Below are positions 1 through 56,454 of a DNA stretch of 56,454 nucleotides, piece by piece. The translations under genes were made by a program, and so were the position numbers. Origin of the DNA: Candidatus Eisenbacteria bacterium (GTDB taxonomy: Bacteria > Orphanbacterota > Orphanbacteria > Orphanbacterales > Orphanbacteraceae). Below the pieces are notes generated by a model. That model saw only the letters and a list, made by a program, of their open reading frames with translations, was not told the DNA's origin and made no database searches. The stretch covers positions 1 to 56,454 of the forward strand of contig JAFGGD010000027.1 in the NCBI GenBank assembly GCA_016930695.1, in the 5' to 3' direction. Position 1 is the first letter of the stretch; every line of letters starts with the position of its first letter.

Positions 1-20
1 AACCGTCGACGTTTCGCCAT
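1..20 (-). CDS. IS3-family transposase OrfA, first codons only
   Basis: The minus-strand ATG at 20-18 opens MAKRRR and is cut by the window edge. A strong purine-rich ribosome site lies just upstream, and the putative IS terminal repeat lies about 40 bases before it. MAKRRR followed by an aromatic residue is a common N-terminus of IS3 OrfA proteins. Only six codons are visible, so the family call depends on context. Confidence 0.4.
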
Positions 21-81
21 GGTCTCTCCTCCTCAGTTCCGGAGAGTCCACCTTAGCATGCTGTCCGATTATTGGGGACCA
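1..81 (-). mobile_element. End of an IS3-like insertion sequence (partial)
   Basis: Read leftward on the minus strand, the segment begins with TGGTCCCCAATAATCGGACA (81-62). This looks like an IS3-family terminal inverted repeat starting with TG. It is followed by an AGGAGGAG ribosome site and an ATG at 20 that opens a frame starting MAKRRR, the usual start of IS3-family OrfA helix-turn-helix proteins. The element runs off the window, so its other end and the target duplication cannot be seen. It ends inside a helix-hairpin-helix gene. The assignment rests on the end sequence and six residues, so it is an inference. Confidence 0.55.
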
Positions 82-556
82 CCTCTCCCCCGCCGAGGTC
101 GGCGAGCACCGATCCGGCGAGGAAGTCGGCGGGACGGCTCTCCCCCGGATCTCTTTCGGTGAGCACCCCCGCCTCCCAAACGCCCCAACTCCCCTCGAAG
201 GCGCGCGTGTCGCGGACACCGCTCCCCGTGCTCTCCCGCCGGAGACGAAGCGCGCAGTCTCGCGCCCCCTCGCCCGGATAGGAGAACGCCTCCTCCCTTA
301 GCTCTTCCGGATCGCCCAAAAGAAGTCGAAGATCGCCTGCGTCCCGAATCGGTCCGGCGGCGCGCCTCTCGCCGATCCGCCTCGCCCCTTCCGTCCCGAC
401 GCCGGCCGCGCGGGAGAGCAGGGGAAGAGGGGAACGGTTGGGATCGAGACGAAACGGTCCTTCCGGTCCGGCGAATGGGGGATCGGGTATCTCCGCGCCG
501 GAAGCGAGGGACGCGCCGAAAACGCCCACGATCAAACAGACATATACATTTTTCAT
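82..556 (-). pseudogene. Helix-hairpin-helix exported protein, truncated by an IS
   Basis: The frame starts at the ATG at 556 with a signal peptide (residues 1-21, MKNVYVCLIVGVFGASLASGA). Residues about 37-83 form a ComEA-like helix-hairpin-helix pair (LDPNRSPLPLLSRAAGVG, then the partner helix). From residue about 122 the sequence WGVWEAGVLTERDPGES resembles the start of the beta-rich region of larger HHH outer-membrane-type proteins in FCB-group bacteria. The match ends near residue 157, exactly where the IS-like end begins; the frame then runs through IS sequence to a TAA at 53. Intact relatives are, from general knowledge, several hundred residues long, so this is a disrupted copy. DNA binding by the HHH motif is only a family expectation. 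Confidence 0.6.
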
Positions 557-646
557 GGAAACGGGTGGAGAGGAGCGCGGGATCCGCCGTGGGAGCGTTA
601 TTCTAGCGCGGAGTAGCCGCGAGAACAAGAGGCGATCGCGCCCCTC

Positions 647-700
647 CGTAACCAGATTCTCTTTTCCCGACTGAAAGGAGGGAAAAGGTATCTGGTTACG
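647..700. repeat. REP-like palindrome A
   Basis: A 54-bp imperfect palindrome. The left arm is CGTAACCAGATTCTCTTTTC and the right arm GGAAAAGGTATCTGGTTACG. The arms differ at the GATTCTC/GATACC position, which would form a mismatch bulge in the hairpin. It is one of several copies around the RAYT gene at 930-1532, and the pairing of such palindromes with a Y1 transposase is the hallmark of REP/RAYT systems. Confidence 0.85.
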
Positions 701-728
701 AGAGAAGCCGGCGGTTGCAAACCCCCTT

Positions 729-782
729 CGTAACCAGATTCTCTTTTTCCGAGCAAAGCGAAGGAAAAGGTATCTGGTTACG
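729..782. repeat. REP-like palindrome B
   Basis: A 54-bp copy with the same architecture and orientation as copy A: GATTCTC-type left arm, GATACC-type right arm, short loop GAGCAAAGCGAA. It lies 28 bp from copy A, so the two form a tandem pair like the BIMEs seen with other REP families. The region 557-646 upstream holds no recognisable gene. Confidence 0.85.
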
Positions 783-834
783 AAAACCGCCCACGCTCTA
801 GCCACCACCGCCAACTTCCTGGACGGCTCTTCCT

Positions 835-914
835 GGTAACCAGATACCTTTTCACTCCCTTTCTCCGGCACGACGGTTGCTAGCCCCCTTCGAAGGAAAA
901 GGTATCTGGTTACG
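835..914. repeat. REP-like palindrome C, long loop
   Basis: Left arm GGTAACCAGATACCTTTT (835-852) and right arm AAGGAAAAGGTATCTGGTTA ending in CG at 914, with about 40 bp between them. Both arms are of the GATACC type. The right arm ends immediately before the ribosome site of the RAYT gene, so the hairpin lies in the leader of the transposase mRNA and could influence its expression. Confidence 0.75.
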
Positions 915-929
915 AAAGGAGATGCGCTC

Positions 930-1532
930 ATGCCCAAGTACGCTCGCCTCGTCCTCCCCGGTGTCCCGCACCACGTCACCCAGCGTGGAAACCGGCGGGT
1001 GGCCGTTTTCGCGGACGAGAAAGACCATCGCCTCTACCTCGACCTCCTCCAAATCTATTCCTCCAGGAACGGCCTCGACATCCTCGCCTACTGCCTCATG
1101 CCGAACCACGTGCACCTGGTCGCCGTCCCTCGGGAACCCCACTCTCTCGGCCGCGCGCTTCGCGACACGCATCGGCTCTACGCGCGGAAGTACAACAAGC
1201 GATATGACCATGCCGGCCATCTCTGGCAGGGACGTTTCTTCTCCACCCCGCTCGACGATCATCACTTCTGGGCGGCGATCCGCTATGTGGAGAGGAATCC
1301 GGTTCGCGCGGGGATGGTCGGTCGAGCCGAGGACTACCCGTGGTCGAGCGCGAGAGCCCACTGCGGGAAGACCGAGGCGGAGAGGGAAAGCCGACGCGGC
1401 CGATTACTCTCCTTCACCTTTCCCGAGGGGAGCCGGCTCCAAATGGGAGGGGAATGGTCCGCGTGGCTATCGGGGGAGGACGAGGAGAAGGCGTTGGACG
1501 AGATCCGGAAGAGAACGCTCACCGGACGATGA
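930..1532 (+). CDS. REP-associated tyrosine transposase (RAYT, Y1 family)
   Basis: A 200-residue protein of the Y1/TnpA_REP family, the single-strand nucleases related to IS200/IS605 transposases that recognise and cleave REP hairpins. The HUH metal site is visible as NHVH (H60, H62) in CLMPNHVHLVAV. The probable catalytic tyrosine is Y119 in RYVERNPVRAGMV, and the family's WSS motif lies near residue 138. AAAGGAG at 915-921 supports the ATG at 930. It is flanked on both sides by copies of one palindromic repeat (647-914, 1547-1588, 2690-2825), which are its probable substrates. It is full length, with no sign of decay. RAYTs are usually single-copy and not autonomously mobile. Confidence 0.92.
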   Translation: MPKYARLVLPGVPHHVTQRGNRRVAVFADEKDHRLYLDLLQIYSSRNGLDILAYCLMPNHVHLVAVPREPHSLGRALRDTHRLYARKYNKRYDHAGHLWQGRFFSTPLDDHHFWAAIRYVERNPVRAGMVGRAEDYPWSSARAHCGKTEAERESRRGRLLSFTFPEGSRLQMGGEWSAWLSGEDEEKALDEIRKRTLTGR

Positions 1533-1546
1533 ACGGGGCAAAAGAG

Positions 1547-1588
1547 AAAAGGTATCTGGTTAGAAGGGGGATTAGGTATCTGGTTAGG
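1547..1588. repeat. Two direct REP half-sites after the RAYT gene
   Basis: AAAAGGTATCTGGTTA (1547-1562) and TTAGGTATCTGGTTAGG (about 1572-1588) are two right-arm half-units in the same orientation. No left arm is nearby and the final TTACG has changed to TTAG. They look like decayed or half REP units between the 3' end of the RAYT gene and the stop codon of the next, convergent gene. Confidence 0.7.
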
Positions 1589-1596
1589 AAGGGGAG

Positions 1597-2568
1597 CTAG
1601 GGGACATACTGTGATAATTTGATGTGGTTAATTCCGTCTTCTTTCGCGAATCCTAGCATGTAGAGGACACGGATGTGCGCGGCGTTGAAGGCAGTGTAAT
1701 CATCAGCACCAGGAGTAAAAATACCTGCATCTGGACCTTCATATGACCCTCCTCCGTAGCTCACTGCTCTGTAGTTTAACTCTTTCGCCCTATCATTGTT
1801 AATAGAAAAGGTGCCTGCGGTGGTAAAAATCTCAGCCCCGGTCAGAAAGCCATTGGAATGATAGTCTTGCACAAAATTTGAAGATTCATTATGCCACCAA
1901 TAGACACCATCTGGAGTATAATTTGGCCAATCAACAGGACCCAACTGGAAGAAATTGATTCCCGTCTGCGTGTTCTGCAGATCAGCAGTCTCTTGCACGA
2001 GCGCTTCATCCGCGGGGATGCCTGTAAAGGTACCATCAACGTTCCTCGGCAGATCATCCTTTGAGTAGAGCTCAACATCCTGCCCTGAACCAGGATCGAC
2101 ATCCCAGATCTGCTGCGCCTGCGCAGCAGTGATCTCGACACCGCTCCACGGCACTCCGGGAGGGCTGTAACAGCTTGCAGGAAGAAAGGCGTGAAAGGTG
2201 GTATCCGAACCGAGAGGGTAGGAGAAGGGAACCGCCGCCTCCCAGTAGGTCGCGGCGGGGCTTTGGAAATGAAGGGTGTCCTCGACGACGGTTCTCGCCT
2301 TGCGGGTTCCGGATCCCCGGAACAACGCCTTGATTCCGCCCCAGGAAGCGCCTCCTCTCAGCCGGACGCCGGTTGTCGCCCCGTAAAGCAGGTACTCTCC
2401 GCCGGAATCGGTCGTGTCCGCTTCGTCTCCGTGAGAAACCACGATGCCGGGAATCGGATCCCCCTCGGCCTCCCGGACCACGCCGTGGATATCGGCATAC
2501 GCCCACCCGACAAACAGCAAGAGGGTCGCCGCGGTGAGGAATGCACGAGAGTTGGAGAAGGGTGACAA
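1597..2568 (-). CDS. Secreted protein with carboxypeptidase-regulatory-like domain
   Basis: No function is recognised. The preferred start is the TTG at 2568, preceded by GGGAGGTG; a TTG at 2604 would add twelve residues. A signal peptide (hydrophobic LTAATLLLFVGWAYA) leads to a short beta domain, DIHGVVREAEGDPIPGIVV, of the carboxypeptidase-D regulatory type seen in extracellular proteins. The rest, rich in Asn, Tyr and Trp, matches nothing I know. The 3' half (about 1600-2160) is clearly richer in A+T than the 5' half and than neighbouring genes. The gene lies between REP-like repeats. A chimeric or horizontally acquired origin is therefore plausible. Confidence 0.6.
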   Translation of the reverse strand: MSPFSNSRAFLTAATLLLFVGWAYADIHGVVREAEGDPIPGIVVSHGDEADTTDSGGEYLLYGATTGVRLRGGASWGGIKALFRGSGTRKARTVVEDTLHFQSPAATYWEAAVPFSYPLGSDTTFHAFLPASCYSPPGVPWSGVEITAAQAQQIWDVDPGSGQDVELYSKDDLPRNVDGTFTGIPADEALVQETADLQNTQTGINFFQLGPVDWPNYTPDGVYWWHNESSNFVQDYHSNGFLTGAEIFTTAGTFSINNDRAKELNYRAVSYGGGSYEGPDAGIFTPGADDYTAFNAAHIRVLYMLGFAKEDGINHIKLSQYVP

Positions 2569-2689
2569 GGGAACACCTCCCGAAGAAGAATCGGTTGGAG
2601 CCAAAGGGACGTTATTGTGTAATGATAGAGATTATAAGTACTTGAAGTCAATCATTTTCGGTAGAGCGGGGGTGGAGCCGGAACCAAAT

Positions 2690-2743
2690 CGTAACCAGAT
2701 ACCTTTTTCCGCCCTCCGGACGAAAAAAGAGAATCAGGTTACG
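2690..2743. repeat. REP-like palindrome E (inverted orientation)
   Basis: A 54-bp unit. The left arm CGTAACCAGATACCTTTTTC is GATACC type and the right arm, read in complement, is GATTCTC type. This is the reverse of copies A and B. It stands upstream of the gene starting at 2568 and downstream of the VWA gene. Confidence 0.82.
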
Positions 2744-2770
2744 AGAAGCTCTTGCCACCAATCGGTCCAA

Positions 2771-2825
2771 TCGTAACCAGATACCTTTTTCCGCCCTGCG
2801 GGCGGAAAAAGGTATCTGGTTACGA
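2771..2825. repeat. REP-like palindrome F, 26-bp perfect stem
   Basis: A 55-bp inverted repeat with two perfectly complementary 26-bp arms (TCGTAACCAGATACCTTTTT followed by CCGCCC) around a TGC loop. It is the most regular copy in the window and ends six bases before the stop codon of the VWA gene. In RNA from either strand it would form a very stable hairpin that could protect the 3' end of that message, as REP elements do in enterobacteria. It has no U-run after the stem, so it is not a canonical intrinsic terminator. Confidence 0.88.
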
Positions 2826-2831
2826 CGGGGC

Positions 2832-5021
2832 TTACGACAGCCCTTTCCGTTTGCGGATGAACCACTCGGCGCCGAAGAGGAGAACGAGGAGGATAAGGAC
2901 GGCGGGGTGGTTCCAGATCTCGCGCTCGCTCCGCGCGATCCGCGTGCGCGAGGGGAGCGAGAGATCCCCTCCCCATTCCGCGAGTTCCTCCACGGGAAGA
3001 ACCCTCCCGCCGCTCGCGCGGGCGATCGCCGCGAGAAGCTCGTCGTTCCTTTCCGTGTCGAGAAACTCGGGGCTGAAGTCGCTCACCGAGAAAGCGCCCT
3101 CGTCTTTTCCGAGAAGCGCTCCGCCCTTCTGGGCGGCCGCTTCGTAGGCGTACTCTCCGGGTGGAAGAGGTCCGATCGAGCGATGATAGGCGCCCGGTTC
3201 CGCCGGGTCCGGCTCCAGGAAGAAGCGCTCCGGCTCCCCCATATCGGAGTGGACCGTCACCTCCAGCCGCGCGTCCGGCACGGGGGAGAGGGACTCGTCC
3301 AGGACGAGGCCGCGCAGATCGATCGTCTCGCTTCTCCGTACGGTCATCTCCTCCGGCCGCACCGTCACGTTTTGGAATCCCCCGCGCGCCACCATCCAAC
3401 GGAGCGCGTTCGACCAGAGCCGCTCGTAGGTCCTGTTCGACTTGCCGAGCCCCCACATCCGGAAATCCCAGCGCCAGAAACCCGCGCCGTTCACCACCAG
3501 AACGCGCCCCTTGCCGGCGGGTCCGAGGACGAGCAGAGGCGCGGGCCGGCCCTCCACGTCGAGGCCGGGGTGGACGGCGAGCGGAGTCGCCCCCGGCCGG
3601 ACCGGGCCGAGGCGGTTCATCCCGAGAAGCGGCGGGAGTTCCTCCCAACGGGCCACGTTCTCCGCGTCCTCCGGCTCGATGCGGAGGATCGGGTGGCGGA
3701 CCCCTTCGGTGGTGATCCGCGGCTTGAAGCCGCCCTCCTGATAGAGGTCGCCCGGAGAAGCGGCGACGGGGAGAAGCGACGCGAGCGGTTCCGGCACGCC
3801 GCGCCGGAGCGGGTCGACGGCGAGAAAGACCAGGCCGCCGCCGCGAACGCGGACGAAACGGTCCAGCGCCTCCCCCCATTCCCGGCGAACCGCGTCGGGA
3901 ACGCCGAACAGGAAAACCAGGTCGAAGCGGCGGAGTTCCTCCTCCGTGGCCGGGAAGGGTTCGTTCCCCGGCGCCCCCGGGTCGGCCGGCGCGGGCCCTC
4001 CGCCTAGCCCCTGAAAGAAGGCGTACACCGAAAGGTTCGCGTCCTTCTCCAGCGTGCGACGGAGAAAGGCGAAATCCCAGCCGGGACGGTCGGCGAAGAG
4101 GAGAACGCGGAGTCTCTCCTTCACCACCTCGATGGTGAAGTCGAGGTGGTTGTTCTCGCCCACCCGCTCTCCCTCGCTCACCGGCGCTTCGACGCGGAAC
4201 CGCCGGATCCCCTCCTCGGTCACGGGAAAACGGAAGGTCAGCGTCCGCGTCTCCCGTCGCCCCTCGAAGCGGACCGTGTCCCGCGCCACTTCCCGGTCTC
4301 CCTCGCGGATCGATACGGGGACCGACTCGCCGGCGAACCCTTGGGCGCGTATCGTCACCTCCGCGGCGACCCGGCTGTTCGCGTAGACAAGGCGGTTCGC
4401 GAGCGCCTGGCGGATCGAGAGATCGCGCACCGCTTCCGGATCGCCGATCGGGATCGGGAAGATCGGCACGCCCGCCTCCTCCGCGACGCGGACCGGGTCG
4501 CGCCCGGCGTTCACCGCGCCGTCGCTCAGGAGGACGATTCCGTCGAGCCCTCTCTCCCACTCCGCCTCCACCGCCTCCTCGACGGCGCGCGAAAGGTCGG
4601 TGGCGTCCCCCTCCCCCTCCTCCTCCCAGGGGTGGAGCGCCCCGGAGAAACCGTAGCGCACGACCTCGTAACGGCGCTCCAGTTTCTCCAGCACCGCCGC
4701 CGGCTCCTCCCGGAGCGCCCGGTCGGCCGCGAGTCGCCGGGGGCCGCCCTCGCCGTCCACGATCCCCATGCTCGCCGAACGGTCGAGAAGGACCGCCACG
4801 GCGGGACGGAGAGTCTCCTCCCGGCTCACCGTGAGGAGAGGATCGAAGAGGAGCGCGAGGAGGAGGGCGGTGGAGGCGAAGCGGAGCGCGCCCAGCAGGC
4901 GGCGCACAGGCGCCGAGACGGGGGGGATGGTCCGCCGGTAAGCCCATACCGCGGCGAGGAGCGCGAAGAGGAACGCCGCCAAAAGGAGGGGGATGTTCCC
5001 CCGCTGCAGGGCGAGCGTCAC
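2832..5021 (-). CDS. Membrane-anchored VWA-domain protein
   Basis: A 729-residue protein when started at the GTG at 5021, five bases after the sirtuin stop; a TTG at 5030 overlapping that stop is also possible. Two transmembrane helices (about 9-28 and 42-62) precede a von Willebrand A domain whose MIDAS motif is D80-R-S-A-S84. The central region (RVLLFADRPGWDFAFLRRTL) resembles the glutamine-amidotransferase-like fold common in such proteins, and a last helix (NHPAVLILLVLLFGAEWFI) ends in a basic tail. This architecture is widespread in FCB and Planctomycetes genomes, often near MoxR ATPases and BatA-like proteins. No MoxR gene is present here. It is probably co-transcribed with the sirtuin. 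Function unknown beyond metal-dependent protein binding. Confidence 0.82.
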   Translation of the reverse strand: MTLALQRGNIPLLLAAFLFALLAAVWAYRRTIPPVSAPVRRLLGALRFASTALLLALLFDPLLTVSREETLRPAVAVLLDRSASMGIVDGEGGPRRLAADRALREEPAAVLEKLERRYEVVRYGFSGALHPWEEEGEGDATDLSRAVEEAVEAEWERGLDGIVLLSDGAVNAGRDPVRVAEEAGVPIFPIPIGDPEAVRDLSIRQALANRLVYANSRVAAEVTIRAQGFAGESVPVSIREGDREVARDTVRFEGRRETRTLTFRFPVTEEGIRRFRVEAPVSEGERVGENNHLDFTIEVVKERLRVLLFADRPGWDFAFLRRTLEKDANLSVYAFFQGLGGGPAPADPGAPGNEPFPATEEELRRFDLVFLFGVPDAVRREWGEALDRFVRVRGGGLVFLAVDPLRRGVPEPLASLLPVAASPGDLYQEGGFKPRITTEGVRHPILRIEPEDAENVARWEELPPLLGMNRLGPVRPGATPLAVHPGLDVEGRPAPLLVLGPAGKGRVLVVNGAGFWRWDFRMWGLGKSNRTYERLWSNALRWMVARGGFQNVTVRPEEMTVRRSETIDLRGLVLDESLSPVPDARLEVTVHSDMGEPERFFLEPDPAEPGAYHRSIGPLPPGEYAYEAAAQKGGALLGKDEGAFSVSDFSPEFLDTERNDELLAAIARASGGRVLPVEELAEWGGDLSLPSRTRIARSEREIWNHPAVLILLVLLFGAEWFIRKRKGLS

Positions 5022-5026
5022 GCCGT

Positions 5027-5782
5027 TCAACCTTCCCCCCCTTCCCGCGCCTCGGGAAAGGCGAGCTCCACCAACGCCGGGAGGATTTCCGCCGCCTTCC
5101 CCCGGAGGGAGATGTCGGCGTAACCGGAGAGGCCGGTCTCCTCCGGGTTGATCTCCACTAAACGCGCGCCCGACTGCTGCGCCAGAACCGGCAGGGTCGC
5201 CGCGGGATGAACGAGCGCCGAAGTCCCCACCACCAGAAAGAGATCGGCGGCGACGGCGGCGTCGTGCGCTCGCCGGAGCGCCTCCTCCGGCAGCATCTCG
5301 CCGAACCAGACCACGTCGGGGCGCATCGGATGCCCGGCCCGGCAGCGGGGGATCCCGTCCCCCTCCGAGCCGTCGGCGGTTCTCGTCTCGCCGTCCGACT
5401 CGCAGCGGGCGCGGAAGAGGTTGCCGTGCAGCTCCACCGGATCGCGCGAGCCGGCCCGCGCGTGGAGGCCGTCCACGTTCTGCGTGATCAGCGTGAAAGA
5501 GGGGAGGAGCCTTTCGAGTCGGGCGAGGGCGAGGTGAGCGGCGTTCGGCTCGCAGGCGGCCACGAGGCGGCGCCTGTGGCGGTACCACTCCCAGACCAGT
5601 TCGGGATCCCGGGCGTACGCCCCGGGCGTGGCCAGATCTTCGGCGCGATAGCGGCGCCAAAGCCCTCCTTCGCCGCGGAAGGTGGGGACTCCGCTCTCGG
5701 CGGAAACGCCGGCGCCGGTCAGCGCCGCCGCGCGCCGGGCGGCGCCCAACAGGCGGGCGGCCCCTTCGATCCCTTCCTTCAA
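5027..5782 (-). CDS. SIR2-family NAD-dependent protein deacylase (class III, SIRT5-like)
   Basis: A 251-residue sirtuin that removes acyl groups from lysine using NAD. It starts at the TTG at 5782, with GAGGAG seven bases upstream. NAD-binding GAGVSAESGVPTFRG is at 23-37, QNVDGLH at 101-107 and the catalytic histidine at H119. Y67-x-x-R70 in WEWYRHRR is the pair that selects succinyl and malonyl lysine in SIRT5 and CobB, so desuccinylation or demalonylation is predicted. The zinc site is unusual: the standard four cysteines appear as C127, D130, C147 and H151 (RCESD and PRCRAGH). It lies between the selenoprotein and the VWA gene, 58 bases after the former. Confidence 0.92.
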   Translation of the reverse strand: MKEGIEGAARLLGAARRAAALTGAGVSAESGVPTFRGEGGLWRRYRAEDLATPGAYARDPELVWEWYRHRRRLVAACEPNAAHLALARLERLLPSFTLITQNVDGLHARAGSRDPVELHGNLFRARCESDGETRTADGSEGDGIPRCRAGHPMRPDVVWFGEMLPEEALRRAHDAAVAADLFLVVGTSALVHPAATLPVLAQQSGARLVEINPEETGLSGYADISLRGKAAEILPALVELAFPEAREGGEG

Positions 5783-5840
5783 GGGAAACTCCTCGCGGGG
5801 AAAAAGTCCGGGAGAGGCCGGAGATCGGGGCGGTGCGTGA

Positions 5841-7250
5841 CTATCCCCGCCCGTGCCGGGTCGCGTTGGTGCAGACGATCTTGGAACGGTACTTCGCGTA
5901 ATCCCAGTTCGGGCTCCACTCATTGGTGTGGCACCCGCGGCAGGTCGCCTCATCCACCTTCTTCCGATCGGGCCCCCGGATGTGCTCCGTCCCCCGGCCG
6001 TGGCACGCTTCGCACTGCACGTTCCAGAGTTCCGGCTGCAGTTCCGTCCGGGAGTGGCCGGTCCTCTCGCCGAATCCGGTCACGTGGCAGTGCCAGCACT
6101 TGGGGTTGTTCCAATCGTCTCCCTCGGCGATGGTGGCGTAGGCGCGGGAGTGGGGCGTCGTGTCCCAATAGTCATTCACGTCGGCGTGGCAAAGGGCGCA
6201 GTTGTCGATTCCCAGGTATTTTTTGTACTGCTCCTGGTCGACGCGGGCCTCCCGCTCCACCTCGTTTCCCTCATCCTTCTTCCCGCTCTGCGCCTTCGCG
6301 TCCGACACCTTCCGGACCCGGTTGCCGTTTTCGTCGAGTTCCATCTTCTCCCAGGTGATGGCGCGGATCTCCGAATCGACGGGCCCCTCGTCCTGCTTGA
6401 GATCCAAAGTGGTTCCCTCGAAGGTGCGGACGTACCCGTCCTCCCAGACCAGGGTCAGCTCGCCCAGCTTGTCGCTCCGCGCGCCGCCCGCCATCAGGAT
6501 TACGCCGTTGGACTTCTGCGGTTCCTTCAGTTCCCGGCGCCCGTGCCCGACGAGGATCACGTCGAAACCGGCGAGAGAGTCCGCGAATTCCTCCGCCTTC
6601 TCCATTCCGGAATGGGCGAGAAGCACGGTGATGTGGACCTTCTTTTTCTTCATCTCCTCGAGGGCGCGGCGGCTGCTCTCGATCGGATCCGCGACCGTGA
6701 TCCCCTCCCGTTCCTTGAGGGTGCGTGGGATGATCGATTCGCCCCCGATGACGGCGGTGACGCCCACCTTGATCTCGCCCGCCGACAGAACCGTCCAAGG
6801 CTCATAGCGGGTCTTGCCGGTTTCCGCGTCCAGAATGTTGTTGGAGATCACGCGAATGCCGTGCTGCGCCAGCGCCTCGTCCAGTTCGTCCAGCCCCCAG
6901 CTGACTTCCTTCTCGCCGATGGTGACCAGATCGTAGCCCATCATCTCGAGGGATCGGAGCGTGATGTCCGTGTCGTACCCGTACGGAGGATTCCGCCGGG
7001 CGACGAAATTGCCGAGATCGACACTGATCACCGGGTTCAACTCGCGTCGGGTTTCAATCTCGCCGGCCCGCCGGGCCAGCCCACCTTTCCCCTTAGAGTG
7101 TCACCCACAGGGCTTCAGTTCGCCGATCGTTTCATTGGAGAAGAAAAAGGTGACCGTCTGCGGACCCTTCGGCCCGAGAAGACCGAAGAAGGTGCAGCCG
7201 GCGCCCAGAAGCAAGACGGCCGCCAGGGCGACCCCGATCGTTCTTTTCAT
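5841..7250 (-). CDS. Candidate selenoprotein: UshA-like phosphoesterase / tetraheme cytochrome lipoprotein
   Basis: A 469-codon reading frame from the ATG at 7250 to a TAG at 5841, interrupted only by TGA at 7101-7103 (codon 50). The lipoprotein signal ends LLGAG-C19. Residues about 33-285 follow a metallophosphoesterase/5'-nucleotidase pattern: TVTFFFSNETIGELKPCGU, GGLARRAGEI, VDLGNF, YDLVTIGEKE, VGHG. Family members known to me read PCGC before GGLARR, so the UGA replaces a cysteine. Residues 345-460 carry four heme-c sites, C351ALCH, C385WHCH, C413EACH and C437RGCH, as in cytochrome c-554 proteins. Several classical metal ligands are absent (GEKE instead of GNHE), so phosphatase activity is doubtful and a redox role more likely. 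It is predicted to be lipid-anchored in the envelope. Alternatives are a nonsense mutation or sequencing error. Confidence 0.82.
7062..7100 (-). promoter_or_regulatory. Candidate bacterial SECIS hairpin
   Basis: Directly after the UGA the mRNA can fold an 8-bp stem, GCUGGCCC (7080-7073) with GGGCCGGC (7069-7062), closed by a GGC loop. The loop begins 28 nucleotides after the UGA. Bacterial SECIS elements lie in the coding region with a small apical loop roughly 16-37 nucleotides downstream and a G in the first loop positions; this fits. The region is GC-rich, so a chance hairpin cannot be excluded. Confidence 0.55.
7101..7103 (-). other. In-frame UGA, probable selenocysteine codon (U50)
   Basis: On the minus strand the codons read GAA CTG AAG CCC TGT GGG TGA CAC TCT. 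The frame is open 49 codons upstream to the lipoprotein ATG and 419 codons downstream. The 20 codons right after the TGA (HSKGKGGLARR and on) continue the protein family and contain no good start codon. UGA followed by C is a weak stop context. The neighbouring cysteine (PCGU) suggests a C-G-U redox pair. Confidence 0.78.
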
Positions 7251-7318
7251 CTGTGTTTCCCCGTCTCCCCGATGACGGCCCGGTTGGGCGTTCGGGTTGC
7301 AACCGTTCCAATCGCATG

Positions 7319-7348
7319 AAGTTAGCACACCGAGGCGGCGAATGTCAA
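7319..7348 (-). promoter_or_regulatory. Sigma70-like promoter of the selenoprotein operon
   Basis: Minus strand: perfect -35 TTGACA (7348-7343), 18-bp spacer, -10 TAACTT (7324-7319). It lies about 70 bases before the ATG at 7250 and reads into the selenoprotein, sirtuin and VWA genes, which follow with short gaps. Confidence 0.5.
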
Positions 7349-7430
7349 GAAGGCCGATCCGGCCCTCTTCCCACCCTTCTCCGCACACCGACGGGGACCG
7401 CCCGGTTCCGCCGCGGGGTCTTTCCTTCGA

Positions 7431-10400
7431 TCAGAACCCGAGGCGTCTCTCCCCTTTCTCGTAATAGATCTCGGTGTGCGCCTTGATACGGATGTTGAAA
7501 TAGTATTCCCACTCCCGGCCCGAATATCGGCCGCGGAGGCTCGCCTCCCAACAGTGGAGGTTCCTTCCGATCCGGAAGCCCTGGCTGACCGTCTCCCGCG
7601 CCTCCAGGTCGTATCGGTTCTCGTAGTCGATCTCCCAGTTCGCGGTGAGACCCACGCCGAACCGCGAGTTCAGCCACTGGCTGAAGTCGCCCGACTGAGA
7701 ACCGCGGGAAAAGCTGTGGGAGAAACTCGCCGTCCAGGGAATGGAGGAGGAGTCCCGCGCCTTGCCGCTCGAGAATCCCCCTTCACCGCGGTACGGCTCG
7801 GTCCGGTCCTCCTCGAAGGGGACAAGGGACTCCGTCTTCTCCTCGAAGAGACCGGCGTCGGGGGAATCGGCGTCGCCGAAACCGCCGCTCACCGTCTTCC
7901 CCAAGGTGCCGCTCAGCCGGAGGCTGGACCGCACCGAAAGACCGCTGAAGATCCATGTATAAACATTGTGCGACAGGGAAAGCTCGGAGCTGAAAACCTG
8001 CACCGGCTGGAAGCGAAGCGACGACTGGAGCTGCGACCAGGGCTCCTCGCCCTCGCTGCGGTCTTTCTCGAGATCGTAACCGATGGAGTTGGTGAGCAGC
8101 AGGAGCTGATCGTTGCGCCGCTCCTCCTCGCCCACCCGGTACTTGGTCTGCAGCTTGTTGGAGAGACGGAAGCCGAGGGTGCGGCTCGCCCTCTGGGAGC
8201 CGCCGAAGCCGCTGAAGGTGTAGAAACGGTCCTGCGTGGACCCGTCCTCGTCGACGGCGAAGTGGTTCGGGTTGCGCGGCCGGTAGCTGAAAGAGACCGA
8301 CGGCGTGGCGATGTGCCGGACTCCGATCAGAGGGCCGATCCGGGGGAACCAAGTCCCGTACACGTTGGTGTTCACCGACGCGGAAGCGTCCATTGTGCCG
8401 CGGCGCACGTTTCTCTGTCCCAGCTTGTCCCGATCGTACCAGTTCTCCTCCCAGTTGAGCCGCGTGCTGAGGCCGAGCCATTCCCCGACCTTGTGCGAGA
8501 GGTTGAGACCCAGGTCGTGCTTCCATCCGGCGTGATCGTCCCGCTCGTCCCCGTTCTTCTCGCGCGCGTTGAGGAGCCGCGAAGAGTACTGCCAGTAGAT
8601 GCCGTTGTGCCACCTGCGGTCGGCGCTTCCGCCCCCCGTCTTCTCCTCCGGCGGCGGGATCAGCTCGCGCCGGCTCATGGTGAAGTTGACCGAGGGGAGG
8701 GTCTCGTCGATCCGGTCCTGGTCGAGACGCTCCGTGCGTGTCATCTGTACCTGAACCGACTTGTCGCTCCACCGTTTTTTGAGCACCAGATCCGACTTGA
8801 GGGTCCGATCCAATTCCTCGAGTGTGGTGGACTCCTCCACCCGGTAGGACTTGTCGCTCACGAAGTTGGCCCGCATGGTCAGGTCCAGGTCCTCGCCCAA
8901 CTCCTGGGTGTGGTTCGCCTGTACGCTCCACCGCTTGCGCCCGCCGACGGAGCTCTTGTAGGACGTGTTCAGCGAACCGCTCAGCAGGTAACGGACGCGG
9001 TAGCGGCCGTCCAGGTAGCCGACCCAGTGGGAGTCCTGGTAAAAATCGCCCCGCACGGTCATGTCCGCGTAATCGTTGATCGCCCAGAAGTAGCCGCCGT
9101 TGCGGATGAACCGGCCCTTGCTCTCGGAGAAACCGAACTCCACCACCGGCAGGATGAATCCGCTCGCCCTCCCTCCCTTGAGGGGGAAAATATAATACGG
9201 GAGCGCGATGAGGGGGATGTCGGCGATGTACAGGACGATGGGCGCCACGACCGATTTGTCGTTCAGGTAAATCTTCATGCGATCGGCGCGGAAATAATAG
9301 TGGGGATGTTCGAGGTCGCAGGAGGTGTATTTCCCGTCCCGGAGAAGCAGCGTGTTCGGGCCGACACGAACGATCTCCTCGCCGTAGCAGATTCCCTGGT
9401 CGTACTTGGTGACCCCATCGAAGATCGTTCCCTGCCCCCGGTCCACGTTGTAGATCATCCTCTTCCCGTCCACCCGGTCCGGCCCGTCCTGGAGGACCGG
9501 AGAGCCGAGGGCGTTCACCACGGAGCGGGAGAGGTCGTAGCGGATCCGCTCCGCGTCGAGCTGCATATCCCCCTGATCCACGTGGGCGTGGCCGATGAGA
9601 ACCACCAGATCCCGGTCGGTGTGGAACTCGATTCGGTCCGCGTGGTAGCGCGCCCGTTCCTTCTCCTCCTCCTCCTCTTCCGCGTCCGCCGGGACGGAGA
9701 CGTGGTCCCCTTGGGCGGCGCCGGCCACCTCGATCCTCTTCAGGTCCTCCTCGACGAGAAAGAAACGAATCGTGTCCCCGGCGGCGTGATTCTTCTCCCG
9801 AACGCCTTCCTCCTTGTCCAGCAGAAAGCGGTCGCTGACGGCGCCGCCGACCGCCGTCACCCGCGAAAGGTCGCCTCCGGCGAAGAGGAGGTCGATCCGG
9901 TCCGCCTCGGTCACCCCCGTCTCCTCCAGAAAGGGTTCCATCTTCCGACTGGCGAGCCGTCCGCTCCCGAGGACCGCCACGCTGTCGATCTCATGCTCCT
10001 CGTTGAAGCGGATGCGGATGGAGTCCCCCCCCATGCTCTCCCCCTCCCGGACGAGAGAAGGAGAACCGGTGAGGAGCACGACCCGTTCCTCGCCCTCCAT
10101 CACGGTCTTGTCCGAACGGGTATTCACGTCTTGGTAGGCGCCGCGCGTGGATCCGGAGGCGATGATCCTCTCCTCGTCCGTCAGGAGAGTGATCGTGTCC
10201 CCTTCGAGGCTGCCGATCTCGGCGCGCAGGCTGTCCATCTCGATGAGGCGCGGGGACTCGGTCACGATGATCCGGTCGTCGGAGAAAAGAGCCCGCCCCC
10301 CCAGGATCCGGTAGAAATCCCTGTAGAGTTCCAGCTCCACTCCGCCGAGGGCGATCGCTTCGCCGCTCCCGCCGTGGACGGTGAGGGAGTCGGCGATCAC

Positions 10401-10901
10401 GCTTCGGGAGGAGTCGAGCACCGTGACGGATCCGAAGAAGCGGGCCGAGTCGGCGTCCGCCTCCGCGCCGCCGGTGTGAAAGATCCCCCGGTCGGCGACG
10501 ACGGTCCGGTCCCCCTCCACCACCAGCACCCCCCGGGGAAAGATCATGATCTCCCGGTCCCTGTCGATCAAGCCGAGGGGACCGTAGATCCAACTCCCCT
10601 CCCGGTAGATCCGGACGCGTCCGGACATGCGGAGCGTCCGGTCCCCCTTCAGCCAAACCGCGCGATCGCCGGCGGCGTGAACCCCTCGATCCCGGTCGAG
10701 GTAACGGACGTTGCCGATGACGTCCACCTCGGTGCCGCCGTCCGAGAGGGAGCGCGCGGAGAGTCGATCGCCGGTGAGATAGGCGTGTTCGGGGAGTTCC
10801 TGGGAGGCGGCGCGGACCGGAAAAAACGCGAGCAGAAGCGCGAGAACCGGCGCGAACCGGCCGGCGCGGAATGCGGCGCTCATGGCGTACGCGGCGTCCA
10901 T
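7431..10901 (-). CDS. lptD: LPS-assembly outer membrane protein LptD, extended form
   Basis: A 1156-residue exported protein (signal peptide within the first 32 residues; a second ATG at 10883 is possible). The first half is built of OstA/LptA-like segments that describe LPS-binding beta-jellyroll, e.g. GNVRYLDRDRGVHAAGDRAV and MQLDAERIRYDLSRSVVNA. It contains an acidic run (AEEEEEEKERAR) near residue 410. The conserved LptD linker is clear: YTSCDLEHPHYYFRADRM, then ADIPLIALPYYIFPLKGGRA and SGFILP. The remainder is beta-barrel-like with many aromatic-ended strands, ending in F. E. coli LptD is about 780 residues, so the periplasmic part is much enlarged. It follows accD after 97 bases. It places LPS in the outer leaflet together with LptE, not seen here. 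Confidence 0.88.
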   Translation of the reverse strand: MDAAYAMSAAFRAGRFAPVLALLLAFFPVRAASQELPEHAYLTGDRLSARSLSDGGTEVDVIGNVRYLDRDRGVHAAGDRAVWLKGDRTLRMSGRVRIYREGSWIYGPLGLIDRDREIMIFPRGVLVVEGDRTVVADRGIFHTGGAEADADSARFFGSVTVLDSSRSVIADSLTVHGGSGEAIALGGVELELYRDFYRILGGRALFSDDRIIVTESPRLIEMDSLRAEIGSLEGDTITLLTDEERIIASGSTRGAYQDVNTRSDKTVMEGEERVVLLTGSPSLVREGESMGGDSIRIRFNEEHEIDSVAVLGSGRLASRKMEPFLEETGVTEADRIDLLFAGGDLSRVTAVGGAVSDRFLLDKEEGVREKNHAAGDTIRFFLVEEDLKRIEVAGAAQGDHVSVPADAEEEEEEKERARYHADRIEFHTDRDLVVLIGHAHVDQGDMQLDAERIRYDLSRSVVNALGSPVLQDGPDRVDGKRMIYNVDRGQGTIFDGVTKYDQGICYGEEIVRVGPNTLLLRDGKYTSCDLEHPHYYFRADRMKIYLNDKSVVAPIVLYIADIPLIALPYYIFPLKGGRASGFILPVVEFGFSESKGRFIRNGGYFWAINDYADMTVRGDFYQDSHWVGYLDGRYRVRYLLSGSLNTSYKSSVGGRKRWSVQANHTQELGEDLDLTMRANFVSDKSYRVEESTTLEELDRTLKSDLVLKKRWSDKSVQVQMTRTERLDQDRIDETLPSVNFTMSRRELIPPPEEKTGGGSADRRWHNGIYWQYSSRLLNAREKNGDERDDHAGWKHDLGLNLSHKVGEWLGLSTRLNWEENWYDRDKLGQRNVRRGTMDASASVNTNVYGTWFPRIGPLIGVRHIATPSVSFSYRPRNPNHFAVDEDGSTQDRFYTFSGFGGSQRASRTLGFRLSNKLQTKYRVGEEERRNDQLLLLTNSIGYDLEKDRSEGEEPWSQLQSSLRFQPVQVFSSELSLSHNVYTWIFSGLSVRSSLRLSGTLGKTVSGGFGDADSPDAGLFEEKTESLVPFEEDRTEPYRGEGGFSSGKARDSSSIPWTASFSHSFSRGSQSGDFSQWLNSRFGVGLTANWEIDYENRYDLEARETVSQGFRIGRNLHCWEASLRGRYSGREWEYYFNIRIKAHTEIYYEKGERRLGF

Positions 10902-10998
10902 GGCTGTTCCGTTCGTCGTTCGCCGACGAGCGGCTCCGGCGGGGCGGGTTCATGCCGATCGGAGGCGTACCGGCGCGCCCCCGGTCCGGCCCGGTCCC

Positions 10999-11871
10999 TC
11001 ACTCCGATCGGACCGTTTCCGCCTCGGAGCGGGCGGGGGGAAAGTGCCGCAGGACCCGGGCCAGAGTGCTCTTCAGCTCCTTGCGGGGAACGACGATATC
11101 CAGCTGCCCGTGCTCGAGGAGGAACTCGGAACGCTGGAAACCCTCCGGCAGCTCCTGCCCGATGGTCTGCTGAATCACCCGGGGACCGGCGAAACCGATC
11201 AGCGCTTTCGGCTCGGCGATGATCACGTCCCCCTGCATGGAAAAGCTGGCGCTGGCGCCGCCGGTGGTCGGGTGCGTTACCAAGGAGATATAGGGGATGC
11301 GCGCCTCGCCCAGCTTGGCGATGGCCACGCTGGTCTTGGCGAGCTGCATCAGGGAGATGATCCCCTCCTGCATCCGCGCGCCGCCGGAACAGGAGAGCAG
11401 CACCAGCGGCCGCCCGGTTCGAAGCGACACGCCGGCGGCGCGAACGATCTTTTCCCCCATCACCGCGCCCAGGCTCCCGCCGGCGAAGGCGAACTCGAGC
11501 ACACCGAGAGAGATCCCCTGTCCCTCCACGTCGCCGACGCCGATTCGGATCGCCTCCTTCATTCCGGTCTTTTCCTGGTACTGCTTGATCCGGTCCGGGT
11601 ATTTCTTTTGATCCCTGAACTTGAGAGGATCCATCGGTGAGAGATCCTTGTCCGTCTCCTTCCAGGTCCCCTCGTCGATCAGGATGCGGATGTAGTCGGA
11701 AGAGCGGATGCGGAAGTGGAACCCGCAGCTGCCGCAGGTCCACAGGTTGCGCTCCAGCTCCTTTCGGTAGAGGATCTCCTCGCAGAATTCGCAACGGACC
11801 CAGAGCCCGTCGGGGAGGTTCTTCTTTTTCGGTTCCTTGAGGCCCCGCTTCTTCTTTCTAAACCAATCCAC
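10999..11871 (-). CDS. accD: Acetyl-CoA carboxylase carboxyltransferase subunit beta
   Basis: A 290-residue AccD that, with AccA, transfers CO2 from carboxybiotin to acetyl-CoA in the first step of fatty acid synthesis. The N-terminal zinc ribbon is visible (C27-x-x-C30 and C46-x-x-C49), followed by the crotonase-like core LSCSGGARMQEG and THPTTGGASASF with the oxyanion-hole glycines. Full length. Its start overlaps the end of rimI by 14 bases, indicating translational coupling. accA and folC, frequent neighbours elsewhere, are not next to it. Confidence 0.97.
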   Translation of the reverse strand: MDWFRKKKRGLKEPKKKNLPDGLWVRCEFCEEILYRKELERNLWTCGSCGFHFRIRSSDYIRILIDEGTWKETDKDLSPMDPLKFRDQKKYPDRIKQYQEKTGMKEAIRIGVGDVEGQGISLGVLEFAFAGGSLGAVMGEKIVRAAGVSLRTGRPLVLLSCSGGARMQEGIISLMQLAKTSVAIAKLGEARIPYISLVTHPTTGGASASFSMQGDVIIAEPKALIGFAGPRVIQQTIGQELPEGFQRSEFLLEHGQLDIVVPRKELKSTLARVLRHFPPARSEAETVRSE

Positions 11872-12337
11872 CGCTCTCTCCCGGCCGGGCGCCCAGGTCG
11901 ATCAACATGACCAGGGCGTCCTCCCCGTTGTCCACGTAGTATCCTTTTCGGATGGCCACTTCCCGGAAACCGTGATTCCGGTAGAGTTCGATGGCCCTCA
12001 GGTTTCCGACGCGGACCTCCAAGGTGGCGATTCGGCACCCCACCTCCACCGCGTCCTCGAGCATCCGGTCCAGAAGGGCACCGCCGATTCCGCGGCCCCA
12101 GCGATCCCTGCGGACCGCCATGTTCGCGATGTGCAGTTCCCCCCGCACGCGCCAGGCCACGCCGTAGGCGACCAGCCCCTTCTCATCGGTCCCGACCAGC
12201 GTACAGGACGCCCGGCGCTCCCGGATGTCGTACCGGAAGGCTTCCCGCGGCCAGGGATCGGAAAAGAGCTCCCTCTCCAGCGCGGCCACCGCGTTCAGGT
12301 CCTCTTCTTCCATCGGGCGAAAGGCCACCGGATCCAT
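11858..12337 (-). CDS. rimI: Ribosomal protein S18-alanine N-acetyltransferase-like GNAT
   Basis: A 159-residue GNAT acetyltransferase. The acetyl-CoA loop is RRDRWGRGIGGALL (about 76-89), and the C-terminal half has LEVRVGNLRAIELYRNHGF typical of RimI. RimI acetylates the N-terminus of ribosomal protein S18. It is very often encoded beside tsaB and tsaE, as here, which supports the name. The gap to tsaB is 9 bases. Confidence 0.9.
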   Translation of the reverse strand: MDPVAFRPMEEEDLNAVAALERELFSDPWPREAFRYDIRERRASCTLVGTDEKGLVAYGVAWRVRGELHIANMAVRRDRWGRGIGGALLDRMLEDAVEVGCRIATLEVRVGNLRAIELYRNHGFREVAIRKGYYVDNGEDALVMLIDLGARPGESGGLV

Positions 12338-12346
12338 CGTACCACC

Positions 12347-13015
12347 CTAGGAACGAGGGGGCTTCGCGTCCGCCCCCCGCAAATAGAGCGGTTCCAAACC
12401 GTCCGGGTCGTCTCCGTCCCCGATCCGGAGCCTCTCCAGGCCGCGGAGCGCCACCCGCCCCGCGTCGGGCCGGTGCCTCTCCTCGCGGGGGATGCGGCCC
12501 GCTTCGCCGAGTCGCTCACGGATCAAAGCGCGATAGCGCAGCGCGCCACTCCCCACGAAAAGCGCCGTCTCCCCCGCCGCCCGGGCGAGAAGATCATCGG
12601 GCGCGGCGGTTTCCCCCGGCCCGAGGGCCGAGCCGCCCAGGAAAAGTGTTTGGTGGACCTCCCCCCGGCCGGCGTCGATCCAGACGGCGACACGCCCCCC
12701 CTCCGACCCGACCTCCTCGGCGAGCAGCGGGGCGAGGGGGATGCCCGCCACCGGGCAACCCGAAGCGAGGGCGAGACCCTTGGCCGCGCCGAGCCCGATT
12801 CGAAGCCCGGTGAAGCTGCCCGGACCGAGAGAAACGGCGACCCCATCCAGGGATTCCGGCGTCAGGTCCGCCGCCTCCAGAAGGCGCACCATTAAGACAT
12901 GAAGATGTTCCGTCCGTCCCCCCTCCCGCATGTGGAAGGAGCCGATCAGCCCCTCCGGCGACGCGAGGGCCACGCCGGACCAACGGGAGGAGGTTTCGAT
13001 CCCGAGCACGATCAT
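12347..13015 (-). CDS. tsaB: tRNA threonylcarbamoyladenosine biosynthesis protein TsaB
   Basis: A 222-residue ASKHA-fold protein starting at the ATG at 13015 (MIVLGIETSSRWSGVAL), with GGGAGGGG upstream. GPGSFTGLRIGLGAAKGLA is the diagnostic TsaB segment. TsaB pairs with TsaD (outside the window) and TsaE to place the t6A modification at position 37 of ANN-decoding tRNAs. Its ATG overlaps the TGA of tsaE (ATGA). Confidence 0.95.
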   Translation of the reverse strand: MIVLGIETSSRWSGVALASPEGLIGSFHMREGGRTEHLHVLMVRLLEAADLTPESLDGVAVSLGPGSFTGLRIGLGAAKGLALASGCPVAGIPLAPLLAEEVGSEGGRVAVWIDAGRGEVHQTLFLGGSALGPGETAAPDDLLARAAGETALFVGSGALRYRALIRERLGEAGRIPREERHRPDAGRVALRGLERLRIGDGDDPDGLEPLYLRGADAKPPRS

Positions 13016-13479
13016 CGCGCCCCTCCCAGATGGGCCAACCGCGGGTCGCTCCAACGGAGGGCGATGACCCGGTCCGTCTCCGAGCGCCCGGAGCGGATTT
13101 CCACGTCCAGGGCGTTCCCGCCGTAAAGCCCGGCGATTCTCTCGCCCCACTCCACGAGGGCAACTCCCTGCGCCATACGGTCTTCCACGCCGAGGTTAGG
13201 CCAATCCCCGGGGCCTGTCAACCGGTAGAGGTCGACGTGGAAAACCCTCACGCGCCCCTCGTACTCCCGGACGAGAACAAAGGAGGGGGACCGGACCCGG
13301 TCGGCGCATCCGAAGGCGCGGCAGACCCCGCGAACGAAGACGGTCTTTCCGCTCCCCAGGTCCCCCCGGAGTAGCACCAGATCCCCGGGTCGAAGAACGG
13401 CGCCGAGCCGCGCCCCCAGCTCCATCGTCTCCTCGGGGGAACCGGTTTCAAAGAGGATCGGGTCTTCCGGGGCGCCCAC
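13012..13479 (-). CDS. tsaE: tRNA threonylcarbamoyladenosine biosynthesis ATPase TsaE
   Basis: A 155-residue P-loop ATPase. The GTG at 13479 gives the normal TsaE length and begins just after the stop of the preceding porX-like gene. Walker A GDLGSGKT is at 39-46, then SPSFVLVREYEG and FHVDLYRL, the typical TsaE signature, and EWGERIAG near the end. It drives the TsaB-TsaD complex during t6A synthesis. Confidence 0.95.
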   Translation of the reverse strand: MGAPEDPILFETGSPEETMELGARLGAVLRPGDLVLLRGDLGSGKTVFVRGVCRAFGCADRVRSPSFVLVREYEGRVRVFHVDLYRLTGPGDWPNLGVEDRMAQGVALVEWGERIAGLYGGNALDVEIRSGRSETDRVIALRWSDPRLAHLGGAR

Positions 13480-13484
13480 CGCGC

Positions 13485-15029
13485 CTACCTCTTTGGGGTG
13501 AGAACCGCGCAGGGGAGTATCATCTCCTCCAGCGAGATCCCGCCGTGCTGGAAGGTGTTCCGGTACTGTCGCTCGTACTCGTGGTACCGGGTGGGATAGA
13601 CGAAGTAGTAATTCTCGCGGGCGAAAATATAGTTCTTGTTCAGCGAGTCCCGGGGGAGCTTGTAGTCCTCCGGGTTCTTTACCTTCACCGCGTGCCGCTC
13701 GTCGCAGCCGAGGTTGCTCCCGTGCTTGTAGCGAAGGTTGGTGGAGGTCTCCCGGTTCGCGTGCACCATGGTCGCCTTCCGTCCCAGAATCGCCCCGTGG
13801 TCCGAGGTGAGGACCACCGTCGCGTCCTGCGACGAAATCGCGCGCAGAATCTCGAAGAGAGAAGAGTGCCGGAACCAGGAGGTCATCACCGATCGGAAGG
13901 CGGCCTCGTCCGGCGCGAGCTCCCGCAGGATATCCGACTCGGACCGTCCGTGAGTGAAGATGTCGACGAAGTTGATCACCAGGGCGACGAAGGGAACCGA
14001 GAAGAGGGAACTGACCTGCCGCTTCAGTTGGTTCCCCTCGTCGGGATTGTAGATCTTCACGTATTTCAGGTTGCGGCGGAGGCGCACCTTCCGGCGCTCG
14101 AGCTGCGCCTCCAGGAGCTGCTTCTCGTGGCGGTTCTTGCTCCCCTCCTCCTCGGACTGCTCCTGCCAATACTTCGGGTGGATCCGCGCCAGATCCATCG
14201 GGAGGAGCCCCGAGAAGATGCCGTTCCGGGCATAAGGGGTCGCCGAGGGGAGAATCGAATAGTAGTGGTCGTTGCGAATCTGGAAATAGGGATCGAGCAG
14301 GCGCTCCATCTCCATCCACTGGTCGAGCCGCATGCAATCGATGATGACCAGATAGACCCGCTTCCCCTCTTCGAGGAGGGGGAGCACCCAGCGATCGACC
14401 AGGTCCGTCGAAAGGGGCGGACTCTTCTCCCCTCCCACCCAACCGGCGTAGTGCTTCTCCACGAACCGGGCGAACTCGGCGTTCATCTCCCGGCGGACGT
14501 CCTCCTGGGTCTGTTTCAGGCCGACCTCGCGAAAGCGCTCCAGCTCCAGGTCCCAGCGGGAGAGGCGGCGATGGATATCGATCCAATCGTCGGCGTTCGC
14601 CGTCTGCGCGAGCGCGCGAATCCGGTTGAACTCGCCCAGGTAATCCCGGGCGATCCCCGTCGATTCGATCCTCTCCTTTTCGAGCACCCGGCGGAGGGCG
14701 GAGAGGATCTGGACCGGGTTGACCGGCTTGAGGAGATAATCGTTGATCCTCTTGCGGATCGCCGTCTCGACCAGGTCCTCCTCCTCGCTCTTGGTGATCA
14801 TGATCACCGGGAGGTCCTCATGGAGTTCCTTGATCCCCTCCAAGGTGGAGAGCCCGTCCCGCCCCGGCATCATTTCGTCGAGAAGGACCGCGTCGAACCG
14901 CTCCTCCCGGACGCGGCGGATCGCTTCGTCGCCGGAGGTGACCGTGACCACCTCGTACCCGCGCTCGCGCAGGAAGATCACGTGCGGTTTCAGCAGGTCG
15001 ACTTCGTCGTCCGCCCAGAGAATACGCAT
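13485..15029 (-). CDS. porX: PorX-like response regulator with PglZ domain
   Basis: A 514-residue protein combining an N-terminal receiver domain (acid pair D7/D8, phospho-acceptor D51 in LLDEMMPG, T79, K101) with a C-terminal PglZ/alkaline-phosphatase-superfamily domain (LVIIDCMRLDQW near 217, VVLTSDHGAI near 400). This order and length match PorX, which controls expression and function of the type IX secretion system in Bacteroidetes and works with the kinase PorY. The histidine kinase gene lies immediately upstream, 54 bases away. The target of PorX here is unknown; the M6 protease at 20972 is a plausible T9SS-type cargo. Confidence 0.85.
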   Translation of the reverse strand: MRILWADDEVDLLKPHVIFLRERGYEVVTVTSGDEAIRRVREERFDAVLLDEMMPGRDGLSTLEGIKELHEDLPVIMITKSEEEDLVETAIRKRINDYLLKPVNPVQILSALRRVLEKERIESTGIARDYLGEFNRIRALAQTANADDWIDIHRRLSRWDLELERFREVGLKQTQEDVRREMNAEFARFVEKHYAGWVGGEKSPPLSTDLVDRWVLPLLEEGKRVYLVIIDCMRLDQWMEMERLLDPYFQIRNDHYYSILPSATPYARNGIFSGLLPMDLARIHPKYWQEQSEEEGSKNRHEKQLLEAQLERRKVRLRRNLKYVKIYNPDEGNQLKRQVSSLFSVPFVALVINFVDIFTHGRSESDILRELAPDEAAFRSVMTSWFRHSSLFEILRAISSQDATVVLTSDHGAILGRKATMVHANRETSTNLRYKHGSNLGCDERHAVKVKNPEDYKLPRDSLNKNYIFARENYYFVYPTRYHEYERQYRNTFQHGGISLEEMILPCAVLTPKR

Positions 15030-15083
15030 TCCGATTCCCGTCCGGATTTCCCCCCGGAGCTCGGCCCTTCCGGCGGGGGCCGC

Positions 15084-16391
15084 TTATGCGGGGAGGGTGA
15101 TGGAGATCTGGGTCCCCCGGTTCTTCTGGCTCTTCTCGATCATCATCCGGCCACCGTGGTAGTCCTCCACGATCCGCCGGGAAAGCGGGAGCCCGAGGCC
15201 CCAGCCCCTCCGCTTGGTGCTGAAACCGGGGTAGAAGGCGCGCTTCATGTCCGACGGGGACATCCCCCGCCCGTCGTCGCTCAAAGTCACTTTCACCGTC
15301 CGTCCCAACCGGTTATACCCCGTGGCGATGCGGATCGTTCCGCCTTCGCGCTCGGCCAGGGCGTCCACGGAATTGCGGAACAGATTCTCGATCACCCACT
15401 GGATCAGTTCCTTGTTGACGCGGATCTGGGGGATCTCCCGCAAGTCCTCGATCACGTGGATGTGCTTGCCGCCCCCCTCGACCCGCTTCCGCAGATACTC
15501 CAGGACCTCGTGGATGATCGGGTTGAGGTCCTGCGACTTCAGCGTCGGGAGGGATCCGATGTTGGAGAAGCGGTAGGCGATCTTGTTCAGACGGCTCACG
15601 TCCTGCTCCATCTCGCCGATCAGCATGTCCAGCTCCTCGCGGGTCAGGACGACCGATTCGGACTCCGTCTCGGCGGTCCGCGTGCGGAGCAGGTGGAGCC
15701 ACCCCATGAGAGACGAGATCGGCGTGCCGAGCTGGTGGGCCGTCTCCTTCGCCATGCCGATCCAGATGGAGCGCTGCTCTCCTTCCTTCATCCCTCGATA
15801 GCCGAGATAGCCGAGAAGGATGAAGATCGCCACCAGCGCCGCCTGGATAAAGGGAAGGAGCCGGAGGGTGCTCACCACCGGCGGATCGCCGTAATGCACC
15901 TTGCCGACCAGGATGCCGCTCCTCGGGTCGAAGAAGGGGATCGGCGCGTTGGTCCGGTCCATCCGGGCCGCCAGGGAGATCACCTCTTTCATCGGAGCCG
16001 ATGCGGGATTTTCCGGGTCCGTGTCCTGGAAATCGGAAAAGCTGACGTCCTCCACCCGGACCGAGACGCCGTTCAGCTCGTCCGGGATCGCGTGCCATGT
16101 CCAGGGGACGCCGCGCCGATCGGTGACGATCACGGGGAAGGGGAGATCGGCGATCATCTCGCTGAAAACGCCCGAAATCGCCTCGTTCCGCGCGGCGGGC
16201 ATGATCGTCCCCGCCGCGAACTGGGCGAAGATGCGGGAGAGCAGCTCCGTCTCCTTCTGCAACCGGTCGATCAGGTGATTGGTGTAGAAGAAGAGCGCCA
16301 GGATGAGAAAACCGCTCCCCAGAAAGATATAGACACGAAGGAGCGTCGAGGTGATCCGAGGAGGACCTCCGTGCGCGCGCGGCTTGACCAT
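15084..16391 (-). CDS. Sensor histidine kinase, probable partner of the PorX-like regulator
   Basis: A 435-residue membrane kinase with helices at about 18-36 and 174-197 bounding a periplasmic sensor region of about 135 residues. The H-box AKETAHQLGTPISSLMGWLHLL carries the phospho-histidine H219; the N box is NLFRNSVDAL and the ATP lid GRGMSP and GWGLGLPLSRRI. The AHQLGTP H-box type is typical of kinases in the Bacteroidetes/FCB group, PorY included. It lies between serS and the PorX-like gene with short gaps, so it is probably co-expressed with its response regulator. Confidence 0.88.
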   Translation of the reverse strand: MVKPRAHGGPPRITSTLLRVYIFLGSGFLILALFFYTNHLIDRLQKETELLSRIFAQFAAGTIMPAARNEAISGVFSEMIADLPFPVIVTDRRGVPWTWHAIPDELNGVSVRVEDVSFSDFQDTDPENPASAPMKEVISLAARMDRTNAPIPFFDPRSGILVGKVHYGDPPVVSTLRLLPFIQAALVAIFILLGYLGYRGMKEGEQRSIWIGMAKETAHQLGTPISSLMGWLHLLRTRTAETESESVVLTREELDMLIGEMEQDVSRLNKIAYRFSNIGSLPTLKSQDLNPIIHEVLEYLRKRVEGGGKHIHVIEDLREIPQIRVNKELIQWVIENLFRNSVDALAEREGGTIRIATGYNRLGRTVKVTLSDDGRGMSPSDMKRAFYPGFSTKRRGWGLGLPLSRRIVEDYHGGRMMIEKSQKNRGTQISITLPA

Positions 16392-16417
16392 GATCGAGCC
16401 TCCCGATTGCCCTGCCT

Positions 16418-17686
16418 TTATTCGATGACCCGCAGTCCGTCCATGTACGGCTGCAGAACGGGCGGCACTTCCACGGTGCCGTCCTCACGCTGGTAGTGTT
16501 CCAGAAACGCGATGGTTAAACGGGGGAGGGCGACGCCGGAACCGTTCAGCGTGTGCACGTGCCGGGTCGCTTTTCCCTCCTTCGGCCGGTAACGGATTTT
16601 CGCCCGTCTCGCCTGGAAATCCTCGAAATTGGAACAGGAGGAGACCTCCAGCCAGCGCTCCTGCCCGGGCGCCCACAATTCGATGTCGTAGGTCTTGGCG
16701 GAAGCGAAGCTGAGGTCGCCGTCGGCGAGGAGGAGCACCCGGTAGGGAAGCCCGAGCCGTTGCAGCACCGTTTCGGCGTGACCGAGCAGCTCCTCGAGGA
16801 CGTCGTAGGACTCCTCGGGACGGACGAAGTGCACCAACTCCACCTTGTCGAATTGATGCAGACGGTTGAGACCCCGGGTGTCCCTTCCCGCCGCGCCCGC
16901 CTCGCGCCGGAAACAGGCGGTGTAGCCGACGTAGCGGACCGGCAGCATCTCCTCGTCGAAAATCTCGTCGGCGTGCAGATTGGTGACCGGCACCTCGGCG
17001 GTGGGGATCAGGAAAAGATCGTCCCGTTCCGCCAGATACATGTCCTCCTCGAGCTTGGGGAGCTGGCCGGTGTTGAACATGGACGCGCGATTGACGAGGA
17101 AGGGGGTGTACACCTCGCGGTAGCCGTGCTCCCGGCGGTGGAGATCGATCATAAATCGGATCAGCGCCCTCTGCAGGAGCGCGCCGGCGCCGAAGAAGAC
17201 GGGGAATCCGGATCCGGTGATTTTGGTTCCCCGCGGGAAATCGAGGAGGCCCAGCGCCTCGCCGGTCTCCCAGTGCGGCCGGGCCCGGAAGGAATGGCGC
17301 CGCGGCTCCCCCCAGGTCCGGATCTCCCGGTTGGCGCTCTCGTCCCCCTCGGGGACATCCGGATGGGGAACGTTCGGGATGCGGGCGGCGATCGATTCCA
17401 GCCCCTCCTCCACCTCCTTGAGGCGCCCCTCCATCTCCTTGATCCGCGCGCCCGTCTCACGCATCCGGACGATCGGTTCGGAGGCGTCCTTCTTCTCCTT
17501 CTTCAGGAGGGCGATCTCCTCGCTCACGCGGTTCCGAACCGCCCGTAGTTCCTCGGACGACTGCAGCAGCTCCCGCCGTTCCCGGTCGAGGCGGAGCCAC
17601 CCGTCCAGGTCGGCGTCGTCACCCTTCCGCCGGATCGCCTCGCGGACTTGGTCCGCGTGTTCCCGTATGTATGACGCGTCAAGCAC
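16418..17686 (-). CDS. serS: Seryl-tRNA synthetase
   Basis: A 422-residue class II synthetase. The GTG at 17686 (VLDASYIREHADQVREAI) with GGAGGTG seven bases upstream gives the standard N-terminus of the coiled-coil arm that binds the long variable arm of tRNA-Ser and tRNA-Sec. Motif 2 is ACFRREAGAAGRDTRGLNRL and motif 3 is near EVSSCSNFEDFQARR. In a selenocysteine-using organism SerRS also charges tRNA-Sec with serine before SelA conversion. It is the first gene of a leftward chain running to lptD. Confidence 0.97.
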   Translation of the reverse strand: MLDASYIREHADQVREAIRRKGDDADLDGWLRLDRERRELLQSSEELRAVRNRVSEEIALLKKEKKDASEPIVRMRETGARIKEMEGRLKEVEEGLESIAARIPNVPHPDVPEGDESANREIRTWGEPRRHSFRARPHWETGEALGLLDFPRGTKITGSGFPVFFGAGALLQRALIRFMIDLHRREHGYREVYTPFLVNRASMFNTGQLPKLEEDMYLAERDDLFLIPTAEVPVTNLHADEIFDEEMLPVRYVGYTACFRREAGAAGRDTRGLNRLHQFDKVELVHFVRPEESYDVLEELLGHAETVLQRLGLPYRVLLLADGDLSFASAKTYDIELWAPGQERWLEVSSCSNFEDFQARRAKIRYRPKEGKATRHVHTLNGSGVALPRLTIAFLEHYQREDGTVEVPPVLQPYMDGLRVIE

Positions 17687-17778
17687 GGATCGCACCTCCA
17701 CGATGCTCCCCGCCCCCGCCCGGGGACGGACGGGCGAAACGGGTAAAATGAAGCGGACCGCCGTGTTCCGCTTTTCCG

Positions 17779-17807
17779 ACGCTAGCACGGGCCGAACCGG
17801 CCGTCAA
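17779..17807 (-). promoter_or_regulatory. Sigma70-like promoter upstream of serS
   Basis: Minus strand: -35 TTGACG (17807-17802), 17-bp spacer, -10 TAGCGT (17784-17779). It lies between the end of the WecA-like gene and the serS GTG at 17686. Confidence 0.4.
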
Positions 17808-17814
17808 TGGGGAG

Positions 17815-18816
17815 CTACTGGATCGGCACCCGGGAGAGGCGGGCGCCGCTGACGAGCGACGCAACAGCCGCCAGGAAGAAGGCGCTGATGTAAAAACCGC
17901 GCTCGCCGGTAAGCGAGAGGAAGACTCCGGCCAGCGCGAGCACCAGACAGATCGCGTAGACGGCGATCGCCGTCCCCCGCGCGTTGGCGAGTATCGTGCG
18001 GATCCTGTGAGAGGAGTGATCTTTCCCCGGCTTGTAAATGTGGGAGCCGCGGGAGATCCGGGTGAACACCACGAAGGTCACGTCGAAAATGGGGTAGCCG
18101 AGGATCAAAATCGGCACGAGCAGGAACAAATGGGAGGTCTGGTGCCAGGTGGACATGATGCCGAGCGATGCCAACAGATAACCGAGCAGGAGCGACCCCG
18201 CGTCGCCGAGGAAGATCGAGGCCGGATGGAAATTAAACAGGAGAAAGGCGAGGGCGGACCCGGCGGTCGCGGCGGCGATCAGCGCGGTGAGCGTCGCCCC
18301 TTTCGCGAGGGCGATCACGAAAAAGCCGAGAGACGCCAACACGGTGATTCCGCCGGCGATTCCGTCCATGTTGTCCAGGAAGTTGAGGGCGTTCATCATC
18401 CCCACGACCCAGAGGAAGGAGAAGACCAGGTCGAGGGGAGCGCTGGTGATGAGGCCGTTCGTGTTGCCGGAGAAGAAAAAGAAACAGCAGCCGATCACCT
18501 GGCCGAACAGCTTGGGAAGCGGCCCGACCCCCCACTTGTCGTCCGCCAATCCGACCAGAAAGACCCAGAGCGCCCCGATCAGGAAGCCGAAGAGTGGCCG
18601 TGTAAAGGAAACGTCCAGGAGGCGGATTCCCAAGAAAAAAGCGACCAGAAAACCGAGGAGCACCGCCAGGCCGCCCAGAAGTGGGGTCGGATTCCTGTGG
18701 ATTTTCCTCCGGTTCGGGAGATCGAGAAATCCGGCCCGAACGGCCACGGTGCGGACGAGGGGGGTTAGGAGCACCACGGCGGAAAGGGCCACCAGAAACG
18801 ATACGAAATAAATCAC
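17815..18816 (-). CDS. Polyprenyl-phosphate HexNAc-1-phosphate transferase, WecA/TagO-like
   Basis: A 333-residue polytopic membrane enzyme of the MraY/WecA family. It transfers a sugar-1-phosphate from a UDP-sugar to undecaprenyl phosphate, starting O-antigen, capsule or other surface glycan synthesis. The conserved segments are LVGLADDKWGVGPLPK, NALNFLDNMDGIAGG with the catalytic Asp, FLGDAGSLLLGYLL, and GKDHSSHRI near the C-terminus. The absence of MraY-specific features and lack of mur neighbours favour WecA/TagO. The exact sugar cannot be told. It has its own promoter at 18855-18884. Confidence 0.9.
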   Translation of the reverse strand: MIYFVSFLVALSAVVLLTPLVRTVAVRAGFLDLPNRRKIHRNPTPLLGGLAVLLGFLVAFFLGIRLLDVSFTRPLFGFLIGALWVFLVGLADDKWGVGPLPKLFGQVIGCCFFFFSGNTNGLITSAPLDLVFSFLWVVGMMNALNFLDNMDGIAGGITVLASLGFFVIALAKGATLTALIAAATAGSALAFLLFNFHPASIFLGDAGSLLLGYLLASLGIMSTWHQTSHLFLLVPILILGYPIFDVTFVVFTRISRGSHIYKPGKDHSSHRIRTILANARGTAIAVYAICLVLALAGVFLSLTGERGFYISAFFLAAVASLVSGARLSRVPIQ

Positions 18817-18854
18817 GTAACTTTCCTCTTAAGTCCGCCTTAGACGAACGCTCC

Positions 18855-18884
18855 ACTCTAGGATGGGGAATCGAGACCTGTCAA
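18855..18884 (-). promoter_or_regulatory. Sigma70-like promoter of the WecA-like gene
   Basis: Minus strand: -35 TTGACA (18884-18879), 18-bp spacer, -10 TAGAGT (18860-18855), about 40 bases before the ATG at 18816. Confidence 0.55.
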
Positions 18885-18935
18885 GACCTTTCAACCTCGT
18901 GATCCGAGACCCGATAGAGCCCGTTTCCGGTCCTA

Positions 18936-18964
18936 TTGACTCCCCTCCTCCCGATTCCCATACT
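18936..18964 (+). promoter_or_regulatory. Sigma70-like promoter of the membrane protein at 19022
   Basis: Plus strand: -35 TTGACT (18936-18941), 17-bp spacer, -10 CATACT (18959-18964). It is divergent from the WecA-like promoter. Its expected start of transcription (about 18971) lies after the earlier in-frame ATG at 18863 and before the ATG at 19022, supporting the latter start. Confidence 0.45.
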
Positions 18965-19021
18965 GGCTTACCGGCAGAGGAACCCGGGAAACCGACTCAC
19001 GAGAGAAGGCGGAATCAGCGA

Positions 19022-20809
19022 ATGAGATCGACCCCCCCATCCCCGAACGAGGAGGAAACGAGGAGGGACCGCGGCGATTCCCCGGCGATCCTCGCCACCG
19101 TAATCCTTCTGCTCGTCGCCACCACGATCGTTTGGACCTGGCCCATCGCGGCGCGCTTCGCCCAAGAGGTGCCCGTCGACGCGGATTCCACGGAGACAAT
19201 CTGGAAATTCTGGTGGATCGAGCGGGCGTTCCTCGTAGAGAAGACCTCCCCCTACTGGTGCGACTTCCAGCTCTATCCGCAGGGTCTCTCCTTCCTCTAT
19301 ACCAATCCGCTCGTCCTCTACGGCGTCATCAGCCTTCCGGTCCTGGCGGCGACCGACGGTGTCGGCGTCCTGATCGCGCTCTCCAATTTCTGGCTTCTCT
19401 TCACCTATCCGGTGGGAGGCTTCGCGGTCTACCTCCTCGCCCGCCGCTTCACGCGGAACCGGGCCGCCGCCTGGATCGCCGGCTTCCTCTACGCCTTTAT
19501 GCCCCTTCGCGGAGCGTTGCTCTCGTCGGTGAACGTGGCAAGCACCTTCTGGCTCCCCCTCCTCCTTCTTGCCGGCCTTCCGACCGGAAAGGACGTATCG
19601 CCCGTCCGGCGGGGACTCCTCGCCGGCGGAGCCGCCGTAGGCGCTTTCCTCACATCCCTCACCTGCCTCTGGTTCATCATGGTCTCCCTCCCCTTGCTCG
19701 CCGCGGCTCGCTGGATCGGCCGTCCCTCCGGATGGCGATGGACGGGAGAGATACGTTTCTGGGCCGCCGCCGCACTCCCCCCGGTCCTCTGCGTCGCGGC
19801 GATCGCTCTTCTCTCCCCCGCCGGAACGATGAAGGGAGCCGCGTATTATACTCCCCCCGAAAGGGTCTCCAGCCGGCTCGCCCTGGAACCCTCTTTCTTC
19901 ACGACGCGGCAGAGCGACCAGAGAATCATGCAGGTCAGGGAGAGCGCCCGGTCCCACCCGATCAATCTGGCCTACCCCGGCGCATTCACCCTGCTCTGGG
20001 TCGCGGCGGGATCGTGCGCATTGAGATGGCGCCGGGGGTGGATCTTTCCGGCGCTCGCCTTGGCCGGCTTCCTCCTCTCCCTCGGTCCCTTCCTCGACCT
20101 GGGGGGATTCCGTCCCGGCCTACGCGTCCCCCTTCCCTACTGGCTCTTCCAGAAGCTGGGTCCCCCTTTCGACTTTTTCCGGACCCCCTACCGCTATCTT
20201 CTCTTGATGCATACGGGGCTGGCGGTCCTCGCCGGGGTCGGAATCGCGGGAGCCGTGCGGTACGCGGGAAGGATCCGAAGCGATATGGGTCGCCGGGCGG
20301 TGCTCGCCCTCCTCTCCCTGGGGGCGCTCGCCGCGATCCCCGATCTTTACCAGGGAACAGTGGCGACCCATGCGCCTGCTCGGGACGAGATCTTTCTCCT
20401 CCTTCGGGAAGGGAGCACCTCGGAGGGGAGCGTCCTTATCCTCCCCGCCTCCGCATACATCGAAAGAGTCGAGCACCGGATGGCACAGGTTCTGATGGAC
20501 CGTCCGATCCCCACGTCCACGGTGACCCGAGTGGCTTTCCGCAAATCGGAACCCTTCCGGCGATGCCCCTATCTCCGCAATCTGGTGAACCGGGAGGACC
20601 CGGGCGGCACGATCGACGCCTCCGGGATTCTGCGGGAGCTGGGAGAGGCGGGGATTCGGTGGATCGTTGCCACCATTAACGAGGAGAAGGGGAATCCCGC
20701 GTTACGCCGTTTCGTTCAAGAGTCGGGGCTTCTCCCTTCCCATAGAGAAGGTCGATGGGCGGTCTTCGAGATCCCACCCCCTTCGGATTTCCCACCTGAA
20801 ACGAAGTAG
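19022..20809 (+). CDS. Polytopic membrane protein, GT-C glycosyltransferase-like
   Basis: A 595-residue protein started at the ATG at 19022, with GAGAGAAGG upstream. After a short charged N-terminus it has about ten to twelve hydrophobic helices. The first loop after helix 1 holds acidic residues (VPVDADSTETIWKFWW), as in GT-C polyprenyl-linked glycosyltransferases of the PMT/ArnT type. The C-terminal 150 residues are soluble. Together with the divergent WecA-like gene, a role in surface glycan assembly is plausible but not proven; I do not recognise a named family. Confidence 0.6.
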   Translation: MRSTPPSPNEEETRRDRGDSPAILATVILLLVATTIVWTWPIAARFAQEVPVDADSTETIWKFWWIERAFLVEKTSPYWCDFQLYPQGLSFLYTNPLVLYGVISLPVLAATDGVGVLIALSNFWLLFTYPVGGFAVYLLARRFTRNRAAAWIAGFLYAFMPLRGALLSSVNVASTFWLPLLLLAGLPTGKDVSPVRRGLLAGGAAVGAFLTSLTCLWFIMVSLPLLAAARWIGRPSGWRWTGEIRFWAAAALPPVLCVAAIALLSPAGTMKGAAYYTPPERVSSRLALEPSFFTTRQSDQRIMQVRESARSHPINLAYPGAFTLLWVAAGSCALRWRRGWIFPALALAGFLLSLGPFLDLGGFRPGLRVPLPYWLFQKLGPPFDFFRTPYRYLLLMHTGLAVLAGVGIAGAVRYAGRIRSDMGRRAVLALLSLGALAAIPDLYQGTVATHAPARDEIFLLLREGSTSEGSVLILPASAYIERVEHRMAQVLMDRPIPTSTVTRVAFRKSEPFRRCPYLRNLVNREDPGGTIDASGILRELGEAGIRWIVATINEEKGNPALRRFVQESGLLPSHREGRWAVFEIPPPSDFPPETK

Positions 20810-20971
20810 AAGCGGGAACGCGGCTGCGCCGGGTGCGACACGCCACGCGCGAGCTTTGAACTTCCGCAAGCCACAGCGGTTCAAGGAGATACCGCACGGC
20901 TTCGCCGGAACCCGCGAGTGAGTGCCCCGCAGCTGCGTCCCCGCCCAAAGTCGGCTTTTCGTGGCTTTCCC
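20810..20971. other. Convergent intergenic region, no gene seen
   Basis: 162 bases between two converging genes. It holds an imperfect hairpin around TTGAACTTCCGC and GCGGTTCAA (about 20855-20883) but no T-run, and no tRNA cloverleaf could be built. Confidence 0.4.
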
Positions 20972-22990
20972 TCAGCGGAGAAGGACGATCTTTCGGGTCT
21001 CGGCGCGGTTCCCCGCGTCAAGACGGAGCAGATAAACGCCGGAGGGGACGGGACGGCCGGCATCGTCCCGGCCGTTCCAGGCGCGGATCACCTCGCCGGC
21101 CTCCGCCCTCTCGTCCAGGAGCACCGCCACGCGCCGCCCCGAGGGGTCGTGCACGGTGAGGCGCGCGTGGCCGGCGGAGGGGAGGATCGCCCGCACGGTG
21201 ACGGTCGGGTTGAACGGGTTCGGCGCGGCCGTGAGGAGCCGCCCCGGCGGGGCGGGCGCATTCCCGGCGGTCGCCACGGCGGTGTTCACGTCCGACCCGA
21301 CCAGCCAGACGAGCGAGTCCGCCAGAGAACCGTCGGAAGCGACCGCCAGGATGGTGTCCACCGTCCCGGCCGGACCGGGGAGATGGGTGTAGATCGAGTC
21401 GCCGGTTCCGACTGGGGAGCCGTTCACGGTCCAGCCGTAGGCGGTGGCGTCCCCGTCCCGGTCGATCGCGGCGATGGAGAAGGGGTGCGACGCCCCCTCC
21501 ATCAGGCTCGTGTCGAGCGCCGCCGGGCTATGATCGACGATCGCCGGCCAGGCGTTCCCGAATCCGATATCGAAGGTCATCACCGAATCGGACTCGCTGA
21601 TGTTGGTGATCCAAATGCCGGAGGAGGCGCCGTACCAGCTCGAGTTCGGCGTCGTGTTCGGCGTGAAGGCGTCTTGCCCCGCGTCTTCGCCGGCGAAGGG
21701 AGCGCCGATCCGGAACTCGTAGGGGTACCACCACTCGGAGAACTCGCTCACGCCGTCCCATGGATGGGCGGGATCGTAGCCGGCGTCCATAACGGTCACC
21801 ATGTAATGGGGGCTGCTCGGACCGGCGTTGTTGCTGGACACGGCGTCGTCCACGTGGAGGATCAGCATTCCCGGATCCTTCTGGTTCCGGCCGAAGGTGA
21901 ACCAGGGGAAGTAGGCGGAGAAGTCCGAATCGAGATGGTCGAACTTGGAGCTGGAATTGCTGTTCCTGTTCTCGATCAGGAAGTACTCCTGCGTTCCCGA
22001 CCGCGGAATCTTGTAGACGACCGCGTTGGTGTTCACCTCGGGGAGGGGGACGTGGTGCATCGACGTGGTGATCGAAGCCGGCGTCACCCAACCCAGCTCC
22101 TGCTTCGACCAGGCGCAGTGGTGAGAGGGGTCCTGCCGGGTGCCGTAGGACATGATGTTGTATCCGGCGTACCCCATGAGCGCCCAGTCCACGGTCGGAT
22201 GGTCGTTCGCGTCGCCGGGGGTGAAGTAGGTGTTGGTGTCCAGTTTGGAATCGTAATCGTACAGATCCGGCAGGCCGAGAACGTGGGTCGCCTCGTGGGC
22301 GGGCACGCGGATGCTGACGATCGACCCGTCGGCGTGCATCTCCGGGTTGCAGGAGTAGCGGTTGATGTAGACGCCGTCGTCGGTCATGTAATAGAGGCCG
22401 GAGACCGCGTAGGACCAGATGTGGTTCGGGTCGTGGGTCTCCTCCTGCCCCGGACCGGCGTGGAAGATCCAGACCGCGTCGGTGTAGCCGTCGCCGTCCC
22501 GGTCGAAGTCGGAAAAATCGATATAGGGGTCAAGGGCTTCGAAAAAATCGGTGAACCAGTTCCCGGGATCGTATGTCGGCTCGGTCAACCAGCCGCGCAC
22601 CTCCCCCTCGATCCAAAAGTCGCCGTACGAGACCTCCAGAAAATACTCCCGCATACTCCCCGGATCGACGACCCCCTGGCTCCAGAGGAGTTCGTCGTAA
22701 GCGCTGGGGGGATGGGCGCTGGTGTCCGCGAGATCGTCTTCCCACTGGCAGAGAAGAGCGAGGACCACGCCGGTGTCGGAAGGGGCCCGCGTCTCACGAT
22801 CGAGGCGGCGGCGCACCATCTCCTCGTAGGGAACCCCGGTCAGCTCCTCGATCAGTGCGGGATCCATGTCGTAGACGATGAATTCGGGATTCTTCGAAGG
22901 CTCGATCAGGAACCCTCCCGCGCGCGGGGAGGTGGGCGTGAGCGATGCCAAGAGGAGAAGGGCGATCGGGATCAGGAGAAAACGCTTCAT
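20972..22990 (-). CDS. Secreted M6-family metalloprotease with FlgD/T9SS-type C-terminal domain
   Basis: A 672-residue exported protease of the immune-inhibitor-A (M6) family. Signal peptide at 1-24. The zinc site is H232-E-A-T-H236 in PAHEATHVLGLPDLYDYD, with the third ligand expected downstream near YNIMSYG. DFDRDGDGYTDAVW (161-174) is a calcium-loop-like stretch. The last 80 residues (AAPNPFNPTVTVRAILPSA, then SGVYLLRLDAG and RKIVLLR) form a FlgD-Ig-like domain resembling type IX secretion sorting domains. AAGGAGAG precedes the ATG. It probably degrades extracellular protein; activity is inferred from the intact HExxH motif. Confidence 0.93.
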   Translation of the reverse strand: MKRFLLIPIALLLLASLTPTSPRAGGFLIEPSKNPEFIVYDMDPALIEELTGVPYEEMVRRRLDRETRAPSDTGVVLALLCQWEDDLADTSAHPPSAYDELLWSQGVVDPGSMREYFLEVSYGDFWIEGEVRGWLTEPTYDPGNWFTDFFEALDPYIDFSDFDRDGDGYTDAVWIFHAGPGQEETHDPNHIWSYAVSGLYYMTDDGVYINRYSCNPEMHADGSIVSIRVPAHEATHVLGLPDLYDYDSKLDTNTYFTPGDANDHPTVDWALMGYAGYNIMSYGTRQDPSHHCAWSKQELGWVTPASITTSMHHVPLPEVNTNAVVYKIPRSGTQEYFLIENRNSNSSSKFDHLDSDFSAYFPWFTFGRNQKDPGMLILHVDDAVSSNNAGPSSPHYMVTVMDAGYDPAHPWDGVSEFSEWWYPYEFRIGAPFAGEDAGQDAFTPNTTPNSSWYGASSGIWITNISESDSVMTFDIGFGNAWPAIVDHSPAALDTSLMEGASHPFSIAAIDRDGDATAYGWTVNGSPVGTGDSIYTHLPGPAGTVDTILAVASDGSLADSLVWLVGSDVNTAVATAGNAPAPPGRLLTAAPNPFNPTVTVRAILPSAGHARLTVHDPSGRRVAVLLDERAEAGEVIRAWNGRDDAGRPVPSGVYLLRLDAGNRAETRKIVLLR

Positions 22991-23076
22991 CGGGATGCTC
23001 TCCTTGCGAAAACGGTCCTAGCCCTCGAACGGGCGGCCTGATGGGCGACAGGAGACTCTTAGGGGGAACTAGTTGT

Positions 23077-23085
23077 ATTATACCA
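23077..23085 (-). promoter_or_regulatory. Extended -10 promoter of the M6 protease
   Basis: Minus strand TGG-TATAAT (23085-23077), a perfect -10 with the TGn extension, in an AT-rich island about 85 bases before the protease ATG. The -35 is weak, which is usual for extended -10 promoters. Confidence 0.55.
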
Positions 23086-23265
23086 CGTTATGCTCATATG
23101 TTCCAGCACCCTCTCCCGGAGTCCTTCGGAACCGGGTTCTCTTCATTTCTCCGTTCGCGCAGAGAGAAGACGGGCCCCGAAAGTCCCGCCCGTTTCGGGA
23201 TTCTCCCCTCTTTCCCCTCCCGTCGCGCCGTGTTAGATTCCGCTTTGCCCCATGGGGAGGTTTCG

Positions 23266-23790
23266 ATGAACGTTCGAGGAGGAAAGAGAAACGCCATGTT
23301 GATACCCACCCTCGTCATTTGGGGGCTCGCGGCGGTGCTCCTCTGGCTGGGGTATTCCCGCGGCGCGGGCGAGCACGTGCAGGGCATGCGGGTCTCCGCG
23401 CGCCTGTTGACGGAGACCCTTCCCCTTCTGATCGGCGCCTTTCTCGTGGCGGGGATGGTGCAGGTCCTGCTCCCTCAGGAGTCGATCTCCCGATGGGTGG
23501 GCGCCGACTCCGGCCTCCGCGGTCTCCTGCTCGGAACGGTGGCGGGCGGATTCGCGCCCGGAGGGCCCTACGTCAGCCTTCCCATCGCCGCCGGTCTGCT
23601 CCGTGTCGGCGCGGGGACCGGCACGATGGTCGCCTTTCTGACCGGCTGGTCGCTCTGGGCGATCGGGCGGCTTCCGATGGAGGTGGGAATACTGGGCTGG
23701 CGGCTGACGGCGATCCGCGTGGCCTGCACGTTCTTCTTCCCGCCCATCGCGGGCTGGCTCGCCGGCGCTCTCTTCGGAAACGGAAAGTAG
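23266..23790 (+). CDS. Small membrane permease, half-size YraQ/DUF318-like
   Basis: A 174-residue protein with about five transmembrane helices, started at the ATG at 23266 with GGGAGG upstream. The signature GTVAGGFAPGGPYVSLPIAAG and AFLTGWSLWAIGRLPMEVGILGWR matches the permease family that includes YraQ and ArsP. These usually have two repeats of this unit in over 300 residues. Here one repeat is present, so it probably acts as a dimer or with a partner elsewhere. The substrate is unknown. Confidence 0.75.
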   Translation: MNVRGGKRNAMLIPTLVIWGLAAVLLWLGYSRGAGEHVQGMRVSARLLTETLPLLIGAFLVAGMVQVLLPQESISRWVGADSGLRGLLLGTVAGGFAPGGPYVSLPIAAGLLRVGAGTGTMVAFLTGWSLWAIGRLPMEVGILGWRLTAIRVACTFFFPPIAGWLAGALFGNGK

Positions 23791-23821
23791 AAGGCCTCGG
23801 CAGGGCGGCCGGTGATGCCGG

Positions 23822-26473
23822 TCAGCGCTCCGGCCGGATGATCTTGCGGAAGGCGGGGTCCGTGACGAGCGGTTCCAGGTCCATCCGCTCCTCCATTTCC
23901 GCGCGGCTCCAGCCGGCGTCGGCCGCCGCGCGCAGCCGCGCCAGCGCCTCGACGCGGTCTCCTAAAAGAGCGTAGATCGAAGCGGCCAATCGGGCCCTCT
24001 CGCCGGGACGATCCTCGCGGCTTGACTGCTCCAGCGCGCGCAGATGATGGAGCGCCGCGTCCCGGTCGCCCCGGCGGGCGGCGACGGCGCCCAAGGCGGC
24101 GATGTAACGGGGGTTTTCCGGATCGTCGAACCCGAGAGTCTCCAGAACGACCCACGCTTCGTCCCAACGTTCGGCGGCATAGAGCGCCCGGGCGTACGCC
24201 CACCGGTGCTCCTCCGTCTCCGACGCCTCCTCCGAACGCGCTTCGAACCAGGCGATCGCCCGATCGAGGAGGCGGAGCGCGTCGTCCCGCCACCCCTTGG
24301 CGCGCAAAACGCGTGCCGCCTCGAGCAGGCTCCCGCCCGGAGTGAGCCCCTCCACGGAGGGAGAGGCGAGGCGCTTCTCCATCCAGGCGTTCAAGTCCTC
24401 CAACCTCCCGAGCGCGGCCAGCGCGCGCCCTTCGGCGAGGATCAGATCCGGCGACAGGGGGTCGAGGTCCCGCCCGCGACGGATCGCTTCCAATTCCTGC
24501 TCGTGTTCTCCGAGCCGATGGAGCGCTTCCGCGCGGGCGCGTAGGCAGGCCGGCGATCCGGCGATCCCTTCCGGTTCCGCGGCGATCGCATCGAGCAACT
24601 CCCGCGCCTCACGGGGTCGGCCGCGGCGGATCTCCTCCCAGGCGAGGCGGAGACTCCACCTCCCCTCGGGCACTTGCTCCACGGCGCGCCGGAGCGCCTC
24701 CGCCGCCCCCTCGCTGTCCCCCGCGAGGCTCGCCCGGACCCAGTCCAAGCGGTCCGCTTCGTGAGGACGCAGGGATCCCCTCCGCCCCTCCAGCAGGCGG
24801 GCAAGCGAATCGGCGCGTGCGCCGTCGTTTCTTTCGATTCGAACCAATGCGGCATGAAGGAGCGGTTCCGCGTAGGTGGAATCGCCCGCCGCGGCTCGGG
24901 AGAAATGTTCCAGCGCGAGGTCGTCGTCGAAACGGGCCAGCGCCGCCTCCCCCTCCGCCTCCGCCCGCAGCGCCTCGTAGGTGGGCGGGCGGGCGGTCCT
25001 CTCCGCCGGTCCCTTCGACTGCGGGTCGACGAGAAGGGCGAGCGCCCCCATCACCCTCTGCTGCATCCGCCCGATCGGTTCCTCGGGATCCCGGACCGAA
25101 CCCCGCACCGGGTCGAGAACGGTGAGAAGGCGCCCGTCGCCCGGGTCGGTGATTTGGGCGTGAAACTCCACCTCCTCCTCCCGGAGGTAATAGGAGCCGG
25201 AGACCAGAGCGGTCACATTCTTCTCCGCGGCGGAGCGCCTCCCCCGCTCCGCGCCCTCTCCCCCCCCGCCGGCGGCGTCTTGCGCGGCGAGGGGAACCAC
25301 TTCAACCAGATCGGTCCGGGCGAGACCGCGGGTGATCCAATCCGCCGCCATCCTGCCGAGATGGTCGTAAGCGCTCTCGCCGGTTTGATTGTCGAAGGGG
25401 GCGATCGCCACCCGGACCGGCGCTCCATCGCCGCCGTCGTCACCGCAAAGGGCGAAGAAACTTGAAGCGGCCGCGAGCGCCGCCGCCGTCACGCCTACGG
25501 CGATCCGGAGCGGGCTCCGGCGGCGCGGCGGCGTAACGGCGGTCCCTCCCCCGCTCCGCGAGGGATCGAAGGAGGAGGGGAAGGGGGTCGGTATCACCTG
25601 CGTGACTTCTTCCGACGGCCGGGAAGAACCGGAAAGGCCGGAGACCCGCGAGACCCGACTCGCCCCGCTGCGGAGCCGCCGGAGATCGACGAGCATCTCG
25701 TCCACGTGCTGGTAACGCTCTTCGCGGTCCTTCGTCATCGCCTTGTCGACGATCCGCTCCAGCTCCATCGGGACTCCCGTGCGGAGCGCCGTGAGCGGTT
25801 CCGGATACTCGTTCAATATGGCGTAGACGAGCGCCGTCTCGTGATCGTTCCGGAAGGGGAGAAGCCCGGTGACCATCTGATAGATCACCACGCCGAGGGA
25901 CCAGATATCGGAGCGGCGATCCACCTTCTCCCCCCTCGCCTGCTCCGGCGACATGTAGGCGACGGTGCCGAGGGTGGTGCTCTCCTGCGTCAGTTTGGAA
26001 CGGGCGGCGGACTTGGCGAGGCCGAAGTCCATGATCGCGATCCGGCCCTTCGAATCGACCATCACGTTCGCCGGTTTGATGTCCCGGTGAACGATCCCCT
26101 TCTCGTGAGCCTCCTGCAGCCCCTGGCAGAGTTGGGAAGCCGTATCGATCACCTCGTCGATCGTCATCGGGCCCCGGGCGATCCTCTGGTGGAGGCTCGG
26201 CCCGTCGATGAAGGCCATGGCGATGAAAGCCTTCCCCTCCACCTCGTCGATTTCGTGGACCGTGCAGATGTTGGGGTGTTGGAGCGCGGCGGCGGCGCGC
26301 GCCTCGTGTATGAAGCGGGAACGCTCCTCGTCGCTGCCGAGCGCCTTGGGGGAGAGAAACTTGAGGGCCACCGTGCGCTGAAGGCGGAGGTCCTCCGCCT
26401 TATACACGACGCCCATCCCCCCCTCGCCCAGCTTGTCGAGAATGCGGTAGTGGGAAATGGTTTCGCCGATCAT
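23822..26473 (-). CDS. Membrane Ser/Thr protein kinase with C-terminal TPR region
   Basis: An 883-residue PknB-type kinase started at the ATG at 26473 (MIGETISHYRIL). The glycine loop is GEGGMGVVY (16-24), the ATP lysine K38 in VALKFL, the catalytic loop VHRDIKPANVM and the metal loop MDFGLA. An Arg/Ser/Pro-rich linker precedes one transmembrane helix (VGVTAAALAAASSFFALC). The outer part begins with VRVAIAPFDNQTGESAYDHLG, a domain common to kinase/TPR proteins that resembles adenylate-cyclase-linked TolB-like domains, and ends in TPR-like helical repeats. It is a typical FCB/Acidobacteria sensor kinase. Substrates are unknown. It ends close to the converging permease gene. Confidence 0.9.
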   Translation of the reverse strand: MIGETISHYRILDKLGEGGMGVVYKAEDLRLQRTVALKFLSPKALGSDEERSRFIHEARAAAALQHPNICTVHEIDEVEGKAFIAMAFIDGPSLHQRIARGPMTIDEVIDTASQLCQGLQEAHEKGIVHRDIKPANVMVDSKGRIAIMDFGLAKSAARSKLTQESTTLGTVAYMSPEQARGEKVDRRSDIWSLGVVIYQMVTGLLPFRNDHETALVYAILNEYPEPLTALRTGVPMELERIVDKAMTKDREERYQHVDEMLVDLRRLRSGASRVSRVSGLSGSSRPSEEVTQVIPTPFPSSFDPSRSGGGTAVTPPRRRSPLRIAVGVTAAALAAASSFFALCGDDGGDGAPVRVAIAPFDNQTGESAYDHLGRMAADWITRGLARTDLVEVVPLAAQDAAGGGGEGAERGRRSAAEKNVTALVSGSYYLREEEVEFHAQITDPGDGRLLTVLDPVRGSVRDPEEPIGRMQQRVMGALALLVDPQSKGPAERTARPPTYEALRAEAEGEAALARFDDDLALEHFSRAAAGDSTYAEPLLHAALVRIERNDGARADSLARLLEGRRGSLRPHEADRLDWVRASLAGDSEGAAEALRRAVEQVPEGRWSLRLAWEEIRRGRPREARELLDAIAAEPEGIAGSPACLRARAEALHRLGEHEQELEAIRRGRDLDPLSPDLILAEGRALAALGRLEDLNAWMEKRLASPSVEGLTPGGSLLEAARVLRAKGWRDDALRLLDRAIAWFEARSEEASETEEHRWAYARALYAAERWDEAWVVLETLGFDDPENPRYIAALGAVAARRGDRDAALHHLRALEQSSREDRPGERARLAASIYALLGDRVEALARLRAAADAGWSRAEMEERMDLEPLVTDPAFRKIIRPER

Positions 26474-26707
26474 CGCCGTCGTTTCATCCGGAAATGCGTG
26501 TCTTCGCCGCCGCTTTCCGCGGCCGCCGCGAAAAGAGCCCCGCACCTTCACCTATCGGCGGACAGGGCGGGAACCTTCGCGAATTCAGCTGTTTCGGAGG
26601 CCGCAAAGGCCGTTCCGGACGATGATTCTAGAGGAACGCCGGGGGTCGGGCCAGGAAAAAGGGGCGCCCGGCCCGCCGGGAAGAGCGCGGCGGCGGAGCG
26701 CCTTTCT

Positions 26708-27670
26708 CTACCGTTTGAAATAGGCGATCACGCTCAGAATCAGCTCGTCCAATCCCACCTTCGGTTCATAACCGATTGCCTCATGGATCCGGGTGAGGTC
26801 CGGCACACGGCGGCGCATGTCCTCAAAGCCCTGCTCATAGGCTTTTTCATACGGCAAATAATCGATGATGGAATTCGAGCCGGCCAGTTCCTTGACGCGC
26901 TCCGCCAGGCTTTCGATGCTGATCTCCTTGTCGCTGCCGATGTTGAAGATCCGCCCCACCGCCTGGTCGGCGCGGGCGAGGGCGGTCACGCCGTCCACGA
27001 TATCGAACACGGAGGAGAAACAGCGCGACTGCTTGCCGTCTCCGAAAACGGTGAGAGGCTGGCCGAGGAGGGCCTGTTTGGCGAACCGCGGGAGCACCAT
27101 GCCGTATTGACCGGTCTGCCGCGGTCCACAGGTGTTGAAGCAGCGGACCACCACAACGGGCACTTTCTTCTCCCGGTAGTAGGCGAGAGCGAGCATCTCG
27201 TCCAGCGCCTTCGTGGCGGCGTAACTCCAACGGTTGATGGTGGTGCTTCCCATCAAACGGTCCTGTTCCTCGCTGAAGGGGAGGGAATTGGATTTCCCGT
27301 ACACCTCGGAGGTCGAGAACAGAACGACTTTCTTCTTCGCCCGGTTGGCCTGTTCGAAGACGATTTCGGTGCCGCGGATGTTGATCTGGATCGACTTCAG
27401 GATGTTCTCGATCACGTAGGTGACGCCGACCGCCGCGGCGAGATGGTATACCGTGTCCACCTCGTCCACCAGTTTGGCCATCATGTCCTCGTTCATGATC
27501 GTGTCGATCACATAACGGAACCGCGGGTGGTCCTCCAGGTGGGCGATGTTTTCGAATGAGCCGGTGGACAGGTCGTCCACGATGGTGACCTGCTCGCCGT
27601 CGGCGAGCAGGCGGTCCGCCAGATGGGAGCCGATGAAACCCGCTCCCCCGGTGATGAGGGCCTTCTTCAT
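26708..27670 (-). CDS. NAD-dependent sugar nucleotide epimerase/dehydratase
   Basis: A 320-residue extended SDR. The NAD-binding GGAGFIGSH is at 8-16, TSEVYG near 120-124, and the catalytic Y150-x3-K154 in RWSYAATKALDE. NTCGPRQTGQYGMVLPRF and FGDGKQSRCF are typical of UDP-sugar 4-epimerases and dehydratases. It overlaps the upstream aminotransferase gene by 4 bases and follows UDP-glucuronate and UDP-xylose genes. It therefore probably acts in the same surface-sugar pathway. The substrate cannot be named. Confidence 0.88.
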   Translation of the reverse strand: MKKALITGGAGFIGSHLADRLLADGEQVTIVDDLSTGSFENIAHLEDHPRFRYVIDTIMNEDMMAKLVDEVDTVYHLAAAVGVTYVIENILKSIQINIRGTEIVFEQANRAKKKVVLFSTSEVYGKSNSLPFSEEQDRLMGSTTINRWSYAATKALDEMLALAYYREKKVPVVVVRCFNTCGPRQTGQYGMVLPRFAKQALLGQPLTVFGDGKQSRCFSSVFDIVDGVTALARADQAVGRIFNIGSDKEISIESLAERVKELAGSNSIIDYLPYEKAYEQGFEDMRRRVPDLTRIHEAIGYEPKVGLDELILSVIAYFKR

Positions 27671-28830
27671 TTCCCTCTCTCCCCTTCTTCGCTCCGCGCG
27701 CCGGCGTCCTTGCCGCCGCGCTCGAAGAACGCGCGGATCTCCCGGGCGGTTCGATCCGCCGCCTCGTCGGTGAGTTCCGGATAGATCGGAAGGCAGAGCG
27801 CCTCCCTTGCGGCGCGCTCCGCCTCCGGGAAGAAACCGCTCCCCGCGGCGACGGCCGGTTGTTCGTGAATCCCCCGCGGATAGTGGGTCGCCGTGGCGAT
27901 TCCCTTTTCGGCCAGCCGCTCCCGCAGAGCGTCCCGCAACGGGGTGCGCACGGTGAACTGATGATAGACGTGCCGGTATCCCTTCGGCTCGGACGGTAGG
28001 CGGAGAGGGAGTCCGGCAAGGGACTCCCGGTAGCGCGCCGCCAGCGCGCGACGCCGCTCGTTCCACCCTTCCAGGAGCGGGAGTTTGATCGAGAGGATCG
28101 CCGCCTGGAAGGCGTCGAGCCGACTGTTCCAGCCGTAGCGGCCGTGCAGGTACTTGCCGGTCTGGCCGTGGTCCCGGAGGATGCGGATCTCGCCGGCCAG
28201 GTTCCCGTCAGCGGTGGTCACCAGGCCGCCGTCTCCGCAGGCGCCCAGGTTCTTGGTCGGGTAAAAAGAGAAGGCGGCCGCGTCGCCGAGATCGCCGGCC
28301 CGCTTCTCCCCCCGGGCGGCGCCGAAAGCCTGCGCCGCGTCCTCGAGAAGAAAGATGTCCCGGCCCCCGATAATGGAGCGGTACTCCTCCATCGGCGCCG
28401 GCAGCCCGTACAGGTGCACGGGAACCACCGCGCGGGTGCGGGGTCCGAGGGCGGCGCGCACCCCTTCCGGGTCGGCGTTGCACGTCTCCGGGTCGATGTC
28501 GACGTAAACCGCCGCCGCGCCGAGCCGCTCGATCGCCTCGGCTACGGCGAAGAAACTATAGGCGGGGGTGATCACCTCGTCGCCCGGTCCCACGCCCGCC
28601 GCCTGGAGGGCGAGAAAGAGCGCGTCGGTGCCGGAAGCGACGCCGATCGCCTCGGCCACGCCCAGATACTCCGCCGCCTCCCGCTCGAAACGGGCGACCG
28701 CGTCGCCGAGCACGAAGTTCCCCCGGTCCAGAATCGCGCCGATCGCCTCCAGGATCGGTTCCCGGAGCCCGCGGTGCTGGGCGGGGAGGTTCAGAAATGG
28801 TATCGCGTCGCTCAAGGATGCGCTCCTCAT
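27667..28830 (-). CDS. DegT/DnrJ/EryC1-family PLP aminotransferase
   Basis: A 387-residue sugar aminotransferase fold. The PLP lysine is K193 in FSFYPTKNLGACGDGG, with the phosphate-binding SGTDALFLAL near 66 and the ring-stacking LEDAAQAFGA. Enzymes of this family transfer an amino group from glutamate to keto sugars on UDP or dTDP carriers. The position between UDP-xylose synthase and an epimerase suggests synthesis of an amino sugar for LPS or capsule. A minority of the family are 3,4-ketoisomerase or dehydratase variants; the lysine argues for transamination. Confidence 0.92.
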   Translation of the reverse strand: MRSASLSDAIPFLNLPAQHRGLREPILEAIGAILDRGNFVLGDAVARFEREAAEYLGVAEAIGVASGTDALFLALQAAGVGPGDEVITPAYSFFAVAEAIERLGAAAVYVDIDPETCNADPEGVRAALGPRTRAVVPVHLYGLPAPMEEYRSIIGGRDIFLLEDAAQAFGAARGEKRAGDLGDAAAFSFYPTKNLGACGDGGLVTTADGNLAGEIRILRDHGQTGKYLHGRYGWNSRLDAFQAAILSIKLPLLEGWNERRRALAARYRESLAGLPLRLPSEPKGYRHVYHQFTVRTPLRDALRERLAEKGIATATHYPRGIHEQPAVAAGSGFFPEAERAAREALCLPIYPELTDEAADRTAREIRAFFERGGKDAGARSEEGERGK

Positions 28831-28862
28831 GAGGATCGACCGTGGCGGGCCGGCGGGACTCG

Positions 28863-29795
28863 TTATCCCATCCGGCTACGGAAATAGTCGACCGTCTTCT
28901 TCAGGCCTTCGCTCAAGGGGACCTCGGGGCCCCAGTCGAGGAGGCGGCGGGCCTGGCCGATGTTCGGCTGCCGGACCTTGGGATCGTCCTGAGGAAGGTC
29001 CCGGTATTCGATCGGGGAGGCGCCGCCTGTGAGTTGCAGGATCTCCATGGCGAACTCGTTGATGGTCATCTCGTCCGGGTTCCCCAGGTTCACGGGGTCG
29101 TTCAGGTCTGAAAGGAGCAGTTTATAGATCCCCCGCACCAGATCGGAAACGAAGCAGAAGGAACGGGTTTGGTTGCCGTCGCCGAACACGGTGAGCGGGT
29201 CCCCCTTCAGCGCCTGCACGATGAAGGTGGGAACCACGCGGCCGTCGTGGGCGCGCATGCGCGGCCCATAGGTGTTGAAGATCCGGGCGATCTTGGTGTT
29301 CACGCCGTGGCTTCTGTGGTAGGCCATGGCGAGCGCCTCGGCGAAACGCTTCGCCTCGTCGTACACGCCCCGGGGTCCGATGGGATTCACGTTCCCCCAG
29401 TAGGACTCCTCCTGGGGATGAACGAGCGGGTCGCCGTACACCTCCGAGGAAGAGGCGAGCAGGAACCGCGCCCCCTTCGACTTCGCCAGGCCGAGCGCCT
29501 TGTGCGTGCCGAGGGCCCCCACCTTCAAGGTTTGGATCGGAAGTTCCAGATAGTCGATGGGACTCGCCGGAGAGGCGAAATGAATCACCGCGTCGAGCGG
29601 ACCGGCCACGTACACGAACTCGGTCACGTCGTGTTGCACGAACCGGAACTTGTCGTTGCCGAAATGCTGCTGGATGTTGTCCGGATTCCCCGTGATCAGA
29701 TTGTCCACGGCGATCACCTCGTGCCCCTCGGCAAGGAGAAGATCGCACAGGTGGGATCCGAGAAAACCGGCTCCACCGGTGACGAGCGCTCGCAT
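28863..29795 (-). CDS. UDP-glucuronate decarboxylase (UDP-xylose synthase)
   Basis: A 310-residue extended SDR started at the ATG at 29795 with GGGGAGG upstream. GGAGFLGSH is at 7-15 and the catalytic Y145-x3-K149 lies in GVYDEAKR, a hallmark of UXS enzymes. [20 protein letters not shown] and [16 protein letters not shown] are also UXS-typical. It converts UDP-glucuronate, made by the enzyme encoded just upstream, to UDP-xylose with bound NAD. Confidence 0.95.
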
Positions 29796-29883
29796 CGCGG
29801 TTACCTCCCCGGGCGGCGGAAGGCCGCCGGTACCGTGTATCGAAGAGACTCCGCGGTCGGAGCCCCGTCCTTTGCGTACCCGA

Positions 29884-31191
29884 TTATCCCCGGCCCACCG
29901 AGGTGTAGGCGAAACCCGCCTCGCGGATCTTGCGGGGTTCATAAACGTTCCGGCAGTCCACCAAAACCGGGCGGATCATCACCTCCCGCAGCTTGGCAAG
30001 GTCAAGCTCCCGGAACTCGTTCCATTCCGTCATCAGCACCAGCACGTCCGCGCCGACGGCGGCATCGACGATGGAGTCGACCAGGACGATTTCCTTGTTC
30101 CACGCCCGGGCATTCTCGCCGGCGACGGGATCGAATGCCTGCACCGTCGCCCCTTTCTTCTGGAGGATGCGGATCACGCCGAGGGCGGGAGCTTCGCGCA
30201 CGTCGTCCGTGTTCGGCTTGAAGGCGAGCCCGAGCATGCCGACGACCTTCCCGTCCAGGGAGCCGCCGGCGGCGGTCTCGATCTTCTCGGCCATCTCGGA
30301 GCGGCGCTGTTCGTTCACGGCGATGACCGCCTTGACGATCATCGGGTCTACGCCCGCCTGCTCGGCGATCTGCACGAAAGCACGGGTGTCCTTGGGAAAG
30401 CAGGAGCCGCCGAAGCCGGCGCCGGCGTGCAGGAACTTCGGCCCGATTCTCTTGTCCAGCCCCATTCCCCTCGCCACGGTGCCGACGTCCGCCCCCACCT
30501 TCTCGCACACCTTCGCCACCTCGTTGACGAAAGAGATCCTGGTCGCCAGAAAAGCATTGGACGCGTATTTGATCATTTCCGCGCTCGCCACGTTCGTCTT
30601 CACGATCGGCGTTTCGAGCAGGTAGAGCGGTTCGTAGATCTCGGATATGGCGTCCCGCGCCCGCTCGCTGTCCGTGCCGACGATGATCCGATCGGGACGC
30701 ATGAAGTCCTCGATGGCGCTCCCCTCGCGGAGAAACTCCGGGTTGGAGACCACATCGAACTCGTAAGGGGCGTCCTGATTCTCCCGAATGATCTCCTCGA
30801 CAAGCGCGCCGGTTCCGGTCGGGACGGTGCTCTTGGTCACCACCACCTTGTAGCCGTTCATGGAACGTCCGATCTGAGCCGCCACGTCCTTCACATAGGT
30901 CAGATCCGCGTTCCCCTGTTCGTCGCTCGGCGTCCCCACGGCGATGAAGATCACCTCCGCGTTCCGGATCCCCTGGTCCAGTTCGGTGGAGAAGGCGAGC
31001 CTGCCGCCGGAGACGTTCCGCTTGATCATCTCCTCGAGGCCCGGCTCGTAGAAAGGGACGCTCCCGCCTTGGAGCACTTGAATCTTCCGCTCATCGATAT
31101 CGATGCAATCGACCCGGTTTCCGAAATCGGCGAGACAAGTCCCGGTGACGAGCCCCACATAACCGGTGCCGACCACGCAGATTCTCTTCAT
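29884..31191 (-). CDS. ugd: UDP-glucose 6-dehydrogenase
   Basis: A 435-residue enzyme oxidising UDP-glucose to UDP-glucuronate with two NAD. The ATG at 31191 has GGGGGATGG upstream. The Rossmann motif [12 protein letters not shown] is at 6-17 and the catalytic cysteine is C264 in [12 protein letters not shown]. The UDP-binding domain follows. First gene of a UDP-sugar unit (ugd, UXS, aminotransferase, epimerase) probably feeding surface polysaccharides. Confidence 0.97.
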
Positions 31192-31255
31192 CGATCCATC
31201 CCCCTGAAACGGCTGGCCGCCGCGCCCGATCGAAACGGAAACAGTCCAAAGAGGC

Positions 31256-31285
31256 ATTGTCCCCCTTGGCGCGCGGTAAAGTCAA
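31256..31285 (-). promoter_or_regulatory. Sigma70-like promoter of the ugd operon
   Basis: Minus strand: -35 TTGACT (31285-31280), 18-bp spacer, -10 GACAAT (31261-31256), about 65 bases before the ugd ATG in the divergent ugd/pyrD region. Confidence 0.45.
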
Positions 31286-31321
31286 TGACGAACCGGGCGT
31301 AACCATGGTACCGTCCTCGGG

Positions 31322-32413
31322 ATGAGCCGACTGTACCGCAGCGTCGTCCGCCCCCTTTTCTTCCGTTTCGACCCGGAGAGGGTCCACGAGACGGTGATGG
31401 GCGCGATGCCTCTCCTGCCGATCCGGACGCCCCGCGCCCGGCCCCGCCTTCGCGCGCGGGTCTTCGGTCTCGATTTTCCCCATCCCGTCGGTCTCGCCGC
31501 CGGCTTCGACAAGGAGGGGCGGTTCCCGGGGGCCCTCTCCCGTATCGGCTTCGGCCACATCGAGGTGGGGACGGCGACGCCGCGCCCCCAGGAGGGGAAT
31601 CCGAAACCGAGGCTTTTCCGCGTCCCGGAGCACGAGGCGCTCGTGAACCGGATGGGCTTCAACAATCCCGGAGCGGAGAAAGTGGGGGAACATCTGCGGG
31701 GGCTCCCCGCGCGGGAGAGTCGCCGCTACGTGGTCGGAGCGAACGTGGGAAAACAGAGGGAGACTTCGCTGGAGGACGCGGCGGAGGATTACATCGCCGC
31801 GGCGATCCCCTTCCTTTCGGTGGCGGACTATCTGGTCGTGAACATCAGCTCTCCCAATACACCGGGGCTTCGCGCCCTGGAAACGGCGGAGAAGCTGCGT
31901 CCTCTTCTGGAGGCTGTCCGCCGCGCCGCCGAGGAACGGGCCGGCGCCGGGAAGCCCCCCCTCTTGGCGAAGCTCTCGCCGGACCTTTCCGACGACGCGC
32001 TCGGCGCCTCCGCCGTCGCCGTCCGGGACGCTGGCTTCGACGGGCTCGTGGTGACCAACACCTCCGTCGATCTCTCCCCTCTCGGAGGCGGCGCCCCGGA
32101 GGGGGGAGGCGGTCTTTCGGGACGCCCCCTCGCCGGAAGAGCGCTCGACGCGGTCCGGATCGCGCGCTCCGCGCTCGCCGGCGCGATCCCGATCATCGGC
32201 GTGGGGGGAATCTTCAGCGGCGAGGACGCCTACCGCAGGATCCGCGCGGGCGCCTCTCTCGTCCAGCTGTACACCGGGTTCATCTATGAGGGGCCTTGGA
32301 TGGTTCGCCGGCTGCTGCGCGATTTGGACCGGCTTCTCGAAAGGGACGGTTTCCGGAATGTCGCCGAGGCGGTCGGAACGGAGCGTCCCGGAGACCGACT
32401 TAGCGGAAGTTGA
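31322..32413 (+). CDS. pyrD: Dihydroorotate dehydrogenase (quinone), class 2
   Basis: A 363-residue membrane-associated FMN enzyme that oxidises dihydroorotate to orotate and passes electrons to quinone. The N-terminal amphipathic stretch (LYRSVVRPLFFRFDPERVHE) is the quinone-binding extension of class 2. Catalytic serines lie in NISSPNTPGLR (174-184), and the FMN phosphate loop is IGVGGIFSGEDA. It is divergent from ugd, and its end overlaps the end of the converging metallo-hydrolase gene by 14 bases. Confidence 0.97.
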   Translation: MSRLYRSVVRPLFFRFDPERVHETVMGAMPLLPIRTPRARPRLRARVFGLDFPHPVGLAAGFDKEGRFPGALSRIGFGHIEVGTATPRPQEGNPKPRLFRVPEHEALVNRMGFNNPGAEKVGEHLRGLPARESRRYVVGANVGKQRETSLEDAAEDYIAAAIPFLSVADYLVVNISSPNTPGLRALETAEKLRPLLEAVRRAAEERAGAGKPPLLAKLSPDLSDDALGASAVAVRDAGFDGLVVTNTSVDLSPLGGGAPEGGGGLSGRPLAGRALDAVRIARSALAGAIPIIGVGGIFSGEDAYRRIRAGASLVQLYTGFIYEGPWMVRRLLRDLDRLLERDGFRNVAEAVGTERPGDRLSGS

Positions 32414-33173
32414 GCACCTCCCCCTCCCTCTCCTGCTCGGCGACGATCACCTTCACCCCACTCCGCCCGCAGCGGCGAAGCGCATCGCACGCGCCCTTCA
32501 TGGCGAGGGCGGGGCGGTTATTCTCTTTGGAAAGATGGGCGAGGATCACCGCTTCCAATCCGTCGTGGGCGGCGGCGACCAGGGCGTTCCCGGAAGCCCT
32601 GTTCGAGAGGTGGCCGAAATCGCCGCGGATCCGTTCCTTCAGAAACCAAGGATAAGAGCCGTCCCGGAGAAGGTCCTCGTCGTGATTCGACTCGAGGATC
32701 AGGACGCGGGCGCCGCCGATCCTCTCCAGGACCGCGTCGTCCACTCGACCGAGATCGGTGGCGACGGCCACCGATCCGGCGTCGCTCTCCAGAACCACGC
32801 CGATCGGCTCCGCCGCGTCGTGGGGGGTCGGGAAGGGGAGGATCCGGAAGGGGCCGATCGCGAAGGGGCGCCCCGGATCGAGGGGACGGAACGGTCCCGG
32901 TCCCGGCCGGCGGATGCCCTCCCAAGTGCCGGGCGTCGCCCAGACCGGGAGATCGTGCCGTTTACGGAGCACCGCGAGCCCCGCGGTGTGGTCGGTGTGC
33001 TCATGGGTGACGACGATCCCCTCCAACTCGCCGGGGGACGCGCCGATCCGATCCAGCGCCCGGAGAAGGCGGGTCGCCGGGATACCGCAATCGACCAGAA
33101 CCGCCGAGCCCTCCGCCCGAATCCAATAGGCGTTTCCCCGGCTCCCGCTTCCGATCGCGCAGACGTCAAGCAT
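32400..33173 (-). CDS. MBL-fold metallo-hydrolase, YycJ/WalJ-like
   Basis: A 257-residue metallo-beta-lactamase-fold protein started at the ATG at 33173. The metal motif is T-H57-E-H59-T-D61-H62, with further ligands in PTPHDAAEP and ESNHDEDLL. SGSRGNAYWI near the N-terminus is the signature of the YycJ/WalJ subgroup, thought to be DNA 5'-exonuclease-like in some bacteria. It overlaps the end of pyrE by 8 bases, so it is probably co-transcribed with pyrF and pyrE. Confidence 0.85.
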   Translation of the reverse strand: MLDVCAIGSGSRGNAYWIRAEGSAVLVDCGIPATRLLRALDRIGASPGELEGIVVTHEHTDHTAGLAVLRKRHDLPVWATPGTWEGIRRPGPGPFRPLDPGRPFAIGPFRILPFPTPHDAAEPIGVVLESDAGSVAVATDLGRVDDAVLERIGGARVLILESNHDEDLLRDGSYPWFLKERIRGDFGHLSNRASGNALVAAAHDGLEAVILAHLSKENNRPALAMKGACDALRRCGRSGVKVIVAEQEREGEVLNFR

Positions 33174-33744
33174 CGTCCCCGCGGCTCCCCGGTTCGTCGA
33201 TCGGAATCCCCTCGCGGCAGAGAGGGCAGCTCGCCGGATCGTAGACGGCGAGTTCGAGGGTCGCCGCCGGACGGAAGGGGACGGGAATGCGGGCCCGCCC
33301 TTCGGAGCGGTCCACCAGGGCCGCGACGGCGACCACCTTCGCGCCGAGCCGCTCCGCCATGTCGATGACGGAACGGAGGGAGCCGCCCGTAGTGACCACG
33401 TCCTCCACCACCGCCACCGGTTCGCCCGGCGCCAGGCGGAACCCGCGGCGGAGGAGGAACCGGTCCTCCCGGCGCTCCGCGAAAATGGCTCGGGCGCCGA
33501 GAGCCCGGGCCGTCTCATGGCCGATCACGATTCCCCCCAGCGCGGGAGCGAGAATCGTCCGCGGGCCGAACTCCCGGATCAGGTCGGCCAGGGTCTCGCC
33601 GGCTTTCTCGGCGAGGGGCGGGCGGCTCAGGAGAAGCGCCGATTGCAGGTATCGCTCGGCGTGCTTGCCCGAGCGGAGCAGAAAGTGTCCCCGGAGGAGC
33701 GCACCCTCCCGTTCGTAAAGTCCGAGCAGTTCCTCACCGCGCAC
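33166..33744 (-). CDS. pyrE: Orotate phosphoribosyltransferase
   Basis: A 192-residue PRTase that joins orotate and PRPP to give OMP. The PRPP-binding motif is VEDVVTTGGSLRSV (about 112-125), preceded by the flexible-loop basic stretch AERREDRFLLRRGF. The C-terminal extension with a CPLC motif is typical of the longer PyrE group. It overlaps pyrF by 11 bases and so works directly with its decarboxylase partner. Confidence 0.96.
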   Translation of the reverse strand: MRGEELLGLYEREGALLRGHFLLRSGKHAERYLQSALLLSRPPLAEKAGETLADLIREFGPRTILAPALGGIVIGHETARALGARAIFAERREDRFLLRRGFRLAPGEPVAVVEDVVTTGGSLRSVIDMAERLGAKVVAVAALVDRSEGRARIPVPFRPAATLELAVYDPASCPLCREGIPIDEPGSRGDDA

Positions 33745-34423
33745 GTTCCATCTCCTCCAGGATCGCCTCCGCCGCCCGGAGCGGGTCGGCGGCTGTGGTT
33801 ATGGGGCGGCCGATCACCAAAACGTCGGCGCCGGCGCGGACCGCTTCGGCCGGCGTGGCGGTTCGCGCCTGATCGTGGGCGGGCGTCCCGGCGGGACGGA
33901 TGCCCGGCGTCACCACGAGAAAACGCTCCCCGCCGATCGAGCGCGCCCTCTCCGCCTCACGGGCCGAGACGACGACGCCGTCCATTCCCGTCTCCCGCGA
34001 CAGAAGGGCGATCCGCTCCACCTCCCCGGCCGTCTCCGGCCCGGAACGGCTGGTGAGAACGGTCACCGCGAGCAGTTTCGTGCCCGCCTCCCCCCGCGCC
34101 CCGGCCGCGGCGCGGAGCATCTCCTCCCCTCCGGAACCGTGGAGCGTCAGCATCCGGACATCCAGCGCCGCGGCGGAACGCACCGCCCCCGCCACGGTGG
34201 ACGGGATGTCGTGATATTTACCATCCAGAAAGACGCCGCCCCCCCGAGCGGAGATCTCCCGGACGAGTCCGGGTCCGAAACGGGTGAACAGTTCCAGCCC
34301 GACTTTATACAGGCCGATCCGCCCGCGGAGGAGATCCACCATCTCCAACGCGCGCCGGTCGTCCATCCCGTCCAGCGCGAGCGCGATTTCCGCTTTTCCG
34401 TCCATCGGAGCAACACCTATCAT
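33734..34423 (-). CDS. pyrF: Orotidine 5'-phosphate decarboxylase
   Basis: A 229-residue TIM barrel that decarboxylates OMP to UMP. The catalytic tetrad is K40, D67, K69 and D72 (VFLDGKYHDIPST). The phosphate-gripping end is VTPGIRP and IGRPITTAADP. The start at 34423 is chosen because GGGGAAAAG lies upstream; a second ATG at 34405 is possible. Divergent from the marR gene across a 216-base region. Confidence 0.95.
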   Translation of the reverse strand: MIGVAPMDGKAEIALALDGMDDRRALEMVDLLRGRIGLYKVGLELFTRFGPGLVREISARGGGVFLDGKYHDIPSTVAGAVRSAAALDVRMLTLHGSGGEEMLRAAAGARGEAGTKLLAVTVLTSRSGPETAGEVERIALLSRETGMDGVVVSAREAERARSIGGERFLVVTPGIRPAGTPAHDQARTATPAEAVRAGADVLVIGRPITTAADPLRAAEAILEEMERAR

Positions 34424-34462
34424 AATCGTCTTTTCCCCGCCACCGCTTTTCCCTGGGGCCGG

Positions 34463-34491
34463 TTGACAGTTTGGGGGACCGGTGCTAGGGT
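34463..34491 (+). promoter_or_regulatory. Sigma70-like promoter toward marR
   Basis: Plus strand: perfect -35 TTGACA (34463-34468), 17-bp spacer, -10 TAGGGT (34486-34491). A second TTGACA at 34547-34552 with AATAAG 15 bases on (34568) may be another promoter nearer the marR ATG at 34640. Confidence 0.42.
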
Positions 34492-34639
34492 TCCCGAAAC
34501 GTATTCGGCTGGAACATGATTGCTTACAAGATCGGCATGATAAAGGTTGACAAAAGGGGTCCGATGCAATAAGTAAAAGGTACATGGGTTAAGCCTACGG
34601 GCGCTCGGGTCCAGCGCCTGATTTCCAAAGGAGGAGCAA

Positions 34640-35077
34640 ATGGCTGCCACGAAGAAGGTAACGGCCGACACATGGGTCCGGTTGACCCAGAGCTATCACT
34701 TAGCACAAAAGCAATGCCGTGATTCGCTGCGCGGGTCGGGATTGACCCAGCCGCAGTTCGAGGTCCTCGCTCAGATAGCCGGCGAGGAGGGCATTCCACT
34801 CACCCGAATCGGCGAGAACCTGCTGGTCACCGGCGGGAACATCACGGGAATAGTCGACCGCCTCGAAAAGGGCGGGCTGGTGAAGCGGAAACGGGACAAG
34901 GAAGACCGGCGGATCATCCGCGCTTTCTTTACAGCAAAGGGGAAGAAGCTGTACCAGCAGGCCACCCCGTCCTATGACCGGTTCCTGAAGATGTCTTTCG
35001 GCGATCTGACCCCGGGCGATCACGTCAAGCTTCAGAAGGTTCTGGATCAGCTCCGCAAGAAGCTCGACGTGGAGTAA
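34640..35077 (+). CDS. MarR-family transcriptional regulator
   Basis: A 145-residue winged-helix regulator with AAAGGAGG upstream of the ATG at 34640. The helix-turn-helix is PLTRIGENLLVTGGNITGIV (about 54-73) and the wing KRKRDKEDRRIIRAFFTAKG. MarR dimers bind palindromes in divergent promoters and release on binding small aromatic ligands or oxidation. Its divergent position makes pyrF and its own gene possible targets, but no clear operator palindrome was found. Confidence 0.93.
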   Translation: MAATKKVTADTWVRLTQSYHLAQKQCRDSLRGSGLTQPQFEVLAQIAGEEGIPLTRIGENLLVTGGNITGIVDRLEKGGLVKRKRDKEDRRIIRAFFTAKGKKLYQQATPSYDRFLKMSFGDLTPGDHVKLQKVLDQLRKKLDVE

Positions 35078-35095
35078 AGCCCGGCGGGGGGTGCA

Positions 35096-36871
35096 TCACC
35101 GGAAGGTGTAGACGAGGTTCGTGCTGCGGATTTCGTCGATCGGCTCCGGAATGTACCGGCATTGGAAAGCTGCGGCGAGGGCGGGTCCATTGAGGACCGG
35201 ATTGTCGGAACGGACGATTCGGGCCTCGAAGACCCTGCCCTCGCCGTTTACGTCGACCTCCACCTCGACGGTTCCCCGAACCGGTTCGTCCTCCTCCGCG
35301 AGCAGGGGTTTTTCCGGCTCCACCCGCGTTTGAATGCGAAGCGGCGCCGGCGGCCCCTCGAACCGCAACTCCCCTTCCCAGCGCGTAGCGCTTCTCATGG
35401 CCGTGGGGACATCGTCTCCCTCCTCGACGATCATCGCGACCGCAGTGGTCTCCACCGCCGCCGTGTCCTCCGGAGGGTGCGCCTCGTCCCAGAGCGCGAT
35501 CCAGACCTCGAGCGATTCCGCGGGAGGCGCCACTTCCCCCCGATCGACGAGCTCCCGCGCCGTGAAGCTCCGCGGATACCCCCGGACGGCGCGCAGCATC
35601 AGTGAGTCCTCGTTCGGTTCCTCGGTAAATCCGTGCCGCGACAGATACACCCGGGCGGCCAGCGCACGCGGCGCGTAGGGAGAATCCGGAAAACGTTCAG
35701 TCACAAAGCGATAGCGCCGGCGGGCTCCCTCGGGTTTCCGGAAAAAGAAGAACTCGCTCTCGGCGAGGAGAAACTCGATCTCGGCCGTGTCCGCCGCCTC
35801 CTCCTCATAGGCGCGCTCCAGGCGGATGTACTCGCTCAGATTCCGGGAGACCCGGGCCGCCTCGTTTTTCTTCTCCTCCTCGACGGGATGCTGCCCCACC
35901 AGGCGGAACGCCGCGGCGGCGGAATCCTTGTTGTCCAACTCGTTCAAATAGAGTTCACCGAGGAGATAAGCGATCTCCCCCGCCGGTTCCGAGGAAGGAG
36001 CCTCAACGAGAGCGGCGCGAAGGGAGTCGACCGCCTCCTCCAGGCGTCCCTCGCCGAGCATGGATCGCGCTTCCTGCAGCTCGATTCGCAACGTGTCGGC
36101 GCGCGTACGGACCTCGGCGCGGGTCTCCTCCAGCGTCTCGTATGCCTCGTCGTAGCGCCCTTCGCGCGCCAGGGCGTCCGCCATGGCCAGGGAACTCTCC
36201 AGTCGTACTTTTTCATCGAGAAGCGGATTGTTCAGCTGCCGGGCATACGCCTCGTACGATTCCCGCCACTTCCCGGACCGCGCGTAGGACCGGCCCAGCA
36301 GCCCCAGGACCTCGTCCCGGCGTTCGCCGCCGTCGGTCAGCTCCAGGTATGCCTCGAAACCCTCCGCCGCTTTTTCATAGCGGCCGAGCCGATGCTCCAC
36401 CAGAGCGAGGAGGTAGAGCGCCTCCTTGCGGAGTTCCTTCTTCCCCCCCTCTCGAAAGACCTCCAGCACGGGGACGGCCTCGGCGTAGCGTTCCATCGCC
36501 ACCAGGGTCCGCGCCTTCTGGAATCGCGCCTGGCGCACCAGATTCGAGTTGGGGTAGTAGTTCAGGATCTCGTCGAACTTACGGAGCGCCGCCAGATAAT
36601 CCCCCTTGGCGTAAAAACATTTGCCCATCAACAATATGGCGTCGTCCACCCATCGGGAATCGGGATACTCGATGATCACCTTGGCGCACTTGCGCATCGC
36701 CTTTTCGTATAAATCCAGCCCCACGCTCTCCCGCTTTTCCGGCGCGACGTTCCGACGGGATCTCTCCGCCTCCTCGTAGAACTGATTGGCGTGATAGAGC
36801 GTGTTGTAGTAGGCGCACCCCGCCGTCGCGATCGTTCCGGCAAGGAGAGCGAAAAGGAGAAACCGTTTCAT
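35096..36871 (-). CDS. TPR lipoprotein with C-terminal TonB-like domain
   Basis: A 591-residue lipoprotein (lipobox ATAG-C19). Residues about 25-450 are TPR-like helical repeats (e.g. GDYLAALRKFDEILNYYPNS, GRYEKAAEGFEAYLEL), partly similar to the BamD/YbgF outer-membrane assembly type. The last 85 residues (TRVEPEKPLLAEEDEPVRG, then VEVDVNGEGRVFEARIVRS and NPVLNGPALAAAFQCRYIP) match the TonB C-terminal fold. TonB normally has an inner-membrane anchor; here the anchor is a lipid. Its ATG overlaps the pyrC stop (ATGA), so it is the last gene of the pyr chain. It may be a cell-envelope scaffold. Confidence 0.82.
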   Translation of the reverse strand: MKRFLLFALLAGTIATAGCAYYNTLYHANQFYEEAERSRRNVAPEKRESVGLDLYEKAMRKCAKVIIEYPDSRWVDDAILLMGKCFYAKGDYLAALRKFDEILNYYPNSNLVRQARFQKARTLVAMERYAEAVPVLEVFREGGKKELRKEALYLLALVEHRLGRYEKAAEGFEAYLELTDGGERRDEVLGLLGRSYARSGKWRESYEAYARQLNNPLLDEKVRLESSLAMADALAREGRYDEAYETLEETRAEVRTRADTLRIELQEARSMLGEGRLEEAVDSLRAALVEAPSSEPAGEIAYLLGELYLNELDNKDSAAAAFRLVGQHPVEEEKKNEAARVSRNLSEYIRLERAYEEEAADTAEIEFLLAESEFFFFRKPEGARRRYRFVTERFPDSPYAPRALAARVYLSRHGFTEEPNEDSLMLRAVRGYPRSFTARELVDRGEVAPPAESLEVWIALWDEAHPPEDTAAVETTAVAMIVEEGDDVPTAMRSATRWEGELRFEGPPAPLRIQTRVEPEKPLLAEEDEPVRGTVEVEVDVNGEGRVFEARIVRSDNPVLNGPALAAAFQCRYIPEPIDEIRSTNLVYTFR

Positions 36872-38190
36872 CCGTTCCCTTCCGGGGGAAACAACGAGGA
36901 CGGGCCGTTCCGGTCCGGGCCCTCGATCCAACGATCCCCGATCAGAACCGCCCGCACCGCGCCGAAGAGCCGCTCCCCGGCGAAGGGAGTGTTCCGGGAG
37001 AGGGAGCGGAAGCGGGAGGCGTCCACCACCCGGGATTCCTCGGGATCGAAAAGGGTGAGCGACGCCTCCGCCCCCTCCGCGATCCCCGGGAAATCGATCC
37101 CGAGCACCCGCGCGGGCCCGGCGGTGAATCGCTCCACCAGCGTGGCGAGATCGAGATGGCCGGTGCGAACCAGGTAGGTGATCATCGAGGCGAGGGCGGT
37201 TTCGAGGCCGATCACGCCGAAAGGCGCGCCGTCGAACTCCACTTCCTTCTCGTGCGAAGGATGGGGGGCGTGATCGGTGGCGATCGCGTCGATCACCCCC
37301 TCAGCCAGCCCGCGGCGGAGCGCGTCCCTGTCCTCGGCGGTGCGGAGGGGCGGGTTCATCTTCCGGTTCGTGTCGTAGCCGGCGAGGCACTGTTCGGTGA
37401 GGGCCAGATAGTGGGGCGCCGTCTCGGCGGTGACCGCCAGGCCGCGCTCTTTGGCGCGCCGCACGATCTCGACCGATCCGGCGGCGGAGAGATGGGCGAC
37501 ATGGAGCCTGCCGCCGGTCAGCTCGGCGAGCCGCACGTCCCGGTCGACGGCGACCGTTTCCGCCTCGGCGGGAATCCCCCGGAGGCCGAGACGGGTGCTC
37601 ATCGCCCCCTCGTTCATCACGCCGCCGCGGCTGAGCGCCCTCTCCTCGGAATGGGAGATGACCGGCACGCCGAAGGGGCGGGCGTATTCCAGGGCGCGGC
37701 GCATGAGGCACGCGTCTCCGACCGGATCCCCGTCGTCGGAGAAGGCCGCGGCGCCGGCGCGAACCAGCTCGCCCATCTCGGAGAGCCGCTCCCCCCGGCG
37801 GCCCACCGAGATGGCGGCCACGGGGAGCACCCGGACCGGACCGGCCGCGGAGGCACGGGCGAACACGTTGCGGATCGATGCCGCGTCGTCCAGAGGAGGA
37901 TCGGTGTTCGGCATGCAAGCCACCACGCCGAACCCCCCCGCGGCGGCGGCCGCCGTCCCCGAGGCGATGGTCTCCGCGTCCTCGCGACCCGGCTCGCGCA
38001 GATGCACGTGAGCATCGATGAAGGAGGGGGAAAGCACGAGTCCCTTCCCGTCGACGACGCGCATTCCCTCCTCCGGCTCGATCACGCCGCCCACTCCGCG
38101 GATTCTGCCGTCCGCGACCAGCAGATCCCCCTTCTCGTCGAGACCGTGGGAGGGATCGAGGAGCCTCGCGCCCTTAATTAACCAAGCCAT
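36868..38190 (-). CDS. pyrC: Dihydroorotase, class I
   Basis: A 440-residue amidohydrolase closing carbamoyl aspartate to dihydroorotate. The ATG at 38190 has GAGGTG upstream. The metal motif is D-A-H61-V-H63-L-R-E-P-G; SHSEE and VAHLS give two further histidines and ATDHAPH the catalytic Asp. [15 protein letters not shown] is the class I signature. It overlaps pyrB by 17 bases. This class commonly forms a complex with the ATCase encoded beside it. Confidence 0.96.
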
Positions 38191-39115
38191 CGCGCACCTC
38201 ACCGCCGGAAAGCAGGTAGATCACCGCCATGCGGACGGCGACGCCGTTGGTCACCTGGTCGAGAATGACCGACCGCGGCCCGTCCGCCACTTCCGGATCG
38301 ATCTCCACGCCCCGGTTCATCGGACCGGGGTGCATGATCAGGCACCGCTCCTTCAGCCGGGCCGCGCGCTCGCGGTTCAGTCCGAAAAGAACGGCGTATT
38401 CCCGAAGCGAGGGGAGGAAAAAACCGTCCTGCCTCTCCCGTTGGATCCGGAGGACCATGACCACGTCGGCGCCCTCCAGTGCGCGATCCAGGTCGGTTTC
38501 GGTCTCCACGCCGAGGGTCGCCACCCCGGGCGGGAGGAAGGTGGAAGGCGCGCAGAGCGTCACCGACGCGCCGAGCGTGCGCAGCCCGAAAACGTTCGAG
38601 CGGGCCACCCGGCTGTGGAGCACGTCGCCGACGATCACCACCCGGAGCCCGTCGAGGGAGCCGAACCACTCCCGCATGGTGAACATGTCGAGCAACCCCT
38701 GGGTCGGATGCTCGTGCGCCCCGTCGCCGGCGTTGATCACGGAGGCGTCGAGCCGTGAGGCGAGGAAGTGCGGGGCGCCCGAGGCGCCGTGCCGCACCAC
38801 CAGGAAATCCATCTTCATCGCCTGCAGGTTTCGCACCGTGTCGAGGAGCGTCTCCCCCTTCTCGAAGCTGGACATCTTCTGCGACACCGAAACCGAGTCG
38901 GCGGAGAGCCGCTTCTCCGCGAGTTCGAAGGAAACGCGCGTCCGGGTGCTCGCCTCGTAGAACAGGTTGACCGCCGTCTTCCCCCGGAGCGTGGGGACCT
39001 TGGGAATCTTCCGCTCCAGGACCTCCTTAAAGGACTCCGCGGTGTTCAAGATCAGTTCGATCTCGTCCCGGGACATCCCCTCCAGGCCGAGCAGATCCTT
39101 TCGGGACAGTCTCAC
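38174..39115 (-). CDS. pyrB: Aspartate carbamoyltransferase catalytic chain
   Basis: A 313-residue ATCase catalytic subunit forming carbamoyl aspartate. The carbamoyl-phosphate site is S56-T-R-T-R60 in [24 protein letters not shown] and the aspartate-binding [12 protein letters not shown] follow, and [12 protein letters not shown] is near the end. No pyrI regulatory subunit gene is present. Overlap with pyrR is 4 bases. Confidence 0.96.
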
Positions 39116-39654
39116 GTCTTCTTCTCCCGGACTTTCACGGCGTCCTCGCCGTCCTCTTCCGACACGTGAACCACCACCTGCTCGTTCTCCGTCGTCACCA
39201 CCGCCTCACCGACGAAATCGGGGGAGATGGGAAGCTCGCGATGCCCCTGCCGATCGACGAGCACGGTGAGCCAGATCCGCTTCGGCCGCCCGAAATCGAT
39301 GATCTCGTCGATGGCGGCGCGCACGGTTCTTCCTGTATAAAGCACATCGTCCACGAGGACGATCACCTTCTCCTCCACGTCGAAGGGGATGTCGGTCCCC
39401 CGGATCACCGGTTGCGGGCCGATCGCCTGCAGGTCGTCCCGATAGAGGGTGATGTCCACGATGCCCAGGGGAACCTCCCCCCCGGCGATCTTTGCAATCT
39501 CCTCGACCAGCCGGGCGGCCAGGTGCGCTCCCCGGGTCCGGACGCCGACCACCGCCAGATCCTCGGCGCCCCGGTTCTTCTCCAGGATCTCGTGGGCGAG
39601 CCTCGTGATCGCCCACTGCATCTCCCTTTTCGGGAGAACGGTCCTTTCGGTCAT
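39112..39654 (-). CDS. pyrR: PyrR bifunctional regulator / uracil phosphoribosyltransferase
   Basis: A 180-residue PRTase-fold protein with the PRPP motif [20 protein letters not shown] and the PyrR-typical start [26 protein letters not shown]. In Bacillus PyrR binds leader RNA to control attenuation of pyr genes; in Gram-negatives it often acts mainly as an enzyme. No room for a leader exists upstream: the ATG overlaps larC by 4 bases. The order pyrR-pyrB-pyrC resembles that of pseudomonads. Confidence 0.93.
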
Positions 39655-40823
39655 TCCCGTCCTTTCTCCGCCTCCGCGATCAGCGCCCGCCAAACATCGA
39701 GAAGCGGGATGTTCCTCTCCCCGGCGATGCGAGCGCAATCCTCGTGCTCCGGCGTGAGCCGAATCCCGCCGCTCGGAAGACGCGCCGCCTTGAAACGAAC
39801 CGAGCCGAAAGGGGTCTCGCGCTCCACCGTCTCCCGGCGGACGACGATTCGATCCGTCTCCCGGACCCGCACGCCGAGCGTCCCCGTCTCCTCCATCAGA
39901 AACCGGACCATCCGGTCCCGGTCCTCCGGCTTCGCGAGCAGGGAGACCCGGTGCCCGGGCCGGTTCTTCTTCATCACCGTCGGAAGAAGAACCGCGTCGA
40001 GAGCCCCTCTCTCCATGGAGCGCTCCACCAGCGCCCCCAGGATCTCGCCGGGCAAATCGTCGAGGTCGGTCTCCAAAAGGATCACCCTCTCCTCGCCGAG
40101 AAGCGATTCTCCCTCGCCGACGGTCACCCGCAACAGGTTGGGCGGGCCCTCACGCTCGGCGGAGCCGAATCCGTAGCCGATCCGCTCCGGGCGGAAGGGG
40201 GGCGGTGGACCGAAACGCTCGGTCAGGCCGACGAGGAGGGCGGCGCCGGTCGGCGTGAGAAGCTCTCCCTCCCGATCGCTCGGCCGGAAGGGACGCCCGC
40301 GGAGAATCTCCAGCGTGGCGGGCGCCGGGACGGGAAGCTCGCCGTGGGCCGCCCGGACCGTGCCGGTGCCGGTGACCGGCGCCGACGCGAAGACCCGCTC
40401 CACGCCGAGCAGCCAGAGGCCGGTCACGGCGCCGACGATGTCGACGATCGCGTCGATCGCCCCCACCTCGTGGAAGTGCACGCGTTCGATCGGCATCCGA
40501 TGGACCTTCGCCTCCGCCCCTCCGAGCAGGCGGAAAACGGCGATCGCCCCCTCCCGAACCGCCTCGGGGAGGTCGGCGGCGCGGATCGCGTCCTCGATCT
40601 CCGGGAGACCGCGGTGGGACGCCTTCTCCTCGGGAACCACGCGCACCCGCGTTCCGCCGATGCCGGAGCGCTCGGTCCGCTCCGCCTCGAGACGGAAACT
40701 TTCGATGGGAAGTGTACGGAGCCGTTCCCGGAGCGCGTCCGCGTCCAGGCCGGCGTCGATCAACGCGCCGAGGATCATGTCGCCGGCGGCGCCGGAGGGG
40801 CCGTCGAAGTAGGCGATCTTCAT
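39651..40823 (-). CDS. larC: Nickel pincer cofactor biosynthesis protein LarC
   Basis: A 390-residue LarC that inserts nickel, using CTP, into the pyridinium-dithiocarboxylate precursor of the pincer cofactor used by lactate racemase and related enzymes. MKIAYFDGPSGAAGDMILGA is the family start. The histidine-rich segment VHRMPIERVHFHEVGAIDA supports metal binding, and TDLDDLPGEILGALVE lies mid-protein. In Lactiplantibacillus larC is split by a programmed frameshift; here the frame is continuous. It overlaps larB by 4 bases. larE and larA are not in the window. Confidence 0.93.
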   Translation of the reverse strand: MKIAYFDGPSGAAGDMILGALIDAGLDADALRERLRTLPIESFRLEAERTERSGIGGTRVRVVPEEKASHRGLPEIEDAIRAADLPEAVREGAIAVFRLLGGAEAKVHRMPIERVHFHEVGAIDAIVDIVGAVTGLWLLGVERVFASAPVTGTGTVRAAHGELPVPAPATLEILRGRPFRPSDREGELLTPTGAALLVGLTERFGPPPPFRPERIGYGFGSAEREGPPNLLRVTVGEGESLLGEERVILLETDLDDLPGEILGALVERSMERGALDAVLLPTVMKKNRPGHRVSLLAKPEDRDRMVRFLMEETGTLGVRVRETDRIVVRRETVERETPFGSVRFKAARLPSGGIRLTPEHEDCARIAGERNIPLLDVWRALIAEAEKGRE

Positions 40824-41578
40824 GGGCGCTCCCGGGAGGATCGGAGGATCCGGTGCGCGGCGGAGGCCGCGCCGAAACCGTTGTCGATGTTAACGACCAC
40901 CGCGCCGGAAGCGCAACTGTTCAACATGGAAAAGAGAGGGGTGAACCCCCGAAGCGCCGTTCCGTATCCGACGCTCGTCGGCACGCCGATCACCGCCGAA
41001 CCGGTCAGCCCGGCCACCACCGAGAGGAGCGCCCCCTCCATCCCGGCGACCACGATCAGGACCGGCGCGCTCCGAATCCGCTCCTCCTCGCCGTAGAGGC
41101 GATGCACGCCCGCCACCCCCACGTCGTAAACCCGCTCCGGCTCGTGGCCGAGCAGGAGGAGCGTCTCCGCCGCCTCCTCCGCCACCGGGATGTCCGAAGT
41201 GCCCGCGGTGAGGACCGGCACCGGCGCGCCGCGCTCCGGCTCTTTCCGGACGAGCACCGCCGTCCGCCCCCGGGGATTGTATCGGACGCCGGGGATCTCC
41301 TTTTCGAGCACGGCGAAAGCCTCCGGGGAGAGGCGCGTGGCGAGCAGGTTGGATCCCGCGTCCACGATGGCCCGGGCGATGGCGGCCACCTCCCCGGGGC
41401 GTTTCCCCTCGCAGAAGATCGCCTCCGGCCACCCCTGGCGGAGCTGCCTGTGGTGATCCACGCGGGCGAAACCGAGGTTCTCGAATGGGAGATGCTTCAG
41501 GGCGCCGAGCGCATCCTCCGGATCGAGCGCGCCGTCGCGGACCCGTTCCAGGATCTCCCGCAAGCGTTCAGGGTCCAT
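40820..41578 (-). CDS. larB: Nickel pincer cofactor biosynthesis protein LarB
   Basis: A 252-residue LarB, which carboxylates nicotinic acid adenine dinucleotide to start pincer cofactor synthesis. The C-terminal half is PurE-like (VLTAGTSDIPVAEEAAETL, VVAGMEGALLSVVAGL, GVPTSVGYGTALRGF, MLNSCASGAVVVNIDNGFGA). The N-terminal arm is LPFENLGFARVDHHRQLRQG. It overlaps dusB by 11 bases and larC by 4. Confidence 0.95.
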   Translation of the reverse strand: MDPERLREILERVRDGALDPEDALGALKHLPFENLGFARVDHHRQLRQGWPEAIFCEGKRPGEVAAIARAIVDAGSNLLATRLSPEAFAVLEKEIPGVRYNPRGRTAVLVRKEPERGAPVPVLTAGTSDIPVAEEAAETLLLLGHEPERVYDVGVAGVHRLYGEEERIRSAPVLIVVAGMEGALLSVVAGLTGSAVIGVPTSVGYGTALRGFTPLFSMLNSCASGAVVVNIDNGFGAASAAHRILRSSRERP

Positions 41579-42557
41579 CGATCCCTCCCTCGATCAGCGG
41601 GGCGAAGAAATCCTCCAGCGCCCGCTCCACTTCCTCCCGCTCCTCGATCCGGTTGACCCGGTTCCGAAAGGCGGCGCTCCCGGGGAGTCCTCGTACATAA
41701 CGGGCGAGATGGCGACGGAACTCGCGCACGCCGATCCGCGTCCCCCGGTCCTCCACGATCAGCCGGAGGTGCTCCCGGCAGGTCCGGAGAAGCTCCTCCG
41801 GGCCGGGCGGGTACGCGTCGCGCCCCTCCTCGAGACGGGTCCGAGCGGAGCGGAAGACGAAGGGATTGCCGATCGACGCCCGCCCGATCATGACGGCGGC
41901 GCAGCCGGTCTCCTCGATCCGCCTGGCCGCGCCGTCTCCGTCCGATATGTCGCCGTTTCCGATCACGGGAACGCGGACCGCCCGAACCACCTCGGCGACC
42001 CGGTCCCAGTCCGCCTCCCCCCGATACCCCTGCCGCGCCGTCCGCCCATGCACGGTAATGGCCGACGCGCCGGCGTCCTCGCAGATCCGCGCGATCTCCG
42101 CCGCCCGGATCGATTGACCGTCCCATCCGGTCCGAATCTTGGCGGTCACCGGCGTCCGCACCGCTCGGGCCACGGCCCGGACGATTCTCCCAATTCGCTC
42201 CGGATCTTTCAAGAGAGCCGCGCCGCGGCCGTTCCGGACGAATTTGGGCGCCGGGCAGCCGAAGTTGAGATCGATCAAGTCGGGCGCGATCATGTCCTCC
42301 AGGATACGCGCGGAGAGGGCGAATCGCTCCGGGTCGTCGCCGAAGATCTGCACCCCGTAGGGACGCTCCTCCGGGTGGAAGCGGGCCATGTCGATGGTCT
42401 TCCGGTTCAGCCGGAAGAGCGCGTCGGAGGAGAGCGTTTCCGAATAGACGGCCGCCGCCCCGAAACGGCGGCAGAGGACCCGGAAGGAGGGAGTGGTGAT
42501 TCCGCAAAGAGGGGCGAGAAGCGCCCCCGCCTCCAGATCCAGACCGCCGATCTTCAT
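41568..42557 (-). CDS. dusB: tRNA-dihydrouridine synthase (DusB-like)
   Basis: A 329-residue FMN enzyme that reduces uridine to dihydrouridine in the tRNA D-loop. The catalytic cysteine is C101 in LNFGCPAPKFVRNGRGAALL, followed by KIRTGWDG, ITVHGRTARQGYRGEADW and IGNGDISDG. Full length. ctpA ends 25 bases upstream. Confidence 0.94.
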   Translation of the reverse strand: MKIGGLDLEAGALLAPLCGITTPSFRVLCRRFGAAAVYSETLSSDALFRLNRKTIDMARFHPEERPYGVQIFGDDPERFALSARILEDMIAPDLIDLNFGCPAPKFVRNGRGAALLKDPERIGRIVRAVARAVRTPVTAKIRTGWDGQSIRAAEIARICEDAGASAITVHGRTARQGYRGEADWDRVAEVVRAVRVPVIGNGDISDGDGAARRIEETGCAAVMIGRASIGNPFVFRSARTRLEEGRDAYPPGPEELLRTCREHLRLIVEDRGTRIGVREFRRHLARYVRGLPGSAAFRNRVNRIEEREEVERALEDFFAPLIEGGIDGP

Positions 42558-42582
42558 GCCGCCGACACCGGGGGAACCCGGG

Positions 42583-44229
42583 TCATTCCGCGTCGACCCC
42601 CTGCTCCCGGCGGGCCGTCAGACCGTCGGAGGAGGAGGAATCTCCCGCCGCGCCGGCGACGGTCTCCTCTTTCTCCTTCTGGAGACGGATCGACTCGGAG
42701 AGAGCGAAGAGGCCGTCCATGGTCCCCGCTTCCCGGAAGAGATCGAAGGTGCTCTGGAGCTGCTCGTCCGTCTCCACCGTGACGAGGAAGGCGGCGCGGT
42801 CGCCGAAAGCCTTCCGGTAGATCTCGCGGCGGATGCCGTTCTTGACGTATTCCAGGCTCTCCTCCCATTCCTCCTCGGTGTACTCCACCTCCTTCTGGTC
42901 GAGGTAATCGCGGAAGGACCGAAGCGTTTCCTCGTCCGGCGTCCATCCCTCCTCGATGGTGTGGTAGGGGAAGTACTCGACGGCGAAATTGAAGAAGTAG
43001 CCCCTGCGCTCCGCCGCCGCCTCCACCGGCGCCATCTTGCGCTGCTCGATCTCGATGTCCGGCGTGATCCCGCCGCCGCCGTAGACGGGGCGACCGGCAT
43101 GGGTGTAGTAGACCTCCTCGTTCTCTTCGCCCTCCTGCGGGATTTCCCGGAGGCGCCTCTGCGAGGCGAGTTCGGGACGGTGGATGCAGCGCCCGCTGGG
43201 GGTGTAGTACTTCGCGGTGGTCAGCTTGAGGCCCGTCTCACCGTCCAGCGGAATCACCGACTGCACCGATCCCTTGCCGAAGGTGGTCTTCCCCACCACC
43301 AAGCCGCGGTCCCAGTCCTGCACCGCCCCGGAGACGATCTCCGAAGCGCTCGCCGAGTACTGGTTCACCAGCACCACGATGGGATAGCCGCCGTGTTCCG
43401 TGTTCTTGTGGTCTACGAAGCGGCTGTTGGCGTTCTTCCGGCGCCCCTGGGTGTAGGTGATCAACTGGCCGTCGTCGAGAAGAAGGTCCGAAACCTCGAC
43501 GGCCTGGTCCAGGAGCCCGCCCGGGTTGGAGCGGAGGTCGATCACGAGACCGCGGATCCCCGACGATTCGAGATCGCGTAGCGCGCTCTCCATCTCGTGG
43601 CTCGTGGATTTGGAGAATTGGGTGACGCTCATGTAGCCGATGCGGTCGTCGGTCACGAAGGTATAGGGGACCGAGTCGAGCTTGATGATGTCGCGGGTGA
43701 TGGCGTACTCGATCAGGTCCGGCACCCCCTCGCGCCGGATTTTGATGGTGACCTGGGTTCCCTCGGGGCCGCGAAGGCGGTTCACGGCGTCGTCCGCGGT
43801 GAACCCTTCGGTCGATTCCTCTTCGATATAAAGGATTTGATCGCCCCCCTGGATCCCCATCCGCGCCGCGGGGGTTCCTTCGATCGGAGCGATCACCGTC
43901 AGCACGCCGTCCCGGATCGCGATATGGATTCCGAGGCCGCCGAAGCTGCCGGCGGTGCTGGTCATCAGATCCCTGTACTGGGAAATGTCCAGGAACTGGG
44001 TGTGCGGATCCAAGCTCTCCAGCATCCCCCGGATCGCCGCGTCGATCAGCTCCTCCATTTCCGTGTCGTCCACGTAATCCGATTGGACCCGGTTCAGCAC
44101 CTCGCTGAAACGTTGGAGCTGGCGGTAGGCGTTGGTGTCGCCGGCGGGGGTGCGCTCCACGGCGACGAGCACCGCAAGGAAAAGAGCGATCGCGACCCAG
44201 AGGACCGGGCGGCGGTATCGTTCGGACAT
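42583..44229 (-). CDS. S41-family C-terminal processing peptidase (CtpA-like)
   Basis: A 548-residue periplasmic protease started at the ATG at 44229 with AAAGGAT upstream. One N-terminal membrane anchor (about 9-24), then a PDZ domain (about 95-170, GGLGIHIAIRDGVLTVIAPI). The S41 core has the Ser-Lys dyad in YSASASEIVSGAVQDWDRG and TFGKGSVQ (K319). A 150-residue C-terminal extension rich in Glu follows. CtpA enzymes trim envelope proteins and control peptidoglycan hydrolases. It heads a long leftward chain (dusB, larB, larC, pyrRBC, TPR lipoprotein). Confidence 0.92.
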   Translation of the reverse strand: MSERYRRPVLWVAIALFLAVLVAVERTPAGDTNAYRQLQRFSEVLNRVQSDYVDDTEMEELIDAAIRGMLESLDPHTQFLDISQYRDLMTSTAGSFGGLGIHIAIRDGVLTVIAPIEGTPAARMGIQGGDQILYIEEESTEGFTADDAVNRLRGPEGTQVTIKIRREGVPDLIEYAITRDIIKLDSVPYTFVTDDRIGYMSVTQFSKSTSHEMESALRDLESSGIRGLVIDLRSNPGGLLDQAVEVSDLLLDDGQLITYTQGRRKNANSRFVDHKNTEHGGYPIVVLVNQYSASASEIVSGAVQDWDRGLVVGKTTFGKGSVQSVIPLDGETGLKLTTAKYYTPSGRCIHRPELASQRRLREIPQEGEENEEVYYTHAGRPVYGGGGITPDIEIEQRKMAPVEAAAERRGYFFNFAVEYFPYHTIEEGWTPDEETLRSFRDYLDQKEVEYTEEEWEESLEYVKNGIRREIYRKAFGDRAAFLVTVETDEQLQSTFDLFREAGTMDGLFALSESIRLQKEKEETVAGAAGDSSSSDGLTARREQGVDAE

Positions 44230-44420
44230 GATGGGATCCTTTCTCGCGAGAGACCCTCGGGCGTTCCGTCGTGGGGGCGGGCGAGGCCGCCGTCTACGAA
44301 AGAGCACACCGGACGATCATTCGGTGTTCCCGGCGGTTCGTTTTCTTAGGTTTAGCACATTTCCCGCCCCCGGACCAGCCGAACCGGGCGTCCGGCGCTC
44401 CGCCGGCGGGAAGCCCCCCG

Positions 44421-45194
44421 CTAGTCGCCGCCGAGGAGGTTTCCGAGAATATCGCCGCCGATCCCGCCGATTCCACGCTGTTCCCCCTTCCCCCGGAGAC
44501 CGCGATGCTGCGCCGCGGCGAGGATCCGGTCGGAAAGGCGGGAGAAGGGAAGGGACTGCAGATAGACGAGGCCGGGGCCGGTCATCTTGGCGAGGAAGAT
44601 CCCCTCGCCGCCGAAGAGGGCGTTCTTGAAGCCGCCCACGAATTGGATGTCGTAGTCCACGGAAGGGGCGAAGGCGACCAGGCAGCCGGTGTCGACCCGG
44701 ATCGTCTCCCCCGCCCCGAGATGCCGCTCGATGATGGTTCCGCCCGCGTGAACGAAAGCCATACCGTCGCCGACCAGCCTTTGCAGGATGAAACCTTCAC
44801 CCCCGAACAGACCGGCGCCGATTTTCTTGGTGAAGGCGACCTCGATCTCGATCCCCCGGGCGGCGCAGAGGAAGGAGTCCTTCTGGCAGAGGAAATTGCC
44901 GCCGAGTTCGTCCATCCGCAGGGGGATGATCTTCCCGGGATAGGGAGCGCTGAATCCGACGCACGCTTTCTTCCGTCCGACGCAAAGGAAGGTCGTGATA
45001 AAGAAGCTCTCGCCGGTGACGATTCTCTTGAAGCCCTTGAAGAGGCCTCCGCCGGTGGAGGTCTGCATCTCGATGCCGTCCTCCATGTAGGCCATCGCCC
45101 CCGCCTCGGCGCGGATTCCCTCGCCGGGGTCCAACTCCACCTCCACCAGTTGCATGTCGTCGCCGTAAATCCTGTGGTCGATCGCGTCGGCCAT
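44421..45194 (-). CDS. AIM24/TIGR00266-family protein
   Basis: A 257-residue protein of the TIGR00266/AIM24 beta-helix family (EAGAMAYMEDGIEMQTSTGG, GESFFITTFLC, GEGFILQRLVGDG, GGFKNALFGGEGIFLAKM). Members are widespread in bacteria and in mitochondria (AIM24), with no firmly known biochemical role. The C-terminus ends in a Gly/Ile-rich tail (RGIGGIGGDILGNLLGGD). A separate unit: 191 bases lie between it and ctpA. Confidence 0.9.
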   Translation of the reverse strand: MADAIDHRIYGDDMQLVEVELDPGEGIRAEAGAMAYMEDGIEMQTSTGGGLFKGFKRIVTGESFFITTFLCVGRKKACVGFSAPYPGKIIPLRMDELGGNFLCQKDSFLCAARGIEIEVAFTKKIGAGLFGGEGFILQRLVGDGMAFVHAGGTIIERHLGAGETIRVDTGCLVAFAPSVDYDIQFVGGFKNALFGGEGIFLAKMTGPGLVYLQSLPFSRLSDRILAAAQHRGLRGKGEQRGIGGIGGDILGNLLGGD

Positions 45195-45332
45195 GGTCTT
45201 CCTCCGGCGCGGACCCCGTGGCCCGCTATGAGTTCATTTTATGTCGCTTCGATTCGCCCGGGCGCGCGCCGGGCCGCACCCCATCCGGGAAGACGGCGCG
45301 GCGCCGGTTCCGGTTTCCTTCGGGATCCCGGA

Positions 45333-45911
45333 TCAGAGCACTTTCCGGGCGTGGCGCATCCTCTGGAAGGCGGTGTAGTGGGAGCCGACCGCCAGCAGGA
45401 GGAGCGCCAGATCGAGCAGCCATCCGCCCAGCAGCAGGCCGAGGAAGAGAATCACGATCCTCTCCGGTCGTTCCAGCAGCCCCACGGCGCAGGCGCCGCC
45501 GAGGCCCTCGACGCGGGCCCGCGTGTAGCTCACCATGAGGGAGCCGCTGATCACCACGAAGGGGAGCAGGAAAAGGGCGTCGTGCCGCATCCAGTAGGCG
45601 AGACCGAGGTAAACGAAGATCTCCGCGTAACGGTCCAGCGTCGAATCGAGAAAGGCGCCGAAGGGGGATCCGGTGCCGGCGGCGCGCGCCACCGAACCGT
45701 CGAGCATGTCGAAGAGACCGCCCATGAGAAAGAGGATCGCGCCGAACCGCGGGTGCCCGTCGGCGATCACCAGGCCGGAGAGAGCCGCGAGAACGAGCCC
45801 CGTCACCGAGAGCGCGTTCGGCTGGATGCGGAGTTGTCCGCAAAGGCGGACCAGGGGGTGGAGGAGCGAGCGGACCCACTCCTTGCGGTCCGGACTGAGC
45901 ATGGCGCACAC
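45333..45911 (-). CDS. CDP-alcohol phosphatidyltransferase
   Basis: A 192-residue membrane enzyme of the PgsA/PIS family. The catalytic motif D71-G-x2-A-R-x8-G-x3-D89-x3-D93 is complete (DMLDGSVARAAGTGSPFGAF, then LDSTLDR). About five transmembrane helices. VSYTRARVEGLGGACAVGLLERPER is closer to phosphatidylinositol-phosphate-type synthases than to PgsA, so the alcohol acceptor is uncertain. It makes a phospholipid headgroup from CDP-diacylglycerol. Own promoter at 45957-45985. Confidence 0.88.
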   Translation of the reverse strand: MCAMLSPDRKEWVRSLLHPLVRLCGQLRIQPNALSVTGLVLAALSGLVIADGHPRFGAILFLMGGLFDMLDGSVARAAGTGSPFGAFLDSTLDRYAEIFVYLGLAYWMRHDALFLLPFVVISGSLMVSYTRARVEGLGGACAVGLLERPERIVILFLGLLLGGWLLDLALLLLAVGSHYTAFQRMRHARKVL

Positions 45912-45956
45912 GGCGGTTCCTCCCCTCGGGCGGGTTCCGGGATCTCGCAGATTGGA

Positions 45957-45985
45957 ATGCTATCAACGGCGACGGGGGCTGTCAA
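45957..45985 (-). promoter_or_regulatory. Sigma70-like promoter of the phosphatidyltransferase
   Basis: Minus strand: -35 TTGACA (45985-45980), 17-bp spacer, -10 TAGCAT (45962-45957), at the end of rsmI and 46 bases before the ATG at 45911. Confidence 0.5.
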
Positions 45986-46860
45986 GTACCTGGAAGATCG
46001 CCGCTTCCGCCGCCGGGCGACTCCGGCTCCTCGCGGTCGCCCCCGCGGAGGAGTCGGTACACTTCCTGCTCCTTCCATCCGGCGGTGCTCGCGGCGGCGC
46101 GCACCGCGTCCCGGAGAGAGGCGCCGGCGGCGGTCTCCTCGCGAACCAGGTCGAGAACCCTCTCCCGCGGGAGCCTCTCCCCCCCCTTCGCCCCTTCGAC
46201 GAGCACCACGAACTCCCCGCGGGGCGGCCGTTCGTCGAACCCCGCGGCCAGCTCCGACGCGGTCCCGCGCAGGAACTCCTCGAATTTCTTGGTCAACTCC
46301 CGCGCGAGAACCACCCGCCTCTCCCCCATGGCGCCTGCGATCTCCTCCAACAGGCGGCGGATCCGCCGGGGGGATTCGTAGAAGACGAGGGTTCCCTCCT
46401 CGGCGGCGAGAACGCGGAGCCGGTCCAGACGAGGCCCCTCGCGCGAGGGGAGGAACCCCTCGAAGCGGAACCGCCGCGTCGAAAGACCCGAGGCGACCAG
46501 CGCGGCGAGGAAGGCGCTCGGGCCGGGGACGGGGACCACCTCGATCCCCTCCTCCAGGGCGGCGCGAACCAGGCGCTCGGCGGGATCGGCGATCCCCGGG
46601 TTTCCGGCGTCGGAGACGACCGCCACCGATCGGCCTTCGAGGAGCAGGCGGAGCAGCTCCGGGACGCGACGCTCTTCGTTTCGCGCATAAAACGATAACG
46701 CGGGAACGCGGGAACCGATCCTTTCCAGGAGGGCGCCGGTCCGCCGCGTGTCCTCGGCGGCGATCCGGTCGACGGTGCGGAGCACCTCCTCCGCCCGCCG
46801 GGAGAGGTCCCCCATGTTACCGATGGGGGTGCCGACCAGGTAGAGCGTTCCCCGTTTCAT
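45982..46860 (-). CDS. rsmI: 16S rRNA (cytidine1402-2'-O)-methyltransferase
   Basis: A 292-residue RsmI of the tetrapyrrole-methylase fold. YLVGTPIGNMGDLS, AAEDTRRTGALL, VVSDAGNPGIADP, VPVPGPSAFLAAL and VFYESPRRI are all family segments. It methylates the ribose of C1402 in the ribosomal decoding centre with S-adenosylmethionine. ltaE ends 34 bases upstream. Confidence 0.96.
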   Translation of the reverse strand: MKRGTLYLVGTPIGNMGDLSRRAEEVLRTVDRIAAEDTRRTGALLERIGSRVPALSFYARNEERRVPELLRLLLEGRSVAVVSDAGNPGIADPAERLVRAALEEGIEVVPVPGPSAFLAALVASGLSTRRFRFEGFLPSREGPRLDRLRVLAAEEGTLVFYESPRRIRRLLEEIAGAMGERRVVLARELTKKFEEFLRGTASELAAGFDERPPRGEFVVLVEGAKGGERLPRERVLDLVREETAAGASLRDAVRAAASTAGWKEQEVYRLLRGGDREEPESPGGGSGDLPGT

Positions 46861-46894
46861 CGATCCTCCCTCCGGCGGCGGCGCGGCCGGGCTC

Positions 46895-47920
46895 TCAAAC
46901 GAGGACCTCCTCCAGGCGGCCCGCCGCCTCTTCCGCGGCGCCGCGCGAGACGTCCAGGTGGGTCACCAGCCGGATCCTCCCGGCGCCGAGGGAGAGGAAG
47001 AGCACCTCCTTCTCCGCCATTCGACGAACGATCTCCGCTTCGCTCCAGCGGTGTTCCGACACGTCGGCGTAGATGATGTTCGTTTGCACGCGGTCCATCT
47101 CCACGGAGAAGCCCGGGATCCGATTGAGCGTTTCCGCGAGGAGGCGGGCGTGCGCGTGGTCGTCGGCGAGACGTTCCCGGTGATGCTCCAGCGCGTACAG
47201 GCCGGCGGCGGCGAGAACGCCCGCCTGGCGCATGCCGCCTCCGAGCATCTTGCGGACCCGGCGCGCCCGCCGGATGAAATCCGCGCTCCCGGCGAGCACC
47301 GAACCGACCGGCGCGCCGAGCCCCTTGGAAAGGCAGACCGTGACCGAATCGACGGCGGCGGCCCAGCGCGCCTCGGGGACGCCGGAGGCGACCGCCGCGT
47401 TCCAGAGCCGCGCCCCGTCCAGGTGGGTACGGATCCCCCGCTCCCGCGCGAAAGCGCCGATCCCCTCCATCTCCTCGATGGGGAACACGGTCCCCCCCGC
47501 CCGGTTGTGCGTGTTCTCCATGCAGATCAGCGTGGTGGGGGCCGCGTGCACGTCGTCGGGCCGCACCCTCTTTCCCACGTCGCGCGCGGTGAACGCCCCC
47601 GCGCGTCCGGGGACGGTCCAAAACTGGACGCCGCTGACCGCCGCGGCGGAACCCGCCTCGTAATGGACGATGTGCGCCTCCGTGTCGAGGATCACCTCGT
47701 CGCCGTGACGGGTGTGGGCGCGCACCGCCGCCACGTTCCCCATCGTTCCGCTCGCCACGAAGAGCGCCGCCTCCTTCCCGAGCAACTCCGCGGTCCGCTC
47801 CTGCAGGAGGTTCACCGCCGGGTCCTCGCCGAAGACGTCGTCCCCCACCTCGGCGCGGGCGATTCGCTCGCGCATCTCCGGCGTCGGCCGGGTCACCGTG
47901 TCGCTTCGGAGATCGATCAT
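46895..47920 (-). CDS. ltaE: Low-specificity L-threonine aldolase
   Basis: A 341-residue PLP fold-type I enzyme cleaving threonine and allo-threonine to glycine and acetaldehyde. The N-terminus [17 protein letters not shown] is diagnostic; the PLP lysine is K199 in [26 protein letters not shown] is conserved. Its ATG overlaps the selB stop by 4 bases. Confidence 0.94.
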
Positions 47921-49845
47921 CCCCCCTCCTCCTCCTTTTCCGCCGGGAAGGCGGAACCGGGTACGCGCCGGTCTCCCTCTCTCCGCGTGATCCTCTCCTG
48001 ATCGAAAAGCTCCAGTAGAGGGACGGCGAACTTGCGGGAGAGTCCCGTCTCGTCCTTGAAGTCGGTCACGCCCATGCTCCCCCGCTCGCGGAGAAGGCGG
48101 ACCGCCGCCTCTCGGAGACGATCGATTTCGGCGGTGCGGTAAATCAGGTTCGAGGCGACCCGCCGGACGCGGTCCACGCGGACCAACGAGTCGACGAGCG
48201 CGGTAAAATGTTTCGTATCCAAACCGAGTCGGCCGGCGAGATCCGCCGGCGAGGGGGGCGCGGCGCCGCTTTCGTCGAGAAGCGCCTCGAGGCGGCGCGC
48301 CTCCCGCTCCACCCGCTCCGGGAGTTCCCCGCCGCCTGGAAAGAGCGAGTCCCCGCGAAGGCTCACCTTCTTCCGCTCGACCAGGCGATCCAGGATGATC
48401 TGGAAAAGGGGAATCTCCACCCGCCGAGAGAGATTCTTGCGCACTTCCTCCCGGGGAATGCCCGCCTTCAGCCCGCCGCCCGAACCGGCGTCGCGGACCC
48501 TTTCCTCCGCCTCGGCGGCCAATTCGTCGAGCACCCCGGCGAGGACCACCATCCCGGCGACGGAACGGGCCTCCTCCCGCTCTTCCAGCGGCCGGAGCGC
48601 CTCGCGCACCTCCTCCTCGGGGATCTGCAGGCGCGCCGCGATCTCCGCCGGCGTGGCCGCCGCGCGGGGTCCGGCGGCGAGCAGGGCGCGCACCATCTCG
48701 GACCGGTCGCCGCTCTCGGCGACCCGGAGAAAGGCGAGGTCCTCCTCCTTCCGGCTCCGCCGGTGCTTGGTCGGGCTCGGGTCGAGCACGGTCCCGCCGC
48801 CGAGGGTCCGCGCCGGCGAATAGGTGCGGAGGATGAACCGGTCCCCGCGGGTGAGGACCACGGGCGACTCGAGCCGCAGCTGAATCAGCCCCGCCCCGCC
48901 CGCGTCGAGATCCTCCTTTTCGATCAGCGCCACACGGCCGAGCACCTCCGCCGCGCCGTGGTGGAACCGCACCCGCTGCCGGTGCCGGAGGCCGCGCCCC
49001 TGCTCGGAGAGCCGGACCCGTCCGTCCACCATGTGGGTGGGGGTGAGGACGCCGGGCGCGGCGAGCGTGTCCCCCCGCGCCACTTCTTCCCGGGATACGC
49101 CGTGCAGGGCGAGCGCCGACCGCTGGCCGGCCCGCGCCTCCTCCACCTCTTCGCTGAAAACCTCGACCTTTCGCACACGAACTTCCTTGCCCGAGGGGAG
49201 AAGGTCGAGACGGTCCCCGACCCGTACCGTCCCCGACCAGACCGTGCCGGTCACCACCGTGCCGAAACCGCGGGAGGAGAAGACCCGGTCCACGGGAAGG
49301 CGGAACCAGTCCGGCGCGGGCCGCTCGGGCGCCTCCCGGAGGATCGCGGCGAGCCTCTCCGCCAGCTCCGCCACCCCCTCGCCGGTCACCGAGGAGACCG
49401 CCAGAATCGGCGCGTCCTCCAGAGCGGTTCCATGGAAGGCCTCCTCCACCTCCTCACGGACAAGCTCGAGCATCTCCTCGTCCACCAGGTCCTTCTTGGT
49501 GAGCGCCACAAGGCCGGCGCGGACGTCCAGGTAATGAAGGATCTCCAGGTGCTCCACCGTTTGGGGCATCACCCCTTCGTCGGCGGCGACGGTGAAGAGG
49601 ACCGCGTCGATCCCCCCCACGCCGGCGAGCATGTTCTTGACGAACCGTTCGTGGCCGGGCACGTCCACCACCCCCGCCCGGACGCCCCCGGGAAGATTCA
49701 GAGGCGCGAAACCGAGATCGATGGAGATCCTCCGCTCCTTCTCCTCCTTGAGCCGGTCCGTGTCCACTCCGGTGAGAGCCCGCACGAGCGCCGTCTTGCC
49801 GTGGTCGATGTGGCCGGCGGTGCCGATCACGCGGGTGATGCTCAT
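47917..49845 (-). CDS. selB: Selenocysteine-specific translation elongation factor SelB
   Basis: A 642-residue GTPase that brings Sec-tRNA-Sec to in-frame UGA codons and binds the SECIS hairpin. G1 GHIDHGKT (11-18), G3 [13 protein letters not shown] (61-73), G4 TKKD (116-119), then beta-barrel domains ([17 protein letters not shown]) and about 300 C-terminal residues of winged-helix repeats that bind SECIS RNA, ending with [20 protein letters not shown]. Length and domain order fit SelB (E. coli 614). It directly supports selenocysteine use and the recoding of the UGA at 7101. It overlaps prmC by 4 bases. selA, selC and selD are not in the window. Confidence 0.97.
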
Positions 49846-50759
49846 CGATCCTCCTCCTGCCGGACGGGGGGCGCGGCGCCGATTCTTCGCGCCTCAACCA
49901 CCCGGAGGCGACCGGCCAGATCCCGTCCCACCCGCGCGCTTTCGTAGAGCCCGGTCTCCTCGACGGCGGCGACCGCGCCCGCCGCGGTGGCGTCGCTCGC
50001 CTCGAACACGAGCAATCCGCCCGGCCGGAGCGCGACGGCGGCGGCGGCGATCAAGGGGCGGATCGCGAGCAGGCCGTCTTCTCCCCCGTGCAGCGCCCCG
50101 CTCGGGTCGTGTTCGCCGACCTCCCGCGGCAGTTCGGCCATCTCCGCGGTGGTCACGTAGGGCGGATTGGAGAGGACCAGGTCCGCCGCGGCGCCGAGAC
50201 GCTCCAGATGCGCCGCGAGGTCCGTCTCGATCACGTCCACCCGCTCCTCCACGCCGGCGAGGCGTGCGTTCTCCCTGGCGCAGAGAACCGCCTCGGGGGA
50301 GCGGTCCGTCGCCTCCACGCGGAGGCGCGGGATCCTCTTCGCCAGGGAGACGGCGATCACGCCGCTCCCGGTTCCGGCGTCGACGGCGAAGGGGGCTTCC
50401 CCCCCCTCGTCGCGGAGAAACTCGATCCCGCGGTCCACAAGCAGTTCCGTCTCCGGCCGGGGGATGAAAACGCCGTCATGCACGCGGAAGGGGATGGAGT
50501 AGAACTCGGCGCCGCCCGTGATCCTCTGCACCGGTTTCCCGGAGGCGCGCCGGCGGACCATTTCACGGAAACGGGCGAGTTCGTCGCCGTTCACCGGGCG
50601 ATCGTGCTGTAGGTAGAGATCGATGCGGCGCCCGCCGAGGAGGTGGGCGAGAAGAAGCTCGGCGTCGACGCGGGGGCTGGCCGCCCCCTTCTCGCGGAAA
50701 TAATCCGAGGTGGTCTTCAGGAGGGCGACCACCGTCCAGGTTCGGGTTCCGTCGCTCAT
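49842..50759 (-). CDS. prmC: Peptide chain release factor N5-glutamine methyltransferase
   Basis: A 305-residue SAM methyltransferase that methylates the Gln of the GGQ motif in release factors. The ATG at 50759 is preferred. SAM motif [18 protein letters not shown] and the catalytic SNPPY; the N-terminal helical domain contains [14 protein letters not shown]. Its substrate gene prfA lies just upstream, the usual arrangement, here separated by 226 bases. Confidence 0.95.
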
Positions 50760-50985
50760 GGCTGGCGGTGCGGCTCCCTTCCCCAATGGACGCCGAGGGG
50801 AGGGCGCCCGATCGAAGATTGGAATAAGCACGGGCTATCTACCGTGGTTCCCGCTGGCGAATTGCGCGGTATCCCCTCCGCATGATTCGGACTCGAGCGG
50901 AGCGACGCGGCCGAAACGATCGGCTCGGCCGGCCTCCCGTCGCGCGATCCGAAACCTCGCGACGGGACTTCGCGCACTATCCGGT

Positions 50986-52056
50986 CTAGTTCGACTCGGC
51001 GCGGAGCTGCTCTTCCTGGGAGGCGCGCAGGAGGGCGTCCAACAGCTCGTTCAGGTCGCCGTCCAGAATACGATCGAGCTTGTGGAGGGTCAATCCGATT
51101 CGATGATCGGTCACGCGCCCCTGAGGAAAGTTGTATGTCCGAATCTTCGCGCTCCGGTCACCGCTCCCCACCTGGGACCGGCGGGCCGCGGCGCGCTCGT
51201 TGTGCTCCGCCTCCACCTTTCGGTCATAGAGACGCGCCCGGAGGATTTGCAGCGCCCGAGCCTTGTTCTTATGCTGCGACTTTTCGTCCTGGCAACGCAC
51301 CACGATACCCGTCGGCACGTGGGTGACACGAACCGCCGAGTCCGTGGTGTTCACGCTCTGTCCGCCGGGGCCGGAGGCGCGCATCACGTCGAACTTCAGG
51401 TCGCCCGGATCGATACGGATGTCCACCTCTTCCGCCTCGGGGAGGACCGCCACCGTGGCCGCGGACGTATGGATCCGCCCGCTCGATTCGGTCTCGGGGA
51501 CGCGTTGGACCCGGTGCACGCCGCTCTCGTACTTGAAGAGACGATAAGCGTCCTCGCCCTCCAGGCGGAAGACGATTTCCTTGAAGCCGCCCAGCTCGGT
51601 CGGATTCGACTCGAGCACCTGGAGCTTCCAGGAGCGCTCCTCGGCGAATCGGTGGTACATGCGATAGAGGTCGCCGGCGAAGAGGGACGCCTCGTCCCCC
51701 CCGGTGCCGGCGCGGATCTCGACGATCACGTTCCGGTGGTCGCGCTCGTCGCGCGGGAGGAGCTGCAGCCGGAGCGTATCCTCCGCCTGCGGGAACTCCT
51801 CTTCCACCTCTTCCAGATCGGCCCGCGCGAGTTCCGCCAGGTCCGAGTCGCCCCCCGCCTCGAGGATCTCCTCCGCCTCCGCCTTGCGCGCGCAGAGTTC
51901 CTCGTAGCGCCGCCCCGCGTTCAGAATCGTCTCGAGCCTTCCCCTCTCCCGTCCGATCTCGGCCATCCGCTTCGGGTGGCCCATCACCTCCGGATCGGCG
52001 AGGCTCTCGGTCAATCGGTCGTATTTCTCCCGTATCCGGCGCAGCTTATCCAACAT
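50986..52056 (-). CDS. prfA: Peptide chain release factor 1
   Basis: A 356-residue RF1 started at the ATG at 52056. The peptidyl-hydrolysis motif is GGQ at 231-233 ([18 protein letters not shown]). The codon-recognition PxT is P187-E-T189 in [21 protein letters not shown]1 reads UAA and UAG but not UGA, so it does not compete with selenocysteine insertion. Its start overlaps the end of the DUF1385 gene by 11 bases. Confidence 0.97.
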
Positions 52057-53041
52057 CGTGGAACAACTCCTCACGCCTCTCCAGGCGTTCGCCCAGCGCG
52101 GCCCGCAAAGCCGCGAGACCGACCTCGACCTGATCGTCCTCCGGCTCGACGGTGGTCATCGTCTGCAGGAAAAGGCCCGGTTTCACGAGCGGCGCCATCC
52201 AGGGACGGTCCGCCCAGCGCCCGGTGAGCTTGAGGACCTCGTAGGAGAGGCCGGCGATCACCGGGACGAAGGCGAGCCGGACGAATCGCTCGCCGATCGA
52301 CTCGGGGCGACCGAGGAAGAGAAAGACGAACACGCTGGTCAGGGCCACGATGAGCAGAAAACTGGTGCCGCATCGTGGGTGGAGGGTGGTGAACCGCTGT
52401 GCGTTCGCCACGGAGAGTTCCGTTCCCGACTCGAGATTGAAAATCGATTTGTGCTCCGCGCCGTGGTAGGCGAGAACGCGGCGCATCTCCTTCCAGCGAC
52501 TGATGGCGAAGATGTAAAAAAACAGGAAGAGAAGGCGGATCGCCCCATCGATCAGGTTGAAGAGGAAGCCGCCTTTCACACCGATCCATTCGGTCAGCAT
52601 CAGAGGAAGATAAAAGAAGAAGGCGAGGCCCAGGAGGAGGGAGAGCGCCAGCGTGCCGTACAGGGCGAAGGAGAAACCGCCGCCCCCCTTCTTCCCCTTC
52701 CCCTCGGCCGGTTCCTTCCCCGCCGAGGCGTCTCCCTTCTTCTCCTCTTCCTCCGCCGCTTCCTCCGCGGAGAACATCAGCGCTCCCACGCCGAGGGCGA
52801 GGGACTCGAAGAGGGCCACCGCGCCGCGGAGCACCGGCAAGCGGAGAAAGGGAAAACGCTCGACCACGGAGCGGTAGTCGCGCGCGCGGACCGTGATCGT
52901 GCCGTCCGGACGGCGGACCGCCGTGGCCACCCGGCCCGGCGCGCGCATCATCACTCCCTCGATGACCGCCTGGCCGCCGATCTTGTTGAACATGGTCTTG
53001 CCGAGGCGTTCGGCGCAGATCCGTTCCCTGTCCGATGCCAT
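52046..53041 (-). CDS. DUF1385-family membrane protein
   Basis: A 331-residue protein with [22 protein letters not shown] near the N-terminus and [24 protein letters not shown] in the middle, the hallmarks of DUF1385. Three or more transmembrane helices and a Glu/Lys-rich insert (about 95-120). The family is frequently encoded next to prfA, prmC and rpmE; its function is unknown. It starts after the terminator that ends the rho-rpmE unit. Confidence 0.92.
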
Positions 53042-53118
53042 ATCCGGGACCCTTCTCTCCGCGCCGCGCGGCGTGGAACGTCGCGGGGCGCCGCGGTCGG
53101 GGAAACCGTTCCACCCCT

Positions 53119-53153
53119 AAAAAAGCGGGTCGGGGGCGGGCGCGCCCCCGACC
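53119..53153 (-). terminator. Rho-independent terminator after rpmE
   Basis: On the minus strand a perfect 10-bp stem GGTCGGGGGC/GCCCCCGACC (53153-53144, 53137-53128) with a 6-base loop is followed, after CGC, by six T (53124-53119). It sits 22 bases after the rpmE stop and before the DUF1385 gene. Confidence 0.88.
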
Positions 53154-53175
53154 GGTTTTCTGCGACGCCGTCCCG

Positions 53176-53400
53176 CTAGCTGTCGGCGCTCTCTTCCTTC
53201 TTTTCCAGGCCGTATTTCCGGCGATACCGTTCGACCCGGCCCGCCGTGTCGACGAGCTTCTGCTTCCCCGTAAAGAAGGGGTGGCAGTTCGAGCAGATTT
53301 CGATCTTCAGGTTCTCCACGGTGGAACCGGTCTGGATCACGTTGCCGCACACGCAACTGATCGTCGTGTCGTGGTACTTGGGATGGATGTCTTTCTTCAC
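53176..53400 (-). CDS. rpmE: 50S ribosomal protein L31, zinc-binding form
   Basis: A 74-residue L31 starting at a GTG. C16, C18, C36 and C39 (SCVCGN and CSNCH) make it the C+ zinc-binding type. [11 protein letters not shown] and [20 protein letters not shown] are conserved. A GC hairpin lies in the 57-base gap to rho. Confidence 0.96.
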
Positions 53401-53420
53401 CGTTTCGGTCTCCCGACCCG

Positions 53421-53437
53421 GGCTCCCGGCGGGAGCC
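53421..53437 (-). other. Perfect hairpin between rho and rpmE
   Basis: GGCTCCC-GCC-GGGAGCC (minus strand), a 7-bp stem with a 3-base loop, without a T-run. It lies about 20 bases before the rpmE GTG and could stabilise, process or partly mask the rpmE start region. Confidence 0.5.
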
Positions 53438-53457
53438 TCTCCCCCGATGGGCCCGGG

Positions 53458-54705
53458 TTATTGATTCATCGACTCGAGGAACTGCTTGTTCGATTTGGTC
53501 TTCATCAGCCGTTCCACCAGGAACTCCATGGCCTCCAGGGGGTTCCGCTCACTCAAGAATTTACGAAGAATCCAGATCCGGTTCAAGACGTCCGGCTTCA
53601 TTAAAAGCTCTTCTTTCCGGGTTCCGGACCGGTTGATATCGATAGCGGGGAACACGCGCCGGTCGGAGAGCTTGCGGTCCAGCACCAACTCCATGTTGCC
53701 GGTCCCCTTGAACTCCTCGAAAATCACGTCGTCCATACGGCTTCCGGTCTCGATCAATGCGGTGGCGACGATGGTCAGGCTGCCGCCGAACTCGATGTTC
53801 CGGGCCGCGCCGAAGAAACGTTTGGGTCGCTGCAGGGCGTTGGAGTCGACGCCGCCGGAAAGGATCTTACCGCTGTGGGGGACCACCGTGTTGTGAGCCC
53901 GCGCCAGACGGGTGATCGAATCGAGCAAGATGACCACGTCCCTGCCGTGCTCCACCAGGCGCCGCGCTTTTTCGATCACCATCTCCGCCACCTGCACGTG
54001 CCGCACCGCCGGCTCGTCGAAGGTGGAGCTGATCACCTCCCCCTTGACGGAGCGCTCCATGTCGGTGACCTCCTCGGGACGTTCGTCGATCAGAAGGACG
54101 ATGAGGAGCACCTCGGGGGTGTTGGCGGTGATGGCGTTGGCGATCTGCTGGAGGAGAACGGTCTTGCCGCTTTTGGGGGGCGAAACGATCAGCCCCCGCT
54201 GTCCCTTGCCGATCGGACAGAGGAGATCCACGATCCGCGTGCTGATCTGTTTCGGGTCGTGCTCGAGTGAGAAACGCTCGTTCGGATGGAGGGGGGTCAG
54301 GCTGTCGAAGTTGACCTTCTGCTTCGCCGCCTCCGGGTTCTCCATGTTGATCGCTTCGACGCGGAGCAGGGCGAAATAACGCTCGCTCTCCTTGGGCGGG
54401 CGAACCTGTCCGGAGATGGTGTCGCCGGTACGCAGATCGAAACGCTTGATCTGGGAGGGCGAGACGTAGATATCGTCCGGGCCGGGCAGATAGTTATACT
54501 CCGGCGACCGGAGAAACCCGTATCCCTCCGGGAGTATCTCCAGAACGCCCTGGCCGAAAATGAGCCCGTTCTTTTCGGTTTGGGCGCCCAGGATCTTGAA
54601 GATGAGCTCCTGCTTCCGGAGGCCGCTGGTGCCGGTCAGCTTCAGGTCCTGGGCGAACTCGAGAAGCTCGGACACCGTTTTGTGTTTCATTTCGGCAAGA
54701 TCCAC
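53458..54705 (-). CDS. rho: Transcription termination factor Rho
   Basis: A 415-residue hexameric RNA helicase. The GTG at 54705 has GAGGTGA upstream. RNA-binding cold-shock-like domain about 47-120 ([20 protein letters not shown]). Walker A PPKSGKT near 176-182, [15 protein letters not shown], and the Q/R-loop regions [17 protein letters not shown]. No long N-terminal insertion of the kind found in Actinobacteria or Bacteroidetes. Confidence 0.98.
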
Positions 54706-54720
54706 CGGATCACCTCGCTT

Positions 54721-54739
54721 CGCGGGGCGACTCCCCGCG
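54721..54739 (-). promoter_or_regulatory. GC hairpin in the rho leader
   Basis: CGCGGGG-AGTCG-CCCCGCG (minus strand), a 7-bp stem with a 5-base loop, immediately before the rho ribosome site. It sits at the end of a roughly 200-base untranslated leader. rho is autoregulated through its leader in several bacteria; whether this hairpin takes part is unknown. Confidence 0.4.
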
Positions 54740-54913
54740 GGGGCTTATTTTACCCTTTTCTTCGGATCAACTGCTGGCGGAAGGACCTTCCTGCCTTCTA
54801 CGAGTTCGGATCCCGACTGGTATTAGGATCACGCGATCGTTCGGCTAGCTCATTCGGAGAAGATTGAGTCAGCAAGAAGACACCGGGGGCTGGATGCCCT
54901 CAAGGTCTCCCCA

Positions 54914-54942
54914 AGTCTAGGGAAGGAGCCATTTTCTGTCAA
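54914..54942 (-). promoter_or_regulatory. Sigma70-like promoter of rho-rpmE
   Basis: Minus strand: perfect -35 TTGACA (54942-54937), 17-bp spacer, -10 TAGACT (54919-54914). It begins nine bases after the stop of the TPR lipoprotein gene and gives a leader of about 200 bases. Confidence 0.6.
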
Positions 54943-54950
54943 GCGAAAAG

Positions 54951-55973
54951 CTACTTCCCGGTCTCCAGGTCCTGTGCCTTCTTCAAGGCGTTTAAAGAGT
55001 CCGCGGTCCTCTTCACCCGGGAGTAGCTGTTGCCGAGAAGGCGCCAGTACTGGGATTCCTCCGGCTTCTCCTGTGTCAGCTTCTCGCCGAGGGCGATCGC
55101 GTCCTCGTATCGTTTGGCCCGATAGGCCGAAACCATGGCGTTGTAGGCGGCGTCGAAATACGAGTCCGAACCCGGAGGGGCCACTTCCATCGCTTTGTGG
55201 TATTGGTCGTACGCTTCCTCGTAACGCTCCGCCGCGAAGGCGTCGTAGGCGCGTCCCATCAACGGAGTGGGATCGCCCAACTCCCGGTAAAGATCGATTT
55301 CCTTCTCCTCCTGGCCGGTGCGCCCGTAGAGATCGGCCAGGTGGTGGGCCAGGTTCGCGTCGTCCGGACGGGAGGCGTGAAGCTTCTCGAAAAGCGGGAG
55401 CGCCCGGGAGTCGAGACCGTTCTCTTCGAGGAGCTTGGCGTAGTTGGTCAAGGTCGTGTCGTTGTCCGGCTGGATCTCGAGCGCCTTTTCGTATTTCTCC
55501 GCCGCCTTTTCCACGTCCCCCATGCCGGCGTAGAGGTCGGCCGTGAAGATATAGGTCCCCACGTGTTCCGGCCTCAGATAGAGGGCATTCTCGAACTTCT
55601 CCGCCGCCGCCTCGTACTGTCCCCCCTTCGCCAGGTCCTGTCCGCGGGCGGCGAGGTCGACCCAGAAATCTTGGACTTTTGTGTCCACCTGGTCGGCGAA
55701 CTGGTCCGAGATCTCCTTGGACTTGGTGAAGGCGCCGCTCGCCTTGGCGAAATCTCCCGTCTCACCGTAAGCCCAGCCGAGGTAGTACCAGGCCTCGGCG
55801 TTTTGGGGCTGCGCGCTCGTCGCCATCTCCAACTCGACGATCGCTTTGTCCCACACTTCTTGTTTGATGTAGTTCTTGCCGCCGACGAAGTGCGGGTTGG
55901 CCATGCAGGCCAGGGAAACGACTATCATCGATAAAAGGAACACCAGAATCGGGAGACGACCGAACTGACGCAT
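54951..55973 (-). CDS. TPR-repeat lipoprotein
   Basis: A 340-residue lipoprotein (lipobox SLA-C23) with AAGGAG before the ATG. Most of the protein is TPR (e.g. AEAWYYLGWAYGETGDFAKA, GDVEKAAEKYEKALEIQPDN, TLTNYAKLLEENGLDSRAL). TPR lipoproteins of this type act as scaffolds at the envelope; no specific partner is indicated. It is a separate unit with its own promoter (56052-56081), upstream of rho. Confidence 0.85.
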   Translation of the reverse strand: MRQFGRLPILVFLLSMIVVSLACMANPHFVGGKNYIKQEVWDKAIVELEMATSAQPQNAEAWYYLGWAYGETGDFAKASGAFTKSKEISDQFADQVDTKVQDFWVDLAARGQDLAKGGQYEAAAEKFENALYLRPEHVGTYIFTADLYAGMGDVEKAAEKYEKALEIQPDNDTTLTNYAKLLEENGLDSRALPLFEKLHASRPDDANLAHHLADLYGRTGQEEKEIDLYRELGDPTPLMGRAYDAFAAERYEEAYDQYHKAMEVAPPGSDSYFDAAYNAMVSAYRAKRYEDAIALGEKLTQEKPEESQYWRLLGNSYSRVKRTADSLNALKKAQDLETGK

Positions 55974-56051
55974 GATTACTCCTTACCCGAGTACCTGTGT
56001 GGGAAACGGTCTCGCGAACTCGAGACGGTTGGCATCATCGAAGTCTCACAA

Positions 56052-56081
56052 ACCGTACGTGTCCTCCCGGGAAAGTGTCAA
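56052..56081 (-). promoter_or_regulatory. Sigma70-like promoter of the TPR lipoprotein
   Basis: Minus strand: perfect -35 TTGACA (56081-56076), 18-bp spacer, -10 TACGGT (56057-56052), about 80 bases before the ATG at 55973. Confidence 0.42.
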
Positions 56082-56454
56082 GGAAAATCGCCCCTTTTTG
56101 TACTCCTAAAGCCTTGCAACCGGTTCCACCGAAAGAAGGTAGAGGGAGGCGGGTCGGCGGGAAAATCCAGGAGCGCCGAAGCGCGAAGGGGGGGAGTATC
56201 CGGACCGTGCTCCGAAGGGAGGGCCGGGGGTGGAAGGAAAGGCACCCTCACCTTAACCCTCCCCCGCCATCCCCTCCGCCTCCTCTTCGGACGGACGGCG
56301 TGATCCTTCGAGGAGGAGGGGCGGGGGGCGGCCCTCCCTTCCGCCGCCGGGCTCCCTCTCGGGGCCCTCTCGACTCGCCGGGCACCCACCGGAGCCCGCC
56401 TCCGTCGAGGGGAGAAATGAATCTGTCGAGCTTATCGGGGCGGGCGGAGGTGGG
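56082..56454. other. Right-end intergenic stretch, no gene seen
   Basis: About 370 bases without a convincing coding region. A 103-codon minus-strand open frame (56078-56389) is rich in Arg and Pro, has no ribosome site and looks like a GC-driven chance frame. No RNA gene or repeat was recognised. Confidence 0.5.

Follow-up and report, generated by a model that had tools for sequence, protein, structure and literature searches.

UshA-like selenoproteins (COG0737) with a CxU motif were reported in the 2008 Global Ocean Sampling study, where they accounted for 76 selenoprotein sequences (PMC2398784), and the family is listed in a 2022 review (PMC9312934) and, under the NCBIfam accession NF041198, in a 2026 review (PMC13188914). 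Members of NF041198 ('UshA_like_PCGU', 'UshA-like (seleno)protein') combine an UshA-like domain bearing a PCGU motif, UGA decoding and a tetraheme C-terminal part. A gene of this kind is present on the minus strand of the 56,454-nt Candidatus Eisenbacteria contig analysed here (the window), and its product matches NF041198 across both the UshA and heme parts (E=6.6e-74, 249.3 bits). The score falls below the curated cut-off of 275, as do those of the orthologues (209–241), while the other Sec paralogue of the source genome passes at 275.3, placing the window protein in a divergent clade missed by the cut-off. This clade is further set apart from NF041198 by the motif KPCGU-[HK][SG]KGKGGLARRAGE and by a position beside lptD and sir2. 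Cytochrome_C554 is the only Pfam family matched above its cut-off, and due to the low NF041198 score automatic annotation may well end the gene prematurely at the UGA or assign it too late a start. A second model, NF049981 (UshA-like selenoprotein family 2), covers a related UshA-like N-terminal part, but membership was rejected based on a score of 38.5 bits, where the cut-off is 140, and a CxU motif instead of the described CxxU.

Outside of the family, UshA, CD73 and SoxB share the fold of residues 31–303, though the window protein is without most of their metal ligands and their catalytic His and has gained a CGU motif. Compared to 5'-nucleotidases, a tetraheme domain replaces the nucleotidase C-terminal domain. 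This domain, with four CxxCH sites and the Cytochrome_C554 match, resembles cytochrome c554 of Nitrosomonas (PDB 1bvb), which is a stand-alone protein, whereas the window heme domain is fused to a Sec domain. Matches from a plasmid search were all below 60% identity and, where annotated, of the ordinary 5'-nucleotidase kind.

With the TGA translated as Sec (U), a single product of 469 aa extends from the ATG at 7250 to the TAG at 5841 (minus strand, as are all window features below), containing one in-frame TGA only (7103–7101; residue 50, motif PCGU, read as Sec by column comparison). The two same-frame open stretches noted on either side of this TGA in the first-pass annotation proved to be one ATG-to-TAG gene, and the lipoprotein signal, UshA-type domain and four CxxCH sites listed there are all found in its translation. 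A lipobox, LLGAGC, with a predicted lipidated Cys19 (7194..7211), is followed by FFFSNETIGELKPCGU-HSKGKGGLARRAGE and a long UshA-like region, with residue 50 spanned by the motif GELKPCGUHSKGKGGLARRA. The UshA-like metallophosphoesterase fold (residues 31–303; 6342..7160), recognized by profile, structural model and Foldseek, precedes heme sites CALCH (residue 351; 6186..6200), CWHCH (residue 385; 6084..6098), CEACH (residue 413; 6000..6014) and CRGCH (residue 437; 5928..5942).

The UGA is shared widely amongst relatives. In each of the six same-family genomes sampled, the orthologue (partial in one case) has a TGA in precisely this column, and approximately 82 distinct motif-bearing members divide into approximately 66 with TGA and 16 with TGC or TGT, a count that leaves out an out-of-frame second motif match at L068 and comes from a motif search that admitted no residue other than Sec or Cys there, so that less common ones may have escaped it. 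Scanning of named genomes contributed 80 further loci, chiefly from Candidatus Eisenbacteria and Krumholzibacteriia, with some from Nitrospirae, delta-proteobacterial and other MAGs. The column was invariant as Sec or Cys in 61 of 61 aligned members, and a tree of 74 members places at least four Sec/Cys switches on well-supported branches. Cys-containing relatives with CGC before GGLARR do occur, as stated in the first-pass annotation, whose broader reading, a UGA decoded as Sec to give a Cys-Gly-Sec motif in a multiheme protein of the envelope, is strongly supported. That reading had been tied to Cys or Sec at the column, to a genuine TGA and to a genome with tRNA-Sec and SelD; the column is Cys/Sec, the TGA recurs in independent genomes, and both components of the machinery are present.

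The source genome (3.78 Mb, 95.8% complete) encodes the complete bacterial Sec kit of selA, selB, selC and selD. The selB gene previously noted in the window is complete (47917–49845; 642 aa; TIGR00475, 368 bits; Pfam SelB domains), and a search for the remaining genes, as had been proposed, recovered all three, including a tRNA-Sec with anticodon tca (71.6 bits). TGA is the usual stop of the neighbouring lptD-like, sir2, 737-aa and selB genes, indicating that the genetic code has not been reassigned, and, taken with the same-column TGA in six genomes and purifying selection on the frame, that the in-frame TGA is more than chance.

Bacterial SECIS elements are described as having a loop of 3–9 nt, a stem of 4–16 bp, a G among the first two loop nucleotides, a spacing of 16–37 nt and a minimum free energy of at most -7.5 (PMC13188914). 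The SECIS prediction proposed for the vicinity of the UGA identified a hairpin, GCUGGCCC-GGC-GGGCCGGC, at 7080–7062 that conforms to each of these rules, with a 3-nt apical loop (GGC, 7072–7070) starting in GG, an 8-bp stem, a spacing of 28 nt after the UGA and an energy of -14.8 kcal/mol. Across 50 distinct TGA members this stem occupies the identical place, gap-free, with 92.8% of cells pairing. These members had been preselected for GCCCG or GCTCG plus a GG at the tip of the stem, which leaves the invariant inner pairs of little evidential value; the covariation sits in the outer pairs. There were 28 double-sided stem changes in this set compared to 10.2 expected from shuffles, and a covariation of 0.283 compared to 0.154 for shuffled alignments and at most 0.072 once the structure was slid. 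In one covarying pair both partners are third codon positions, which are only weakly constrained by the protein.

The hairpin further distinguishes Sec from Cys forms at the level of synonymous codons. Ala-Arg-Arg is encoded as GCC CGG [C/A]GG in 53 TGA forms and in 1 Cys form, and when ranked against synonymous shuffles the hairpin has a median of 0.06 in Sec forms and 0.305 in Cys forms (p=2e-5; 67 TGA rows, with the L068 false match still among them). It is absent from most Cys forms, including Cys paralogues adjoining Sec copies in the same genome; in the tandem pairs at L086 (2455–5413) and L117 (3917–8400), each from one genome, the Sec copy keeps the Ala-Arg-Arg codons and the Cys copy has GCG CGC CGC, synonymous codons that remove the SECIS stem. 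Natural experiments are provided by such genomes with both Sec and Cys copies, in which synonymous codons retain or lose the SECIS, and by members in which Sec persists without the partner Cys (see below). The energy of the whole region folded around the window UGA was ordinary (z of -0.16 to -1.33), and 51-nt fold energies were alike in Sec and Cys forms (p=0.84), with only the specific hairpin separating them. No family was assigned to the UGA region in an Rfam search (best match 12.6 bits, E=10), and thus the case for a SECIS is built on the bSECIS rules and the covariation.

A second set of family members has a GGCGGUCUGGCC-type hairpin closer to the UGA. This second SECIS type, a GGCGGUCU-GCC hairpin with its loop approximately 19 nt after the UGA and a GGUCU element, was found at L016, L017, L063, L089, L091, L095, L111, L113, L114 and L136. 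The GGUCU element is reminiscent of the E. coli fdhF SECIS. The hairpin of the window gene is unlike the E. coli type.

Were the TGA instead a true stop or a sequencing error, the downstream part would be a separate ORF or a pseudogene, and both the ordinary use of TGA as a stop nearby and the longest downstream ORF available without read-through (399 aa, TTG start at 7040) might be taken in favor of this. That ORF would omit the conserved GGLARRA segment, however, and the protein is conserved on both sides of the TGA, including the residues between it and 7040; downstream of the UGA third codon positions are the least conserved and second positions the most, signifying purifying selection on the frame. 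With the identical TGA in independent genomes and a conserved SECIS that accompanies TGA but not Cys forms, a stop or an error is scarcely credible, and decoding of the UGA as Sec appears near certain on comparative sequence evidence. Placement of the gene in the known UshA-like CxU family along with that decoding is predicted with high confidence. In the first-pass annotation the gene was taken to represent an undescribed selenoprotein family, a claim that fails given the 2008 report and the later listings, though its account of the sequence held at each point checked. The score of the window clade below the NF041198 cut-off could suggest a wholly new family, as could the cytochrome part, which goes undiscussed in the UshA-like papers found, but NF041198 is itself named for PCGU and spans both domains, and the paralogue from the same genome clears its cut-off, making such novelty very improbable. 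Literature searches returned no multiheme selenoprotein of this kind and no NCBI curation paper beyond the works cited. What is modestly new is a divergent lptD/sir2-linked clade lying under the annotation cut-off, the strong SECIS covariation, and family members without the partner Cys; a well-supported clade is thereby added to a selenoprotein family of unknown function.

The likeness to UshA is supported by an AlphaFold model based on 61 sequences (pLDDT 78 overall), in which the UshA-like domain is mostly above 90 and confidence is low at residues 49–52 (the Sec loop) and in most of the heme domain; it replaced a weak earlier model from 13 sequences (pLDDT 67). Foldseek matches of the model to a 5'-nucleotidase (3ivd, E=2.7e-21), UshA (1ush, E=3e-20), CD73 and SoxB (2wdc) are those of a COG0737 UshA-like fold. 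The two-metal ligands and catalytic His of the 5'-nucleotidase and SoxB enzymes are not retained as a set. Two ordinary 5'-nucleotidases from the same genome served as the alignment reference. Relative to these, in the window protein TNDxH is without its Asp and His, GD without its Asp, GNHE without its Asn-His and GHxH without its second His, and the downstream catalytic Asp is gone as well (replacements: D to E, H to I, D to N, NH to EK, and second H of GHxH to R), leaving the H213 and H236 positions as the only metal-site residues kept. Most of these positions are usually replaced across the family as well. Since most metal-binding and catalytic residues have been substituted, the protein has probably lost its phosphoesterase activity, and the tetraheme fusion suggests a role for the family in envelope electron transfer and not nucleotide hydrolysis.

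Position 48, the partner of Sec50, is Cys in 58 of the 61 aligned members, Thr in two and Val in one. A PVGU Sec paralogue in the source genome (L010:1483-2907; G000:C28:13376-14752) keeps Sec and the hairpin with Cys changed to Val (GTC), and PTGU occurs at L121 and L137, both from Candidatus Eisenbacteria. Due to the PVGU paralogue, a Cys-Sec bond would not be universal in the family, and the constancy of position 50 set against the occasional loss at position 48 suggests that Sec50 is the reacting, essential residue and Cys48 a usual but dispensable helper. In the proposed mechanism, SelB bound to the hairpin just 3' of the UGA would deliver Sec-tRNA-Sec, giving a predicted full-length lipoprotein that carries a Cys48-Gly-Sec50 pair. 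The loop holding this pair comes after strand one of the 5'-nucleotidase/SoxB-type fold, beside the former metal site, and could form the active site. There the selenol/thiol pair most likely performs redox chemistry in the cell envelope, either of the thiol-disulfide type or on a substrate, with the fused cytochrome-c554-type tetraheme domain carrying electrons to or from it. This redox-to-heme mechanism is somewhat favored on balance.

It is doubtful that the protein continues to act as a metal-dependent phosphoesterase or a SoxB-like thiosulfohydrolase in which Cys-Gly-Sec binds a metal or sulfur intermediate with no redox cycling. Such an enzyme would accord with the best fold matches being to 5'-nucleotidases and SoxB, with the retained His213 and His236 positions and with the occasional loss of the partner Cys, but is difficult to reconcile with the replacement, usually family-wide, of the first-motif Asp and His, the GNHE Asn-His, the catalytic Asp and the second GHxH His. 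Beyond the redox-to-heme mechanism preferred here, a more specific and only tentative proposal is that the lptD/sir2-linked clade is functionally separate, its decayed phosphoesterase site having been turned into a selenol redox centre wired to the hemes. If so, the loss of Cys in the PVGU and PTGU members would mean that the chemistry, and electron transfer to or from the hemes, depends on a lone selenol instead of a Cys-Sec bond.

The window gene lies between an LptD-like gene just upstream (7431..10901) and a SIR2-family gene just downstream (5027..5953, the true start of which is probably inside the ORF), an order conserved in the three relatives checked, though the link with lptD and sir2 may be merely positional. 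Elsewhere in the family, Sec forms without hemes and with the same SKGKGGLARRAGE motif are present at L061:1170-3081 (G003) and L060 (G006). Downstream of the Sec form at L061 are an ORF with an LMWPc match, ArsC-like on visual inspection, and what seems to be the final part of an ACR3 arsenite exporter, a hint of a connection to arsenic for this heme-less form. The window additionally encodes a fusion of a response regulator receiver domain with a PglZ domain (13485–15029).
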